A stretch of 64,000 bases of DNA from the NCBI GenBank assembly GCA_008690995.1, contig VRMN01000003.1, positions 2,046,001-2,110,000 of the forward strand, given 5' to 3'. The position numbers and the translations under genes are program-made. Positions 1-64,000 of the stretch are shown one piece after another. The notes under the pieces are model-generated. The model did no database searches. It was not told where the DNA came from and saw only the letters and a list, made by a program, of their open reading frames with translations. The number at the start of each line of letters is the position of its first letter. Position 1 is the first letter of the stretch. Origin of the DNA: Porphyridium purpureum. Lineage: Eukaryota > Rhodophyta > Bangiophyceae > Porphyridiales > Porphyridiaceae.

Positions 1-686
1 TGTCCGGCAAGCATTGGGCACGACATTCGGGCGTGCATTTGTGCACAAGGTCCCACATGCGATTGGGCACACCTTCACAAGCTTAGCGGGGGTGACAGTA
101 CGGATGACCCCGTCATGGTCCGAGCTGAACGTGTGCCATTCGCTCTGTCGAGCACTCCGAACAGGCGACAGTGATCTCGTCACGCACATTTGCGAGTGCT
201 GCATCGTAGCTGCTTGCTACAACAATGCCCATGATCCTCGTTTCTATCGGCACTCGAATAAGATTCTTTGATTGTGCGCAATCACATGCGCACTTGCCTC
301 CATGGCACGCTCTACGACGTCTGGAGCACGACCGCCGTTTGTGCAAGCGACCGCGGATGCAAGACCCACTTGCGTCTTCAGCTCGAGCATGCGCGACACG
401 CCACCTCATCGGCTCCTTCACTTTTGGCGCGAAACGCATGGCCAATGAAACGATAATTACTAATAAAATGAGATTGTTCTAATAGAAGAAAGGAACTTGG
501 CGCCTTCGAGCGCGCGCGCGCGGGTTGGGAGAAGCCAACTTGGTTGAGGGAGAGCGTTTGAGGGGCGCTGGCATGGTTAAGAGAGCGTCCGTTTGCCGGG
601 CTTGCACGCGACATTGCTTTGGCGTTTCTTGGTTGGGAATCGCAGCGAACTAAGTGGGTTTTCGAAGGTTTAGTAAGGGCGGTGGT
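1..686. other. left-edge intergenic region / POLA2 upstream region
   Basis: No convincing coding sequence is visible on either strand; the short open frames have no recognisable composition or domain. The right part is the presumed promoter and leader of the DNA polymerase alpha B-subunit gene. It holds an E2F-type site (listed separately), a second half-site TTGGCGCC near 498 and a short CG dinucleotide run near 510-521. Any gene to the left of base 1 cannot be judged. Confidence 0.5.
423..434. promoter_or_regulatory. E2F/DP-type site upstream of POLA2
   Basis: The 12-mer TTTGGCGCGAAA fits the palindromic E2F consensus TTTSSCGCSAAA exactly. It lies about 250 bases before the chosen start of the DNA polymerase alpha B-subunit gene, a classical G1/S target of E2F in plants and animals. 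Binding is inference from the motif. Confidence 0.55.
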
Positions 687-3272
687 ATGGCGGGCGCTGC
701 GATGGAAATGACGCGCACGCGCCTGTGCGAACTCTTGTTCGGTCACTCTGGTGGCTCCGACGATCAGACCGCGCAAGAAACACTGCTCGATAAGATTGTG
801 CAGCTGTGTTCGAAGCACGCATTGTCGGCTGACGAGATGTTTGCGCGATGGGAGGCGCTCGCGCTGGAAAAGAATATTGAGGTTAGTACGCCGACCATGG
901 CGCACCTTGCCCAGATCGAGGACAAGCTCAACAAGTCCAAAGCCATGGCATCCGCCTCATCGTCGGCCAAGAAATCAGAAGCAATCTTGGCTCCTGCGAG
1001 CATGATCACTCCGGTTTCGACGGCGAAAGGACGAGGCGGTGGTTTGAGAAAAGGCGTTGCGGTAAAGAAGTCTCCAGCCGCCGGTCGGAAAGGCAGTGCG
1101 CAGACCAAAACCTCCGCAGCGTCCAAAGGGCAAGAAAGCGTGGGCGCTTCGTCTGTCCCGCTGTCCATGCTCAGTACGGACATGTTCTTCGACCTGGACA
1201 TGTACGCAATGCGCGATGACGTGCAGTTGGCACCCAAGAATCTCGCGCGCGCGTTTGATGACGCTGCAGCGATGGAAGATGTTGGTGACGCAAAGAGTGT
1301 GACGCTCGATGCAAACGGATCGAACCCTGCGCAATCGCAGGATCGAGTGGGATTTCGCGGACAGGGCGCTCTGGAAGTGGAGCCGATCTTGGCTGACGAG
1401 GACTGGGACATTTCGAGCGAGTGCGCTGAGGAGCTGCTGCGAACGACAGACTCGGAAGACAAGCTGGTGTCATTCTGCAGTTCGGGATTCTGTACTGATT
1501 TTCAGCGCGTGCATCGCGTCGAGCAATTGCACGTGCACTGTATGAACGCGACGCTCGGTGAATCGTCATCCTTATTTGAAGACACACACTTTCGATACAT
1601 GAACGACCCGCGCTCCATGATGACAACCTTGCTGCGCAGTCGCATCAAGGAGGTTTCCGAGCGCATCTGCACCACAAATCGATGCTTTGAGCCGACTCTG
1701 GAAGCATTTGATACGCCTACACAGCAGCTGCGGACGATTTGTGGCCGCGTACGCTGGGAGCTGGAGCAAGGCAGTGAAGACGACGACATCGACCCAAACG
1801 GTCTTGATGAAAAGGGTAGAGATGGGAAGGAAGACGTGGAGGATGATCAAGCGGCTTCTGCCGCTGCGACCGCAGTCAAGGTTCCGGCAACTAGCACCTC
1901 GCAGTCTTGCGCACAGGTCAAACAGCTCCGCGCCAACGGCAATGCTGTCCTGCTCGAATCCATTGAAGGGCACTGCGTCAAGCTCGACCTAAGCATGGTG
2001 CAGAACAATCTCTTTCTTGTGCGCGGACAAGTCGTTGTCCTGGTCGGCAACAACCCAACCGGACGCCTCTTCCGCGTGCAGCACATTTTGGACTGTGAGC
2101 CCAATTTTGGCGCCAGCCTGAAGCCATCGCTGACAGATAAGGGAGCACACAGTAGTGGCGACCAAGCGGTAAGCACGGGACCTGAGCAGGAGAGCGAAGG
2201 CGGTGCAAGAGGTAGCCATAGCGGCAAAATTGAGTCTGACCCGGAGGCCATGCACATTGACTCGGCAGCTACAGAGAAACCGCGTGCCAAAGAAGATCTG
2301 CATGACTCGGTGCAAACTCTGCGCATTTTGTCAGCCGCCGGTCCGTTCTATCGAGCAGAGAGCAAGACCGAGGAGGAGTCGCGCGACGGGGCTGAAGCTG
2401 ACCCCAGGGCGGGCTCACCGGTATCCGAAGCAAACTCTAAACTGAACTATGGACCTCTGATTCGTGTGCTCAAGACAGCTGTCGTCCGCAAGGCTCATGT
2501 GCTAGTTCTCTTCGGCCCCTTTCTGGATGCCAACGACGCAGCATGGACGGCATCGCTGACAAGCATGACGTATGACGAATATTTTGAGGCGCATATTGTG
2601 CAGCCTGTGCAGCAGTTCTTGCAAAGCAACAGCAGTCCGGGGCTCTGTGTCGTACTCGTGCCGCACATAGACGACGTGCATCATCCATTTGTGGTCCCGC
2701 AGCCTGGCTTCTTCGATTTGGCAAAGGAGGCGCGGCTCGGGGAGTCGGCTTCTCCATCTTTGCCGCAGCTCTGCACGGCAGCAAATCCCGACATTCTGAG
2801 ACTTCGATTTCCAGACGCCTCTGGCGGCGAGATTCTGCTGCACCTTGGCGTGAGCTCCTTGCCGAGCATCGAAAGCATCAGTGCGAACAGCCTGTGCACG
2901 CGCCGCGACCGCATTGGTGAGATGGTGTCGTACCTGATGCACCAGCGCCACTTCTTCCCGATCTTTCCTGTTCCCAGCGGGATCCCACTGGACGCGACGC
3001 TGGGCAGTGCGGCTCTCTCCATGCCGGCGGGCTGGCTTCCGGACGTGGTGATCAACCCGAGCAAGCTGGGCGCATTCGTCAAGCCGCTCGGCCGCGCGCT
3101 CGCCGACGCGAGCAGCGCCAGGCGCGTCGCAATCAACCCAGGCCAGGCCGTTCGCATGGGCACGCGCTCATACGCCGTGATGGATATCCAAGTCCAAACG
3201 CATCGTGACTCAGTCGACCAAGCAGCGCAAACACGCTTCGCGTACAAAGTCGCCATCGAGCGTTTGGACTGA
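687..3272 (+). CDS. POLA2: DNA polymerase alpha subunit B (primase-polymerase regulatory subunit)
   Basis: Non-catalytic B subunit of the polymerase alpha-primase complex, which makes RNA-DNA primers in the nucleus. Seen: an N-terminal helical domain (about residues 8-70), a long low-complexity linker, an OB-fold stretch around residues 400-480 with FLVRGQVVVLVGNNPTGR, then the calcineurin-like but inactive phosphoesterase domain with LVLFGPFLDANDAAW, VVLVPHIDDVHHPFVVPQPGF and the C-terminal block PDVVINPSKLGAFVKP. About 861 residues, longer than the usual ~600 because of acidic and Ser-rich insertions. The frame is open 33 bases further upstream (ATG at 654); I prefer ATG 687 because MAGAAMEMTRTRLCELLFG leads straight into the family's N-terminal domain. 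An E2F-type site lies upstream. No intron. Confidence 0.93.
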   Translation: MAGAAMEMTRTRLCELLFGHSGGSDDQTAQETLLDKIVQLCSKHALSADEMFARWEALALEKNIEVSTPTMAHLAQIEDKLNKSKAMASASSSAKKSEAILAPASMITPVSTAKGRGGGLRKGVAVKKSPAAGRKGSAQTKTSAASKGQESVGASSVPLSMLSTDMFFDLDMYAMRDDVQLAPKNLARAFDDAAAMEDVGDAKSVTLDANGSNPAQSQDRVGFRGQGALEVEPILADEDWDISSECAEELLRTTDSEDKLVSFCSSGFCTDFQRVHRVEQLHVHCMNATLGESSSLFEDTHFRYMNDPRSMMTTLLRSRIKEVSERICTTNRCFEPTLEAFDTPTQQLRTICGRVRWELEQGSEDDDIDPNGLDEKGRDGKEDVEDDQAASAAATAVKVPATSTSQSCAQVKQLRANGNAVLLESIEGHCVKLDLSMVQNNLFLVRGQVVVLVGNNPTGRLFRVQHILDCEPNFGASLKPSLTDKGAHSSGDQAVSTGPEQESEGGARGSHSGKIESDPEAMHIDSAATEKPRAKEDLHDSVQTLRILSAAGPFYRAESKTEEESRDGAEADPRAGSPVSEANSKLNYGPLIRVLKTAVVRKAHVLVLFGPFLDANDAAWTASLTSMTYDEYFEAHIVQPVQQFLQSNSSPGLCVVLVPHIDDVHHPFVVPQPGFFDLAKEARLGESASPSLPQLCTAANPDILRLRFPDASGGEILLHLGVSSLPSIESISANSLCTRRDRIGEMVSYLMHQRHFFPIFPVPSGIPLDATLGSAALSMPAGWLPDVVINPSKLGAFVKPLGRALADASSARRVAINPGQAVRMGTRSYAVMDIQVQTHRDSVDQAAQTRFAYKVAIERLD

Positions 3273-3383
3273 GGCGCGGCAGAAACGCGTGCTCGATCAT
3301 TTGTCTATCTAAACAACCCTTTTTACATAGACTCTCCTGAGCACAAGAAACTGGAGCAGGCGAGTTGAAAAGTAACGGGAAAA

Positions 3384-3418
3384 GGTTAAATAAATGGTTA
3401 AATAAAAGGTTAAAAAAC
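3384..3418 (+). repeat. three tandem copies of an A/T-rich 12-mer
   Basis: GGTTAAATAAA recurs with a 12-base period at 3384, 3396 and, imperfectly, 3408. It lies in the 264-base gap between POLA2 and the mannosyltransferase, so it could be polyadenylation or termination signal for the first gene or promoter element of the second. Confidence 0.6.
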
Positions 3419-3536
3419 GTGGGGTGTGTTTGTTGAGCTTGACGCGCGGGGCGTTGGAGAGATGCTGAGGGGAAAGCGGAGAGACGAGGAAGACGGTGAT
3501 TTGGATGGGATTGATCTGTGGGATTCGACGCAGTAA

Positions 3537-5219
3537 GTGGCTGCAATGGGCCCGCCGGACGTAGCGCTGGACGCGCTGGATGCAGGGGATGCGGCGCTGT
3601 ATAAGAAGCAGGACGGAGTGGCGGTAGGAGCGCCACATGCGGCGCGCGTGCTGCTGGATGATGGGCGCGATCGCGAGTTCGAGCCGCTGCGGCCTGGCGC
3701 GCGGCACTCCGTCACGCATCTTGCGCGAGCAGATTATGTCATTGAGGCGCTGCTGTTTGTCATGGCGCTCGGTACACGTATGTTCAGAATCGACTCGCCC
3801 ATGGCGACGGTGTTTGATGAGGTGCATTTTGGACGCTTTGTGTCACAGTACGACCTCCGAGAATACTTTTTCGATATCCACCCGCCGCTAGCCAAGCTGA
3901 CGCTGTACTTTGTCGCAAAACTTTTTGGCTTCAGCGCGGTGGACCGCTCTGTCTTCAAATTTCAGAAGATTGGCGCCCATTTCCCGCCAGAGCTCAAGTG
4001 GTTCCCGCTTCGCACGATTTCGGCGGTCTTTGGTGCGCTGCACGCACCGCTCATGTACAGGTGCTGTCGAAAGCTTGCCATCGAGCGCTTAGTTTGCATC
4101 ATGGCGGCGTTTATGATCAACTTTGACATGGTGAACGTGATAGAGTCTCGGCTGATCCTCACTGACTCCCAGCTCTTGTTCTACTGTGGTCTCGCACTCT
4201 ACTTCATGCTTGAGCTCTGGGACACAGAACCATACTCTCGTGCCCGCGCGAAATATGTGCTTCTCGCCGGACTCGCGTGCGGCGGCGCCATTTCCGTCAA
4301 GTACACCGGGCTCGGCACACCTGGCGTCACCGGACTCGTATGCCTGTTCGGGCTGTACTTCCCGGTCTACGGCCGTATCACAGTGCTTGAATGCGTAGCC
4401 ATCGGCGCATACGGACTCTTTGTGTTCATGCTCTGTTTCCAGATTCACTTTTTGCTGCTACCCAATGGCGGTGACGGCGACGGGTTCATGCCAACCTGGT
4501 TTCGCATGTCTTTGGTTGGCGATGCCGCGTTCAAGCAAGGCTCGGTGCGACCTTGGTTTCCAAGAAGCGTGACCCATCTCGCCGTGGAAATGGTGCGCGC
4601 GAGCGCGCGAATCAAGAACACGCACAACTGGGCGTCCATGTGGTACTCATGGCCGCTCACACAGCGCGGCATTTTGTACTTTGTTGACGGTACGCGACAC
4701 ACGCACCTCAGCGCGTCAAAAATTTACTTGATTGGCAATCTGTCTGTCTATGCTTGTGTGGTGCTCGCGCTCATCGTCTTTGGTGCCTCGCAGGCCGCCA
4801 TGTTGCTCCTCGTGCTTGTGCGAAGGTTACGAAAACGGCCCGGCAGCGGCAACAGCATCAACATCAGTAGTAGTAGTAGCAGCAGCAGCACGGGTAGCAA
4901 TCTGCTAGGAAGTCATCGTATATACGCAGCAGTCGGATGGTTTTGCACGGCCGGGTGGCTGGTCAACATGGTGCCGTACCTCGATATCACGCGAGCCACC
5001 TTTTTATACCATTATTTACCAGCGTTGTGGTACGGAATCATGCTCGCGGCATGGATGCTGCACGTCTTTGTCCGTTCCCAGAAAGTGCGAGTCCCGCTCG
5101 TGCTTGTCTTGATGACCATCTTCGTCGCAAACTTTGTCTATTTTGCGCCCTGGGTGTACAACATGGAAATCTTGAACACCGCCCACAAACAGCGTCAGTG
5201 GTTTTCAAGATGGAACTGA
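3537..5219 (+). CDS. protein O-mannosyltransferase (GT39) lacking MIR domain
   Basis: Dolichyl-phosphate-mannose:protein mannosyltransferase, an ER multi-spanning enzyme that mannosylates Ser/Thr. Seen: the GT39 signature FDEVHFGRF at about residues 92-100 (the Asp-Glu pair of the first luminal loop), FFDIHPPLAKL soon after, a long series of hydrophobic helices, and the C-terminal four-helix PMT_4TMC part with NTHNWASMWYSWPL and FLYHYLPALWYG. The loop between the two halves, where fungal and animal PMTs carry about 200 residues of MIR repeats, is only some 70 residues long, so the protein is 560 rather than 700-900 residues. A poly-Ser run coded by AGT/AGC triplets lies near residues 443-453. 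The start at ATG 3537 or 3546 is equally possible. No intron. Confidence 0.87.
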   Translation: MAAMGPPDVALDALDAGDAALYKKQDGVAVGAPHAARVLLDDGRDREFEPLRPGARHSVTHLARADYVIEALLFVMALGTRMFRIDSPMATVFDEVHFGRFVSQYDLREYFFDIHPPLAKLTLYFVAKLFGFSAVDRSVFKFQKIGAHFPPELKWFPLRTISAVFGALHAPLMYRCCRKLAIERLVCIMAAFMINFDMVNVIESRLILTDSQLLFYCGLALYFMLELWDTEPYSRARAKYVLLAGLACGGAISVKYTGLGTPGVTGLVCLFGLYFPVYGRITVLECVAIGAYGLFVFMLCFQIHFLLLPNGGDGDGFMPTWFRMSLVGDAAFKQGSVRPWFPRSVTHLAVEMVRASARIKNTHNWASMWYSWPLTQRGILYFVDGTRHTHLSASKIYLIGNLSVYACVVLALIVFGASQAAMLLLVLVRRLRKRPGSGNSINISSSSSSSSTGSNLLGSHRIYAAVGWFCTAGWLVNMVPYLDITRATFLYHYLPALWYGIMLAAWMLHVFVRSQKVRVPLVLVLMTIFVANFVYFAPWVYNMEILNTAHKQRQWFSRWN

Positions 5220-5272
5220 TTAAAAACGTGCATAGGCAAACCCCAAATCGCTCTTGCCGCTCGCTGCTTTGG

Positions 5273-7654
5273 CTACTTTGTGAGCATGGCGCGGAAGTCA
5301 GCCTGCGACAGAGAAGGCTTGCTACCGCTTGTTTCGGTGCGAGCTTCGGTGGTTGTGGTGGCGCCAGGTTCGGCAGGCATTCCATTCTGGGCGTCGATTG
5401 TCAATCGCATCGCCGGCTGCTGCGCAGGAGCCGGCGCAGACCCATACATAGCACTGAAACCACGATGCAGCCGCGGCGCCTGCAACGCTGATGCTGATCC
5501 CACGGCTGTCGAAGCAGCCTTTGGCGGCTTGGACCTGAGCACAGATATTTTTCGACCGTGAAGCTCAGAACCATGTGCCGCCAAAGCAGCCTGTACGCCT
5601 TGCTCCGAGGTAAACTCAATATAGGCAAACGCACGGCTACCATCCTTGGTGTGCTTGAGACGGATCTCCTTCAGGTCCGGCAGCCTTCCAAACACCGCTG
5701 CGAGCTCTTCTGCCGTGGTATGCTTGTCAAGTTGGCTTACATAGACGGTGCACTGGTCATTGTACCACGTCATGGCACTAGACTTGGTATCGTGACGAGC
5801 TTCCATCGCACCAAGCGCTTCGCTTCGCCCTGCGCTGCCGCTCGGTCGAGTCGTGCGTGCTTGAGAAGAATTCTGCTTCTCCACAGACTGCCCTGACGTC
5901 AGAGCATGCTCACCATTTAAATACTGAGAGGACATCGCACTGGCGTCAGCAAACGCCTCCTGCTGTTCAGAGTGAATGCGCTTGCGCTTTGCGGGGACTG
6001 CGGCCGCCGCGCGACCTAAAGAACGATGAATGCGATCCTTTTCCTGCTGGCGTACAAGTGCCACGCGCCTTTCGATGGCCGCGCTCGCTTGTTGAAGCCA
6101 GTTGCTACTATCTGCAAAGACGGCTTCAGTCTCCATCCACTCTTTTCCCAGTAAAAGAACGTCAGATTCAGTACTCAACACGGATATGCCGCGGCGAAAG
6201 AGCTTGCGCCACCCAAAGTCCTGATGCCTTTTGTGAATGTGTTCTTCCAGCCGCAAGCACGCCAGCCAAACGCTAACTTCCTTACCAAAACGCCCCGAGA
6301 TTGCCTTTTCCATGTATGTTCGTGCCATTGCTGTGTCGTCCGCGACCAGCACGAGCATACGACACGCGAGAAGCAGCAAGGACACGTTATCGAGCGTCAA
6401 CGATGAAAAGAGGCGCGAGACAAACGCCGTGAATTGTGCATGGTCGTCTGCTCCAGGGACCAAGGATCTCCGAGCAAATTCCAGCAAGGTGCGACGCGCC
6501 TTGTCCCAAATCGAGTGGGCTATTGCGGGTGCCAAGACTTGCCCCTGTTCTGTGAGTGCGATGCAGCGGTCTAAGAATTGCTCCGCTTCTGCGAAAGGCA
6601 TGCCATTGGTCTCGAGCGCATCGATGTACGCGGCGGCTATATCGCCAGACATGGGCAAGTTTCGAAGTGCGCGCGATAAAACGCCGAGCTGCCGCTGCTT
6701 GTCCTGGAGCACGGAATTCATCACGTGCGCGTACCGCAACCATGGGTATTCGCTGTCAAAATGCAACGAGACCATCCGCTCTAAGAGTACAATGGCCCGA
6801 TTTGGATCGGCCTGGATTTCCAGAGCAAGATAGTTCTCCCACGCGCTCTGCACGCTTTCATTGTACGCCCCACCACTGGCTGAGACTGCCGCATTCACAA
6901 GCGCCTCGCAATGCTCACGCTGCGCTACCATGCTTCGCACACTCTCAACAGTCGCAGCGAGCTGTTCCAACAAGTCTGGAAACTTCACTCGCGTTTCGTC
7001 TACCCAGTCTTCGTAGTTAGCGAGCGGCACGCGCAGAATTCTCTGCCATACTGCGCGCTCTTGTCGCAATTCATCGTCAGCTGCGGCTTCAACAGCCAGC
7101 CGGCAGGTCCACATTCTGGCACCCTGTGTGAAATGCGTGGCACATTTCGCCATAAGCTCCGAGTCCATTCTGCCGCGCATCTGGGCCATGGTTTCCAATC
7201 GCAGCTCGTAGCGCGTCGCGAGAATCTGCATACCCAACAGTGCCAAATCCACCGACACATAGTCTCGCAGACCGGTATGTACCAGCTTTAGCACTGCCTC
7301 TGTAGCTGCATCCAAGCGCTCCTTGTCGTAGTCTATAGGCGAGTCGTCCTCTTGCTCGCTATCTTGCGGCATGACCGCCTGGACGTCCTCGAGCTCATCC
7401 TCAACCCACGCGATCCAGAGCTCAGGCGCTAGTGGCAGGCGCTCGTGCATGTCTGTGCGCGCGGCAAGCAGCGCTCGCTTCATGCAGGCCCAGCCAACGT
7501 CACTGGCTTGTGACTGTGCACTGTCTTCAGCATAGTGACACGTGGTGCAAAAGCGCCTTTCTGCGTTCCGCAGCGCAGTGACGTATAGTTCGTGGGCCGA
7601 ATAGTTTAGCGGCTGCTCCGCAACCACACGGCGCAGCTCCTCGATCTGCTCCAT
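5273..7654 (-). CDS. SART3: SART3/Prp24-like U6 snRNP recycling factor
   Basis: Assists re-annealing of U4 and U6 snRNAs in spliceosome recycling in the nucleus. Seen: a long helical HAT-repeat region (about residues 1-560; repeated W..Y..E patterns such as AWENYLALE and LWIAWVEDEL), a basic nuclear-localisation-like KRKR near residue 565, a single RRM at about 634-710 (RNP2 CTVYVSQL, RNP1 RAFAYIEF), and the C-terminal end LSQADFRAMLTK. The end matches the LSm-binding tail that closes SART3 and Prp24 (S-x-x-D-F-x-x-h-h). Human SART3 has two RRMs and yeast Prp24 four; here only one is visible. Tail-to-tail with the PMT gene, 53 bases apart. Reduced spliceosomes are known in cyanidiophyte algae. 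Confidence 0.87.
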   Translation of the reverse strand: MEQIEELRRVVAEQPLNYSAHELYVTALRNAERRFCTTCHYAEDSAQSQASDVGWACMKRALLAARTDMHERLPLAPELWIAWVEDELEDVQAVMPQDSEQEDDSPIDYDKERLDAATEAVLKLVHTGLRDYVSVDLALLGMQILATRYELRLETMAQMRGRMDSELMAKCATHFTQGARMWTCRLAVEAAADDELRQERAVWQRILRVPLANYEDWVDETRVKFPDLLEQLAATVESVRSMVAQREHCEALVNAAVSASGGAYNESVQSAWENYLALEIQADPNRAIVLLERMVSLHFDSEYPWLRYAHVMNSVLQDKQRQLGVLSRALRNLPMSGDIAAAYIDALETNGMPFAEAEQFLDRCIALTEQGQVLAPAIAHSIWDKARRTLLEFARRSLVPGADDHAQFTAFVSRLFSSLTLDNVSLLLLACRMLVLVADDTAMARTYMEKAISGRFGKEVSVWLACLRLEEHIHKRHQDFGWRKLFRRGISVLSTESDVLLLGKEWMETEAVFADSSNWLQQASAAIERRVALVRQQEKDRIHRSLGRAAAAVPAKRKRIHSEQQEAFADASAMSSQYLNGEHALTSGQSVEKQNSSQARTTRPSGSAGRSEALGAMEARHDTKSSAMTWYNDQCTVYVSQLDKHTTAEELAAVFGRLPDLKEIRLKHTKDGSRAFAYIEFTSEQGVQAALAAHGSELHGRKISVLRSKPPKAASTAVGSASALQAPRLHRGFSAMYGSAPAPAQQPAMRLTIDAQNGMPAEPGATTTTEARTETSGSKPSLSQADFRAMLTK

Positions 7655-8051
7655 GCCTGCTTGCGCTGACGCATCTCACCGAGTCTGGTCCAGGCGCAGA
7701 TATGGGCTTTCATTTCTGCATGTACCTGGCGAACGTGTGGTTTAGGGGGGCTGGAGGTGGTTTTCAAGTTCCGGAAGATTGTGCTTCATGCAGGAATTGA
7801 CGGTCTGTCGCGGCGGCTCGGCGATCCGCCATAGAATGCATTCACTCTGCGCGCGCGTCCACGTGGAGACAGAAAACGGTGACTGTGATCATGACAGTAA
7901 AGGGGAACAGGCCAGACTGGCAGCGAGAAAGCGGGAAGCCGACTTCTTTTTCTTCAGAATTTTTTTTTTTTTTTTGGGGTGGTCTTGGATCTTTTAACGC
8001 AAAAACACGCCGGCGAAAAATTGCGCGGAATACACAGCGGGCGTTGCGAAA
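7655..8051. other. intergenic region between SART3 start and VMA3 stop
   Basis: About 400 bases without a plausible gene. It carries the presumed promoter of SART3 (minus strand) and the 3' flank of the V-ATPase gene. A 16-base T run (A run on the minus strand) at 7960-7975 is the only conspicuous element. Confidence 0.5.
7960..7975. repeat. homopolymer T16 (A16 on minus strand)
   Basis: A pure T run on the plus strand. Seen from the minus-strand V-ATPase gene it is an A tract beginning about 75 bases after the stop codon. Confidence 0.9.
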
Positions 8052-8528
8052 TTAGCATCCTACGGTTGAGGTCTTACCCGAGAGGATGAGGGCGACGATC
8101 AGGCCGTACAGTGCCAACGCTTCTGCGAAAATGAGAATGAGGATCATTCCGACGAAGAGTTTTGGCTGCTGCGCCGTGGCGCGTACGCCGGCGTCGCCGA
8201 CGATTCCGATGCAGATGCCAGCCGCGAGGCCCGAGAGACCGTTTGCGAGTCCGGACGCCAGGTGGGCAAAGCCCATGAAGTACGGGTAGCCGTCCTCTGC
8301 GACCTGTCCGACGAGGATGACCGCGACGATGAGTCCATAAATACCCAGCACACCCGCCATGACGACGGGGATGATCGAGCGCATGACGAGCTCCGGCCGC
8401 ATGACGCCCATGGACGCGACGCCGACGCCCGACTTGGCGGTGCCGTACGCGGCGCCCAGGTTCGAAAACACGAGCGCCGCCGCGGCGCCCATGAACCCAA
8501 AGAACGACGCCGCCGGTGGACACGACAT
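8052..8528 (-). CDS. VMA3: V-type proton ATPase proteolipid subunit c
   Basis: Membrane rotor subunit of the vacuolar H+-ATPase. 158 residues, four transmembrane helices in two homologous hairpins, the family's usual size. The essential proton-carrying Glu sits in the fourth helix ([20 protein letters not shown]). Also typical: the start [20 protein letters not shown] and [17 protein letters not shown]. The ATG lies at the left end of a long gene-free region, so its promoter is in 8529 onward; the sense-strand leader there is purine-rich. Confidence 0.97.
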
Positions 8529-8948
8529 CTTGATCTGCTTCTCCCGACTCCCCTTGACAACCCCCCCTTATTCCCTCCTGTCTCCCTCCCTCCTAACCCA
8601 CACACACACTCCTACACCCTCACGATCTACCACTCCACCCCACCCCTCCTCCTCATCCTCATCACCACGCCTAACCACTAACCATCATCGTCTCTACCGG
8701 CAGCGGCTAAAGTTCCTGTTTTTCCCCCCTGCAACGCCGCCACCCGTTATTTATTTCCCTGCTTATGGCGCGCCGTATGATAAAAAATACAAACCGCCCC
8801 AACGCCCCCTGGTCCAACCCGCGTTCGGTACAACTTCCTACTAAAACAGCCCCACTTTATTGGATCGGTTCCCCTTACCCCTCTTACCCCCCATACCCCC
8901 CCCTTCATACTGGTTTTGCCTCATTCTGATAAGGCCAAGCACTAGCAC

Positions 8949-8993
<45 letters not shown>
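8949..8993 (+). repeat. (TAG)15 microsatellite
   Basis: Fifteen uninterrupted TAG triplets in noncoding sequence. Confidence 0.95.
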
Positions 8994-9141
8994 GTAATAG
9001 TGGTATGTTGTGGTCTTGGTATTCTGATTTTCATCGCTGTCTTGTTATGTGTTGCGCGCAGCTGGTGGTTGCTGGGTTGATGCGTGGCGTCCGTTGATCG
9101 ACCGCAGAGGGAGGTACAGTAGGGTGTACATTGGGGGTGGG

Positions 9142-9166
9142 TGTACCGCGGGAATTCTGCGGTACA
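9142..9166. promoter_or_regulatory. perfect 8-base inverted repeat
   Basis: TGTACCGC at 9142-9149 and GCGGTACA at 9159-9166, separated by 9 bases. A related GTGTACA lies at 9124. It could be a dimeric transcription-factor site or a hairpin; its function is unknown. Confidence 0.35.
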
Positions 9167-10721
9167 GTGGCAGGTCCTAACCCTAAACACGAAGAGCGTG
9201 TGTGAGTGTGTGTGGGTAGGTGGTGCGCCATGAGAGAGGGGAGAGATATTCTCCGAGCTTCGTAGCTTCGTGCGTACGGAACGCCGTGGTCTCGCGCGGC
9301 GGCAGGGTTCTGCGTGTGAGTAGCGATCGCGTACGCTGTCCCTACATCCCGGTGTGAATGAAGCGAGAGGGAATCGATGCCTCACGCGGCTGGTTGCATG
9401 GGTGCCGCGCGCATTCTGTCGTGCAAGAGGCGCGCACCGGCCACGCCGGTACGTGGTTCGAGCCAACAAGTTCACCACACAAGACCAATGCGACGGTTGA
9501 ACGGTGCGAATATACGTGCGGAGGGGCTCGGCACCGCCACTGCGCAGCAATCTACATGCATCCACCCACTTTGCGCCGCGGTTGCACAGAGCTACAAAGG
9601 TCGCCGCGCCCGGTAAATCTTCCCGGTATCTTGCCTCGCGCGTCTGGTCACGTGCTCGACGTTTTGTCTGCGCTTTTGCCCAGCACTTCTTGCGCCGAGA
9701 GCTAGCCCCTTCTGGTTTCCTAGCGCGTCACGCCCGAACGCAACGGAAGCGTATCGATCCTCATGTGGCAGATATCGCGTCTCGTTCCAAATCCTACCTC
9801 CCCCTCACTCCATTTCTCCGCGGTGGCGCCAAGTCGGCCCCGGGCTTGGACCGTGGTCGTCCTCCGCGCGTCTGACACCAACACGCATGGAAGCAAGCCA
9901 GCGCGCGCGAAACCATGCGGCGAGAAGTCCCAGTGGCCACAACCTGACCGAATTCAAAACGTTCGTGTTGCGCGCGCATGGACGCAACGCAGCATCGCGC
10001 AGCGTCTACTGAAACAGAGCGGTTTTACTAGGGACTTGGATTCTCCTGCGTGGTGGCGAAAATTTTTTGCGTGCTGTTGCGGCTGGAGTGAGTTGGATTG
10101 CGCCGGGATTGTGGTTTTCGTGCTGCTGCTGCTGCAACTCCTGCTGTTGTGGATGGAGGAGCCGGGGACAACAAGCAGGCTAGTTGTCGCCATTTATTTA
10201 TGTGCGACACAATCTTCTATTTAGCATCTGTCGCGCCGTTCACCCGGTCATCACTTCACCGTTCCACCGTTTCATCCACACGGGTTTCCGCGTGTGTTAT
10301 TACAGCAAGAGGTAGACAGACTTAGCATAGAGCGCGAACGTGGTCGCGTGTGGTTTATGCGGGTATCTTTTCCTTTTTTTCGTTTCCCGCTCGTTCCCTT
10401 TCCGGCCCATTTGAGCGAAAGGGAGGTTTAACTTTCTCCGGCGTTGACCCCGCTCGGCGTGGGAACGCGGACATCGGGTTTCGGCTTTCAACCCGTGGGT
10501 CGCTTGCCATCTGCCAGGCCCGTGTGAGCGCACGAAGAGGGAGGTTCAACAAGAGGCAGGGCCGCAGACAAGTTAGTCTGCGCGAGTGAGACAAGCTGCG
10601 GCGTGAATGTATTGAACTGTGCGGTGGCTACAGAAATCAAGTGGAAGACAACAGGTACGCACAGTGCCCAGGGAGCTGTTCTCGGGTTTGTGCCGAGTGG
10701 GCAATCGGTGTAAAGTGAAGA

Positions 10722-11165
10722 ATGGCGGACAGTGCTGTTAAAGCCGAGGAGCCGCGCCGAAACTCGGACGTCGGCTCTGGCACGCTGCAGGCAACCATGA
10801 CCTTCAAGAAGCGCTTTGACGACGATCCGAGAGGCAATTTGCTCAAAGAAGTTGAGGAAAGGCTGCCGTTTTCGCTGACCCGCCAGAGTGCGGACTCGCT
10901 GGCCGAGGAGGAAAGCGGCTACGTCAGCGATAGCTATGGTAGCCGGTTTGAGCGCAACCAGCAAAACTCGTTCACCGACTTGCGCGAATCAAACAGCGCA
11001 AAGCAGAAGGAGCGTCTCAGTGAGTCGCAGCGCTTGGCGGAGCTGAAAACGTCGGTCCGCAGCGAGGCGCGCGCCAGCCGGAGGAAGCTCGCGCTCGATA
11101 AGAAAAAGAGCTCGGGCAGCTCAGCGAATAAGCTGCGCTTTTCGCTGCGCGCCGCGCTGAGCTGA
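10722..11165 (+). CDS. small hydrophilic protein of unknown function
   Basis: 147 residues, not recognised. Highly charged and Ser-rich, no transmembrane segment, no Cys. The N-terminal half is acidic (about residues 40-75 with EEESGYVSDSYGSRFE). The C-terminal half is a basic helix-prone stretch (KQKERLSESQRLAELK, then EARASRRKLALDKKK). A good start context (gaagaATGG) and the coding-like codon pattern support it as real. Its stop lies just before the open frame leading into phosphatidylinositol synthase, on the same strand. Possibly a nuclear or RNA-binding disordered protein, but that is a guess. Confidence 0.5.
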   Translation: MADSAVKAEEPRRNSDVGSGTLQATMTFKKRFDDDPRGNLLKEVEERLPFSLTRQSADSLAEEESGYVSDSYGSRFERNQQNSFTDLRESNSAKQKERLSESQRLAELKTSVRSEARASRRKLALDKKKSSGSSANKLRFSLRAALS

Positions 11166-11357
11166 ATGCCTGACATTTCCTTGCTCCTTGATGCCTCCCT
11201 TCACCGTTATTCATGTTGCCGTCGCTCTCTCGCTCAGCGCTTCACATCGGCGTCTGGCTTTTACTTTCCTACACATCGGAATAAAGCGAGGAAATGTTTT
11301 GTTGCTCGATCTGAAGTGTGGGGATCCAAGTTGTCGCACCGACGTTCTCTGTGCGGA

Positions 11358-12218
11358 ATGGACCGTGGCGAAACCAGCTCTGCCGCGCCCACGGCCGCGG
11401 GCGGTGGCGGCGGCAAGTGGCGCGCTCTGGGTTACGTGCCAAATGTAATCGGGTACGTGCGCATTTTCTTGGGCGCGCTTGCGTTTGTGGATTGGCGCAA
11501 TGCGCAGCGCTTTTGCGTGCTGTACGCTCTGTCATTCGTGCTGGACGCAGCAGATGGCTACGCGGCGCGCAGGTTCAATCAGGCCTCTGAGCTGGGCTCG
11601 TATCTTGACATGATCACGGACCGTGTGGCCACCATGGCATTGCTGGCTGTCACAGCGGTTTCCGCTGGCGAGTTGCACGACGCCATCTCAGGCAGCGCCG
11701 TTTCCGTGCTTGGGCTACGCCAGCAACACACGCACTTCTTACAGCAGAGGCTGATCACGCTGCTGTTGGACCGCGATTGTGCGTTCGCACTCCAGACCGC
11801 GCTGCTGCTCTTGGTGGCTCTGGATGGGGTGTCGCACTGGAATCAGATGCTTGCTGGCCTGACGAATGAAGTCGGCTCGCACAAGCAGGCGAATCGGAAT
11901 CGCCTCCTCCAGTTCTATTACTGGCGCCCGGTGCTGACTGTCGTGTGTATCTTTAATGAACTTTTCCTCCTCATGCTCTTCGTGCTTCTTCAGCAGAGCT
12001 CTGGGAAAACGTATGCACCCGGCGCATCCCTCTGGCAAACCTGGGAGTTCCCGCTTACAATGGTGACAGTCTTGCTCGTCATTTCATTCCCTTTCTTTGT
12101 GCTCAAGCAGGGAGTATCGGTCCAGCAGATCGCATCATCGCACTTCACCATCCTGCGTGGCGCCTCGCGGCAAAGTCGCGCACGTGACAGAGAGGTGCAA
12201 AAAAATGTTTCAAGATGA
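11358..12218 (+). CDS. PIS1: phosphatidylinositol synthase (CDP-DAG:inositol phosphatidyltransferase)
   Basis: Integral ER-membrane enzyme joining CDP-diacylglycerol and myo-inositol. Seen: the full CDP-alcohol phosphatidyltransferase signature D-x2-DG-x2-AR-x8-G-x3-D-x3-D at about residues 62-87 (beginning DAADGYAARRF, ending YLDMITD), preceded by VPNVIGYVRIFLG as in eukaryotic PIS, and several hydrophobic helices after it. 286 residues with this start; the frame is open up to 11166, but MDRGETSS at 11358 directly precedes the conserved part. It is longer than yeast or human PIS (about 215-220) through a loop after the motif (VLGLRQQHTHFLQQ) and a C-terminal tail. Convergent with ATM, 201 bases apart. 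Confidence 0.9.
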   Translation: MDRGETSSAAPTAAGGGGGKWRALGYVPNVIGYVRIFLGALAFVDWRNAQRFCVLYALSFVLDAADGYAARRFNQASELGSYLDMITDRVATMALLAVTAVSAGELHDAISGSAVSVLGLRQQHTHFLQQRLITLLLDRDCAFALQTALLLLVALDGVSHWNQMLAGLTNEVGSHKQANRNRLLQFYYWRPVLTVVCIFNELFLLMLFVLLQQSSGKTYAPGASLWQTWEFPLTMVTVLLVISFPFFVLKQGVSVQQIASSHFTILRGASRQSRARDREVQKNVSR

Positions 12219-12419
12219 ACAAAAGGATATGATCATCTCGAATCCTTGTCTATTCGATTTGTCTGTGTCGCACCTCGCCCGGCAGGATGACGTGCTTTGC
12301 TGCCGGCATGACATCACAAGCTCACCAAACCGTCGCGAAGCAAAGTTTCTTTTTCCCCGTGTGAGTGATTGTGTGTATTTGTGGTTCAGGGCTTCTATTG
12401 TCATCCACTCCCTAGCTCC

Positions 12420-15400
12420 TCAAGCCCACGCCGCCCACCCGTCAAACATGTGGGCCAGATTCTCTTCACTGACTGCGTCGCCTATGAGCGCACTGACATG
12501 GCTTTCAACCGACAGTACCGCGCTGCCGTCTTCAGTCAGGCCAGACAGCTTCTGGCTCACCTTGAGGATAGCTTGCGCGGCTGCGTCATTGCCCTTAATG
12601 AGGTCCCCGTAAGCGGGTCGGTGCGCTGCAGTGTCGGGCGAGTTGTCGCCATCGTCTTGACTCGCAGCAGCAGCAGCGTCGAACTGCTCGTGCTGGCGCG
12701 CATGCACGCCAAGATTCCAGCGAAACAGTGGATCGTGCAGCAGTACTGACAGGATGGTAAGGATTGAATCCTTGCGCTCACGCAGCACCTTCATACAACA
12801 TTCGGCAGAAATTCGCATCGTGCCGTGCACACCTTGTGCACCCATGCCGTCGACGAGGTCCCGCGTCAAGCGAAACGGTACGCGCTCTGGCGTCCGCAGC
12901 TGCTTTCCCTGCTCGAATGCTATGCCCAAGTCAATGTGGATCAGCTCGGCCGACGCCTTATCAATGAGGATGTTCGAGCAGTGCCGGTCTCCCAGCCCAA
13001 TAATATATCCAATCATGCTATTGGTTGCCATAGACCGAGTATAATCGCGGCGACGCTGCAGCCACACTGAAGAGCTTGCAAAGTTTTCGATGAAAAAGTG
13101 GCGCAGCACAGGCTGAAATCGCGCGCACACGTCACGGAATGCCTCCAGACGCTGCGGAGAACCAGCCGCGTGCGCACGCACCTTCATTCGACACTGAAGG
13201 TGCGTATAGTCATCGGGGCGGTACCTGCGGTGGGCGCTCCGCTGTTCATCTGCGAACAGCACCTCGGACAGCGTCATGGAATTATCCACCCACTGCATGA
13301 TTCCCGCACACGGACACAACGGTACGACGTGATACGTGCGCACGTTGAGCTTTCGCCGCGCCGACTCGTCGTCTGCACCAAGTAGCTCATTGACCAGCGC
13401 AAACAGCTGCTGCATTACAGCGTCCTGGCGAAGGTCGTCTTGGCCCTTGACTAGCTGCCGATACGCCACACCGTCAGAACCCACGCATATAATCAGCTTC
13501 GGGTGATTCACTCCCGGAAGAAGCTTTCCATGATCCTGGAACCCGCTGACCGAGACGAGCGCAGGAGCCAAGGATGTCCCTCTCTTCTGCGTGAGCTCAT
13601 CTACGGCACAGCACGGGACTTGCGCCCACTCTGCTGCGTTCTTGACAAAATCTATCACATAGCTCTCCCACGCGGCCTCCGCACCGTCACTCACCTTCGC
13701 GCAGCGCGCGGCAAGTGGCGAGGTCGCGGCAGAGTCGAACGACCACATGTCAAGCGCGAGCGTAGGAATGACTGTCTGGCGCAGATTCTTGAGCTTCCTA
13801 AAGGCAGGCACGGCATCAAACAGCGAAAATGAAGCGTCCTGCGGGTCAAAATGAGTGCATGATAGTGTATAATACGCATCGCTCAGAGCATCCAGCTGCT
13901 CAATATGGGCGCGCAAGGCCCGTCCGCAGTAACTCTGCAGATCGTCCATCAAGTTTTTGGCGGCTGCGACTTTGTCTGGGCGCACCATGTACTGACTCGC
14001 CCGGCGCAGGTCAGCGGGAACCTGGGCCCCTTTTGCAAGTGCCATGAGCTGCCAAAGGCAGTGGTGCGGATACAAGCGCGCCATTTCGGAAAGCACGTTC
14101 CGTAGCAGCGTCTGAAATCCATCATCATCTTCCAATCTGGCTGCATCAATGGCGTCACTAAAAGCATGCCGAAAGTTGCCTCTGCTGTTGGATGGTTGCT
14201 GCAAATGACTGGCCAGCTGATACACAAGAGGTATGAACATGCCCACAGGAAACATACATTCTGGTCGCTTCTGCTCTTCGCGCAGCGATTGACGTGGCGC
14301 TTTGGAGCTCTCCTTACGCAGGGCGTATGATTGGCCTTCATAGAGCATTTGTGAAATTTGTTCGTTGACCAAACGATTGTTGCGGTTCTCAAGCCATAAC
14401 CCGACGCTTCCGAAAACTGCGAGCACCCGCTGCTGCCTGGTCAGTTTGCCAAAGCGGAGAGACTCGAGCATGCCATGAATCGCCAACAAAAGCCACTGCG
14501 TGGCGTGTGTGCTTCTTGCTTGCTCAGCCGCAACGTCACGCCGCACTTGCGCCTCGAGTTCACGGATCGCAAGCTCACCACCTGCAGCACCACTCGATCC
14601 GCGTGGTTGCGTCAATCCCGCGCGTGGCCTGTGTGCGAGTCGCATGCGCTCCAGCTTGTCCGCGCGCTTTTTGCTTAAAGTGCGTCCCACGCGGTACTCG
14701 TCGCTGCCTGCGAACCGCTCTAAGAGTCGAAATTCGTCCATGGCGAATTTGCCCACATACAGCAAACACTCGCCGCGTGCACATTCAGCGAGCGTGTCGG
14801 ATGACGAAGATACGCATGACATCGGTCCCGAATGACGTTCCACTTCAGCCAGACCCAGACTGACAGCTTGAACAGCAGGGACCAGATAAGCCATGTAAAT
14901 TTGAAAGGCACTATTCTGAGCGCGCATACTGGCCAACCAGCTGGCGGCGAGTGTGCATGCCCGAGCACGCAGCAGCATGAGCCTACCCTGGTCATCATGC
15001 CAAGACTGCCGATGCTCTCGCTGCGTATCCCCAATCGGATCTGCACCGAGTCCTAGGTCCCATACCGAAGCGGGAGGCGAGCCGGCGCGAATTCCCACAG
15101 GAATGTCCGCCGGGCTGTTCGCACCCTTCATGGCTTGCGCAAGTACGTTACTCAATGATTTCGGCTCATCAGTGGCAATGCCATGAAGGCTGGGCTGTCT
15201 CTCGCCGATGGACGTGCCCTTGTAGCCGAGCATGTCATCTATGACGTGCCGAACTAGCGCAAGCGCCTCATTTTGAGTTCCGTCGGTCCACTGGAGAATG
15301 GCAAAAAGAGTGAGCCACTCTGCGCGGTCAATTTTGGCACACTCACGAAGAATGTGCGGGCGCTTCACAAAAGGCAACATCAGCAGCTGTCGCGCACGCC

Positions 15401-17034
15401 CTGCGTGCTCGGCATCGCGCACGCTAAACCCAGCGTGCCGACCAGGCTGCTGCTTCTTCTGCTCAAGAATGTTCACGTCAAGCAATAGCGACGCCGAGGC
15501 ACAGCTGGTAACAATTTGGGTCGGTGCATCGTCGAGAGCGCCAGCAAGTGCGAACAATCCCTGCGAGAAAAGCTGGGCATTTTCCAGAGCTCCTTTCTCG
15601 GCCAGCATGTTCGCGAGCGAAAGTTCCCGCCGGAAAAGCTCGGCTAACGGGTCTGGCGACGTGGTCGACACTCCTTGAGCCACGGATACGGCATCCGAAA
15701 CCAGGCTCGCGTTCTCCGCGAGCCGCTCACAAGACTCAAGCGTTCGGAGTGAAATGAGCGTTTGAGGTCCGGTACGGTGAACACATGCAGTGCCGGAACA
15801 GCTGCTGCTGCTGCCCAGAATCGCGTGTCGCGCCGCTACCAGCCATCGCCGCACCTTGTCAAATGACTGGCGATTGCGGACACTCGAAAGCGCGGCAAAC
15901 AGTGGCTCGGCGACCACACTTGAGGTATGGGATGCCATGGGCTCGTCTCCGCACGGAGCCGATTCAACCACGACTTCATTCGAAGGGTGAAGGTATGGCA
16001 GCGAAGGAATGGAAGGTACGCAAACCGAATCCCACTGCTGCATATTCAATGCATGCTGGAACCGCAGCTGGCGCCACTCCGATCCGAACCGAAGAAAGTC
16101 TAACCCATTCGTATCTGTCACTGCACCACTGATCGCAGTGCTGCTACTGCTGCTGTTGGTTACGTTACTTATCTCGTGTTCGAACAGTTGTCCAATCGTG
16201 CCGAACAGTCCCAGATGCTGCAGCGCAGAAATTTGCCGACCGAACCAATGTGAATTCGTGGCACGAGCGTTTCCACCTTCAGCCCAATATCTCTGTGTTA
16301 GCTGCAAGTCTATATCACGCAGGGCATGGAAACTCAATCCGCGCTCCAAATTCAAGTCTACGTCCTCACCCAGCATGCGCAAGGAGCGACCGAGGAGTGA
16401 CTCCACAGCAAGCTCATGCTCATCCTTCCCTGAGCACGTTTGCATGTCACTTGCGTGTGACGTTTTTAATTCGCACAGCCGGGCCACGAACGAAGCCTCG
16501 AAGTCTCGCTTAACAACTAGGACCCCGGCCAAGGAATCTGCATCTTGCAGCGCCCGACATGCTTCGCTGAGCGTCTTCCACGCTCGCTGATGCACCTTGT
16601 GGACGTTTCGTAGTTTCTCAGTGTATTTGTCAGCATCCATGTCTGTCATCATCTCGCTAGCTTCCCGGAGTGCGAGCTCGGCGTACAAAACGGCGTCTTC
16701 TGTGCGTCCACATCGAAGACATGTCCTCGCTACAAGTTCATACGGTATATCCAGCACGTAAGAATGAAGATGCGCGGTACCGCAGCCTTCAGCAGAGACA
16801 CTCCCTCCGGTGGCCAAGAGATCCGCTGCAGATTGCTCACACAGCCACGCACGGAATTGAGCGCCCACAAAATTGAGCATTTCGATCACGAGCACGCCGA
16901 TCGACGTATCCAACGAGTACGGTATGAAAGCGGAATCATGTGTCAATGTGTACGTACACAGGCGGCTCGACAGAATGGCAATAGTATTCATCACCAGCAT
17001 TCGCTGCTGCTTTTGTTGTTGTTGTTGTTGTTGT

Positions 17035-17068
<34 letters not shown>

Positions 17069-20000
17069 TACCTGACAGTGCTTGCGTGCCGCCGCTTGAG
17101 ACCGCGGTGGGATCGTAGCGTGGGCTCACGATCGCATTTAGAAGAAGAGGCAGCACGAGTCGTGCACGATCAGCGCTTAGATATTCGTGCTCAAGAAAAT
17201 GGGTCACAATAGGTTCCTGCCTGACGAAGCTGACATGCGCCAAGCTCCGTGCAAGCTGGACCACAAACCATTTCGAGTCGACCTCGAGTCCCCGCCACAA
17301 TGCGTCGTCTCCAATTCCATAAATTGTCAGCGGAGCTGTGCTGCCCTTTTGCACCAAAATGTCATCTGCGGAAGCGAAAGATGAATCCAAATCACATGCA
17401 GACCAAACAAGCCGACTGACAGACGCCGTGGCCTTGCTACTCGTACCAGCTGATGAGAGCGTGCGTTGAATCTTGCGCAGGCATTCATACGACGCACGGC
17501 CCATAGTCGCGCTGTGCCCAAATTGAATGTCGTACAGCAGCACGCGCACAAGCCGCAGCAGCGTGACGAACGTGGGGGAAACATTTTGAGTCAAATTCTG
17601 CATGAGCCTTGCAGTGCCGCCACGCTTACTCATGCCTACGCTTGATGCCGACACAACTGCACGCACGGCATTCTCGCGCAGATGCCGGTCTATGCCGCTG
17701 GGCAGTGCGAAGCACTCCTCAAAGGCGCGTACGTGCCGCGCATTGTTGCTCACTAGGTTTGCCTCACACATGCTGCTGGCGGCAAGGCTGCTGCATACGC
17801 GGTGCAGGCTCGTACGGAGTCTAGCACCAGCTTCGTCATCACCCGTGCGTGTCGCTAGGCACAACTCAAGCACGATACTCAACCACCGTTCTCCAAGGAT
17901 CGCATGCGATCCCCCAATGCCTACAACTAGGTCAGCCGTTTCTTTCCAGACATCAACCTCGTTCTTGTTTCGTCGTTGAGTTTCAACTGGTCCGCTAGGA
18001 CACACATGGCGTACAATTCTGTCGACAAGATGCCCCAGGACGTTCCGTGGACATGCAAGGCCCAACAAGAACAGTCTTACAGAGCTTGTCTCAAGTTCCG
18101 ATAAGCGCCGCGCCAGAACCGGGTGAGAAAGATGCTTCTGAAACGAAGAAGGCACTTCAGCGTCCGTCGTCACGTGGGCTTCTGCGGCAAACTCATCAAC
18201 AAACGCTTTCTTGTAGACACTGGAAACAGTCCGCGCGACATTCGACCCGGACAGAGCCAACAAGGGCAAATCAGCAAGACCAGCGGACAATGCTGTGGCT
18301 CGCATAGGATGCAAATCCTGCCTCGTTTCGTCGTCCGCACGGATACCAAGAATATCGTACTCCATCACGCGGGCGACGCTCGGCGTCAACTTTGGCCCCA
18401 ATTCACCCGCACTCGCCCAAGTATCTCGCGCGTCAAGAACACATTGCGCAATTGTCGTCAGCACCCAACGCTGCTCACCACGCAAAAACTTCTTCTGTTC
18501 TCCGTGGATTCTCCTTCGTGCCCGAACACGTGGACTGGTGTTTGAATCCTGATCGTCGCTCCGAAGCATGCAGAGCGTCGCTAACCTGAAAAAAAGGGTC
18601 ACTGCGACTGCTCGTGGATGCAGCATGCCGCTCTCAAGAACGGGTGCCTCCGAGAGAGTAGGCATGGCTCGACGAGATCCTGCTTTGCCTCGTGCGTCGC
18701 CTCTAGTCGAGCTAGCCGGGCGAACGTCGCCACCAAGCGCAGTACCGCGGCTGTCTTGTAAAATATTGTGCACGACAAGCAAGCTCGCCGCCGTGCTCAC
18801 CACGCAGGCGAATTCTGAGCTCGCGCAGAGCGCATCCCAAAGACTGAATAACCATGACACCATTGAGCCCCACAATACAGCTTCCGTGTCGAGGCCATCT
18901 GCGTTACTTTGGTGACGTGAAGTCAGACTCTCGCCGCTTTTTCCCGGTAAACATGCAGGTGTCTGAGCAAAGCTCCAAAGAGGCGGCGCCCCTGGCACAA
19001 CTTGAGTTCGAAGGAGCATCTCAGATGCCAGTGCAGGAGACAAACGACTTGCGCCGCAGCTGAACAGATGACCCTTGGTCTTTTCTGTCTCGAGCGAGGT
19101 CAAACGATTGGCCGCTAGACTCATAATATCTTCCTCAGTAGGCATCACACCAGTTATCGTATCAAGCCAGAGCCGCGCACGAGTATGGGTTGTGCCCATT
19201 AAGGCATCCAGCACGGGCTGAGTGTCACCCAAAAGAACAATGATTGCGTCAAAAGCCTTTGCAGCTCTTTGTACAAGCCAGAATGAGCCGCTGGGGTGCA
19301 ATGCCGTCGGTGCAGTCGTCGATATGGTCATGCTCTTTAGTAGCACTGCTACCTCTGCATGCTCACGCAAAAAGAAAATGACCGATTGCCTCAGTCCAAT
19401 GGCTCGTATTAAGTGAGCGAGGTGTCGCTCCAGCGCCCTTGCGAGTGCTGAAGCGTCCAGATCCTCACACTGGTCCCCACAAGCATGCAAAATTACCCAA
19501 GCCAAAGCGTGATGATCATACAAAGCGTGCCTTGTCAAGGTCTCGCTTGACAGCACACTGCCACGTTCCTTTTCCATGCGCAGCCCCGGTCCCGCGCTGC
19601 GATCATGTACCCATTCGAACTCGCCAGCTGGTGGCGCACCAATAGCACTCTCAGAGCCATTGCTTTTTGCGAGGGCGACACGATTGTCTCGCGCGGTACC
19701 CATTCTGTTTCCGCAGACATGCTCCGGAAAGTCGAGCGGGTCGTACACGTGTCTCGAAAGTCGCGTACAAAACAAAGCCAGCAACCGCTTGCGCTTCTGT
19801 TCCAGGAACGCTTGCACCGAAATGTAACCCAAGCGCGACGCGCCGTGGTGGAGATGTCGCACCAGCGATGAACGCAAAAATGCAGCTTCACCAATGCAAT
19901 GGCGTTCGATGCCCACGCAAGCATCTCCACAAATTACGCGCAAAACGCAAGACCACATTGAATCATACACCGAGGCCATCGTCTCAGATGTGAAAATCAG

Positions 20001-23000
20001 CCCGCTGAGCAGCATACGCGTGTAGCTTCCTGCGTAGCTAGTGATCATGGACCGGTTCCAATGCGAATGATGCGCTTGCTGGTCTGTCGCAGCGAGCCCG
20101 AGGTCAGCGTCCACGTCAAACAAGGCTTCGAAAACTCCGAGGTTTTGCAGGTGCAAAACGCCCAGTCGAGACCGGCCTGGTGCTAGCCAGAGGATTCCGT
20201 ATCGATCTCGCAGGTTGGTGTCTGGATCCAAGAATGGCTGTTGGACAAGAGCCGCAACCAGCACTGGTGTGCACAGGTCGTCTTGTACGCTTCTCTCTTC
20301 CTGTACATCGTTCTCCTGTCCACTGTGCTCAGAAGGAAGACCATCATCTATCTTGAACGCCCAACTGTGTGCTGGACCAAGAGCACCTACGAACATCAAC
20401 AGTGAGGGAAGCCGAGCATAACATCTTGCGCGAAAGGGGCGCGCAAGCTCGAGGAGCGGAAGCTCGTCCAGCTCACGCACAACTACACACACAAGTGCCT
20501 GAAGGTCGGCGTGCCAAACCTGTTTCACGCCTGTCGCTAAATTTGCCTCGGTGGCGGTCACCAGCAGCCCAACACAATCGAACAGAAGCTCAAACAAAGA
20601 GCACAGCTCGAGCTTGGCAAAACGCGTCAGCTTGGCAGCATTCTTGAGCGCATCAAACACATTTCGTCCAAGACGGCACAGCGAACTGACTGATATCTCC
20701 ATAGAGGCCGAGAATGCACTAATCCGTAGACTATGCATCCCTACACCATGCTCTGGCGTAACAGATACCAAAAGCAGACAAATGAGACGAAATACAGAAA
20801 ATCTTTGAAACCACGCATCGAGTCGATGCATGGCGTACGCTTCCGGTACGCGCCCATCTGGGAACGTTGCTGCTCGACGGAGCCATGCCTCGAACGTACG
20901 TGGCGCTTGCAACCATAAAAGCATGAACCAATCCAAGGTCCAGTCCACTGGAACGCAAGCGGACCAGTGCTCGAGAAGACGTGCACCTGCTGGCCAAGAC
21001 TCCCACTGCGGAGCAACTTGATGCGTGTAATCGAGAAACCCTGAAAACTCGAACAGGGCGCTTCCAAGCGGCGCAAGCCGATGGTTTGCCAGATCGTGAT
21101 CGCTGATCATTGAAGCAGCAAAATTACGCATGTCTGCAAGCTGGGTCAAAATAGCAGAATATCTTTCGTCAACCGACCGCACTCTCGAACGCCATGCATT
21201 TTCAGCATCCCCGATAGGACTAGGGGTGACAATGTCGTGCACGCCATCTACTTCAAAGCTCGTCATGCCACTCGATGCGTGTCCATCGTGCCCCGGTTTC
21301 ATACGCTTGCGGCTTTCGGCAGCCGCTGTTCCGCTTTGCTGACTCTGAATGCCCAAATCCGCTGCGGGACATCCCGCGCCCGACGCCGAGTTTAACGTCG
21401 GGCTCGATGCAGAACTCGAACCAAATGACAACAACGTAGTCCCAAGACATTGCTCATATAAAAGTTCACCATCAGCCATGACCAGAGCAGCAACATCGCG
21501 AAGCAGGGCTGTATAATTGACCCCACAAAATATGGCGCCAGACGCTGGGTTTGACAGCATTGAAAGCAGTACGGAAAGAAGCTGCGCGCCGTTGCCACGT
21601 GCGGCTCGTACGGCTCGAAGCCGGTTACTCTGCATTACGCCTTCGGCAACGCCTGCCGGAAAATTTATCCAGCCCCTCAGCGCACAGCCTAAAAGTACGA
21701 GATTGAATGACAGCACAAACTCGATCCGCGACCTTGATCGCAGTGAGGCAGCCCCAGTCCTCACAGCATTAGACATGTGCTCACAGGAAATGTTCTCATT
21801 AAGCAGAAATCTGGCGCGATACATCAGAGCAACACCAAGGCAGCTGCGCGCTACGAGGTCATCGACTGTCATGTGGAAATGAACGGCTAGGGACAAACCC
21901 TCCCCGCGGTCCTCAGTGGACGCGTCGCATGGATGAAGCTCACTCCTCCCGTCGGCAAGCAAATGATCTTTCTCATGTGCTCCCTCGCTCGCGCAACTCA
22001 GACGCGCTGAAAAAGAACCACAATTAATTGTCGCACAATCGCCGGCGCCCCACTCGACAATGCCCGATCTCGCACCGCACGCCCTGGCTCTTTTCGCCGG
22101 ACGGTCAGCAGGCTCCGCTTGCGGTCCGCTCGAGGCTACGGCTTGCGCTACACTTTTAAAAAGAGCCCTCCATTCATCAAGCGCTGGCATATGTTGTGCA
22201 TGCAGAAGCTGGGCTGAAAACAGAGCTAAATCGTTCGAACATGGTGAGTATTCGTTCGACGCGGAAGCGCCGCTTTCATGAAACTGAGGAAGAATGAAGC
22301 TGGTGTCATCTTCCTCTGCTGATATCGTCAAGAAAGGAGAGCTGCTTCCCAGTGCCGCCATGCAGCACGTGCTCATATCGCAATGGTCCAAAAGGCGCAC
22401 TTTGAGCGTATTGCTGTCACGTTCTGGTCTAGCTTCTGCGGTCCTCGGACAATGTTCACAGTGGAGACATGTGGACTTAAGCTCGCCGCAACGCTCTCTT
22501 GCACGATAGTCAGCCACGTATTCCTCTATACTCTCACGAACATCGCACATGGGTTCTTCTACTAGGGTCTCCGCGGAACTTGAATGCAAGCTACGCAGCA
22601 ACGCCGACGACCCGCCAGCCATATGTAAGAGCACACACGGCACCATGCATTTCGAATACGCGCCGCGGCCACTTGTGACCAGGTTTAAAAGTGCAAGGGC
22701 GCTCTGCACCGGCGCACAACGGTTGCAAGTGTCCGAGTGGACGAAAGTGGTCGGACAGAACCGATTCTGATTCCAGTTCAGATCATCGAACGTCTTGTCT
22801 GGGCCGGTCAGGGCCGACATTACCGATGACGCGGGCTGCGCTGCCTTGGTCTGGCCAGGCAACCAAGTGCAACCTCCAGAAATGGCGTCAGATTCTACTC
22901 CAGAGAGCATACTTGACCAAATTGCATTTGACAAACGCAAATCCACATTAGTACAGCTCGACGCTTGCGCGGCATTCCAGCGCAAAATCTCGCAAACAAG

Positions 23001-25694
23001 CGAACGCGATAGGTGATTGACTTTGCAGCGCTGAGTCAGCCAGCCGAGCACACTGGACGAGGTGTCAAGTGATGCGAATGAAAACGGCGAGTCAGATGGT
23101 TTGCATAAATTCACGCCAAAGCCAGTCGCCGAATCAAGTCCGTCTCGTACTGCCCACTCATTTCGATGATACAGCAGCGCCAGGAGCACAAGCTGCAGTA
23201 TTTGATGTTCATCGTGCTTCGCCTGCGGTTTAGAACTCGGAACGCAGGCGGCTGATGGCCACTCCACCTCTCGCGTGCTCTGTGACGCGCGAAGATGTGC
23301 GTCAGAAGTACTCGTCGCTGCTGTGAGCGTCACGCGCAGCGAAGCGTCTTGCGCGGTTGCAATTTCTGGGTGGCTCTTCGCTTGATACTCACTCCGCGCA
23401 CTTAATGCTACACATTCGCCCAGTGCGTGATCGATTTCAGCGCCCGTCAACAAGGCATGCAGTTCTTCAGCGTGCTTGTTTTCAGAGGATGATATACCAC
23501 AGGTCGTGTTCCAGAACACGTGCTCTGTTGCCAGCATGATAGATTCCAGAATGACAAACAAGCATGCGAGCTCCAAAGCCGTGCTTCTTGCATCGCCTCC
23601 GGCCACGTCGCGCGAGTGCTGACGCAGCAAAGATTGCGTGCCTCTGCGAGCATGCAGATGGTCAAGACGCCGTAGAGTACTTTGAAGCGCATATGTCGCT
23701 TGTACAAATTGACAGCCACCGGATGAAAGAACGCAGTACTTCAGACTCGGGTCGCGCACGCAGTAATTGCTCAGCATCCATGGCGCGGAGCGTGGGTGAA
23801 CACGCCACCGTTTCATGCTGCAGGCGGCCACGCGCAGCACGCGCGCAGCCGCAAGGTCGTCTGCCAAAAGTTCATGTTTCGTTTGCACCCAATCGCACAG
23901 TGTGCGGGGCGCAAAAAGAGCCGAACCCACTTGTTCTAAATCGTTCGTACATGCATTGAATGCATTCAATGAATTTACCAGGTCGAGAGGCGTCCGCCGA
24001 GTCAGCTTGTCCGCGACCACCTGCACAATCAGCGCACGGACTTTCCGCCATTGAGGATTCGATACATTCAGATCTAGCTGTAGGCGCTCACAGAAATCAT
24101 CCCGATATGTGTGCTGCGAGCCTGATACATGACCCATACTTATATCCGTGCCTGAGTGCAGCGGTGGCGCCAATAGTGCCTCGCATGACAAAAGGACGCC
24201 GAGGAATCTCGCACTCGGTTCCTCATACCGCTCGTCGAGAAGTAGTGTACATGCTACATGGCACGCAGCGATCCACAACGGGTGCATACAGACTACCGCT
24301 GCAGGTGCACTCCAACTTGCAGCCATACTATCTTCGGATGCCATCGCCGGCGCTCCTCTCGATGGTGTATCTCCGACGGCAATCGCGCGAGGCGCTCCGC
24401 CACTGGGCACCTTCCCAACCGCTGCGCAGCTTTCGCAATGGGCGATTGAGCCAAGCTGCGGGAGAAGGTCGCGTCCAAAGTTGCACATGCACGATTCCAA
24501 CACTTTCAGTATCGACGAAAATTCCTCACCGTATCGGTCGGCCGCCTTCTGGTCCTTGTAGACGCGAGGCCCACCGTGAAGTCCTAGTAAAACCTCGCAC
24601 TCTGCCAGCAAAATATACAGCGCATCGTCGGCTGCCGACTGCAGCTCATTCTGTCCTCTCGGTCGCGTTGAAGTCCCGCGATCCGCACGAGCGCTTTGCC
24701 GTAGTGAAGATGTCCGCTCGTCCTTGCCCGTTTCGGGGCCTTTCTTCAATTCATATGCATCTGATCTCTTTGGCTTCAAATGAGAAGCCACGTTCGTGCT
24801 CGAGGCCGTGTCCTCGGCCAGTTTGGGTACAACGCGAAGCACACCGTCCGCATCCGCAATGCAAGCTGGAAGGCACTCAAAAAGCTGGCACGCCAGTGTC
24901 CTGATGCCGCGACTGTACGCCACTTTCGTGCCCTGCGCGTCTGGATCGCTCGATTCCTTGGATCCGCCGAGGCAGAGCAACACTGAACAAAGCCAGGTCC
25001 ACCGCTTAAACAATCTTCTGCGCATGAGTGCTCGCACCGCGTGGCGGCGCATGAGCAGCAGGGCAGCGCCCCACAGCGTTCTGGCTAGTTTCTCAGGTAG
25101 AGGCGGCTCACCGTCCTCGCGAGGCTCGAGTAATCCACAGATCCGGCGCAACAGCGTTGTTCCACACTCTTCAATGCTTGCCCTGATGACATTCAGAACG
25201 TGGCGCTCCTCGCACATGCTTGCATGATGCTGTACGTCAGTCGGAGCAGGCGCCATTGTCAGTGATTGCGAAACCGGCGCTGGCCCGGACGCGGGAATGT
25301 TGAGCCACTTGAGCATGTTTCTGAGCTGCACTGCAACATCAGCGCGGAACACCGCACTACTGGCGTGCGTGGACTCGACGGCGTCCATCATCCCGAGCAC
25401 TGCAGCGCGCACTTGGATCGCAACCTCTTCGAGTTGCTTTTCTATCAGGTCTGGTGTGGCACACACGCGACGCCCACCGCATGCCTCGTCATCTGCGCGG
25501 TGCTCGCACATTGTACAGCCACTGACAAGGGTTTGGCTCAGCAACGACACATTCTGGCTGAGTCTGTCCACCAGCCGCGCGTGATCACTCCTGCTGCTGC
25601 CTGGACGCACGTGCAGCTGCTCCGCCTGCTGGCTGACCTTTCGCAGTGCGCGTCGCACGCGAGCGTCCATGCTAACAATGGCGTCTTCATGCAA
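12420..25694 (-). CDS. ATM: ATM/Tel1-family PI3K-like protein kinase, 4424 residues
   Basis: Nuclear checkpoint kinase signalling DNA double-strand breaks and telomere state. Seen: a huge helical N-terminal solenoid; a poly-Gln tract near residues 2875-2898; the FAT region (roughly 3000-3850); the kinase domain around 4060-4330 with RQLVKGQDDLRQDAVMQQ, catalytic loop GLGDRHCSNILID (about 4235) and HIDLGIAFEQGK in place of DFG; and the C-terminal FATC, about the last 33 residues. The wording FEQGKQLRTPERVPFRLTRD followed by VDGMGAQGVHG is diagnostic of ATM rather than ATR, TOR or DNA-PK. It is much longer than human ATM (3056) or yeast Tel1 (about 2800). I could not find a clear TAN motif at the N terminus. 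The whole 13.3 kb frame is open without intron. Confidence 0.92.
17002..17069 (-). repeat. CAA/CAG repeat coding poly-Gln in ATM
   Basis: An interrupted TTG/CTG array on the plus strand codes some twenty consecutive Gln with Lys at both edges, placed between solenoid and FAT regions of the ATM-like kinase. The mixed CAA and CAG codons may stabilise the tract. Confidence 0.9.
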
Positions 25695-26350
25695 CGCGTA
25701 ATCGCGTCAACCCGTTTGCTGTCAAATGCGAGGACGCGCTCGCGGCAACTGAAGGAAGGAACGCTCCCTCTCGTCGTCTTTGTGCAAGCGCATGGACCAT
25801 GTAGGGTTGCAAAACCGTTTCTTATCTAGCGGAGGCAAGAGGGGAGACGGCAAACAACGATGTTCAGGAGTCTGGCGATGGACGAGACAGAAACATACAT
25901 GGGGGACAGGCAGCAGTAGACCATCCTTGATACATTTGCTACTTTTATTCGAGAACAAGGCGGTTGAAGTAAACGTGCATTATTCGCAAGACTTTCATCC
26001 TCGCGCTTCAGCGTGGTGAAGGGCGTGACAACAGTTTGTTCCGAGCAATATCCACAAGAGGTAGACTTGAAAGCGAGGGAAGCGGCCGCTGCGGCCGCTC
26101 CACATTATATATTAGACTTTCCGTCTCTGTCGCGCAGCATCCCTATGGCACGAGGGAGGGACTGCTGCACTGGACGGATGAAAGTAACCAAATAAAGTAC
26201 AAAAACGGGCAGTGGCGTGACGGAAAGCCAAGACACGCGCAAACTGCTGTGAGCAGCCGCGGCATCGGATCCGTTCTAGCGTAATGCCAATAAGCGAGCG
26301 CGCTTCGCAGGGACGTTGAGACCTACCAGTCCCCTTGCCGGGTTATCGCT
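25695..26350. other. intergenic region between ATM start and CDC25 stop
   Basis: About 650 bases. It contains the ATM promoter (minus strand) and the 3' flank of the Cdc25 gene. Two NotI-type GCGGCCGC octamers lie side by side near 26081-26099. No gene-like frame, tRNA or clear regulatory motif was seen. Confidence 0.5.
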
Positions 26351-27379
26351 CTAAAATGAAAAGCCCGCAAGCAAGTCTGCACCGCGTTCCTCATGCTCGA
26401 GCTTTCGCGACAAACTTTTTTTCTTACTGCTGCGCTCCTTACGCAGCCTCTTAAAGCACTCGCGCATCTCCCACTGATGTGATGCGTGATTCATTTCAAT
26501 AAACCCGGCGCGCGGCGCGCATAATTCCCCAAACTGGGCCACGAACTGGCGGTACCCGCCAGCCATGACGTAGATGTATGGGTGAGACAGCCTCGGATAC
26601 TGGTGCGAGTTGCGACCACGATCCGCTTGCCGGAAATCTTGCCATTGCTTCGGAGCGCGCTCTGAAGAGAACTCGCAGTAAAACACAATAATGTGATGCG
26701 CCGGCGGTACGTGTTGCTCGGCCGCTTGGGCAGGGACAATGTCCAACAGCACGGAAGGGTACGGGCTGTTCACAGCGTCCACGATGTGGCCGCCACGATA
26801 TTCGAACGGGAAGCGGCAGTCAATGAGCGTCAAGCACCAGTCGCCCGCGCTTCCTGTTAGATTTTGGATGCTTTGCAGCGATTCTGACGAGGCCGAGTGC
26901 TCTTCTTCTTGTTCAACTGGGTCGTCGATCTCGTCCACCTGTTCCGGATTCGCAAACGACGTGCTGCTGTCAAAACAGTCTGGCCCTGCTCCCTTGCTCA
27001 GATGAAAAGGCGAAATTTCCAGGCTTGCACGCATGCTCGTGCCCATGTCCTTTGGGGTGACGGGCGAACCGATCTCGCGGCTAAGCACGCTGAGATGGGA
27101 CTTGACCCGGTCGAGCGGTTCCAGCTCCGGTGTCTGCGTGGGCGCGGGCGCAGTGCCTCTCCGCAGCTTGGCGGCGAGCATTTTGGCCACGCAGCGCGGC
27201 GAAATGTACTTGACCCCTGCGCCCGAGCGGCAGGACACGCTCGGACGAATCCCGAGCGGATCAAAGCAGTCCGGCTCGGCCGGCTCGGCGGTCTCCATGT
27301 GCACCGCTGGCGTCCTCGCGACGTGCCGGTGCGTTTGCGCGGCGCCGACAGCTTCCTGCATGCGGCTCGCCCTCTTCAA
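26351..27379 (-). CDS. CDC25: Cdc25-type dual-specificity phosphatase, altered active-site motif
   Basis: M-phase inducer phosphatase that removes inhibitory phosphates from CDK. Seen: the rhodanese-fold catalytic domain with LIDCRFPFEYRGGHI, the catalytic loop VFYCEFSSERAPKQW, then YPRLSHPYIYVMAGGYRQF and the C-terminal helix; VKYISPRCVAKML earlier matches the segment that normally begins the domain. Two oddities. The His before the catalytic Cys (HCEFSSER in animals and fungi) is Tyr here. About 130 acidic and Ser-rich residues separate the KYISP segment from the DCRFPFEY strand. 342 residues, no intron. Canonical Cdc25 is missing from land plants, so its presence is notable. Confidence 0.88.
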   Translation of the reverse strand: MKRASRMQEAVGAAQTHRHVARTPAVHMETAEPAEPDCFDPLGIRPSVSCRSGAGVKYISPRCVAKMLAAKLRRGTAPAPTQTPELEPLDRVKSHLSVLSREIGSPVTPKDMGTSMRASLEISPFHLSKGAGPDCFDSSTSFANPEQVDEIDDPVEQEEEHSASSESLQSIQNLTGSAGDWCLTLIDCRFPFEYRGGHIVDAVNSPYPSVLLDIVPAQAAEQHVPPAHHIIVFYCEFSSERAPKQWQDFRQADRGRNSHQYPRLSHPYIYVMAGGYRQFVAQFGELCAPRAGFIEMNHASHQWEMRECFKRLRKERSSKKKSLSRKLEHEERGADLLAGFSF

Positions 27380-28598
27380 AACGCCACGCCTTGGCCCTGA
27401 CTGCTTCTCGCTCTTTTGTTCTTGCTCTTCCGACCCCGACGAACCGCGTCACTCTGTTCGCATCCTCCTGTGCCCCGGCCCACCCGTGCGCGCGGAATGC
27501 GGTACCTATGATCAGCGCGCGCGCCGTCGCGTCACGCAGCATGCGCCGGCTGCTTCACACCCCGCACGACGATAACCACCCTCAGCCACCGCCGCATAAC
27601 CCTTTCCCCACGCCCTGGCACCCCCGTCCCGCGCCTCTTATACTTCAGCCCCTGCACCCTTCCCCCACGCGCGCACACAACACAACACACGCAAAACGCC
27701 TTTTGTATCAAAATGGCGCCGCGCACATACAAAACGTACAAGCCATCCGAAATCTGACTAGACCGGTTCACACACGCAAAGAACCAATTCTGTATAAAGC
27801 GGCCTGTTTTAATAGGCCCCACGTCGGGACGGGTGGTGCATGTGACAAAATGGGGCGCTGCAGTAGGGAAACGAGCAGTAGCAGGGTTATTAGGGTTACA
27901 GCGCGGTGTTTGGTGTGCGTTTGCTCGTGCTTTTTCTACGGCTTTTGAAAGCGGTCCGGTGAGGAGAAAAAGCAGAAAGGGCGTCCCGGTTTCAAAACAC
28001 GTGGGTGTGTGGTTGGGTGGTTGGTTGCTGTGTAGGAGGGGGGGAGCAGCGATGTGGGATGCGATGCGGTGTGACGGCCATCGCTTCACGTGCTGACGCG
28101 TCATGCTCATCTCAATCTTCGTCGTCGTCGACGCAGCGGCTTCTGGTAGGATGGCTGTGAGCCTGCGTGGGCTGCGGTGGCAGCTGCTGGCAGTGGGACC
28201 GCACAGGTTTGGCGTAATACGATGTTCCAGTTGCGTTCGTTGAACACGTGGCACGATGTGCGCTTACGCAGCAGAAAAAGAAGAAATGAAGGCCGGCAGA
28301 AGGAGGTTGGGTGGGTGTGTTGGTGGTGGCTTGGAGGGTATTTGGTGCCACAAAGCCGCGCTCATGGCACAAAGGCTATTTATATCGGTGTCCACACGCA
28401 TTGCGAGGCCTGCCCCGCACTTATGGACAGTGTGGTCAGCCATCGTCCAGAGGGCTTGTGCCAACGCGGCTGTGCTGACGCGCACACGTGCGCTGCCATG
28501 ATTTACAATGTGGACGTGGACAGGCGTCGCCCGAAACAAGTCTGCTCTCGACGCACAGTGACGTCTTTCGCACGCAGCACGACGTAACGATTCCTACT
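27380..28598. other. 1.2 kb gene-free region
   Basis: Presumed promoter of Cdc25 (minus strand) and 3' flank of the membrane-protein gene. Pyrimidine/CA-rich stretch at 27580-27700; telo-box-like TTAGGGTTA near 27890; G/T-rich 27990-28070. A 240-codon minus-strand frame (27532-28254) is Pro/Thr/Arg-rich without domain and is not believed. Confidence 0.45.
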
Positions 28599-29651
28599 CT
28601 ACGGTAGCAGATTTGCGCGGTGGCTGCTGCTGCCGCCGCGGGACACATAGCTGACAAGCGTGTCTTCAAAGTAGTGCGTGTAGAGGAACTGGATCAGAGC
28701 AAAGATACACGACAGCAGCGCGAGCGTGACGGCGTCTGCCCCCAAACGTTTTGCAGCACTTTGCTGCTTCAACCGCTGCTTGTACTCGAACACGGGAAAG
28801 TTTCCCGAGCTCGCTGATCCCAGCGACGTCGTCACGTGCGGATCCGAACCCACAGAAAACAGCACGATGCCGTCAGACTCACCACTGATCGGCAAGACCC
28901 GCGCGCGCTCGTGGTACTCAGCCAGCACTCGATGCTGATCGGCCGGCTTCAGCTGCCAGAAGCGCAAGAAAACCAGCACGCCCTCGCTTTGATCCAGACG
29001 CCTCACCAGACTCAATGCGCATTCGGCACTGGCAGTGAATACATTCACGAGCGGGCGCGGCTCTGCGTGCGGCTTTGAAGAAGCGCCCAGATCAGCCAGC
29101 TCATCGGACGATAAAGCATCTGCACACGCCACCAACGGCTCGCCCAGCCCAGCGACATGCGCGAGCACCAGACTCAGCTCGTGCGTAGTGAGCCTTCCCA
29201 GCTCCGTTTCTTCACGCACGCGCAGCGCCTCGGCGTGCATATCAAACAAGGGCTTGGTGCCGCCCACTTGCCAGTCATCAACCAAGCCTGCGCTCTGTTC
29301 CACGCTCCCATTGAAGAGTAGCTGCACGTCGCCCTGTTGCTCCTGCTGCAGCAACAACAGCCGCTCCGCGCGAATCTCTGACGCAAACATGCAGTCCGCG
29401 AGCCACGGCTGCACCACCTGCGTGAGAATCTCGTGGGACCCGCACACAAGGACTAGTACAATGGTCAGAAACAGAGCCGCCGCTTGTACAGGCGGCCGCG
29501 AGCGTAGCCACAGCTCGGGCCGCGACTTTCCCATCTCCACCAACGCAACGCGCGAACATGCGCTCGAGTTCCGTTTCGTCGCATCAAGGCTGGCGTTCGT
29601 CCTTGTTCTATTCTTTTTGCGCCACGGATGCGGAGCTGGGTTGGGCTCCAC
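28599..29651 (-). CDS. unknown two-pass membrane protein
   Basis: 350 residues, not recognised. Basic N-terminal 50 residues, a transmembrane helix at about 55-72 (VQAAALFLTIVLVLVCG), a ~230-residue soluble domain, a second transmembrane helix at about 308-327 (TLALLSCIFALIQFLYTHYF) and a short basic tail. The topology (both ends on one side, a large domain on the other) suggests an ER or nuclear-envelope protein. Start may instead be Met40 (MGKSRPELW), which would put the first helix close to the N terminus. It lies head to head with the phytyl ester synthase gene, only 79 bases apart, so the two may share a promoter. Confidence 0.7.
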   Translation of the reverse strand: MEPNPAPHPWRKKNRTRTNASLDATKRNSSACSRVALVEMGKSRPELWLRSRPPVQAAALFLTIVLVLVCGSHEILTQVVQPWLADCMFASEIRAERLLLLQQEQQGDVQLLFNGSVEQSAGLVDDWQVGGTKPLFDMHAEALRVREETELGRLTTHELSLVLAHVAGLGEPLVACADALSSDELADLGASSKPHAEPRPLVNVFTASAECALSLVRRLDQSEGVLVFLRFWQLKPADQHRVLAEYHERARVLPISGESDGIVLFSVGSDPHVTTSLGSASSGNFPVFEYKQRLKQQSAAKRLGADAVTLALLSCIFALIQFLYTHYFEDTLVSYVSRGGSSSHRANLLP

Positions 29652-29730
29652 GCGAGAGGAGGCAGAACCAGCTCCGTGGACAGGTGCATGAACGGACTGG
29701 AGAAACTGGGCGACAGAGACGAGTAAGGCG
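29652..29730. promoter_or_regulatory. short divergent promoter gap
   Basis: Only 79 bases separate the starts of two divergent genes (unknown membrane protein, minus; phytyl ester synthase, plus). Any core promoters must overlap here or lie within the neighbouring reading frames. No TATA-like sequence is evident. Confidence 0.4.
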
Positions 29731-31878
29731 ATGGATCTCGGGGTCAGAACGTGCTACGTTGCTGCACCGGGCGTTGCACGCTCGCGGCCCCTCGCGCTCA
29801 GACCGACAAACCGCCAGCCGCACACGAGTCTCTCCAGGCTGCCGCGGCGCGTGCAGGTAAAGTCGACGCCACTGGCAAGCGATGCGCAGACGCCGGTGAG
29901 CAGTGATGCTCAGCGGATGGGACAGTGGGTGAGAATAGCCGCAAATGACAAGGTCAGGCTGCTTGCATACAAAGAAGCTTCCGATCCGGGCGAGTCGAAG
30001 GTAGGTTCACGTGCCGGTGTATGGCATCCGCAGCCATCCGCCATTTGCGTGTTCTTCGCGGGGCTGGAAAATGTGCCTTTACTTGCCGCTCACGCACAAG
30101 CGTTAATGAGCAGCGGTGTCGCGCACGTGTGGAGCGTTCAGTACGTAGGCCGGAATGGTCATGAACGCAGATCACCTAGCGAAGAAGAAACTCGAGGTCT
30201 GGTAACACAGCTGGCCGCTCGCGCCGTACATCTAATCCAGGAACAGAGCGAGCGGCTCGCAGGGACAGGTTGCGGAAAAGAAGGTGCTATCGGGGCATCT
30301 GCATCAAAAATCACTATCCTTGGTGAATCGTTTGGCGCGGTCGTGGCGATGCTGGCAGCCACGGAGCTCGAGAGCATGGAGCCGAAGCCCTTGTCTTTGC
30401 ATCGCTTGGTGCTTGTGAACTCGGCGTCTGCGCTTCTGTATCAGCCATGGCTTCGGCGACTAGCGTCTGTGGCCATGCCGACCCTTGACCGCGTTCGCCC
30501 TCTGTCCACAGGCATGTATCCACTCGCAACGTTCGTCTTATGGCGCATTCTGGTCGACGAAGCGCGCCTCCGTCCGGAGCTCGTGCCTGCGCGCGGAATG
30601 CCGGGTCGGATTTCTGTCGAGAATGCCAGTCTCGTCGACACTATTGGAAGAATTCAAGCTGTGCTTGCGGCCGAGGCCGACATTGAGCACGCTGCACGAA
30701 GCATTCAGACTCCGACCCTTCTTGTGGGTGCCGCAAAGGACGCGTTATTCGATAGCGTGCGCGAGGCGCAGCGACTAGGCGCTGTGCTGCCAAGCTCGCG
30801 TGTTCAAATACTTGAGCATAGCGCTCATGCATGTTTGCTTGAAGATGAAATCAACATCAATTCCATCTTTGGACTCTCGGAGTCAAAACAGGAGGCTCGC
30901 AAGGAAAAATCGACAGACCGGCAAACTCCTGAACCTGGCTCGGATGGCCTTCCTTCGGCGTCACGAGACACGCTCGGGTATGGTGTCGATCCAGACTTTC
31001 GCCTCGACTCGCAGGCTGTTGAGCGCGGCAAGCTTTTGTTGAACCCGTGGAGATCCTACACACGGCCCGTATTTCTCGGCACTGAAAACCTGCTGCGCAT
31101 GCGCGAAGCGGGCTTTCTTGACGCTGATGACGGTGCAATGCGCCGCCGACCGATCCTTTTTGTGGGAAACCATACGGTGCATGGCATCCTCGACATGCCA
31201 CTGCTGATCGAACACCTGATTGATGCGGGCGTGACTTTGCGTCCTCTAGCACATCCAGCACACTTCGAGCTGTTTTCTTCATTGACGCGCGGCGGATGGC
31301 GAGATGTGGTCCAAAGCTTTGGTGCAGTTCGCGCCACGCCTCGTAATTACTTCCGGCTGCTGAAACACAAGCAAGCCATTTTGTTGTACCCTGGAGGCGC
31401 CAGGGAAGTGTGTCGCCGGCGCGGCGAAGGATATGCGGTGCACTGGAAGGAAAACGTCGATTTTGTGCGCGCAGCACTGAAGTTCAACGCAGTGATCGTG
31501 CCGTTTTCGGCGATAGGTGCGGACGACTCGGTTTCGATCCTATTGGATGCTGAGGAGCAGCTCCAACTGCCCATCATCGGCGAGCTGATTCGCACACAAG
31601 TCCTGGATCGATTCGGCATGGATTATGAACACCTGCATCCGATTACGACGTTCCCGCGACCGATTCGTTTCTACTTCAAATTTCACAAGCCCATTGAGCT
31701 TGATGCCATGAAGGACGCTGGCCGCGAGCAGGCTTTGTACGAGCTAACCCGATCCCAAGTCGAGGCAGGCATCAATGAGCTGCTTGAGTATCGGACACGG
31801 CAGGAGGGCATTCACGCGCAGCGCAGCGCGGGGCCGCTGTCATTCTTGAAAGACATCTCCCAGGGGTGGACCTTTTAA
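29731..31878 (+). CDS. phytyl ester synthase / diacylglycerol acyltransferase (PES type), plastid
   Basis: Bifunctional-looking plastid enzyme that esterifies phytol (from chlorophyll breakdown) or diacylglycerol with acyl groups. Seen: an N-terminal basic, Ser/Arg-rich presequence with a hydrophobic start (about residues 1-50), an alpha/beta-hydrolase half with nucleophile elbow GESFGAVVAM at about 198, and a DAGAT acyltransferase half from about 475 with VGNHTVHGILDMPLL, LLYPGGAREVCRR and VPFSAIGADDS. This two-half layout is that of Arabidopsis PES1/PES2; 715 residues is the normal length. The substrate is inferred from the family. Convergent with purE. Confidence 0.88.
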   Translation: MDLGVRTCYVAAPGVARSRPLALRPTNRQPHTSLSRLPRRVQVKSTPLASDAQTPVSSDAQRMGQWVRIAANDKVRLLAYKEASDPGESKVGSRAGVWHPQPSAICVFFAGLENVPLLAAHAQALMSSGVAHVWSVQYVGRNGHERRSPSEEETRGLVTQLAARAVHLIQEQSERLAGTGCGKEGAIGASASKITILGESFGAVVAMLAATELESMEPKPLSLHRLVLVNSASALLYQPWLRRLASVAMPTLDRVRPLSTGMYPLATFVLWRILVDEARLRPELVPARGMPGRISVENASLVDTIGRIQAVLAAEADIEHAARSIQTPTLLVGAAKDALFDSVREAQRLGAVLPSSRVQILEHSAHACLLEDEININSIFGLSESKQEARKEKSTDRQTPEPGSDGLPSASRDTLGYGVDPDFRLDSQAVERGKLLLNPWRSYTRPVFLGTENLLRMREAGFLDADDGAMRRRPILFVGNHTVHGILDMPLLIEHLIDAGVTLRPLAHPAHFELFSSLTRGGWRDVVQSFGAVRATPRNYFRLLKHKQAILLYPGGAREVCRRRGEGYAVHWKENVDFVRAALKFNAVIVPFSAIGADDSVSILLDAEEQLQLPIIGELIRTQVLDRFGMDYEHLHPITTFPRPIRFYFKFHKPIELDAMKDAGREQALYELTRSQVEAGINELLEYRTRQEGIHAQRSAGPLSFLKDISQGWTF

Positions 31879-32052
31879 TTGACATTTTCCAGACTAGTTC
31901 ACGACCTCTCTCCGTCTCGTTGATGAGCACACGCCCGCAAGTGGTCTAGCCCGTGGTCACATTCGAGTGGAATCAGCCACTAAAAAGAAAACTTGAACAA
32001 GGTACATGAAACCAGAAGGACATAGAAGCAAGACGTCCAACAGCGCGATGAT

Positions 32053-32817
32053 TTATCGACCCTTCATGGCCCGATCTCGCATGTACTGCTCGAACAAACC
32101 CCCCGGGCTGCCCGCAGTAGAGCTGCCGCTGGCTGGCGCAGGTGCTGTGTACGGAGAAGCCGACTTCCGCTTCGATGTGAGTTTCGCATCGTCTTCGAAA
32201 AGTCGGTCACGGTTTGCCTTTTGCAACGCCTCCACTTTTGCACGCACGTTGCGGTCATGCACGCCAAGGATCTTGGCCGCGGCTAGAGCAGCACCGGCTG
32301 GATCTAGTACGAGCATTGGTGAAACGCCGCCGGGCATGCGGATTGAGGAGAAGAGATCCGCCCCGCCAAATGCGTCCGAGTACGGCGGGCAGGCAATGAC
32401 CGGCGCACTCACCGCGCAGTCGAGCATCCCAGACAAGGCGTTGGATCGTCCGGCCACCGATACGTACACTTTGTCGCGTGGGTCTGCCTGATACGCGGCG
32501 ATCACCTCAAGCAGTCTGGCGGGGATTTTGTGCGCCGAAGCAATGCGCATTTCGGCGTCCATACCCAGCGCCTCCGCCGCGCTCGCAATCTTTTCACAAT
32601 GCGGTTCGTCCGCGGCGCTCCCCATCAGAATGACCACGACGGGCTTTGTGTTGCCGTACTGCATGGCAACGACGCCACGCGTCAACCTTGTGCGCGACTG
32701 CGGGTGCGCACGTCGCACCCACGCCGTGCTCGGGGCCACCGCCCATGAACACGCCGCACTCGCCTGCAGCTTTCCGGATACCGGCGCCGTCGTCGAAGAA
32801 GCTCCCACAAACGCCAT
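32053..32817 (-). CDS. purE: class II AIR carboxylase (PurE), stand-alone, plastid presequence
   Basis: Carboxylation of aminoimidazole ribonucleotide in de novo purine synthesis. Seen: VVVILMGSAADEPHCEKI, ASAHKIPARLLEV, VSVAGRSNALSGMLD and CPPYSDAFGGADLFSS. The AGRSN block and HCEKI wording match class II PurE (as in animal PAICS), which uses CO2 directly, rather than class I, which reads AGGAAHLPGM and needs PurK. There is no PurK or SAICAR synthetase domain; a disordered ~55-residue tail follows the core. I chose ATG 32817-32815 because MAFVGASSTTAPVSGK begins a typical plastid presequence; the frame is open to 33006. Convergent with the phytyl ester synthase gene. Confidence 0.87.
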   Translation of the reverse strand: MAFVGASSTTAPVSGKLQASAACSWAVAPSTAWVRRAHPQSRTRLTRGVVAMQYGNTKPVVVILMGSAADEPHCEKIASAAEALGMDAEMRIASAHKIPARLLEVIAAYQADPRDKVYVSVAGRSNALSGMLDCAVSAPVIACPPYSDAFGGADLFSSIRMPGGVSPMLVLDPAGAALAAAKILGVHDRNVRAKVEALQKANRDRLFEDDAKLTSKRKSASPYTAPAPASGSSTAGSPGGLFEQYMRDRAMKGR

Positions 32818-33373
32818 CTTTGTCCCAGCTATTGCTTCACTTCCGGTCTCCCTTCTGTCGGCTTGTCGTCCTTGCATCTCAATGACGCCGTACGAGATTT
32901 CATTTTTGCTTGTGGCCGTCGCAAGCGACGAGGCTCGCAAACATGTGAGTGGCCATTGTCCTGATTTGACGGCTAGGTGATAGTGCGGGAAGCTGTTTGG
33001 GTGCAACTCACTTGTACAGTCTGTTGGACATCAGCGACGGGAAGAAAATGTACGCGTCTTGTTTACGCCACCCCAAGTCGGACCTGCTTGATTTGAGCAG
33101 TCCTGATGTGTTGCCAAGACAGCCGGCACGGTTCCATGCTTTTTTGGTGAGCAAGTTCAACGATTGTCGATGCCTTAATTGTGTGCAGACGGAGCTCAGC
33201 CGCATGTCCTCACTGCACGTCGGAGCACCCGAGGATTCGCAGGCATGCCACTCAGGCGAAGAGAACGTCTTCCAAGCTATTGTACCAGTTTTATTGCAGA
33301 CAAGGTACCATTGCACTTGCCGTTCATATAAATAGGACAGGGCCATGTAAGGAAAAGGTAGCAGCTCCCAGAC
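32818..33373. other. purE upstream region
   Basis: Between the purE start (minus strand) and the stop of the kinase gene. A TATA-like TATTTATATG (minus-strand sense) lies near 33330, some 500 bases before the chosen purE start. Open frames on both strands at 33000-33346 mirror each other and show no domain. A GT...AG pair at 33147-33188 looks like a 42-base intron but joins nothing recognisable. Confidence 0.4.
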
Positions 33374-35143
33374 TCATGAATCGGCCGACTCGAACTTGAA
33401 CACTGCATCTCTTTTGTCCTGGCTGTCAGTCGCACGCGGACTGCATGGAGACTGTGCGCGGCTTGTGCTCGTGCCTGTACCGGATCGTGGGCTCAAAGGA
33501 GAGCGGGCTCGGCTAATCACCTGGCCGCGCGGAGGGCTCATTGCCAGACGATTGCGTCGCGGTGAACTGAGCGGCGACATCGGCGCACTGTCCTTTCTCG
33601 ACTCGATTCGAAGCTTGGGCATTTCTAGCACATGAAGCGACGGGGTTCCCGGGGGAGTGCTGCCCTTGCCGCCGGGCGACCGCGTGCGAGCCTTTAGCCT
33701 AGCAAGCGGGCTTCGCAGTCCCATCTCCTTTTCCTTTTCCTTTTGCTTCTTTGGGCGTTGCTGAACAAGTTCCGCAAACCACTTATGATTCATGGCCTGG
33801 TCTGCTGATAAGCGCGCGCTCGCGTCACGGTTCAGTAATCCAGTCAGCAGGTCCAACGCAGTAGCTGAGAACGCGCCACTAGCGTGATCTGCGGACAACT
33901 GGGATGGGATATCGGCCACGAAGATGCTTTCTATGGCAACCTGTCCATGCTGTGGGTCAAAAAGAGGCCTTCCGGTGAGCGCTTCGTACATAACACAGCC
34001 AGCGGACCATAGATCACACTTTTCAGAGTAATCGACGCTGTGCTCGAGCACCTCGGGGGCTGCATACTCGAGCGTTCCGTACGCGTCTCGCAAGGCATGA
34101 GTAGATATCACTGCAGCATTGTTAAAGTCTATAATACAAAGCAGGTCCGGGTCGGGCGTCGTGTACGTGGACGGATCGGATGGGTCCAGACACTCACGTC
34201 GCAGCATGACGTTTTCCGGCTTGATGTCACGGTGCGCCACATTCATGCGCCTGTGCAAAAACGAGAGGGCATCAAGCACTTGAAACATGATCTCGCACAC
34301 GAATCCCTCTGGCATGCCATCCGGATGTCGCCTCAGCACGCTGCGAAGGGACCCACCGGTCAGTAGCTCCATGAGCACAAAGAAAACCTTTTTCTCTTCA
34401 AAGTACTTGACGTCTAGCACCTGCACAAGGTTAGGGTGTTTGTACTCCTGCTCGGCTAGCATGCGTGAAATCTGTAGTTCATTCTGCGCGCACTCGAGCT
34501 CCTTGACGTCTTCCATCCGGCTCTGATGTATGGCCTTGACAGCCGCATACCTAGGACTAAGCACCCGCTCCAAGGTACCCCTATCGGGTTTCTCCACCAT
34601 AAAGCTTTCAGAGCGTCGAGCTCCGCGCACTGGTGACGTGCTTATGCTGCTCTTACTCCGTGCATTCGTGCCACTCTTCCACCCCTCGCTCGCTACCGAC
34701 CCGCGCTGCTGGAGCGAGGGCTGCTGAGCTTCCGGGAAAGGAGGAACCACGAGGTCATTGATAAGCTGCACTTCAAACACAGCGGTCGTATTGCTTGAAT
34801 AAATGGTGCGCTTGCGCTCGCAATATCCATCCAGCAGGCTGAGCGCAGTGTTCCGCCGTGGCGAGAACAGGCTGAAATTCGTGCTGTTGTGGTGACTGCT
34901 GTTGGTGTGGTCAAGTGAGAGCAGCTCGTTGACCTCGCGCGGGACCTTGAATTTTGCCTTGAACGGCGCCTTCTCCCTCTTCCCCCAGCGGGGCGACGTC
35001 AGCGTGGCGGACTTGGGCGTCTGCGGTGTCTCAACAAGATGCGCAGTGGCCATATTCTCATCTGGATCCGTTCCCCTCCGCAGACCAAACAGCGGCCGGA
35101 CTGAAAGCCCACGTCCACCACCGCCCGCGGCATGCGGCTCCAT
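33374..35143 (-). CDS. serine/threonine protein kinase with DFN instead of DFG
   Basis: CAMK/AGC-like kinase of 589 residues; kinase domain at about residues 190-455. Seen: the ATP-anchoring Lys in YAAVKAIHQ, the helix-C region, a gatekeeper stretch FFVLMELLTGGSL, the catalytic loop AHRDIKPENVML at about 302, IIDFNNAAVI at about 340, GTLEYAAPEVLE and DLWSAGCVMYEALTG. The metal-binding DFG is DFN, and no proper Gly-rich loop (GxGxxG) can be seen before the Lys. Long Ser/Pro/Arg-rich ends with many SP motifs (SPRRN, SPLSPRSG) look like CDK or MAPK targets. The exact subfamily is unclear; the altered motifs could mean weak, Mg-atypical or scaffold activity. Confidence 0.85.
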   Translation of the reverse strand: MEPHAAGGGGRGLSVRPLFGLRRGTDPDENMATAHLVETPQTPKSATLTSPRWGKREKAPFKAKFKVPREVNELLSLDHTNSSHHNSTNFSLFSPRRNTALSLLDGYCERKRTIYSSNTTAVFEVQLINDLVVPPFPEAQQPSLQQRGSVASEGWKSGTNARSKSSISTSPVRGARRSESFMVEKPDRGTLERVLSPRYAAVKAIHQSRMEDVKELECAQNELQISRMLAEQEYKHPNLVQVLDVKYFEEKKVFFVLMELLTGGSLRSVLRRHPDGMPEGFVCEIMFQVLDALSFLHRRMNVAHRDIKPENVMLRRECLDPSDPSTYTTPDPDLLCIIDFNNAAVISTHALRDAYGTLEYAAPEVLEHSVDYSEKCDLWSAGCVMYEALTGRPLFDPQHGQVAIESIFVADIPSQLSADHASGAFSATALDLLTGLLNRDASARLSADQAMNHKWFAELVQQRPKKQKEKEKEMGLRSPLARLKARTRSPGGKGSTPPGTPSLHVLEMPKLRIESRKDSAPMSPLSSPRRNRLAMSPPRGQVISRARSPLSPRSGTGTSTSRAQSPCSPRATDSQDKRDAVFKFESADS

Positions 35144-35529
35144 GGCGTCTAATAAGTCAACCCTGTAAAGGCGGCCCTACCTGATTTCATCTCCGCGTCG
35201 CCGCCGGACCTCATTCGATTCACGCCGGGACCCGCAGCAAGTAAACTTACCTACACAACACAGAGGTAAGTCGGCCCTTCATTGGTATGACGCGGCGTGA
35301 CGTGCCGTGACAGGGACGACACGGCTGCGAGACGTTCTTGCGCTGCGTCCAATTCCATGCCGCGCTAACGTACACATCCGCCCATCCAGTCAGCACCTAC
35401 GTGCAACTCGTGTGTGTGTCGGTCGAGATGTGCAATTTTAGTAGTAGAATGTGGCCATTCTGACGAATTTCCGAGGTGGACTTGCGGGGTTCTCAAGTCC
35501 GTGTTCTCGCTGCGCTTCGCATCCGGAGA
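35144..35529. other. intergenic region, kinase promoter side
   Basis: 386 bases between the kinase start (minus) and the stop of the reductase gene (minus). It holds an inverted repeat, ACTTACCT at 35245-35252 and AGGTAAGT at 35264-35271, with an 11-base spacer. Otherwise no gene or known motif. Confidence 0.45.
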
Positions 35530-36456
35530 CTAGAAGATGAAAGGCACGCACGCGCGCCGATTCAGCGCTGCGTATGCCGAGTCAAACTCGGACATGTACC
35601 ATTGGTGCACGCGGTGCGCTCGTGGAAGCAGGTTGGCCGTCGTCCACAGCGCAAACGCCCACGCGGCCTGCACGCGCCACGCAGCAAGGGCAAAGCCGCT
35701 CCACTCGATGATTTCGAAGAGGTAGTTGGGGCAGCTCACAAAACGGTACATGCCGCCGTATGGAATGCGGTACGCCGCATCGTTCGCGTGCTGGCGGAGC
35801 GTCCGCAGCACATGGTCGGCGTGTATGTTTCCAAGGAAGCCGATGCACCACAGCGCGAGCCCGCCGCAAAAGGGTACCGAGGATGCGGCAGGCACCCGTG
35901 CGGCGTCGTATTTGAGTATGCCACTCAGCACGAAAAAGCTGTTGCAGCAGCAGAACACGCAGCTGATGCACGTGACAAATCCGGACGTCCGCTTCTGGCC
36001 GTTCTTCATGCGGAGCGGATATATAAGCGCGCGATTCACATAATGCACGACGAACAGCGCGACCAGCACGTAGCTCTCTGCGCGCACAGGCCGTCCGTGC
36101 GTGTTCTCCGCGCGTGCCGCGCACCAGTACAAGCACATCACCGCGCCGACCAAATTCGGCGACTCCATGATCAACCACGCGACGTCGGAACGCGGCGCAA
36201 ACCACTCGCGCGGCTGGTTGCTGAAGAACCTGCCGTAATTCGGCGCCTGGACACCGAGCATGAGCACGACAAACGCCACTGGCGCTAGCGCCGTCCAGAC
36301 GGCCAGCGCGAGCCGATATTCTGGCAGCCACATCGCGCTGCTACAGCTGCTGCTGCTGTGGCGGCGGTGGCGGCGACTCCATGCGCGCGCACGCCACGGC
36401 TCCACGTCCCACTGCGCCTTGCGCACGACGTTTCCCGCAGCCCAGCCGCCGTACAC
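35530..36456 (-). CDS. 3-oxo-5-alpha-steroid 4-dehydrogenase (DET2/SRD5A) family reductase
   Basis: NADPH-dependent membrane enzyme reducing the delta-4 double bond of 3-oxo-sterols (ER). Seen: multiple hydrophobic helices; MESPNLVGAVMCLYW, HYVNRALIYPLRM, and the C-terminal signature YRIPYGGMYRFVSCPNYLFE, then EWSGFALA, NLLPRAHRVHQWYMSEF and the end VPFIF. These match the SRD5A1/2 and plant DET2 domain; the related trans-2-enoyl-CoA reductase TECR normally has a ubiquitin-like N-terminal domain that is absent here. 308 residues, slightly longer than usual (about 260) through an N-terminal extension. The 365-base gap to the next gene is a divergent promoter. Confidence 0.88.
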   Translation of the reverse strand: MYGGWAAGNVVRKAQWDVEPWRARAWSRRHRRHSSSSCSSAMWLPEYRLALAVWTALAPVAFVVLMLGVQAPNYGRFFSNQPREWFAPRSDVAWLIMESPNLVGAVMCLYWCAARAENTHGRPVRAESYVLVALFVVHYVNRALIYPLRMKNGQKRTSGFVTCISCVFCCCNSFFVLSGILKYDAARVPAASSVPFCGGLALWCIGFLGNIHADHVLRTLRQHANDAAYRIPYGGMYRFVSCPNYLFEIIEWSGFALAAWRVQAAWAFALWTTANLLPRAHRVHQWYMSEFDSAYAALNRRACVPFIF

Positions 36457-36821
36457 TGCTTACGAACCACTGTACCTCTGCAATGCGGTTGATGTGGCGG
36501 TATGCTGAGATGGAGGTATTTTAGTATGGGTCTTGTGAGGATGGCATATGAATGTGGATAAAGGAAAGGCGCTCGGGCGAAGACGCGAGTTCCGGCGGGG
36601 GAAGTTGTGAGAGAGAGAGGCGGGGCGGGGCGGAGAGAGAGAACGGCAGATTGTGGCGTGGGGCGCTTGGTGCGTGTCTGGAAAAGGGCAGGTGGTGTGG
36701 GTCGGGCGTGGAGAACGCGTCGCCGTGGACTCGGACGCCGAGCAGGCGTGGTGGTGTGCGCACGTGTGCGTGCGGGTTGGGGCCGTTGGGGAAGGGAGGG
36801 AAAGGGGCAGAGGGATCGAGC
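36457..36821. other. divergent promoter region, G-rich on the plus strand
   Basis: Between the reductase start (minus) and the chosen start of the acidic-protein gene (plus). Strongly G/A-rich on the plus strand from 36560 to 36820. The frame of the downstream gene stays open across most of it, but the encoded Gly/Arg/Cys-rich sequence looks non-coding. Confidence 0.45.
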
Positions 36822-39242
36822 ATGGGGATCATGTTTGTGAGCTGGGGCTGGCATTGGGGGGTTTGTGCGCCTGGGTTGCGGGTCAATGGGCTGGATGTTG
36901 CGGCTCTGCCGCCGCCGGCGGCGTTGCGGCGGCTGCGCGAGGAGGAGAGGAACGCCGTCGCCCCGCGCCGGCCGTTGCCGACGTTCGTGCTGCGTGCGGC
37001 GCGGCGGAGTAGCGGGAATCAGCCCGCCACGGACGCGAGTAGCGATAATGTAAAGGCGGCGACAGCGACAACGCGGGCAAAGCGCAGTACAGAAGCAACT
37101 GGAAAGAAGGCGGCGACGACGAGGCGTACGAAAAAGTCCGTCGCAACAGACGCAGACGACGAGTCGCAAAGTGGCGCCGACACTCAACCGGCCGCGAAAG
37201 TCCTTTCCGAATCCGAATCGGAAGTTGTCCCAAAGACGACAAGGGCGAAGCGCAGCGCAACCAAAAAGCCGCGCGCAGTGCGAAAGGCGTCGGCAGCGCC
37301 CGTAGCGGCTGAGATCGTGACGAGCGGTCCCGAGTCGGAGGAGGATGAGGAGTTCCTCAACTTTTTATCGCGCAAGGCCGAGCTAAAGAAGGCGGGCATG
37401 CTAGATGAGGATGACGAGGAAAGTCTTCTAGCTGGCCTCGACGAACTGGATGAGCGGGACGGCATTGTGCCCGCAAGCCCCGAGGCAGAGTCTGCGCCGA
37501 AAAACCCTGGTCGGGCAAGGTCCGGCAAAGCGTCACGGCCGCCTGCGGCGGTTTCCGCTTCCGTCGAGCCCGTGAAGAAGAGGAATGGACAGCGTGTTGA
37601 TGACGCGGGTTTTGACCAGTACTTTGGGGATGGCTTGGACTTTGCACCGAGCTCGCGTGCGGGGCGCGTAATGCCAAGCACGCCTCATGACATGGATGAA
37701 ATTGATGAGCTGTTTGCGGATCACGACGAGGAGATCGACGATCCGCTTGAGAGCGCGCAGATCCTTGATGAAGACTCCTTCTCTCCGCAGGGAGCGAAAG
37801 GAGGTGCGGAGACGTTTTCGTCGCGGCGCTCTGCCAATGCCCCAGTGGATGATGAAGGCCTGTCTGACGAAGGAGATAGCCAAGGGATGAACATCGAAGC
37901 CTTGCTGGACGGCGAATTGGAGGATGACAATGATATTGTAGGGGAGGATGACTTGGACGACGATTCAATGGGCCCGATTCATCGGCGCGTGAAGCAGCGC
38001 GCGTCTGAAGTGTCGCTTTCCGAGAGCGATGAGGACGATGACCGCTTTGGGATCGGCGCATATTTTGAAGACGACAACGAGGACGAGGAGGAGTTGGACG
38101 ATGTTGAAGACGAGGACGAGCTCGGGGATGAAAGTGATTTGGATATTGGGGCCGAGCTCGATGATGAGGATGATGATATAGCGGAGGATGAAGATGCGGA
38201 ATCTACCGGGAGGTCACGTAACCTGTCATCGTATGCGTATGTGGACAATGAGTTAGATGAAGATGAAGGGGGTGAAGACGGACTAGAAGATGACATTGAC
38301 CGAGACGAGGATGATGATCGTGACGTGTCTGTGGATGAAGACGAAGAGGAGGACGATGACGAGGCCCCGGTTGTGAGCGTGTCTTCGCGACAAAGACAGA
38401 AGGCTGAATCTGGTTCCAAAATGCTCCGTGGCGCCATCGAACAAAATCTTCACGAAATGGCAGATCTGCTGGACGAAGCAGCCGCGCCGGCGGTTCCAGA
38501 TCTGGAGAAGTACAACGAGTTTGACTCGTACGAGGAGAATATGGCAGACGACCAGGATCAGCTGCGAATTCATTCTGCGGTGGGTGAAACGTGGGAAATG
38601 AACGAAGACATGTATGTGACAGTAGTTCAGGCACAGGACGTGACGGTGCGCCCAGACGAGTCGCGAAGCGACGCTCAGAATGATGCTGAGCTTCTTGCAG
38701 CGCTCCTTGCACAAAATCCGAGTGTGCCGACCAAAGGTTCGCCACAATGGTTAGCGTCCAAGATGTACGAGCTGTCCTTCTTCACGGACTACCGCGAGAA
38801 GATCCGCTGGTGCGATCGCAAGCAGGCGCCACCGCAAGCCGTTCAGGATCTATTTCCGGGCGCCACACTGCCCGCGCCGCCTAAACTCGGACGCACTGTA
38901 CTGTTCAGCGACGTACGCGCCGATGACGAGCGCGCCGCAGCAGAAAAGCGCAGCCTCGTGTTTACGGGCAATGAGTATTCAGATGACGAAGTTTATGAGC
39001 AGGACACTGAAGACGAGGATCAGGTTCTGCTCGGGGATGAAGAGGACGAAGACGAGTATGTTAGCAGCGCTTCAAATGCCCATGCAGAGTCGGACTCTCA
39101 GATCGACGAAGATTACTCCGGCGACGAAGGACGCGAAGGCGAAGATGGCGACTTTGATGATGAGGATGAGGAGGAGTACTTTGATCTGGAGGAGATTGAG
39201 GAAGACCTGGAGGTCCAGCAGCGTACGGCGCGGCGCCGGTAA
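36822..39242 (+). CDS. very acidic protein with conserved-looking C-terminal block, unknown function
   Basis: About 806 residues with this start (MGIMFVSWGWHWGVC); the frame is open up to 36552. The first ~70 residues are hydrophobic then Arg/Pro-rich, resembling a plastid presequence. Next comes a Lys/Ala/Thr-rich stretch like histone H1 tails (TTRAKRSATKKPRAVRKA), then several hundred residues dominated by Asp/Glu, and a non-acidic module around residues 640-710 (SPQWLASKMYELSFFTDY, then REKIRWCDRKQAPP) that should be the folded, conserved part. It ends in another acidic run. Not recognised. A plastid-nucleoid or transcription-associated role would fit basic plus acidic tails, but this is only a guess. 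Confidence 0.65.
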   Translation: MGIMFVSWGWHWGVCAPGLRVNGLDVAALPPPAALRRLREEERNAVAPRRPLPTFVLRAARRSSGNQPATDASSDNVKAATATTRAKRSTEATGKKAATTRRTKKSVATDADDESQSGADTQPAAKVLSESESEVVPKTTRAKRSATKKPRAVRKASAAPVAAEIVTSGPESEEDEEFLNFLSRKAELKKAGMLDEDDEESLLAGLDELDERDGIVPASPEAESAPKNPGRARSGKASRPPAAVSASVEPVKKRNGQRVDDAGFDQYFGDGLDFAPSSRAGRVMPSTPHDMDEIDELFADHDEEIDDPLESAQILDEDSFSPQGAKGGAETFSSRRSANAPVDDEGLSDEGDSQGMNIEALLDGELEDDNDIVGEDDLDDDSMGPIHRRVKQRASEVSLSESDEDDDRFGIGAYFEDDNEDEEELDDVEDEDELGDESDLDIGAELDDEDDDIAEDEDAESTGRSRNLSSYAYVDNELDEDEGGEDGLEDDIDRDEDDDRDVSVDEDEEEDDDEAPVVSVSSRQRQKAESGSKMLRGAIEQNLHEMADLLDEAAAPAVPDLEKYNEFDSYEENMADDQDQLRIHSAVGETWEMNEDMYVTVVQAQDVTVRPDESRSDAQNDAELLAALLAQNPSVPTKGSPQWLASKMYELSFFTDYREKIRWCDRKQAPPQAVQDLFPGATLPAPPKLGRTVLFSDVRADDERAAAEKRSLVFTGNEYSDDEVYEQDTEDEDQVLLGDEEDEDEYVSSASNAHAESDSQIDEDYSGDEGREGEDGDFDDEDEEEYFDLEEIEEDLEVQQRTARRR

Positions 39243-39426
39243 TTAATTAAAGAACAGATCGTACGCATGCACAAAGGGAAGAGGGGGAAAATGTGCGAAC
39301 GACACTTTCGGCCCAGCGTAAACCTTTTAACGCATGCCATCTCAATGTCTATCGATCAGAAAACACAGCGCAAAACGGAAACCTGTGTCGCCATCAAAAC
39401 AAGGTGAGAGAGGTTGGGCCTATGGA

Positions 39427-41556
39427 ATGGACGCAGCAGGCTTAGCCCTGGTGCAGAACGAGCTGCTGACGGAGCACGGATTAGACGCGCTGATTATCCC
39501 GCACGGAGACGCACACGCAAGCGAATACACCGCGCCGTGCTTTGAACGGCTGCACTTTGCGAGCGGCTTCAGCGGCTCTGCTGGCACGGGCCTGATCACG
39601 CGCGAAGCTGCGCTGCTTTGGACAGACGCCCGCTACTTTCTGCAGGCCACCCAGCAGCTCCGGGCGCCATGGAAACTCATGCGGATGCCGTTCCGGGCCG
39701 CCGCTGAGCCGCAGGCTGCGCTAAAGTCCGAAACCAAGCCCAAAGGTGTTTCTGCAGACGCAGACTCTGAGGCACGCGAAGCCGACATGACGATGCAAGA
39801 GTATATCGCGACCGCACTACCGGCTGACGCCAAGGTCGGCGTGGACGGTTGGCTTTACACTGAGCGACAGGCCAAGCAGCTGATCGACGCGAATGTTTGC
39901 TTGGTGCCGCTGTCTGGACCTAACCTGGTGGATGTTGTGTGGGAACGTTTCAGCGGAAAGCATTGTGCTCGCCCAGACACGCCATGCCACGCGGTGCGTC
40001 TCCATGAACTGCAATGGAGTGGAGCACCAAGCGAGCACAAGCTGGCGCTGATCCGCGAGCACATTCGTACGCAGAGCACCGAGCGCAGCTCATTGTTGGT
40101 CTCCGCACTGGACGAAGTGGCATGGGTGCTCAATATTCGTGGAGAAGACGTGCCACATACGCCTGTGGCATTGGCCTACTTGTGGATACGGCCGCACGAT
40201 TGCGTGCTGTACATTCACGCCAACGCCACCGCCTCGCAGAGTGTACGAGACTATTTAGACAGCCTGAATGTGCGCGTTGCCGCGTACGATTCTCGCGCAC
40301 TGCTAGAAGATATAAGTGGCGTGGCCCCTGCGACTGTGAGCGCACCTGCACGTATTCCTGCTGCTGATGCTCTGGTTGCTTCTCCTGAATGTTTGGATCC
40401 GCGCACGGGCACTGGAATGGCATCCACGAGTTCTGGACCCATGTGCACGTGCTCTCAAAAGGTGTGGATGGATCCAGACACCACGTCAATGCTTCTAACG
40501 CAAACAAGCGCGTCATCACTCCACCAGAGTCCCATTCCGATGATGAAGGCGGTCAAGAATCGTGCGGAACTAAACGGCTTGCGCTCGGCGCATGTCAAAG
40601 ACGCAGTGGCCATGGTGAGGCTTCTGCACTGGCTGGAGCATGGTGCCTTGCAGGGTGTGTTTCCAACCGAATGCGATATTGCAGAGAAGGCGCTCGAGTT
40701 TCGTGCACAGCAACCGGGCTTCCTGGACATTTCTTTCGGCACCATTTGCGCCGTGGGCGCCAACGCGGCGATTATTCACTACCAGCCCGAGCGCGGCGAA
40801 GCCTTGTACTGCAGTAATGCGCGTACAAGCGCAGAGGAACTTGTACTGATTGACTCTGGCGGGCAGTATCTTGAAGGGACGACAGATGTGACGCGCACAA
40901 TACAGCTTGGAGGCGCTGCGTCGCGTCATGTGCGCGAATGCTTCACGCGCGTTCTGCAAGGGCACATTCAGATGGAAACCTTGGTGTTTCCCGCAGGGAC
41001 TTTGGGAGCGGTTCTGGATGCGTCGGCACGAGCACAGCTCTGGCGAGCTGGACTGGATTACCGGCACGGCACAGGTCATGGTGTTGGCGCCGCGCTTTGC
41101 GTGCATGAAGGACCGCAGACCATTTCTAGCCGCGTGGGTACAGCGCCTGTCGGTATTGTGGAAGGCATGTGCGTCAGTAATGAACCGGGATACTACGAAG
41201 AGGGCAAGTTTGGTGTCCGCATTGAAAGCGTCGTCGTTGCTGTGCGTGCCAACACTGCTCACCAGTTTGGCTCCACGCCTTATATCACCTTTGAGAACAT
41301 AACGCACGTACCCATTCAGCAAAGCTTGCTCGAACTCAGCTTGATGAGCCAGTCCGAGCTTGACTGGCTGAACGACTACCACATGCGCATCTGGCATAAA
41401 TTGCGCCACGCGTGGCCATGGACTGATGATGAGCTGCGCTGGCTTGAAGACGCCACACGCGCGATTTCAAAGTCGGACGCCAGCACAGGTACTGGAAAGG
41501 CCGACGAACAAGAGGCCTCAACGACACGCGCGAAGCGGGCGCGCGTCAACCCTTGA
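39427..41556 (+). CDS. Xaa-Pro aminopeptidase P (M24B metallopeptidase)
   Basis: Removes an N-terminal residue next to proline; cytosolic dimetal enzyme. Seen: the creatinase-like N-terminal domains (RLHFASGFSGSAGTGLITR, LLWTDARYFLQA) and the pita-bread catalytic domain with the metal ligands Asp in LIDSGGQYLEGTTDVTRT (two Asp), His in HGTGHGVGAALCVHEGP, Glu in NEPGYYEEGKFGVRIE (two Glu). All five ligands are present. About 709 residues, longer than human XPNPEP1 (623) because of Ser/Thr-rich insertions near residues 120 and 300-350 and a C-terminal tail ending in a KRAR-type basic patch. The start Met is chosen just before AALALVQNELL-like sequence; the frame opens at 39334. Confidence 0.92.
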   Translation: MDAAGLALVQNELLTEHGLDALIIPHGDAHASEYTAPCFERLHFASGFSGSAGTGLITREAALLWTDARYFLQATQQLRAPWKLMRMPFRAAAEPQAALKSETKPKGVSADADSEAREADMTMQEYIATALPADAKVGVDGWLYTERQAKQLIDANVCLVPLSGPNLVDVVWERFSGKHCARPDTPCHAVRLHELQWSGAPSEHKLALIREHIRTQSTERSSLLVSALDEVAWVLNIRGEDVPHTPVALAYLWIRPHDCVLYIHANATASQSVRDYLDSLNVRVAAYDSRALLEDISGVAPATVSAPARIPAADALVASPECLDPRTGTGMASTSSGPMCTCSQKVWMDPDTTSMLLTQTSASSLHQSPIPMMKAVKNRAELNGLRSAHVKDAVAMVRLLHWLEHGALQGVFPTECDIAEKALEFRAQQPGFLDISFGTICAVGANAAIIHYQPERGEALYCSNARTSAEELVLIDSGGQYLEGTTDVTRTIQLGGAASRHVRECFTRVLQGHIQMETLVFPAGTLGAVLDASARAQLWRAGLDYRHGTGHGVGAALCVHEGPQTISSRVGTAPVGIVEGMCVSNEPGYYEEGKFGVRIESVVVAVRANTAHQFGSTPYITFENITHVPIQQSLLELSLMSQSELDWLNDYHMRIWHKLRHAWPWTDDELRWLEDATRAISKSDASTGTGKADEQEASTTRAKRARVNP

Positions 41557-41592
41557 AATAATACGCTTTCTATTTATTTGTGCTTGCTGTTC

Positions 41593-43017
41593 TCATTCGA
41601 TGGGTTCCTTCGAGTTGGGGTAGTGTTGCGGAGGAGGTGGGTGCGGGTAAGCTTTGATACGGAGGAGCCACAGTGCGATGTTACTGAGCACGGTTATGGC
41701 AGCCGCAGCACATAGCAAGACCAACAGTGATTTCATCGAAATCTTGTCAAGGAAAGAATTAATGACGTCCGCCACGGTTTCAGCCGACAGCCGCGTAACG
41801 AGCGCGAGCGACTTGGCATCGCGTTCGGCGCATTTGGCCCACGCTTCACATTGTTGCTTCATGTACGGGATATACGGGGAAATATCTACGCACCGATTGA
41901 GCTCAAAGTCTGCCTTACAGCTCCCAATTGCCAGCTCGTTCGCTTCGATCTCTGCGCTGAGTTTCCGCAAAACGTCACTGCGCACGCTCCACACAAAAGT
42001 GCCCATCACGTATAGTACGAGCATCGCCAGACACGCATTGAAAAGAATCTGCAGCACCGATGCCACCACGTACGGGATATAGTACATGCGCTGCACCACG
42101 TCACTAGAGTGCGCAGTGTACCGAACCGCGGTGCGGATGTGAGGCTCACGCTCGTCCTCCCACTCACTGCTCGATGATTCTGCCAGGTCGCGCCCGCCAG
42201 CAGAATAACGCCTTCTGCGGGAGACGGAGCCACCCCTCCGGGCGCGCTGTTCCAGTCGGGTCTCCCAAGGCGCGGCGAAGCGCGTGCGACTTGCATGCGA
42301 GGCGTAGGGTGCCGGGGCGCCACCTACGTATACGACGCGCGTACGCGCCCCAACAACATAGCGAACGGGTGTATGATGGGTGTGTGGCGCCGCTGGAGGT
42401 CTTGATGACGCTTCGTGCACGCTCTGTGTGCTCTGGCCGGCAGCCCACCGATTCAGCGCCACGCCGGGAGTCACAATTGACTCTGCATCATGGCTCTCTC
42501 GATGACATTCGTGCTTCTCCGACGGCCCCGCTTGCGTGTGCGACATGAACAAAGAATTTTTATCCTCCCAACGCGCTTTCACTTCCGTTCGTCCAGCCGA
42601 AGCACCCGGGTGGACGACATGAGAAGAGTCCATTCGAAGCGTGGGTTCCGCGCCTCCATACCTTACGCGCCGATGGGACATGGGACTGGCATGGGTGCTG
42701 AACGCCTGGGCAGCTTCTCGGACCTGCGGTGCACCGCTCAGAATCGAATACTCGCTGGCGTGCTCACGACTATGCGTGTACGGAACCACGCAAAGCTGCT
42801 GCTCGCGCCGAAAATCGCCGGCGCTCCAAGGCGAACCATTTGCGCCCACGCCGCGCACGTCTGAGTCCGGGTGCGCGTCCGCTTCCAGTCCAGCTTTATT
42901 TTCGTGTTCGTGCTCGGAACATGACAAAGGCGCCGCGACCCTCATCACTTCCTCACGTCCTTTGCTCCTTCCAATCCCTGCGCCACTACGCCACTCTGCC
43001 ACACCTGAGGTCGTCAC
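41593..43017 (-). CDS. BRL1: Brl1/Brr6 family nuclear-envelope protein
   Basis: Inner nuclear membrane protein needed for nuclear-pore assembly and membrane homeostasis. Seen: a ~300-residue disordered, His/Ser/Arg-rich N-terminal region, then the di-sulfide bridge nucleocytoplasmic transport domain: transmembrane helix at about 332-352, a luminal segment with four Cys at about 366-393 (CKADFELNRC, then CEAWAKC), an amphipathic helix (AETVADVINSFLDKI) and a second transmembrane helix at about 430-455. The four-Cys spacing and two flanking helices are the family hallmark. The family is typical of organisms with closed mitosis. The exact 10-mer CCGATAAACC lies 68 bases upstream of the start. 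Convergent with the aminopeptidase gene. Confidence 0.88.
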   Translation of the reverse strand: MTTSGVAEWRSGAGIGRSKGREEVMRVAAPLSCSEHEHENKAGLEADAHPDSDVRGVGANGSPWSAGDFRREQQLCVVPYTHSREHASEYSILSGAPQVREAAQAFSTHASPMSHRRVRYGGAEPTLRMDSSHVVHPGASAGRTEVKARWEDKNSLFMSHTQAGPSEKHECHRESHDAESIVTPGVALNRWAAGQSTQSVHEASSRPPAAPHTHHTPVRYVVGARTRVVYVGGAPAPYASHASRTRFAAPWETRLEQRARRGGSVSRRRRYSAGGRDLAESSSSEWEDEREPHIRTAVRYTAHSSDVVQRMYYIPYVVASVLQILFNACLAMLVLYVMGTFVWSVRSDVLRKLSAEIEANELAIGSCKADFELNRCVDISPYIPYMKQQCEAWAKCAERDAKSLALVTRLSAETVADVINSFLDKISMKSLLVLLCAAAAITVLSNIALWLLRIKAYPHPPPPQHYPNSKEPIE

Positions 43018-43330
43018 AACGTGTGTCGATGTTGAAAGACTTGCTCGAGTCGTCTTCCCTTTCCAGAGTAGGGTTAGTCGATATCCGATAAACCATTAAA
43101 CCGATAGGGTTGGTCCTTCACGCTCCTCACAAAGAACGCGCGTTTTTTGCAATGGATTTTGATCGCGTTGGTAGTTTCCGACAAACTGTAAAATTCGGCG
43201 AATTTTACATGGTGTTCTGCGAGCGGTTTATCGGCTGATCGGTTTATGCGAGAATGCCTATCGAAATAGTCGGCTTTTGTTGGAATATTCTTCTATGAAA
43301 GTAAGGGGTTTTTGATTGTACACTTCGCGC
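43018..43330. promoter_or_regulatory. A/T-rich BRL1 upstream region with palindromes
   Basis: Clearly richer in A/T than its surroundings. It holds CCGATAAACC at 43085-43094 and its inverted copy GGTTTATCGG at 43225-43234, two partial copies (ACCGATA at 43100, CGGTTTATGCG at 43240), a palindrome at 43188-43208 made of GTAAAATTCG and CGAATTTTAC around a single G, and a telo-box-like TAGGGTTAG near 43067. The layout suggests clustered transcription-factor sites for BRL1 (minus) and possibly a plus-strand transcript. Confidence 0.5.
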
Positions 43331-43559
43331 CACTTGTCGGATCGGATGTTCTCAGGTTTTCAGGCAAGTGAGTCCCGGAGGACGTGTGACATTGAACTTG
43401 CCAGATGGAGTGACGACGCGACAAGGTGTACTATTCTGCATGTCGCTGCGGCACAGCGGTGCAAACAGTCGAGTGGCTTCCTGACCCCGCTCAAGATCGG
43501 GCAGTCAGGAACGGGTTGGTGGAATGGACGAAAGGGGCCGCGCATTGGTTGTTTTTTTT
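43331..43559 (+). ncRNA. candidate structured RNA ending in a T8 run
   Basis: No protein frame fits, yet the stretch has several stems in series: CACTTG/CAAGTG (43331-43336 with 43365-43370), CGCTG/CAGCG around 43444-43458, and a strong hairpin TTCCTGAC-CCCG (43478-43489) with CGGG-CA-GTCAGGAA (43498-43511). It ends in T8 at 43552-43559, a possible RNA polymerase III terminator. I could not match it to U1-U6, SRP, RNase P or 5S RNA. It may equally be the 3' flank of the neighbouring minus-strand gene. Confidence 0.25.
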
Positions 43560-43592
43560 CTGTTTTCCTGTCGTGGAGAAGGTGATACGGCA

Positions 43593-44234
43593 TTACAATT
43601 TTTCGAGCGACTCGAGGTCAGGGATCTGCATGGCGTTCATATCAATAGTGCCTAGTTTTTGGCGGAGCGAATTCATCTGGCTTTCGAGTTTCTCGAGCTT
43701 TTCCTGCTTCATATTCCTCAGGTACCGGTCTCGCTCTCGCTGCCGCGTCTCGCGGCGCGCGCGAAGTTCGGCTTCTAGCTCTTCTTCCGTGAGAAAGCCG
43801 GTACTACCTGGCGCACCCAGAAACACAGACTTCCTCTTCCTTGATCTCGAGTCACCCCGGTCACCGTCGCCGAGAATGTCGTCATTCTCCAACTCTTGCT
43901 TGCGGGCGATACGCTGCTGTCGGCGCCGCGCCAATCGGCGCTCCTGCTCCTCCCTGATCCGTCGACGCCTCTCGCGAAAGACTTCAATACGCGCCGAGAC
44001 TGCATCGACGACGGGCGCAAACACCGCAGACAGTCTCGCAACGACGCTCTTCACTGACGCAAACCCAGCGAGCGCCGTCATTACCACATCGCTTCTCGTG
44101 TATGAGCGACGCTGCACCGTCTGGCTCCCCGCGTCACTTCTCACATCGCGCTCGGCCGCAACTTTTTCAGCCGTCTCTCGCAGACCGTATCCACTCTCCA
44201 GATCTTCCTCCTCCATCCTCTCTTCTTCCCTCAT
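43593..44234 (-). CDS. unknown coiled-coil protein
   Basis: 213 residues, not recognised. Almost entirely charged and helix-prone: a hydrophobic patch at about residues 50-80 (VVMTALAGFASVKSVVARL), an Arg/Glu-rich coiled coil (RERRRRIREEQERRLARRR) at about 88-115, a GFLTEEELEAELRARRE segment near 148, and a second coiled coil ending MNSLRQKLGTIDMNAMQIPDL. Good coding character and a clean start support it. It lies head to head with the membrane-protein gene at 44379; the gap between them (44235-44378) contains the E2F-like TTGGCGCCAA near 44323. Confidence 0.6.
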   Translation of the reverse strand: MREEERMEEEDLESGYGLRETAEKVAAERDVRSDAGSQTVQRRSYTRSDVVMTALAGFASVKSVVARLSAVFAPVVDAVSARIEVFRERRRRIREEQERRLARRRQQRIARKQELENDDILGDGDRGDSRSRKRKSVFLGAPGSTGFLTEEELEAELRARRETRQRERDRYLRNMKQEKLEKLESQMNSLRQKLGTIDMNAMQIPDLESLEKL

Positions 44235-44322
44235 GGCTCGTCACACCGCTCGGGGCCTTGCGCCCTTCCGCCGCTCTGTCACGCACCTGCCGCGACCGAC
44301 ACGGATTTTTAAATTTGAAACC

Positions 44323-44332
44323 TTGGCGCCAA
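44323..44332. promoter_or_regulatory. TTGGCGCCAA palindrome in a divergent promoter
   Basis: A 10-base palindrome resembling overlapping E2F half-sites, placed between two divergent unknown genes. Motif similarity only. Confidence 0.3.
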
Positions 44333-44378
44333 CATTTGCGTAGCGGAAGGATTGGGAGGCAGAACATCGCCGCCACCC

Positions 44379-45143
44379 ATGAAGATGGCGGCGCCAAACT
44401 CACAGCTGGCCGGGCTCTATGCCATGAGTACCGTTGCGATACTATCGGCATGTTTGTTTGTGTACCCGCGCGGTCCGGACGGCGCCGACGCCGTTTTTGA
44501 CGCCGAACGCTCCGCGGCCTGGCTTGGCGTCGTGGCGCCAGGTCTCATGCGCGACTATGTCGCGGCGTGGGTGGCGATTGCGGCGCTCACAGGTATGCGT
44601 ATGGTGCTGGTAGGGACCTCGTTTGCGTCCGTCGCGATGCCGAGTGCAACTCGGATGCTGTACGAAGGCGGCGCTCTCTTTAGTTCGGCGGTTCTGGCAC
44701 TTGTGCGCGTCGTGATCTGCGAGACCCCGCACGATCTTGTGGCCAAGGGACGTGCGGCCGAGCCCATCTCGCGAGAGTGGCTTCTGGCTGCCTTGTCGCT
44801 GAACGTTTTTGCGACGTGGCTGTTTCAATTTTCGGTTTTACGCAGCAGCAGGGGGCAAAGCAGCGCCGCTACCCTGTCGGCTCAGCACGACTCGTCGCTC
44901 AGATACTCTCCCGGCACCATTCGACACGTAGCGTACCATGCCGCGTCGCTTGCGCTGGACGCGACAAACATAATGGCCGTGAATCCGGCGTGGTGGCCGA
45001 TGTGGGAGACTCAACTGGCCCCACTGTTTCCGTATCTGCTTGCCATCCGCGTCGCGTTTGACGCCGAGCGCCTTGTGCGCGGCACGATGTGGCTGGCTCT
45101 GTTGGATGCGGGTGATGGGAGCAGCAAATCGCAAAGCAAGTAA
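44379..45143 (+). CDS. unknown multi-pass membrane protein
   Basis: 254 residues with start MKMAAPNSQL (frame open to 44352). About five or six hydrophobic segments: near 9-27 (AGLYAMSTVAILSACLFVY), 62-80, 85-115, 140-160 (WLLAALSLNVFATWLFQFS) and the C-terminal half with WWPMWETQLAPLFPYLLAI. No motif I recognise. Small size and scattered charged loops suggest an organelle or ER membrane protein. Its stop is 90 bases from the permuted tRNA-Lys gene on the opposite strand. Confidence 0.62.
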   Translation: MKMAAPNSQLAGLYAMSTVAILSACLFVYPRGPDGADAVFDAERSAAWLGVVAPGLMRDYVAAWVAIAALTGMRMVLVGTSFASVAMPSATRMLYEGGALFSSAVLALVRVVICETPHDLVAKGRAAEPISREWLLAALSLNVFATWLFQFSVLRSSRGQSSAATLSAQHDSSLRYSPGTIRHVAYHAASLALDATNIMAVNPAWWPMWETQLAPLFPYLLAIRVAFDAERLVRGTMWLALLDAGDGSSKSQSK

Positions 45144-45233
45144 ACCGAACTTCCCTACCGCGGGCGGCAGCTTCTACACACACATCCTCATCAAGCCAAA
45201 AATTCTTGCCATGGGAGGCAAAAAGTTTTGCCA

Positions 45234-45334
45234 CTCGAACCCACGACCACCAGATTAAAAGTCTGGCGCTCTGACCAACTGAGCTAGGCAGGCATGAGGA
45301 ATCCGATGTGCTCGGTTTCTTACCCACCGTGGGG
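45234..45334 (-). tRNA. circularly permuted tRNA-Lys(UUU), breakpoint 59/60 in the T loop
   Basis: Read on the minus strand, the 3' fragment comes first (45334-45321: C60, T-stem CCCAC, acceptor GGTGGGT, A73). A 27-base spacer follows (45320-45294, with a CCGA/TCGG hairpin), then the 5' fragment (45293-45234: acceptor GCCTGCC, D arm, anticodon loop CTTTTAA with UUU at 45259-45257, T-stem GTGGG, TTCGAG). Joined, the T arm is GTGGG-TTCGAGC-CCCAC; the acceptor has four Watson-Crick and three G-U pairs. The junction forms an exact bulge-helix-bulge: T-stem, bulge ATC, helix TTCG:CGAA, bulge AGT; cutting after the second base of each bulge gives the canonical loop. A T5 terminator lies at 45224-45220, just after the 5' fragment. 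Maturation should go through a circular intermediate, as known for C. merolae. Confidence 0.8.
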
Positions 45335-46077
45335 ATTTCGTAAAATTAGGGTGAGTAGAGGAAAACTTAAAATATATATATTTTGTATGTGGTTCAGGAG
45401 AACGTGGTTGGGAGGTACAGTGAACCCTGTGTTTTACGCCAAGGCATGAAAAACGGCTTGGTCCACGTGTGAAACGCACGCCAAGGGGAAGAGCGCGGCG
45501 AGTATGCCGGTGACGACAATGATAACGTTGTGCGCCTCGGCAGGCCTGCTTGTCGAAAAAATCCATCGCTGATCGGGTCCGTGTCTTTCTCTCCCAGAAT
45601 TTACCGTACACGTACAGAAAGATAAGCGTACAATTTTCATCGCACATCGCATGCGAATGTCATGAGAACCAGATGCGTCGACCAGTGCGCCGATGCCGTG
45701 TGCTATGTCACATGCCCATTGGCCTTATCCATATCCTCGGTCAGAGGCTCAAAGCTATGCTTGTCACGCTGTTCACCTTGCTTTCACACGCAATGAACGC
45801 GCGGTCCATGCTTGTCATAAACGAACCGTTTCCGTTCCATACAAGGTAGAAAAAATCAATGTGGGCACGTGCATCTGTTCTTTCATGCCATTCGTTTAGA
45901 TTCACGTGCAAGAAGTTGTGGATTATTGCTTGGTACTTCATCACGACAGAATCCACTCCAGACACTCAGCACTGAGCTTTGCAGCATTCAGCACGGGCGT
46001 TTCTCTAATGATATGTCTCATCTATACAGCCTTCTCGTTCACTCTTCCTGCGCATCGCCATTTCTATCCTGACGGCA
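45335..46077. other. intergenic region between tRNA-Lys and the FIST-ankyrin gene
   Basis: About 740 bases with only short frames lacking any domain. Contains an A/T run (TATATATATTTT near 45372). It should hold upstream promoter elements of the minus-strand tRNA near its left end and the 3' flank of the FIST-ankyrin gene at its right end. Nothing else seen. Confidence 0.5.
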
Positions 46078-47535
46078 TCACTTTTTATTCAGACGGCCTG
46101 AAGTCGCCTTGGCGATGAGCGCTTTTTCTTCCTCGGTCAGCACCATGTTCGCGCCGAAAGCCTCAAGCACAGCGAGCTGCTCGTTGACCATGTCTGGATC
46201 AAATTCTTCCAAAAGTTTGGTGTACATGATGGCCGTAAATCCGCCGTCGTTACGATGGGTGATGTCTGCGCCTCGCTCTAGCAAATAACGCACCATGCGC
46301 GTGCGGCAGCGCGCACATGCGGCCAGCAATGGAATTTGGTTCTGCTTGTCCTGCCACTTGTGATTAATTTCTACATTCTTAGTCTCGATGCACTCGATGA
46401 ACTTTTCCCAGTCGTCGTACCGGATGGCTGTGAGCAAGTTGAGGGCAGCGTTGTCCGTGTATTGCGGGATCATGTAAGACAGCGGTTCCTGAAAGCTGGG
46501 CTGAGCCCAGGTCTTGACAACAGCAGAGAGCATGAAGCTGAGCGAGCCACTTACTGCCGCGATCACGACTTCCTGTTCGGAAACATCGCCACTCGCCACG
46601 CGGCCCTCGTGCGTTAGCACGCTCCAGCCTTTCCCGTTTTGCGAGGCGTCACCGGCCGCCGGTCCACCGTACGCCGTGCAGTTGGCAAACTGCTGCTCGA
46701 TGCTTGCGCGCACGTGATCCGTGCGCGCACCGGGCGTGTGAGAGAACAAGAAGAACGTTACGTCGCCTGGGTCGCTCGACTTGATGTCCGTGACGGCTTC
46801 CTCTGCAGCCTGCAGTAGCGCTGCGTCTACGGCGGCTTGCATCGTTTCCCCAACCGTCGGGCTCACGCCCACAGTCTCGTCGTCAGACACGAGGTTGTCC
46901 TCGACGTCCTTCACATGTGCGCGGCCCCAGCCGATGGTGACGCCACTGCCGCCGGTGATCACCATCACCTCGACCTGCTCCGCGGTGTCCTTCTTGGTGA
47001 TGCTCCTCCCCAGCACGCGCGTGTGGTGCTCGGTATCGATTGCGCGCCACACCTGAGCTGGATCGAGGTTGAGCGTGTACGTGACGTGCACGAGCTCGCA
47101 GCTTGCGAGCTCGGACACTTGCGCGGACGCCATCGCGCGCTGCAGCGCTTTCGCACACGTCGCTTGCGAGTCTCCCGCGCACTCCTCCAACGTGGCGCGG
47201 CCGGTCCCGATCACCATCGGCTCCCCCGTGATCTTCTTCCCCAGCCCCATCTTCTGCTTGTAGTACTCCTCAATCCCTGGCGGGCCCTCTGAGAACGGGC
47301 TCTGAATCATGCTCACGCGTGTCGCGCGGCGCGTGCCGGGCGTGCTGACGGCCGGCGACGCCGCCACATGACTCGACCGCCCGTGCCTCCGTCGCGCACC
47401 ACGCGACCCAGCAACTTGTACCCCACCGCACACAAACGCGGCCATGTTCATGCACCCCACGATAACCCCAAAGCCACCACTGTCTCCTGCTCCAACAGCG
47501 CCTCTGCTTTCTTCTCCCGCTCCGCACCACACCAA
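46078..47535 (-). CDS. FIST-domain protein with C-terminal ankyrin repeats, plastid-type presequence
   Basis: 485 residues. The first ~75 look like a targeting presequence (Gly/Ala/Arg-rich, hydroxylated, few acids), possibly beginning at Met29 (MNMAAFVCGG). Residues ~105-340 resemble a duplicated FIST-type sensory domain: GTGRATLEECAGDSQATCAKAL opens it, and DVTFFLFSHTPGARTDHV followed by NCTAYGGPAAGD and VIAAVSGSLSFML resembles the FIST N/C core, which binds small ligands in bacterial signalling proteins. Residues ~370-460 form about two ankyrin repeats (ALNLLTAIRYDDWEKFIE, IPLLAACARCRTRMVRYLLE, then GGFTAIMYTKLLEE). FIST assignment rests on pattern memory; ankyrins are clear. Role unknown. 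Confidence 0.7.
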   Translation of the reverse strand: MVWCGAGEESRGAVGAGDSGGFGVIVGCMNMAAFVCGGVQVAGSRGARRRHGRSSHVAASPAVSTPGTRRATRVSMIQSPFSEGPPGIEEYYKQKMGLGKKITGEPMVIGTGRATLEECAGDSQATCAKALQRAMASAQVSELASCELVHVTYTLNLDPAQVWRAIDTEHHTRVLGRSITKKDTAEQVEVMVITGGSGVTIGWGRAHVKDVEDNLVSDDETVGVSPTVGETMQAAVDAALLQAAEEAVTDIKSSDPGDVTFFLFSHTPGARTDHVRASIEQQFANCTAYGGPAAGDASQNGKGWSVLTHEGRVASGDVSEQEVVIAAVSGSLSFMLSAVVKTWAQPSFQEPLSYMIPQYTDNAALNLLTAIRYDDWEKFIECIETKNVEINHKWQDKQNQIPLLAACARCRTRMVRYLLERGADITHRNDGGFTAIMYTKLLEEFDPDMVNEQLAVLEAFGANMVLTEEEKALIAKATSGRLNKK

Positions 47536-48600
47536 TCTGGGATCTTCCGGAAATGCTCTCCAGATTCGTCGATCCGGTCAAAAATACGAGCTGCATCCCC
47601 TCAAAACCCGGGACGAAAATCCCGCATGCGCGTAGTCTATTAAAACACCCGCGTCTGAGCACAAACTACGTACAGTCCGTTTGGGTACAGTTACGGGGCC
47701 GTCGAAGAACCGGAAGATTTTCCACCCGTGGGAAGCAACGAACCAAGGGACCAACGAACCCAGCGACCACGCGACCACAGGCGCTTCGGCTCGCTTCAGT
47801 CATCAAACACGAGAAGAGCAGGTTCGCTTCCCTCCTGACGATACATGCGCGCTTGCGGCGTTCCTCCGTTCCGCCGCTCCCACAGTCTCCTTTCCGCGTG
47901 TCAAGTAGCCATGCGTTCTGGATATCTCGTTCAACGATTCCTTATCGGTTCGGTTTAAGCGATGCTGATCCGTGACAAGAACACCTGCGGTATCGAGTGC
48001 ATCTGCCTCTTAGTGCGTGGCCCGAGGTGACGCGCCAGGTGGCTGGAGGAGAGGAACCGATGAAACGACCACCACCAACAGATATTGAAGTGAGCCGCGC
48101 GTGTGCGTGTCAGGGGCAGATTTTATATGTGAGAGGGCGAGAGGTTTGGATAGGAAAGGGGGGTTGGTGGAATTGGAGATTTGGAGTGAGGTGTACACCT
48201 GTGGGTGGCAGAGTGAGGCGCCGTGGCATGGAGTGAAAGTGGGGAAGCATGGCGGCGGAGTGATGGGGCATGAAAGGGAGGGGGAGGAGTCACGCGTGGG
48301 TGGGTGGGTGAGCCGGCCGGCTGGTGGGACGGCGGCTAGGGAGGTGGGTAGGTGGGCGCGGAGGGTTTGGTGCCGGGGGGAAAGGGAATGGGCTGGGCAG
48401 AGGAGATGGACTGGTGGCGGCATTCGGAAGGACGGTTGGTGAGTGTCGATAGTTTGGAGAGTCTGCAAGGTGCTGACGCGTCATGCGCGTCGACGTCCAG
48501 GTCGCATGTTGGCGCAGCGTGCGTGGGCGATCATGGCGGGTATGTGATCACAAGGGGCCGTCAAGTGGGGCTCCACACGTGGCTGCAGCTCGCAAAGTTG
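47536..48600. other. divergent intergenic region, about 1.1 kb
   Basis: Promoter space between the FIST-ankyrin gene (minus) and the EMB8-type hydrolase (plus). A partial copy of the BRL1-type motif (TTATCGGTTCGGTTTAA) lies at 47942-47958. From 48150 to 48420 the plus strand is very G-rich, with GGGTGGGTGGG at 48298-48308 and other G tracts that could form quadruplexes. The frame of the hydrolase is open back to 48352, but the sequence before 48601 lacks coding character. Confidence 0.45.
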
Positions 48601-50256
48601 ATGAGCAGTCGCTTCACCGTGCCGCGCTTCGAGCCGCCGTTTTGGGCGAGCAACAACCACATGCAGACGTTGCTGGGCTTTGTGTTCCCCATTGTAACGC
48701 CTCTGTCTGTGTCTTGGGTCTACCGCCGAGACAAGCTCCTCACGGCAGACTCTGACTTTTTCTATGTCGATTCGGTCGGCCCGCTGGCTCACATACAATT
48801 GCAGTCGGGAGCAGATGCAAATGCCGCGGCCGAGTGGTCCTCGCCTCCATCCCTCCCACTCGTGGACGGCGTGGATCAGCTCCACAAGCAATTATCGCAA
48901 TCGCTGCGCAATTTCGGAATCGAGCTGGACATTGGCGCCTCTCGCTTTGGACTCGCGCCGCCTCAGCTCCAGCTGACGGACGTTCTGGCACCCCCTGAAG
49001 GTAAGATGCACATAGAGACATTGGGGAGTGCGAAGTCAACAGCGCTATGCAAAGACGCTACGCAAGGAAGCGACACATCAACGCTCGGTGCGGCCGACAA
49101 GACAGCAGAAGGTGTTGTAGCGAATGCAGCAACTGGTGACAAGCAGGCCCGAGAAGACGGAGTGCCGCAGCAAGCAGCGCACGAGACACCTGCTCAGACA
49201 CGCACTGACGTGGTGGTCATTCTAGTGCCAGGGACCGAGTCGTCATCGTTTGGCCCGTACAACATTCGGCTTGTGGACGAAATACATCGGCTGGGCTGGA
49301 CGGTAAAGGTGCTAAACTGGCGCGGCTCGGGAGCGGGGACAGACTCTGCAGCATTGCAATCGCCCAAAATGTACCACCTGGGGTTCACAGACGATCTGGA
49401 CCAACTCGTGCGCGAGACCTCGGCGCTCTTGGCTCACAACGCCGAGCCTGGCGCCGCGGTTAGCATTTTTCTGGTGGGCCTGTCTCTCGGTGGAAATGTG
49501 GTTCTCAAGTGGCTGGGTGAGCAAGGGCATGAAGCACTGCGTCTTGGTGTGCGCGGCGCGGCGGTTGCGAGCGTACCTTTCAGTCCGTACCACGCCGCGC
49601 GCAAGCTAAACGAAGGCATGAGCCGCGCGATCTATGCGGCCAATTTTCTGCGTACGCTTAAACCCAAGGCGCTAGCCATCCACCAGCGCTTCCCGGATGC
49701 CTTTGACATCAAGGCGGTCCTCTCTGCAAAGAACATTTACGAGTGGGATGAAGCGGTCACGGCGCCCATGTTCGGCTTCGAGAGCGCGTCGGACTACTAC
49801 CGTCGCTGCAATGTGAACCCATTGCTCAAGCATATCGTGGTTCCTGTGTACTGTCTCCAGGCGCTGGATGACCCGGTCATGGACCCAAACTACTACCCGC
49901 GAGCAAAGGATCTCGGCAGCGCGCCCATCCAGTTTGATTTGCACGCCCTGGGTGGGCACCTGGGCTTTGTAACGGAGGGTGTCCTGAACGGCACGCAGCG
50001 CGTCAGCTTTATGACGCATGCGCTCGTTCGGTTTCTCCAGCACGTGGACAGCTGCCTGCACTCGGCGATCAGCAACTCGTTTTCTCTTGCCATCATCTCG
50101 CGCGACCACGAGTCGTTGGTTGGGCTGAGATGTCTTTTGCCCTCCGCCAGCAGTTCATCGCTAGGCTACCACACGAGTCACGGGTCGCAGAGCGGCGGTG
50201 GCAGCAACGGGCGCTTGCGCCGCGTGCTCCTGCGCTTTGGCCTGGTGCGAGCGTGA
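48601..50256 (+). CDS. alpha/beta hydrolase of the EMB8/YheT/ABHD1-3 family
   Basis: Likely membrane-associated lipid esterase or acyltransferase. Seen: the family opening FEPPFWASNNHMQTLLG, VVVILVPGTESSSFGPYN, LNWRGSGAGTDSAAL, nucleophile elbow GLSLGGN with Ser near residue 295, catalytic Asp in ALDDPVMDP (about 423) and His in GGHLGFVTEG (about 452). About 551 residues with start MSSRFTVPRF, chosen because homologues begin shortly before the FEPPFW block. An Ala/Thr/Asp-rich insertion (about residues 140-200) and a Ser/Gly-rich C-terminal tail are extra. Substrate unknown; yeast relatives make medium-chain ethyl esters and hydrolyse acylglycerols. Confidence 0.87.
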   Translation: MSSRFTVPRFEPPFWASNNHMQTLLGFVFPIVTPLSVSWVYRRDKLLTADSDFFYVDSVGPLAHIQLQSGADANAAAEWSSPPSLPLVDGVDQLHKQLSQSLRNFGIELDIGASRFGLAPPQLQLTDVLAPPEGKMHIETLGSAKSTALCKDATQGSDTSTLGAADKTAEGVVANAATGDKQAREDGVPQQAAHETPAQTRTDVVVILVPGTESSSFGPYNIRLVDEIHRLGWTVKVLNWRGSGAGTDSAALQSPKMYHLGFTDDLDQLVRETSALLAHNAEPGAAVSIFLVGLSLGGNVVLKWLGEQGHEALRLGVRGAAVASVPFSPYHAARKLNEGMSRAIYAANFLRTLKPKALAIHQRFPDAFDIKAVLSAKNIYEWDEAVTAPMFGFESASDYYRRCNVNPLLKHIVVPVYCLQALDDPVMDPNYYPRAKDLGSAPIQFDLHALGGHLGFVTEGVLNGTQRVSFMTHALVRFLQHVDSCLHSAISNSFSLAIISRDHESLVGLRCLLPSASSSSLGYHTSHGSQSGGGSNGRLRRVLLRFGLVRA

Positions 50257-50706
50257 TTCCTTTCGCAACTGCTTTTTTTCTTCCTTCTTCCACCGTCTGT
50301 CCATAACTAATCTCTCAAATATAACATGGCCATAATTTTGGGATAGCACAGAGCATATGACACAAGCAGACAACCCTGCGCGCCGCAGCGTGTCCATCAT
50401 GTTGAAACACAGGACACACGCTGAGCGACCTGCCGTTCTGCTCGACTGGCGGCAGCGGGCACAGAGCAAACAGAAATCGCCGATATCACTGTACCTCATG
50501 CGGTGGCAATGTACAGTTGGCGAGTTGGAAGCGCGCCTCTGCGAGCCGTCGCCGCGTTGTAAGTTTAGATTATGTGTCCCGTGGCACAGGAGCAGAGCCG
50601 AGCGCTTCGCTTCAATGTAAAGTAGCTTGGGAGTTCTCAACGTATTTCGGTCCCGTCGTGCAGCTGCCGCACGGCGCAATTGCGCAGAACAAGAATATAA
50701 GCCAAG
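50257..50706. other. intergenic region upstream of the TMEM184 gene
   Basis: 450 bases between two plus-strand genes. T-rich just after the hydrolase stop (T7 near 50269), consistent with 3' processing. No further gene, tRNA or strong motif seen. Confidence 0.5.
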
Positions 50707-51711
50707 ATGATTCCGCTGTGGCTGATTCTGGGCACGGCCAGCACCGTGTTTGCGTGGTTTGTGTCATGCTACGAGATTCGGCAGCACCTGGCGCACTACT
50801 CGCGGCCAGACTTGCAGATGCATATTGTGCGCGTGCTCGGTATGGTGCCCGTGTACTCCAGTACCGCGCTGCTCTCGCTTTTTTTCAAGAACAACGAAAA
50901 GGTCGTGCTGATTCTCGACGTCATTCGCGACTCGTACGAGGCGTACGTCATTTATAATTTCCTGGTGCTCCTCATCAACTACGGGGGCGGCGAGAGGCAC
51001 CTCATTCACGCACTAGAATTGCAACCGCGTATGGAGCACCCATTCCCGCTCACCGAAGTCCTGCCGCCAATGAAACTGGGCACGGGCTTCATGTACTTTG
51101 TGCGCTCGGCTTGTCTGCAGTTTGTGTTTGTCAAGCCGGCGACTGCTGTGTTAGTGCTGTGTACCGCTCACCGCGGCTCTCAGCTACTGCGCAGCATTGT
51201 CCGTATCGCAGCAGTGCTCATCAACAACATGAGCGTCACCGTCGCGTTGTACGGCTTGTTGTGCTTTTACCATGCGGTCGAGAACGTGCTGCGGCCATAC
51301 AAGCCGCTACCCAAGTTTTTGTCCGTCAAGCTTGTCATTTTCCTCACATTTTGGCAGGGCATGGTGCTGTCACTGATGATCAAGCTGGGCATTCTTGTCG
51401 ACGTGGAGGGCTTTTCGGCCATGGAGCAGGCCAGCGGTTTGCAAGACTTGCTCATCTGCTTTGAGATGGCCGGCGCGGCGGTCATGCATTTGTTTGTTTT
51501 CAGTTGTCAGGAGGTGCTTGATTATCCAGACCTGCTTGGTATGAGCGACCTCTTTTCAGGCTACACGGACGAGGATAAGCGCCCGATTTTGCGCAACTTT
51601 GGCGACATTGTTGACTTTCGCGACGTGCTTTTTGACGCCAAGGCGAGCATATATGGCTCGTGCTTTGAGCGCGAGATGCACGAAAAGGGACCCGTCGAAC
51701 CGATTTTGTGA
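50707..51711 (+). CDS. TMEM184/LAZ1/OST-alpha family membrane protein (DUF300)
   Basis: 334 residues, seven predicted helices, the usual core of the family. Seen: RVLGMVPVYSSTALLSLFF, LDVIRDSYEAYVIYNFLVLL, FMYFVRSACLQFVFVKP, LYGLLCFYHAVENVLRPYKP and FLSVKLVIFLTFWQGM, the best conserved signatures. Plant LAZ1 acts at the tonoplast and animal OST-alpha exports organic solutes; the role here is unknown. The C-terminal tail is soluble and ends soon after RDVLFDAKASIYGS. It is convergent with the GT25-like gene. Confidence 0.9.
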   Translation: MIPLWLILGTASTVFAWFVSCYEIRQHLAHYSRPDLQMHIVRVLGMVPVYSSTALLSLFFKNNEKVVLILDVIRDSYEAYVIYNFLVLLINYGGGERHLIHALELQPRMEHPFPLTEVLPPMKLGTGFMYFVRSACLQFVFVKPATAVLVLCTAHRGSQLLRSIVRIAAVLINNMSVTVALYGLLCFYHAVENVLRPYKPLPKFLSVKLVIFLTFWQGMVLSLMIKLGILVDVEGFSAMEQASGLQDLLICFEMAGAAVMHLFVFSCQEVLDYPDLLGMSDLFSGYTDEDKRPILRNFGDIVDFRDVLFDAKASIYGSCFEREMHEKGPVEPIL

Positions 51712-51951
51712 GAGCCAGTGGAGAACGCAGCCATTCCTGTTGCAGCGGTCTGGTTTCTTTTTCTCTCTCTCTCTCTTGCAGCAATGGTTTTCTTCACTTT
51801 CTGAATAAGTGTGCTTGTTCCCCTTTATCCACTGAATAGCTAACACAAAATCGGCCGGACGTGACTGGGCGATCGTGTCCGAGAAGCCCCAACTTTTGTC
51901 TTGTCATGCTGCTCGTGATGATGCCTTCTTGTTCCAAACTTTCGACTATTT

Positions 51952-53262
51952 CTATCGTCGCTTTCCGCTCTTGTCAATAAATGGCGCGGTATCCATCAGA
52001 ACGGACAGTCGCTTCAGATTCTGGCTCCGCATGTGATGCACATGCTTCAGCGACTGCTCTGCGTCCTTTTGCGAAATCGGCGACGCAAAGTAAGCTGGGA
52101 ATTCTGAAGCCATGAGAAACACATCTGACGTCGTTTCCCGGATCTTAAAACCAAATGCATCGCACCCGTCCTCATTGGCACTATCTGTATTTGTGAACCT
52201 TCCCAAAATTTGTCCAACCTCTTCTTGTGGTTCAAACACGACAAAGGTATCGCGATACCAGTCCGCTATCATGAAGAACAATGTCATATCCAGCGGTGCA
52301 TGGTAAGCCGTCAATCGAGACAGTAGAAAATTGACGCCTTGCCTGGACAAAATGTACGCGCTCGCCCGTGCGAACGGATTGGGCTCGATCTTCTGCAGGC
52401 CAACGCCTTGGCCCGACGAACCTGCAGCTGTGTCCCGAAGCCAAATAGCGTGCCAAGCAGTTTCACCTTTCGCGACTATTGTGCGCGTCTCCATGGTGTC
52501 TGCGGATCCCACGAGCGCGTCCGCCTTGGCCTTCGTAACGAACACGCCAGGTTCTAGCACCAACACTGCACCAGCACGGTCGTTGCGAAAAACATGCTCC
52601 CAGCTACGCAAATGCGCTTCGTACCGCGCGACGTCGGACGCGTAGACGCGACTGTCGCGTGGGTGGACATGAGTTATTGGAACGGGCGATTCCACTTTCA
52701 GGTCAATCTCGCGGTCGATGAAAACGGGAAGTATTTCCTCTTCTATCCATCCATATTGGGACACTAGCAGTTGCACACTTGCATCCACACGCTCCTTACA
52801 GAAGGGGTCACCCACTATCACGACCTGCGCGACGCGCTCCTGAGCTTGCTTGGGTTCCGTAAACAAGACGTGGTCTTTATCATCGACCACAGGCAAATAC
52901 CGGGGCAAGACCAGAGGAAACGCACCCAGTGGAAGAGACGATTCAGCGCGGCTTTCATTCTGCGTCCCTGTCAACTTGGCGTCGCCGTATGCGACAGAAT
53001 CCGGTATCCACGTTGGACTTCTTGAGGCATACTGCGGAACCGAGCTGAGAAACATCGGCAACACAAGCGACGACCTGCGGACCGAATAAAACAGGCTCGC
53101 AGGGATCAGCACCAAGAACACGAACAATGAGATCGCAAATGCAGGACGATGCACCCGCTGCTGCACCTCACTTCTCGCGCAGCTCTGCATCCGCTCAAGC
53201 CATGCGCGCCATCTCGGTGCTCCCGCGCGACCTGTGCGGGTTGCGAACACCGAATCCGCCAT
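51952..53262 (-). CDS. type II membrane protein with GT25-like glycosyltransferase domain, altered DxD
   Basis: 436 residues: a basic cytosolic start, a signal anchor at about 42-63 (FAISLFVFLVLIPASLFYSV), a stem, and a luminal domain from about 140. The domain shows the GT25/LPS-glycosyltransferase order: an N-terminal strand (VAQVVIVGDP), ARYEAHLRSWEHVFRND (SHxxxW-like helix), the position of the acidic metal motif reading VLVLEPGVFV near residue 237, and the C-terminal SAYILSRQGVNFLLSRL then DMTLFFMI. The EDD that GT25 enzymes carry is EPG here, so activity is doubtful. Golgi location is inferred from topology. Family assignment is moderate. An E2F-like TTTCCCGCC lies near 53291, upstream of its start. 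Confidence 0.6.
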   Translation of the reverse strand: MADSVFATRTGRAGAPRWRAWLERMQSCARSEVQQRVHRPAFAISLFVFLVLIPASLFYSVRRSSLVLPMFLSSVPQYASRSPTWIPDSVAYGDAKLTGTQNESRAESSLPLGAFPLVLPRYLPVVDDKDHVLFTEPKQAQERVAQVVIVGDPFCKERVDASVQLLVSQYGWIEEEILPVFIDREIDLKVESPVPITHVHPRDSRVYASDVARYEAHLRSWEHVFRNDRAGAVLVLEPGVFVTKAKADALVGSADTMETRTIVAKGETAWHAIWLRDTAAGSSGQGVGLQKIEPNPFARASAYILSRQGVNFLLSRLTAYHAPLDMTLFFMIADWYRDTFVVFEPQEEVGQILGRFTNTDSANEDGCDAFGFKIRETTSDVFLMASEFPAYFASPISQKDAEQSLKHVHHMRSQNLKRLSVLMDTAPFIDKSGKRR

Positions 53263-53413
53263 CCGCAGCCGTCTTCCTCACTGGCCCCCCCTTTCCCGCC
53301 ACTACTTTGAACCGAGCCAGAACTCTGAAAATGTTGCGTCTCCCCTGGACTTTCCACAAATACAATATTTATGATGTTTAAATTTTCTCCTCTCCCGCAG
53401 TCTGGAAATAGAG

Positions 53414-53538
53414 CCGGGAAGGTCCCGGGATCAAGCGTCAGCGACAGCTGGCTGAGAGCCCCGGCTGGGAAGGAAAGATTTTCTCCTCGGAGGAAAAGCT
53501 TTTCCCAGTGGTCTAGTGGTTAGGATGTCCCGCTTTCA
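53414..53538 (+). tRNA. permuted tRNA-Glu(UUC), breakpoint 37/38, with an extra T-loop intron 59/60
   Basis: The 3' fragment precedes the 5' fragment. 3' fragment: C38 at 53414, anticodon stem CGGGA, AGGTC, T-stem CCGGG, ATCAAG, an intron (53436-53458), then C60, CCCGG, acceptor CTGGGAA, G73 at 53472. After a 29-base spacer the 5' fragment runs 53502-53538: acceptor TTCCCAG, A box TGGTCTAGTGG, anticodon stem TCCCG, CTTTCA. All acceptor, anticodon and T-stem pairs are Watson-Crick, and the joined anticodon loop is CTTTCAC, canonical for Glu. Junction: bulge AGC, helix CTTT:ATAG (3 of 4 pairs), bulge CAA, inner stem TTCC:GGAA. The intron has its own bulge-helix-bulge (helix ATCA:TGAG, 3 of 4; bulges AGC and AGC; inner stem GTCAGC/GCTGGC). 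T8 terminator at 53555-53562. Base 54 is A, unusual. Confidence 0.85.
53436..53458 (+). other. 23-base intron in the T loop of tRNA-Glu
   Basis: Cutting AG^C at 53435/53436 and AG^C at 53458/53459, the second-base positions of two 3-base bulges, leaves a 7-base T loop ATCAAGC closed by CCGGG:CCCGG. The intron folds on itself through GTCAGC and GCTGGC with a GACA loop. It splits the internal B box, so transcription probably relies on other elements. Confidence 0.7.
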
Positions 53539-53562
53539 ATTCCTGAGACGGAAATTTTTTTT

Positions 53563-54892
53563 CTTGGACTTCGTTGTGGCTCTCCAATTTTTGCTTGACG
53601 CTGCGAAATTGTCCGACAATGCCTCGTCTGTCTCTGCCACCTTCTTCTCTCCCGACCTGCTACTCAAGTGTTTATTGAGTTGGGCGCCGCCAGAAACAGC
53701 GACCGGAGCTCTGATTCCGTACATGCCTTCGCAGCGGTAGTTTCCTTTTCAGATCATATCACGTGTATCATGACGACGTAAAATGCACACTCGCGCCCAA
53801 AAACGTTGACTCGCAAGCTGGGTTTCTCCGATGTCACAGTGGAGCGTTTCGAATACTTTACGGCACCGAGCAAATTGTCAAGGCACCCTGGCATGGAAAC
53901 GTGCTCGCTGCCTGCAAATCTGCAGCCATGCGACGCCGGCCTCCGCCGCACATGCTTAACATAGTCAATGGTTTCGGTATATCTATCCATAACTTGATGG
54001 AGAGGATCTACATCAGTGACCAGCCTTCTGCGCGTCGCGCTTTGACAGTAAGGTGAGCTGGTGCCCCCGGCCGGGTGCTGCATGCGTGCGCTTTCAGTGC
54101 AATGCATCAAAAAATCGTCCAGATCAAAATGGAATAGGAAACTGCCTTTTCCATGACGCTCTCTCAGAATGGCACAGTGCTTTTCTGTGAAGATGAGCTC
54201 AAGAGGCTGATACCGCTTCTTGTTCGTCCCGACGGCCACGCCGCCGTAGATGTGATAGCCACACGCGAGTGTCGCATGCGTCGCAACTCATGCCCTGTAC
54301 CACGGCTTACCTTCTTGCTGGATGAATTCAGCGCGGATCAAGTGCCACCTCAACCTCATGGCACACAGCCAAGTGCACAAAGGCGCGCGGATTGTAGACA
54401 CCGACTCATCCCATTCTAAGCCTAAGCTTAAGCCCCCAGGCTCGGGCCAAGGCCAAGGCCACGTAGAACATACAGGCATTGTGGAGCCACGCGTGTCCAA
54501 GCAAAAGACTCAGTTAGCCGGCCTTAGGCAGCAACGAAGCTTGTTATTGTGTGGCACACCGAGTAAACGGTCGATCATCGTGCAGCTCCTTAGACAAACA
54601 CCGCGCTGAGGTAACTTGGGGTACAAGACTTCGACGCAGGTTCTGTTGTGTTAGTGTACCTCCAGCAGCGCTCGTAGGAATCTCGCCGAAATCGGCCCGT
54701 TTCGCTAGTAGAGCGTTGGAGAGGAAAGCTGTACCTCCACCGATCACTGCACCTCAACAGGGTACAGCGAAAATCGAAACCGATAAACCGAGTTTGCGTG
54801 GCTTGTGCGCGAGCAGGTCAAGCACTCGCGGGAGCGAGACGTGCAAGCGCGCGAGGACACACAGAAGGGAGAGACGGAGAGGCAAAGGGGAG
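53563..54892. other. 1.3 kb region without a recognised gene
   Basis: Between tRNA-Glu and the chosen GCNA start. A 161-codon minus-strand frame (53754-54239) and overlapping short plus-strand frames show no domain. The GCNA frame stays open up to 54551 but has no coding look there. CCGATAAACC occurs at 54780-54789, identical to the site before BRL1. Confidence 0.4.
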
Positions 54893-56545
54893 ATGCGGCG
54901 ATGGCATGTGGAACTTTCGTGTGTTCCATCGGATGGCGACGCGCCGTATGAGTGTGATATGAGATGTGCTGCGGGCGGCTCGTTTCAGGGACTGGCAGCG
55001 CCGTCCGCATGGGTTCGGAGTTTGGGTCCCGCCCGACGTGCGCGAAGCGCCGTGTCCAAGTCGATGCTGCGCGTGCCGGTTTGTTTTGTTGCGCAGCCGC
55101 CGGGTCGGGGAATCGATAGGGTGGCGTATGGGGGTTCAAGGAGGGGTGCATATCAGGCATGCGGCGTGCAAAAGCGCGGGCTGTGGATGACGGGTGAATT
55201 CGGTCTCACCGGCTCCGATTGGGCCGATGCCGCCATGGTGGCTGATACGGCAATGACTGCGTTGAGCTTTTCGGCCGCGGCAATGGCGTCGACGGTTTCG
55301 GGGTCTTCCGCGCAATCAGATAAATCCGCGGCGCGCCGTCAGCCGGGGAGACTCAGTGACAACTCAAGTTTAGAGACGAGTACAAAGAGCGTCAGCCGCG
55401 TGCGTCGAAGAAACCCTGCGTCTGGAACGAGCAATGAATGTAGGCAAAAGCAGAGACATGCCGTCTCTTCTCCTGCGGGGGGCTCAGTGTCCGGCTCTGG
55501 GCCTCGAAAGGTGAAATCGCGGTCCAAAAGTCCGCTCTCCGGTATGGAGTCACGACAAAGTGACCCTGTAAATGCAAAAGCAAAGTCAAAAGTGAAACAA
55601 AACAAAGGAAGAGCAAAACAGAGGATCAGAACAAAGGCCCAAGTGGCACTCTCTCGAGCAGAGCGAGGGCTGCTTATGCGCTCGTTTACCGCGAGTGCGC
55701 CAGAGGACCATATTTTTTCCTCCGGTGCCTTGTTGGCAAGACGAGACGGCAGTGGCAGCAGCGTGACAAGAAACCACACAGCAAGCACCGAAGAGACATC
55801 CGCTTTGACGGATGCAGATGAAACGTACAAGCAAGACCTCGAAATCAAGCGCCCAACATTACTACCGCTTGCCTCGTCGCTCGGTACTTTTCTCGGCGAT
55901 TCGAAAACCGTGCCCGTGTTCAAGCCTTCTCTAGAGACTGGGAGTCACACCGAGATGTTCACAAGTGCCGCTTTAGAGTTTGCGGGTGATGTATTGCCTC
56001 AGGCGGAACACTTTGGCGGGCCTAACCGGACCCATCTGAGCCAACTCGCGCGCAACATTTTTGTGTTTTACGACGAGTATGTGTTCCAGAACCAGCTGCG
56101 CGACCATACGTACATCAATTGGAACCGGCGGCTGCGAAGTACAGCGGGGCTCACGCGGTTCCTGGAGGACAAGCGCGGCGGCAGCTCGCTGCGCTTCTCG
56201 GTGATTGAGCTCAGTAGCAAGGTGTTGACATCATCAGAGCGGCTGTACGCAACGCTGGTGCACGAACTCTGCCATGCGGCGCAGTGGGTGGTGGACGCCG
56301 AATACCGCCCGCCCCATGGCGCTGCTTTCATGCGCTGGGTGCGCCGGTGTGAGAAAATCGACCCGGCGCTCTCGATCACCACATGTCACAACTTTGAAAT
56401 CCAGTACCGCTTCTGGTGGGCGTGCAGCCAGTGCGGCGAGGCATACGGAAGGCACTCCAATTCCATTGACGTGCGAAGTGTCGCATGTGCGCGCTGCAGC
56501 GGCAAGCTGCGCCGCACAATCCCTAATCAGGTTCGAGACCACTAG
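54893..56545 (+). CDS. GCNA: GCNA/ACRC-type SprT-like metalloprotease
   Basis: Nuclear protease family that clears DNA-protein crosslinks and protects replicating genomes. Seen: a long disordered, Ser/Lys/Asp-rich N-terminal region (about residues 1-350) and a C-terminal SprT-like domain: FYDEYVFQNQL, then the zinc motif HELCHAAQWVV (HExxH near residue 457), third ligand region HGAAFMRWVRRC, CHNFEIQYRFWWACSQC, YGRHSNSIDVRSVAC and a four-Cys zinc ribbon ending CARCSGKLR. The GRHSxSID block is the GCNA signature that separates it from Spartan. About 550 residues with ATG 54893 (MRRWHVELSC); the frame remains open to 54551, so the start is uncertain. Confidence 0.88.
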   Translation: MRRWHVELSCVPSDGDAPYECDMRCAAGGSFQGLAAPSAWVRSLGPARRARSAVSKSMLRVPVCFVAQPPGRGIDRVAYGGSRRGAYQACGVQKRGLWMTGEFGLTGSDWADAAMVADTAMTALSFSAAAMASTVSGSSAQSDKSAARRQPGRLSDNSSLETSTKSVSRVRRRNPASGTSNECRQKQRHAVSSPAGGSVSGSGPRKVKSRSKSPLSGMESRQSDPVNAKAKSKVKQNKGRAKQRIRTKAQVALSRAERGLLMRSFTASAPEDHIFSSGALLARRDGSGSSVTRNHTASTEETSALTDADETYKQDLEIKRPTLLPLASSLGTFLGDSKTVPVFKPSLETGSHTEMFTSAALEFAGDVLPQAEHFGGPNRTHLSQLARNIFVFYDEYVFQNQLRDHTYINWNRRLRSTAGLTRFLEDKRGGSSLRFSVIELSSKVLTSSERLYATLVHELCHAAQWVVDAEYRPPHGAAFMRWVRRCEKIDPALSITTCHNFEIQYRFWWACSQCGEAYGRHSNSIDVRSVACARCSGKLRRTIPNQVRDH

Positions 56546-56681
56546 ACCCTCCCACACATAGGCATTTGGGTTGACAAAAAAATGAAACGAAGGGTCGATT
56601 CCCTCTCGAACCAGACCCGAACGAGTATTTCTCACTCCTTTCACGAGCTCAATCGATCTGGTCGAAGCGCGTTGGCAAAAG

Positions 56682-59063
56682 TTGAGCAAGTCTATAGGGA
56701 TATTGACCAATTTGGCTGCGTGCTTATCGCAGCGGGTGATGGATTTGTTTTTGCTCTTTGCGTTTGTCCCACCCGGAGTTCCGCCGCCCGGTGCTCGAAA
56801 GGCGCAGAGTATTTCGGGAAGAACGGGGGTTTTGCGCGGAGGACGAGACCGCTCCCATCCATCTGCGGCGGTGCTGCGCCGTGCGACTGGGTTCCAACCG
56901 TCCTCGCCACAGAAAGGTCAGGGCAATGGGCGAGTACCGAATCAGCCCAATCCAGGCGACTCGGCGACAGCGCCCTCGGCTTCCTCTTCCGCACAGTCAC
57001 CGCCTGCTGGGCAGAACGCCGAGGGAGCCAGACGGGCCGCGAAGAAGAAATCGGAGCGTGGCCCAAAGAAGAAGAAAAACGCAGGCTCGCGCTCTTCTCC
57101 AGCGACGAAAGTCCAGCAGAAGGATCAGGACTTGTCGGCCATGCTCCAGGAAGATTTTGGTGTGCGCGTCCCGCATCGGCAAGACGGTGTCGAGTCTGAC
57201 CAAGTGCAAGAGCGAAGCATGTTTGGGCAACGCCTCGCGCGTTCACAGCAAATGCAGCAGGTGCAGCAAGCCCAGCCTGGGAGGAACATCGAGAATGCCG
57301 GCGAGGAAAAGGGAGAAGAATGGCTACCGGTTCCGGCACCGAGTTCGAGCTCGACATCGTCGGCTTCGCCTCCACCGTCTGCGTCACCAGGCATGCTGAC
57401 TCCGGGAGGCACGGGTGCACCGAGCATGCGAGCAGGAGATGCCGACGAGCAGCAGTTTGAGCGCGATCTTGGGCTGGCAGGACAGTATTCGAATCGATCA
57501 TCATTGCCGATGTCGACACAAGTGCCGCCTTATAACCTGCCGGATCCAGTTGTTGGCTCTGTTCCTGCGCCCGCTGGGTCGGCGGCCAGCCCGATGCCGG
57601 AAGTGGTTGACGTTAATGTGGTACCTGTTGGCTCGAACTATGCGATGGAGAGCAAGACTTTCGATGATATGCTGGACGAGCTGGCGATTCGCGCAGAGGC
57701 AACATCTGGCCGCTTGTTCCGCACGTCGGACCCACTGGTGTCGCAGGCGCTCGAGGAAGTATGGCATGATCGCGTGATGCACCAGAGGGATATTAAGGAC
57801 GGCATTCCCCAGTACGACGTTACTGGATCGCCCTTCCTGGACAGCTACACCATGGCATGCTCAGGATCGCTCTTCTTGGCGCAGTCTCGGCTTTACCGCG
57901 GCGTTGGCGTGATCATCACTCATAACTTTGGCGATTTTACCGTGCCGCTGCCGTCGCTGGATGAACTTGGCGACGGTGAGGAATTCGAGAGTCCTCAGAG
58001 CACGAGCGTGCGGCACTCGCTTGAGCAGTGGAGCCGGTGGAAGGCACATGCAGTTTATCTTGTGACGGGCCTTCCTTGCATCGCCGAAAGCACTGACTTT
58101 TGCGTCCCAGCGCAGCCGCAAATGCGGAATGATCGCGGCTTTTACGCACGCGTGTGGAACTCGGACATTGTTGAAAAGGCAGTGCAGCGATTCGGACCCG
58201 TGTCGCCACCAGAGCGTCGTGCGCGCTTCGAGAGCGTGGCCGTGTACTATGATGGCGAGACTGAGGTGGTGGGCAAAGGCGTCGTGGAGTGCGAGCTCGA
58301 GTTTATGAATCCGTCGCGGGCCATCATCGCCATGGCGTCTGCGTTAGACAACGTGTACAAGGTGTTGTACAAGCGGTTCTCGTTTGACCTGGCGTATTTT
58401 GATACGATCAGCCGCGATAACGAGATGCGTGATCTCCAGCAAACAACGATGACGGGCGCGACGTTTTTGAGGCAGCGCATCATGAACGAGGCCAAAGTGC
58501 TGCGCGACGGCATCCTCAAGGTGAGCAGCTTTTTGAACCACAAGGTGGACACGCGCCTGATGGACCTGTGCGGGCAGGAGCTCGCAGCGCGACTGCAGTC
58601 CACGCGCCCGAACAAGGTGCTGACTGTTGAGGCGACCGGACTGATTCCGGGCCTCACTGTTGCGCGCGTTCTGAACGTGCCCCTGGTGTTTGCGCGGAAG
58701 AGCCGGCCGATCTCGATCTCGGACTCGTACCAGACGACGTACCGCAGCGCGACCAAGGGTACCACGAGCGAGCTTGTGGTGAGCGAGGAGTACCTCGGTC
58801 CCAGCGACCGAGTCATCATTATCGACGACTTCCTTGCCGGCGGCAGCACGGTGGAGGCGTTGTTCAAGCTGGCCCGCATGGCGTCTGCGCGGGTGGTGGG
58901 CGTCGGCGTTCTCATTGAGAAAGTGTCCGACAGCGGCCGCACTGCTCTGAGCGGGTACGATGTGCCGATCATCAGCCTCGCGAAAGTGTCCAAGATAGAA
59001 GAAGGCCACGTCGAGGTGCTTGACGAGCCGCCATTCAACCGCATCGAACGCGTTGACGAGTAG
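56682..59063 (+). CDS. fusion protein: NTP-pyrophosphatase-like domain plus bacterial-type xanthine phosphoribosyltransferase
   Basis: 793 residues (774 from Met20, MDLFLLFAFVPPG). The N-terminal ~330 residues are a hydrophobic start then disordered Pro/Ser/Gln-rich sequence, possibly a plastid presequence. Residues ~340-590 hold a domain with YLVTGLPCIAESTDFCVP, GFYARVWNSD and RARFESVAVYYDG followed by VGKGVVECEL, recalling Ham1/ITPA house-cleaning pyrophosphatases, though the key acidic residues are not clear. Residues ~596-793 are a clean Xpt-type PRTase: RIMNEAKVLRDGILKVSSFL, NHKVDTRLMDLCGQELA, VLTVEATGLIPG, FARKSRPISISDSY and the PRPP loop VIIIDDFLAGGST. The close match to bacterial Xpt suggests gene transfer. 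Likely role: purine salvage coupled to removal of deaminated purine nucleotides (inference). Confidence 0.8.
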   Translation: MSKSIGILTNLAACLSQRVMDLFLLFAFVPPGVPPPGARKAQSISGRTGVLRGGRDRSHPSAAVLRRATGFQPSSPQKGQGNGRVPNQPNPGDSATAPSASSSAQSPPAGQNAEGARRAAKKKSERGPKKKKNAGSRSSPATKVQQKDQDLSAMLQEDFGVRVPHRQDGVESDQVQERSMFGQRLARSQQMQQVQQAQPGRNIENAGEEKGEEWLPVPAPSSSSTSSASPPPSASPGMLTPGGTGAPSMRAGDADEQQFERDLGLAGQYSNRSSLPMSTQVPPYNLPDPVVGSVPAPAGSAASPMPEVVDVNVVPVGSNYAMESKTFDDMLDELAIRAEATSGRLFRTSDPLVSQALEEVWHDRVMHQRDIKDGIPQYDVTGSPFLDSYTMACSGSLFLAQSRLYRGVGVIITHNFGDFTVPLPSLDELGDGEEFESPQSTSVRHSLEQWSRWKAHAVYLVTGLPCIAESTDFCVPAQPQMRNDRGFYARVWNSDIVEKAVQRFGPVSPPERRARFESVAVYYDGETEVVGKGVVECELEFMNPSRAIIAMASALDNVYKVLYKRFSFDLAYFDTISRDNEMRDLQQTTMTGATFLRQRIMNEAKVLRDGILKVSSFLNHKVDTRLMDLCGQELAARLQSTRPNKVLTVEATGLIPGLTVARVLNVPLVFARKSRPISISDSYQTTYRSATKGTTSELVVSEEYLGPSDRVIIIDDFLAGGSTVEALFKLARMASARVVGVGVLIEKVSDSGRTALSGYDVPIISLAKVSKIEEGHVEVLDEPPFNRIERVDE

Positions 59064-59295
59064 CTGAGTCACTAAATTTCACTTTGGGCGTGCGGTACAC
59101 GCTCTCCCTAATGAAACCGCCTCGCTTTTCTATGACGCTGCGCTAATCGGCTTGCGGTCATGCGGCAAAAACCAAAAAAAGAAGAGGTGGTTTGGTGTGC
59201 GCGCGGACAGTAACGTGTATGTGTGTGTGTGCGACGAGCTGACATGCGGCGGTGAGAGTGCGCGTGGGGTCGGAGCCGTCGTCGTCGTATATCGC

Positions 59296-61044
59296 ATGGC
59301 GTTTCTGAACGCGTGGAGCAGCGGGACTCGCGCAAATGGCGTGTCCTTGATAGACCTCGCTAACGGCGATCGTGGCTTGAAGCGCAGCAGCCACAAGAGC
59401 CGGCCCGCGCGGATCGGCAGGATGGCGTGCTCTGCGCATCGTGGCACGCGGAATCGGTATCGGTATGCCGCTCCGGATTTTGCCACCATCGTAGCCGACG
59501 CCCACCTCGGGAGGCATCGGCGGCAGCACTCAATTGCCATGTCCATGCGGGGTACTCGGTGCGGGGCTGCGAGTGCGGATGACGTGGACGATGCCGGGAA
59601 TGAGCTCACCGACACAGACTTGGAGAATGAGGACATAGGCAGCGGTGCCTCGCGAAAAGGAGTTGTGCCAGCAGAGGCGCAGCGCGCAAATGTTCAGAAT
59701 GGTACAGGTGGAACTGCGAGTCCCCAGCAAGTCGCAGAGCGTAAGAATAGCACGACTCGCTCGTCTATGGCGCTGTCACGGAGTATAACGTCACGCAAGT
59801 CGTCCTGGAGCACCGTGGTGAATGATGATTCTGACGAAGATGCAGAGCACGGCTCAGATGTGTCGCAGATGGCAGATCCGATGCGCGCGCGCAAGATCAT
59901 GGAAGACGCGTCGGAGCGTGCCACACGCCGCAAAAAGCTCCTATCTACACAATCAGTTCCCCTGCAGGGCAGGGCCAGGCCTGCTGACCTTCTTCCCGCT
60001 GGTCCGCGAGTCACCACAGGGCAATCGCAGGACGTTGTATCGAGCGAGCCTGTAAGGACTTATCGTGTTGCGTCTTACTGCACGGCGCAAGAGTTTCGTA
60101 TGCGCTCGCTTGCTCGCGTGCTTGCTCGTCGCCGCGGGCTTGTGGTTGAGGCCTTTGATGGCGTGCTGCACGCCGTCGAGCGCGACTCGGAGCTGGACGT
60201 TTTCTTTTTCCCGTACGGCGCCGTGGTGATCTGGAGTATGGCAGATGAGTCGGAAGACCAAGCCGTGCTAGACTCGCTGAAGCCCTTTGAACGCAACCCG
60301 CTGGAGGAGGCCGAAAGTGATACGTTTGGCTTTCAGCACGGAAGTCCTGGCGGGGGTGTGCCGCGGATGCGCGAAGACGTCATCGTGCTGGATTACGACT
60401 CAGGGGCGGATCCAGGCAACGAAGAGGCTCGGCAGAATGAGATTCTGGAGCGGCTTGCGGTTTCACATGCGCTCGCCCAGTCTGTGAGGCTAACAACGAT
60501 TGAAGACTCTGTTCAACGGACCATTGCCTCGACGCGGGAACTTCCCGAAGAAATGGCTCGGAACGGTGCGATCAGCAAGTCTCACAAGGACATTTCGCGC
60601 TTCATGGGCCGGCTCATCACGGACCGACACAACGTGTTTCTTTATGCGGATGTGTTGGACACGCCGGATTTCTTTTGGGAGAATGAGCGCTTCGAGCCCA
60701 TTTATCGTGTGGCGGAGCGCTACCTCGAGCTCAGGCAGCGCGCAGAAGTGCTCAATCGGCGCGTGGAAGTGGTTCGAGACCTGTTCGAGCTGCTGTCACA
60801 GGAGCTGCAGTACAAGCACGGCACCGACCTCGAAATGATTGTGATTGGGCTGATTGCGTTTGAGATTCTCATCACTCTTGTGAAGGACGGTCTGGAGGTA
60901 CTGTCGGTGCGACGCGCTGGCGGTCGTATCGATGTGCTTTCTGCCATCGGTCTCGTCTTTGTGGTCACCGCCGTCAGCTTTCTTGTTGCCGCGCTCCTCA
61001 TCTTCATTTGGAAGAAGCTCATTGGCCGTGTGACAAGAGTTTAA
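59296..61044 (+). CDS. RMD1/Sif2/DUF155 family membrane protein
   Basis: About 582 residues from MAFLNAWSSG; the frame opens at 59152. The first ~250 residues are basic, Ser/Asp-rich and possibly organelle-targeting. The DUF155 domain occupies about 250-520: VASYCTAQEFRMRSLARVL, LDVFFFPYGAVVIWSM, the IVLDYDSG segment, ERLAVSHALAQSVRLTTIED, MGRLITDRHNVFLYADVLDTPDFFWE and PIYRVAERYLELRQRAEVLNRR cut into the usual order, then two C-terminal membrane helices (EMIVIGLIAFEILITLV and GLVFVVTAVSFLVAALLIF). Human RMND1 supports mitochondrial translation; yeast Rmd1 is needed for meiotic division. Location here is unknown. Confidence 0.9.
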   Translation: MAFLNAWSSGTRANGVSLIDLANGDRGLKRSSHKSRPARIGRMACSAHRGTRNRYRYAAPDFATIVADAHLGRHRRQHSIAMSMRGTRCGAASADDVDDAGNELTDTDLENEDIGSGASRKGVVPAEAQRANVQNGTGGTASPQQVAERKNSTTRSSMALSRSITSRKSSWSTVVNDDSDEDAEHGSDVSQMADPMRARKIMEDASERATRRKKLLSTQSVPLQGRARPADLLPAGPRVTTGQSQDVVSSEPVRTYRVASYCTAQEFRMRSLARVLARRRGLVVEAFDGVLHAVERDSELDVFFFPYGAVVIWSMADESEDQAVLDSLKPFERNPLEEAESDTFGFQHGSPGGGVPRMREDVIVLDYDSGADPGNEEARQNEILERLAVSHALAQSVRLTTIEDSVQRTIASTRELPEEMARNGAISKSHKDISRFMGRLITDRHNVFLYADVLDTPDFFWENERFEPIYRVAERYLELRQRAEVLNRRVEVVRDLFELLSQELQYKHGTDLEMIVIGLIAFEILITLVKDGLEVLSVRRAGGRIDVLSAIGLVFVVTAVSFLVAALLIFIWKKLIGRVTRV

Positions 61045-61194
61045 GTGCGAAAAAACAAAAAACAAAAAAAGCGTTAAAAATTAAGGTATAGTGGGTACAT
61101 CCGACTGAATTGACTGTACACCCATCACAGGATTGGGGTGCGCGTGTGTGGCGCGCGGGCGAGATGCTGCCGTGCGATTGCGACGTCGAGCGTG

Positions 61195-62193
61195 ATGGCT
61201 GCCGAAACCTCGCGCTGGGCGGCGACGGCGTTCGCTGTGTTTCCGTGCGCCGGGCAGGCGAGACGCGACGTTCGCGCCACGCGTGGTCTCGTCTCTTCGC
61301 GAGCGATGCGCGTTCAAATGGGCGCCGCGGGAAGCCGCGATCTGCTGGTGGTGGGAGCCGGAGAACTCGGAAAGCGCGTGGGGCGTCTCTGGAAGCAACA
61401 TGAAGAGACGAGCTCTGCGCGCGTGGTGGCGGTCACGAAAAGTAACGCATCGCATGCCGAGCTTCGTTCGTATGGCCTGGAAGCGTATACGTGGGAACAG
61501 TACATGGCCGAACGTGACGCCGCGGATCCAGGGCTTGCGTTCCCGTACGTGCTCCTAAGCGCGAGCTTTGGCGCAATCGCGCAGGATCCTGCATTGGTTG
61601 CATCGGCCTTGTCGCAGTGGGACGCAGCGTCTGATGGTGTCTTTGTGTACACATCGTCAACAGGTGTTGTGGCGACTGGTGCGAAGATTCTGGAACCTGG
61701 TGTGGTCCTGGATGAGAATGCGCCGCTGAGTGAAGAGCCGCGCGCGCAAAAGTTGGCACACATTGAGCATCAGGTTCTGCAAAATGCTGGCTGCGTGGCG
61801 CGGCTGGCAGGGCTGTACACGCGGACGCGCGGTCCGCATAATTTCTGGGTGCGTGCGGGCAAGGTTGATTCCAGCGCAGACTGTATGATCAATATGGTGC
61901 ATTACCAAGACGCGGCACGATATGTGACGGCCACCCTGCGCAAGGGAGAAGAGGCGAGGAACAAGTTGCTGCTGGTGACAAGCGAGGCTTTAAGCAGGCG
62001 CGAAATATGCGAAGCAGCCATCGAAAAGGTTCCAGATCTTCAGCCGCCGGCCGGCGCGGAGATGCAGTACGGCCCGCCTGCCGAGGCGTGGGAGTCGCGT
62101 CGTGTCTTCAGTAACGACTGGACACGTCAGTTTCTGGACGGAATCGAACCGCTCTTTCCCACTTACCGCGACGGCCTGGCGTGGACTGAGTAG
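61195..62193 (+). CDS. YeeZ-like NAD(P)-dependent epimerase/SDR, plastid-type presequence
   Basis: About 332 residues from MAAETSRWAA (frame open at 61138). The presequence AATAFAVFPCAGQARRD through about residue 40 resembles a plastid transit peptide with an aromatic residue near the start. Then an atypical SDR: nucleotide-binding LLVVGAGELGKRVG, VFVYTSSTGVVATGA, CVARLAGLYTRTRGPHNFW and the late NMVHYQDAARYVTA block, as in YeeZ and algal/plant NAD-epimerase-like proteins. There is no obvious YxxxK catalytic pair, so it may bind a cofactor for a redox-sensing or non-catalytic task. Substrate unknown. Downstream neighbour HMA1 is convergent, 77 bases away. Confidence 0.8.
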   Translation: MAAETSRWAATAFAVFPCAGQARRDVRATRGLVSSRAMRVQMGAAGSRDLLVVGAGELGKRVGRLWKQHEETSSARVVAVTKSNASHAELRSYGLEAYTWEQYMAERDAADPGLAFPYVLLSASFGAIAQDPALVASALSQWDAASDGVFVYTSSTGVVATGAKILEPGVVLDENAPLSEEPRAQKLAHIEHQVLQNAGCVARLAGLYTRTRGPHNFWVRAGKVDSSADCMINMVHYQDAARYVTATLRKGEEARNKLLLVTSEALSRREICEAAIEKVPDLQPPAGAEMQYGPPAEAWESRRVFSNDWTRQFLDGIEPLFPTYRDGLAWTE

Positions 62194-62270
62194 GCAGAAG
62201 GATTGAAAATAAAAAGTGCACGGCACAGAACTTCATAAATACAGCGAGCTGCGGCTCTCCGTTTCTATCT

Positions 62271-64000
62271 TTACATCCCGCTCCAGCGATCGCTAAGCAA
62301 GCGAAGCCCGTTGAGGCCAACTAACACTGTGCTTCCTTCGTGTAGGCACACACAGAGCCAGAGCGGCACAGAAAATGCGACTCCGAGGGCACTCGCGAGC
62401 ATCATCATACCAAGCGCAAACGTAACATTTTGAACGACAATACGCTGCGCCGCGCGCGCCTTGCGCTGGAACCACACGACATCCTGGATGCGCTGGCGCA
62501 TAATCACAACGTCAGCGGCGTGGATTGCGGTCGCCGAGGCGTTTTCGTGTCCGATGGACGCGCCAACAGTAGACGCCGCTAACGCGGGTGCGTCATTAAT
62601 GCCATCACCGACGTACAGCACTGAATTCTTTCCGTCGCTGGTATTGAACGACGAAATCAGTTCAAGCTTCTCCTCGGGCTTCTTCTCGGCCCAGACGTCG
62701 TCGATCGAGCCGATCCGCTGAGCCAGTCTCAAGGCACTAGCGGCACGGTCGCCCGTGAGCATACCCACGCGCACTCCGGTCGCTTTGAACGCGGCCAGCG
62801 CCGCGGCTGCGTCTGGGCGAGGTGCGTCCTGAAACCGGAAAAGAGCGAGCTCACCGAGTGAAGAGTGGTACACTGCGATAGATTCGCCTCGCGATTCGCC
62901 CAGCTCTGCGCGCTCGTGCATCCAACGTTTCTGTGCCTCTGTCAGCGAGCCCTGTTCTTCAAGAAAGGTGGTGCGGCCAAAATACACAGCCTCATTTGAC
63001 TCTGCGTGGGTCAGATCCGCTTTGGCGTACAGACCCTGTCCTGATACAAACCCAAAACCGCGCACCGATATGGGCTTCACACCGCGTTGCGCGGCCTCGT
63101 TCAGCACAGCTACCGCAATGGGGTGCACTGTGTTATCCTCGAGTGCCGCCGCCACGCTTAGCATGCGCGGAATATTGGTCGTTGCATCGCTGTGCTCATC
63201 GTAGCAGTCAATGCCCAGTAGCGCCGGTGTGCCGGTTGTCAGCGTGCCGGTCTTGTCGAACACGACTCGCCGGACATTTGCAATGGCCTCCACAGTGCGC
63301 GCGCCGCCTTTGACGAGCACTCCGCGTCGAGCACACGCCGACAGGGTCGACAAGTATGCTACGGGGGCGCCAATGACGAGCGCACAAGGGCTGGCCGTGA
63401 CCAGGAAACCAAGTGCGCGGCTGAGCGAACCAGCGGGGCCAACGTACGGTATGTGAGCACGGAGCACAAAACGTGCAAGCGGCGGGAGCAGCAGCGCAAT
63501 GGCAAGCGAGCAACACACGATGAGCTGCGCGTAGGTTCGGCCGAATCGGTCCAAAAAGCCCTGAAGCTGCGGCCGGTTTTGCTGCGCAGTCGTCACCAGC
63601 TTGATCATGCGGGACACGGTGCTCTCTGCGCCTGTTCGGAGCACCTTCAGAGTCAATGTGCCATCGACGGTCCTCGCGCCCGCCGGGATTTCGCTCCCAC
63701 GCTCCACAGCGCGGGGCTCTGCCTCGCCTGTAATGTGTTCCATGCTAACATAAGGCGCCCCCTCGATAACGATGCCGTCACAAGGCGCCAGCTCACCTGT
63801 GCGGACAAGCAAGAGATCACCTACGCAGACCTGGTCGATTGGCACAAGCTCGTAGCCATCGCCCGGTGCGCCCGGCGTCTTGCGGTACGCAGTGCTCGCA
63901 GACAGCTCCTGGAGCGCATCGAGATCGCCGCGCGCCTTTTCCGTGACGCGCTTCTCTGCTGAGTGCGATAAAGCGTAGAGTGCCATGAGCAGCGCGCCCT
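62271..64000 (-). CDS. HMA1: HMA1-type P1B heavy-metal ATPase (5' end beyond the window)
   Basis: Plastid-envelope-type metal pump (Cu/Zn/Co/Cd family P1B-4). Seen: the actuator domain with HITGEAEP, the ion-binding helix motif SPCALVIGAPVAYLS (SPC rather than CPC), phosphorylation site FDKTGTLTTG, LTGDRAASALRLAQ, the hinge VLYVGDGINDAPALAAS and the C-terminal membrane part with CLHEGSTVLVGLNGLRLL. The SPC motif and His-Glu-Gly end fit HMA1 (subgroup P1B-4). 571 residues are visible from Met at 63986, but the frame runs on to base 64000 (GALL before that Met, as in the family), so the N-terminal region and first helices lie outside the window. Confidence 0.92.
   Translation of the reverse strand, partial: GALLMALYALSHSAEKRVTEKARGDLDALQELSASTAYRKTPGAPGDGYELVPIDQVCVGDLLLVRTGELAPCDGIVIEGAPYVSMEHITGEAEPRAVERGSEIPAGARTVDGTLTLKVLRTGAESTVSRMIKLVTTAQQNRPQLQGFLDRFGRTYAQLIVCCSLAIALLLPPLARFVLRAHIPYVGPAGSLSRALGFLVTASPCALVIGAPVAYLSTLSACARRGVLVKGGARTVEAIANVRRVVFDKTGTLTTGTPALLGIDCYDEHSDATTNIPRMLSVAAALEDNTVHPIAVAVLNEAAQRGVKPISVRGFGFVSGQGLYAKADLTHAESNEAVYFGRTTFLEEQGSLTEAQKRWMHERAELGESRGESIAVYHSSLGELALFRFQDAPRPDAAAALAAFKATGVRVGMLTGDRAASALRLAQRIGSIDDVWAEKKPEEKLELISSFNTSDGKNSVLYVGDGINDAPALAASTVGASIGHENASATAIHAADVVIMRQRIQDVVWFQRKARAAQRIVVQNVTFALGMMMLASALGVAFSVPLWLCVCLHEGSTVLVGLNGLRLLSDRWSGM

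Follow-up and report, generated by a model that had tools for sequence, protein, structure and literature searches.

Anatomy of permuted tRNA genes

A tRNA-Glu(UUC) gene lies at positions 53414-53538 on the plus strand of the window (the whole 64-kb stretch analysed) from the mesophilic red alga Porphyridium purpureum, with its 3' half placed before its 5' half. The initial annotation had proposed this arrangement, and both the limits of the gene and the joins between its pieces were confirmed. Along the plus strand, the gene opens with tRNA positions 38-59 (53414-53435), followed by a predicted bulge-helix-bulge (BHB) intron of 23 nt (53436-53458) that interrupts the T loop of the 3' half at 59/60, again in agreement with the earlier reading. 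The 3' half continues with positions 60-73 (53459-53472), a 29-nt spacer separates the two acceptor strands (53473-53501), and the gene ends with the 5' half (positions 1-37, at 53502-53538), whose D arm is GTCTAGTGGTTAGGAT. This D arm is identical to that of human tRNA-Glu(CUC). The intron contains a stem of its own (GTCAGC at 53437-53442 with GCTGGC at 53447-53452), and its insertion site is the same as that of the inserts in the eMet and Arg(TCG) genes. One TTTT run is located within the spacer (53479-53482) and another (53500-53503) extends from it into the 5' half. With respect to frames of at least 250 aa the gene is intergenic, its neighbours ending at 53262 and resuming at 54551; a protein search with a neighbour's protein returned only the self-match.

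When the halves are joined, the acceptor (7/7), anticodon (5/5) and T (5/5) stems are Watson-Crick at every pair, as had been noted, and the anticodon loop reads CTTTCAC with the anticodon TTC, while the D stem forms 4/4 pairs, two of them G-U. The standard bases T8, G18G19 and T33 are in place, and position 54 is A instead of the U expected under the elongator rule. The minimum-energy fold that ViennaRNA returned for the joined 73-mer was not the cloverleaf, and the stability of the 161-nt precursor was ordinary (z -1.12; 27 of 200 shuffles folded equally well or better).

The A54 had been singled out as an added oddity, a view that does not hold within P. purpureum: the same base occupies this position in the elongator T loops of Ala(CGC) (L007), Ala(TGC) (L010) and Val(TAC) (L015) as well as of Glu(TTC). 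In Cyanidioschyzon merolae, according to a 2014 review, A54 is tied to the initiator tRNA (PMC3978253).

The window holds another permuted gene, not mentioned in the first reading, which encodes tRNA-Lys(UUU) on the minus strand (45234-45334) and has its junction at 59/60. Its 3' piece (positions 60-73) is at 45321-45334, its 27-nt spacer at 45294-45320 and its 5' piece (positions 1-59) at 45234-45293, all on the minus strand. As read from the sequence, the 3' piece fits the 5' piece through an acceptor stem of four Watson-Crick and three G-U pairs and a T stem of 5/5 pairs. Elsewhere in the genome, a permuted tRNA-Thr(UGU) gene (L016, 1443-1536) has its 3' half at 661279-661314 and its 5' half at 661337-661372 of contig C14, with a 37/38 junction and a spacer of 22 nt.

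Bulge-helix-bulge junctions

Six junctions were tested: Glu 37/38, Glu 59/60, Lys 59/60, Thr 37/38, and the T-loop inserts of eMet (16 nt) and Arg(TCG) (10 nt). At Glu 37/38, the leader strand of the BHB (plus strand) comprises the h' element GGAA (53404-53407), the central-helix strand ATAG (53408-53411) and the bulge bases AG (53412-53413), the third bulge base being C38 itself (53414). The central helix pairs with 53533-53536 at three of four positions, and the trailer strand (53539-53543, plus strand) supplies the bulge A and the h' element TTCC. The central helix of the Glu 59/60 junction likewise has 3/4 pairs, so that the first reading and ours coincide at both, and each of the other four junctions (Lys, Thr, eMet and Arg(TCG)) has 4/4. 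Pooled over the six junctions, 22 of 24 central pairs are in register (G-U counted); when one strand is shifted by -6 to +3, only 7 to 15 of 24 remain. For random 4-mers the probability of at least 22/24 is about 7e-8, a figure that ignores the choice of boundary, those of the T loops having been placed at 59/60 by eye.

Support for the BHBs from the outer helices is weaker than that from the central ones. The GGAA of Glu 37/38 could pair with TTCC at 53540-53543, with a duplex p of 0.201 that is not significant alone; the h' stem of Glu 59/60, read from the sequence, has six pairs including one G-U (duplex p 0.066). Against shuffles, the Thr duplex alone was clearly better (p 0.000), those of Lys, eMet and Arg(TCG) ranging from p 0.168 to 0.715.

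Promoter and terminator elements

A 30-column promoter matrix was trained on upstream regions of 110 bases from 15 other loci, namely 14 tRNA genes and one ARAGORN tRNA-Ser call since rejected; neither of the window's two permuted genes was among them. On both strands of the window, its best match (29.9) was the motif upstream of Lys(UUU) (45358-45387, minus strand) and its second best (21.0) a TATA-like, T-rich Pol III promoter motif upstream of the Glu gene (53361-53390, plus strand), each beginning exactly 53 nt upstream of the respective 3' piece. The third-ranked match scored 18.4, and in a 200-kb sample of contig C43 none of 398,840 positions reached 21.0 (maximum 19.4). The two top ranks thus indicate that the ordinary upstream motif of tRNA genes precedes both 3' pieces. 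Downstream, the Glu 5' half is followed by a run of eight T (53555-53562, plus strand), a likely Pol III terminator, and the Lys(UUU) 5' piece by a run of five. The motif of the permuted Thr gene occupies the expected place, 60 nt upstream, but is weak (11.6, below the 12.7 of the best minus-strand score at the same locus).

The tRNA-Ser call, from the C43 sample, had the lowest motif score of the 15 (8.9 bits) and a sequence that resembles coding DNA; lacking the tRNA upstream motif and being coding-like, it was not counted as a gene.

These elements bear directly on the possibility that the locus encodes a split tRNA, with the two halves made as separate transcripts and joined in trans. Either of the two TTTT runs, one inside the spacer and one at its edge, could end a transcript of the 3' half, as expected for a split gene; yet the sole strong promoter match nearby precedes the 3' half, the T8 run comes only after the 5' half, and the 29-nt separation falls within the range of 1-74 nt given for the spacers of known permuted genes (PMC3978253). 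We therefore consider a split tRNA quite improbable. In a permuted tRNA-Glu gene, the same TTTT runs could terminate some transcripts early.

Searches with permuted-order models

A permuted-order scanner was built from an A-box-like D arm, full acceptor, T and anticodon stems, and a T-loop motif with an optional insert. Its sole match in the window was the Glu locus, and it gave no match across 7,564 first-order Markov windows of equal length. Three covariance models, R1, R2 and R3, all of them models of class I tRNAs, were used as well. Of 29 tRNA sequences prepared, 21 were used in A1 and A2; the other eight, whose variable region has four bases, were misaligned by MAFFT and left out. Model R1 scored the Glu locus at 54.3 bits with the joined Glu sequence among its training data. 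Since the mature Glu and Thr sequences were part of both R1 and R2, the third model, R3, was made without them, from 19 sequences (15 human ones and four continuous P. purpureum genes) that included no permuted gene. It scored the Glu locus at 48.2 bits (E 4e-11 over 339,377 bases, the E-value being rough). The single match above it was the permuted Thr gene L016 (60.1 bits), and the best non-permuted match (26.3 bits) was the 3' part of the continuous Arg(ACG) gene. In the 200-kb sample of contig C43 (20 overlapping stretches), R1 and R2 yielded no match at E <=1 and R3 none at E <=0.1.

For the Lys(UUU) gene, model R2 (permuted at 59/60) gave 68.2 bits, as compared with at most 53.5 bits for continuous genes. 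Its training set included human Lys(UUU) and P. purpureum Lys(CTT), and most of its structure is common to linear tRNAs; the permuted reading of this gene accordingly rests on the margin over continuous genes together with the fitting 3' piece, the BHB and the promoter. Rfam reported a weak, short linear tRNA here (33 bits, 45229-45293, minus strand), and the body of the Lys(CTT) gene is 93% identical to the Lys(UUU) 5' piece. Genome searches with the joined Lys and Thr sequences returned their own loci and, in addition, the Lys(CTT) gene.

In a genome DNA search of low sensitivity, the joined Glu sequence matched its own locus alone; as the same kind of search recovered none of eight human tRNAs, the genome may have a further Glu(UUC) gene that differs in sequence. 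A decayed or silent pseudogene that has retained the look of a permuted gene could account for the one mismatch in each Glu central helix. On the other hand, all 17 of the acceptor, anticodon and T-stem pairs have been kept as Watson-Crick pairs, the promoter motif and the T run are retained, and no further copy was matched, all of which makes decay very improbable. Chance resemblance within intergenic DNA, for which the shortness of the individual parts might speak, is hardly credible in view of the 0/7,564 null windows, the 48.2 bits obtained with the independent model R3 and the promoter ranking.

tRNA genes across the P. purpureum genome

The genome searches covered the 22.16-Mb assembly (46 contigs), in which the window is contig C2, 2046001-2110000. 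The genome matches P. purpureum and not Cyanidioschyzon. The phycobilisome-linker domain is matched at ten places, and the frame at one of these aligns with PDB chain 6kgx_d9 (LR3) across the chain's full 342 residues at 729 bits; 6kgx is the phycobilisome of P. purpureum. Of 475 candidates, the Rfam tRNA search scored 63 and returned 17 places, 12 of them above the cut-off; it is no census, since it missed an Ile(AAT) gene. That gene (L027) came from the first eight human tRNAs used as DNA queries. A second set of eight human tRNAs recovered no gene, which shows the DNA search to be too insensitive for a census as well. The 19 places examined (17 from Rfam, Ile(AAT) and Glu) were reduced by L017 and L018, both below the Rfam cut-off.

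Among the 17 readable genes thus obtained (no census), ten show an interruption or a permutation, which for one gene was read by eye. Seven are continuous: Lys(CTT), Phe(GAA), Arg(ACG), Gln(CTG), Ala(CGC), Leu(CAA) and Ile(AAT). Another seven are linear and interrupted, in the anticodon loop (Arg(TCT)), in the D loop (a gene with anticodon CCC, Ala(TGC) and Val(TAC)), in the T loop (eMet and Arg(TCG)) or, in the case of Gly(GCC) (L012, 1501-1613), as parsed, by two introns in the D and anticodon loops; the Val(TAC) interruption was placed by eye, the parser having given no convincing fold. The remaining three, Thr(TGT), Lys(TTT) and Glu(TTC), are permuted. The Glu gene thus belongs to a broader P. 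purpureum pattern that includes the second permuted gene in its own window.

An ARAGORN call of tRNA-SeC at 7497-7585 (plus strand) is located within a PRP39-like frame of the opposite strand, has no Rfam match and looks false.

In a published tRNAscan-SE survey of eight red algae including P. purpureum, the unicellular species were credited with 22-26 genes and G. sulphuraria with 82, and its main text nowhere uses the word "permuted" (PMC10496412). Our results suggest that such default-tool counts for unicellular red algae are incomplete.

Splicing enzymes and a proposed processing route

Two frames encode a catalytic tRNA-endonuclease domain and match PDB chains named Sen2 (1.2e-13) and Sen34 (4.5e-20), respectively, and a match to a Sen54-type N-terminal domain was also obtained (2.0e-10). 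The search for Sen15, run without a eukaryotic positive control, gave no match in the genome. For C. merolae, Sen2, Sen34 and Sen54 are described, with Sen15 not apparent (section 8 of PMC3978253). With regard to ligation, two different RtcB matches (L049 and L050) are present in one nuclear genome, and a search for the ligase family PF09511, run without a positive control, gave no match.

Taken together, the P. purpureum locus is best explained as a nuclear tRNA-Glu(UUC) gene that is circularly permuted, has an intron in its T loop and probably works, a reading to which we assign a probability of roughly 0.92. The anatomy, the in-register BHBs, the promoter motif, the T run and the enzyme genes are all observed. 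As to the initial claim, the permutation of the tRNA-Glu(UUC) gene and its BHB intron at 59/60 are supported by the anatomy, the models and the promoter; the combination of the two has a precedent (see below).

From these elements and by analogy with C. merolae we infer how the gene would be transcribed and its product cut, circularized and charged. Pol III would initiate at the upstream TATA-like element and produce a single RNA consisting of the leader, the 3' half with its intron, the spacer, the 5' half and the trailer. The endonuclease formed by Sen2 and Sen34 (and possibly Sen54) would cleave both the T-loop BHB and the BHB that leader and trailer form at 37/38, presumably in this order, which is taken from the Gly(CCC) tRNA of C. 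merolae. A ligase, probably RtcB, would then join the exons and close the circle; RNase P and tRNase Z would possibly open it again at the acceptor stem, removing the spacer, and the addition of CCA would follow.

Comparison with known permuted tRNA genes

The 2014 review counts, in its available sections, 34 permuted genes, none of them for Glu, with C. merolae as the one red alga (PMC3978253). A 2025 report adds permuted tRNA genes in Auxenochlorella and, in the part available, cites C. merolae and the prasinophytes as earlier cases (PMC12636532). Our literature search (titles and the beginnings of abstracts, with few subscription papers) yielded no report of a permuted tRNA in Porphyridium among the matches listed; in the one paper matched for Porphyridium with permuted tRNA, the term occurs only in the title of a reference. 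What appears to be new, with priority not proven, is the red algal lineage, the Glu isotype and a Lys(UUU) permutation at 59/60 as in C. merolae.

The Lys(UUU) gene of P. purpureum shares its isotype, anticodon and 59/60 junction with the type IV tRNA-Lys(TTT) gene of C. merolae, the spacers being 27 and 38 nt, respectively, and the likeness being drawn from Table 1 of the review. The permuted Thr(TGT) gene, with its 37/38 junction, agrees in amino acid and junction with Thr(CGT) and Thr(AGT) of C. merolae, and the Glu gene has no counterpart in that table (PMC3978253). The same review states that the identities of permuted genes are not conserved between organisms and, in the sections available, leaves open whether such genes are old or have arisen repeatedly. 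A tentative hypothesis, to which we give rather less than even odds, is that scrambling of tRNA genes was already widespread in the ancestor that Cyanidiophytina share with the other red algae, that Lys 59/60 and Thr 37/38 were inherited from it rather than acquired convergently, and that standard gene finders undercount the tRNA genes of mesophilic unicellular red algae. With only three permuted genes at hand, the agreement of Lys and Thr with C. merolae is suggestive only. A second red algal lineage with permuted and ectopically interrupted genes, one of them sharing isotype and junction with C. merolae, would make the question of old versus repeated origin directly testable through orthologous genes, and suggests that a relaxed tRNA endonuclease may extend beyond the hot-spring algae.

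In Ostreococcus, Micromonas and chlorarachniophyte nucleomorphs, type II genes also place the 3' half before the 5' half, as the Glu gene does, and all but one of the genes listed for these organisms in Table 1 have the 37/38 junction (PMC3978253). These organisms belong, unlike P. purpureum, to the green lineage, and atypical introns are almost absent from B. natans and the green algae reviewed (PMC3978253). The initial annotation had called the combination of permutation and T-loop intron, with the B box split, extreme; a precedent exists in two tRNA-Gly(CCC) genes of C. merolae, which combine a 37/38 permutation with an intron of 13 nt at 55/56 (PMC3978253, Table 1). These type II genes resemble the Glu gene in the 37/38 junction, the terminal BHB and the T-loop BHB intron in the 3' half, and differ from it in the position and size of the intron (59/60 and 23 nt in P. 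purpureum), in the spacer (7 versus 29 nt), in the isotype (Gly) and in belonging to Cyanidiophyceae. Overall, this rare gene architecture appears to extend to a red alga outside the hot-spring group.
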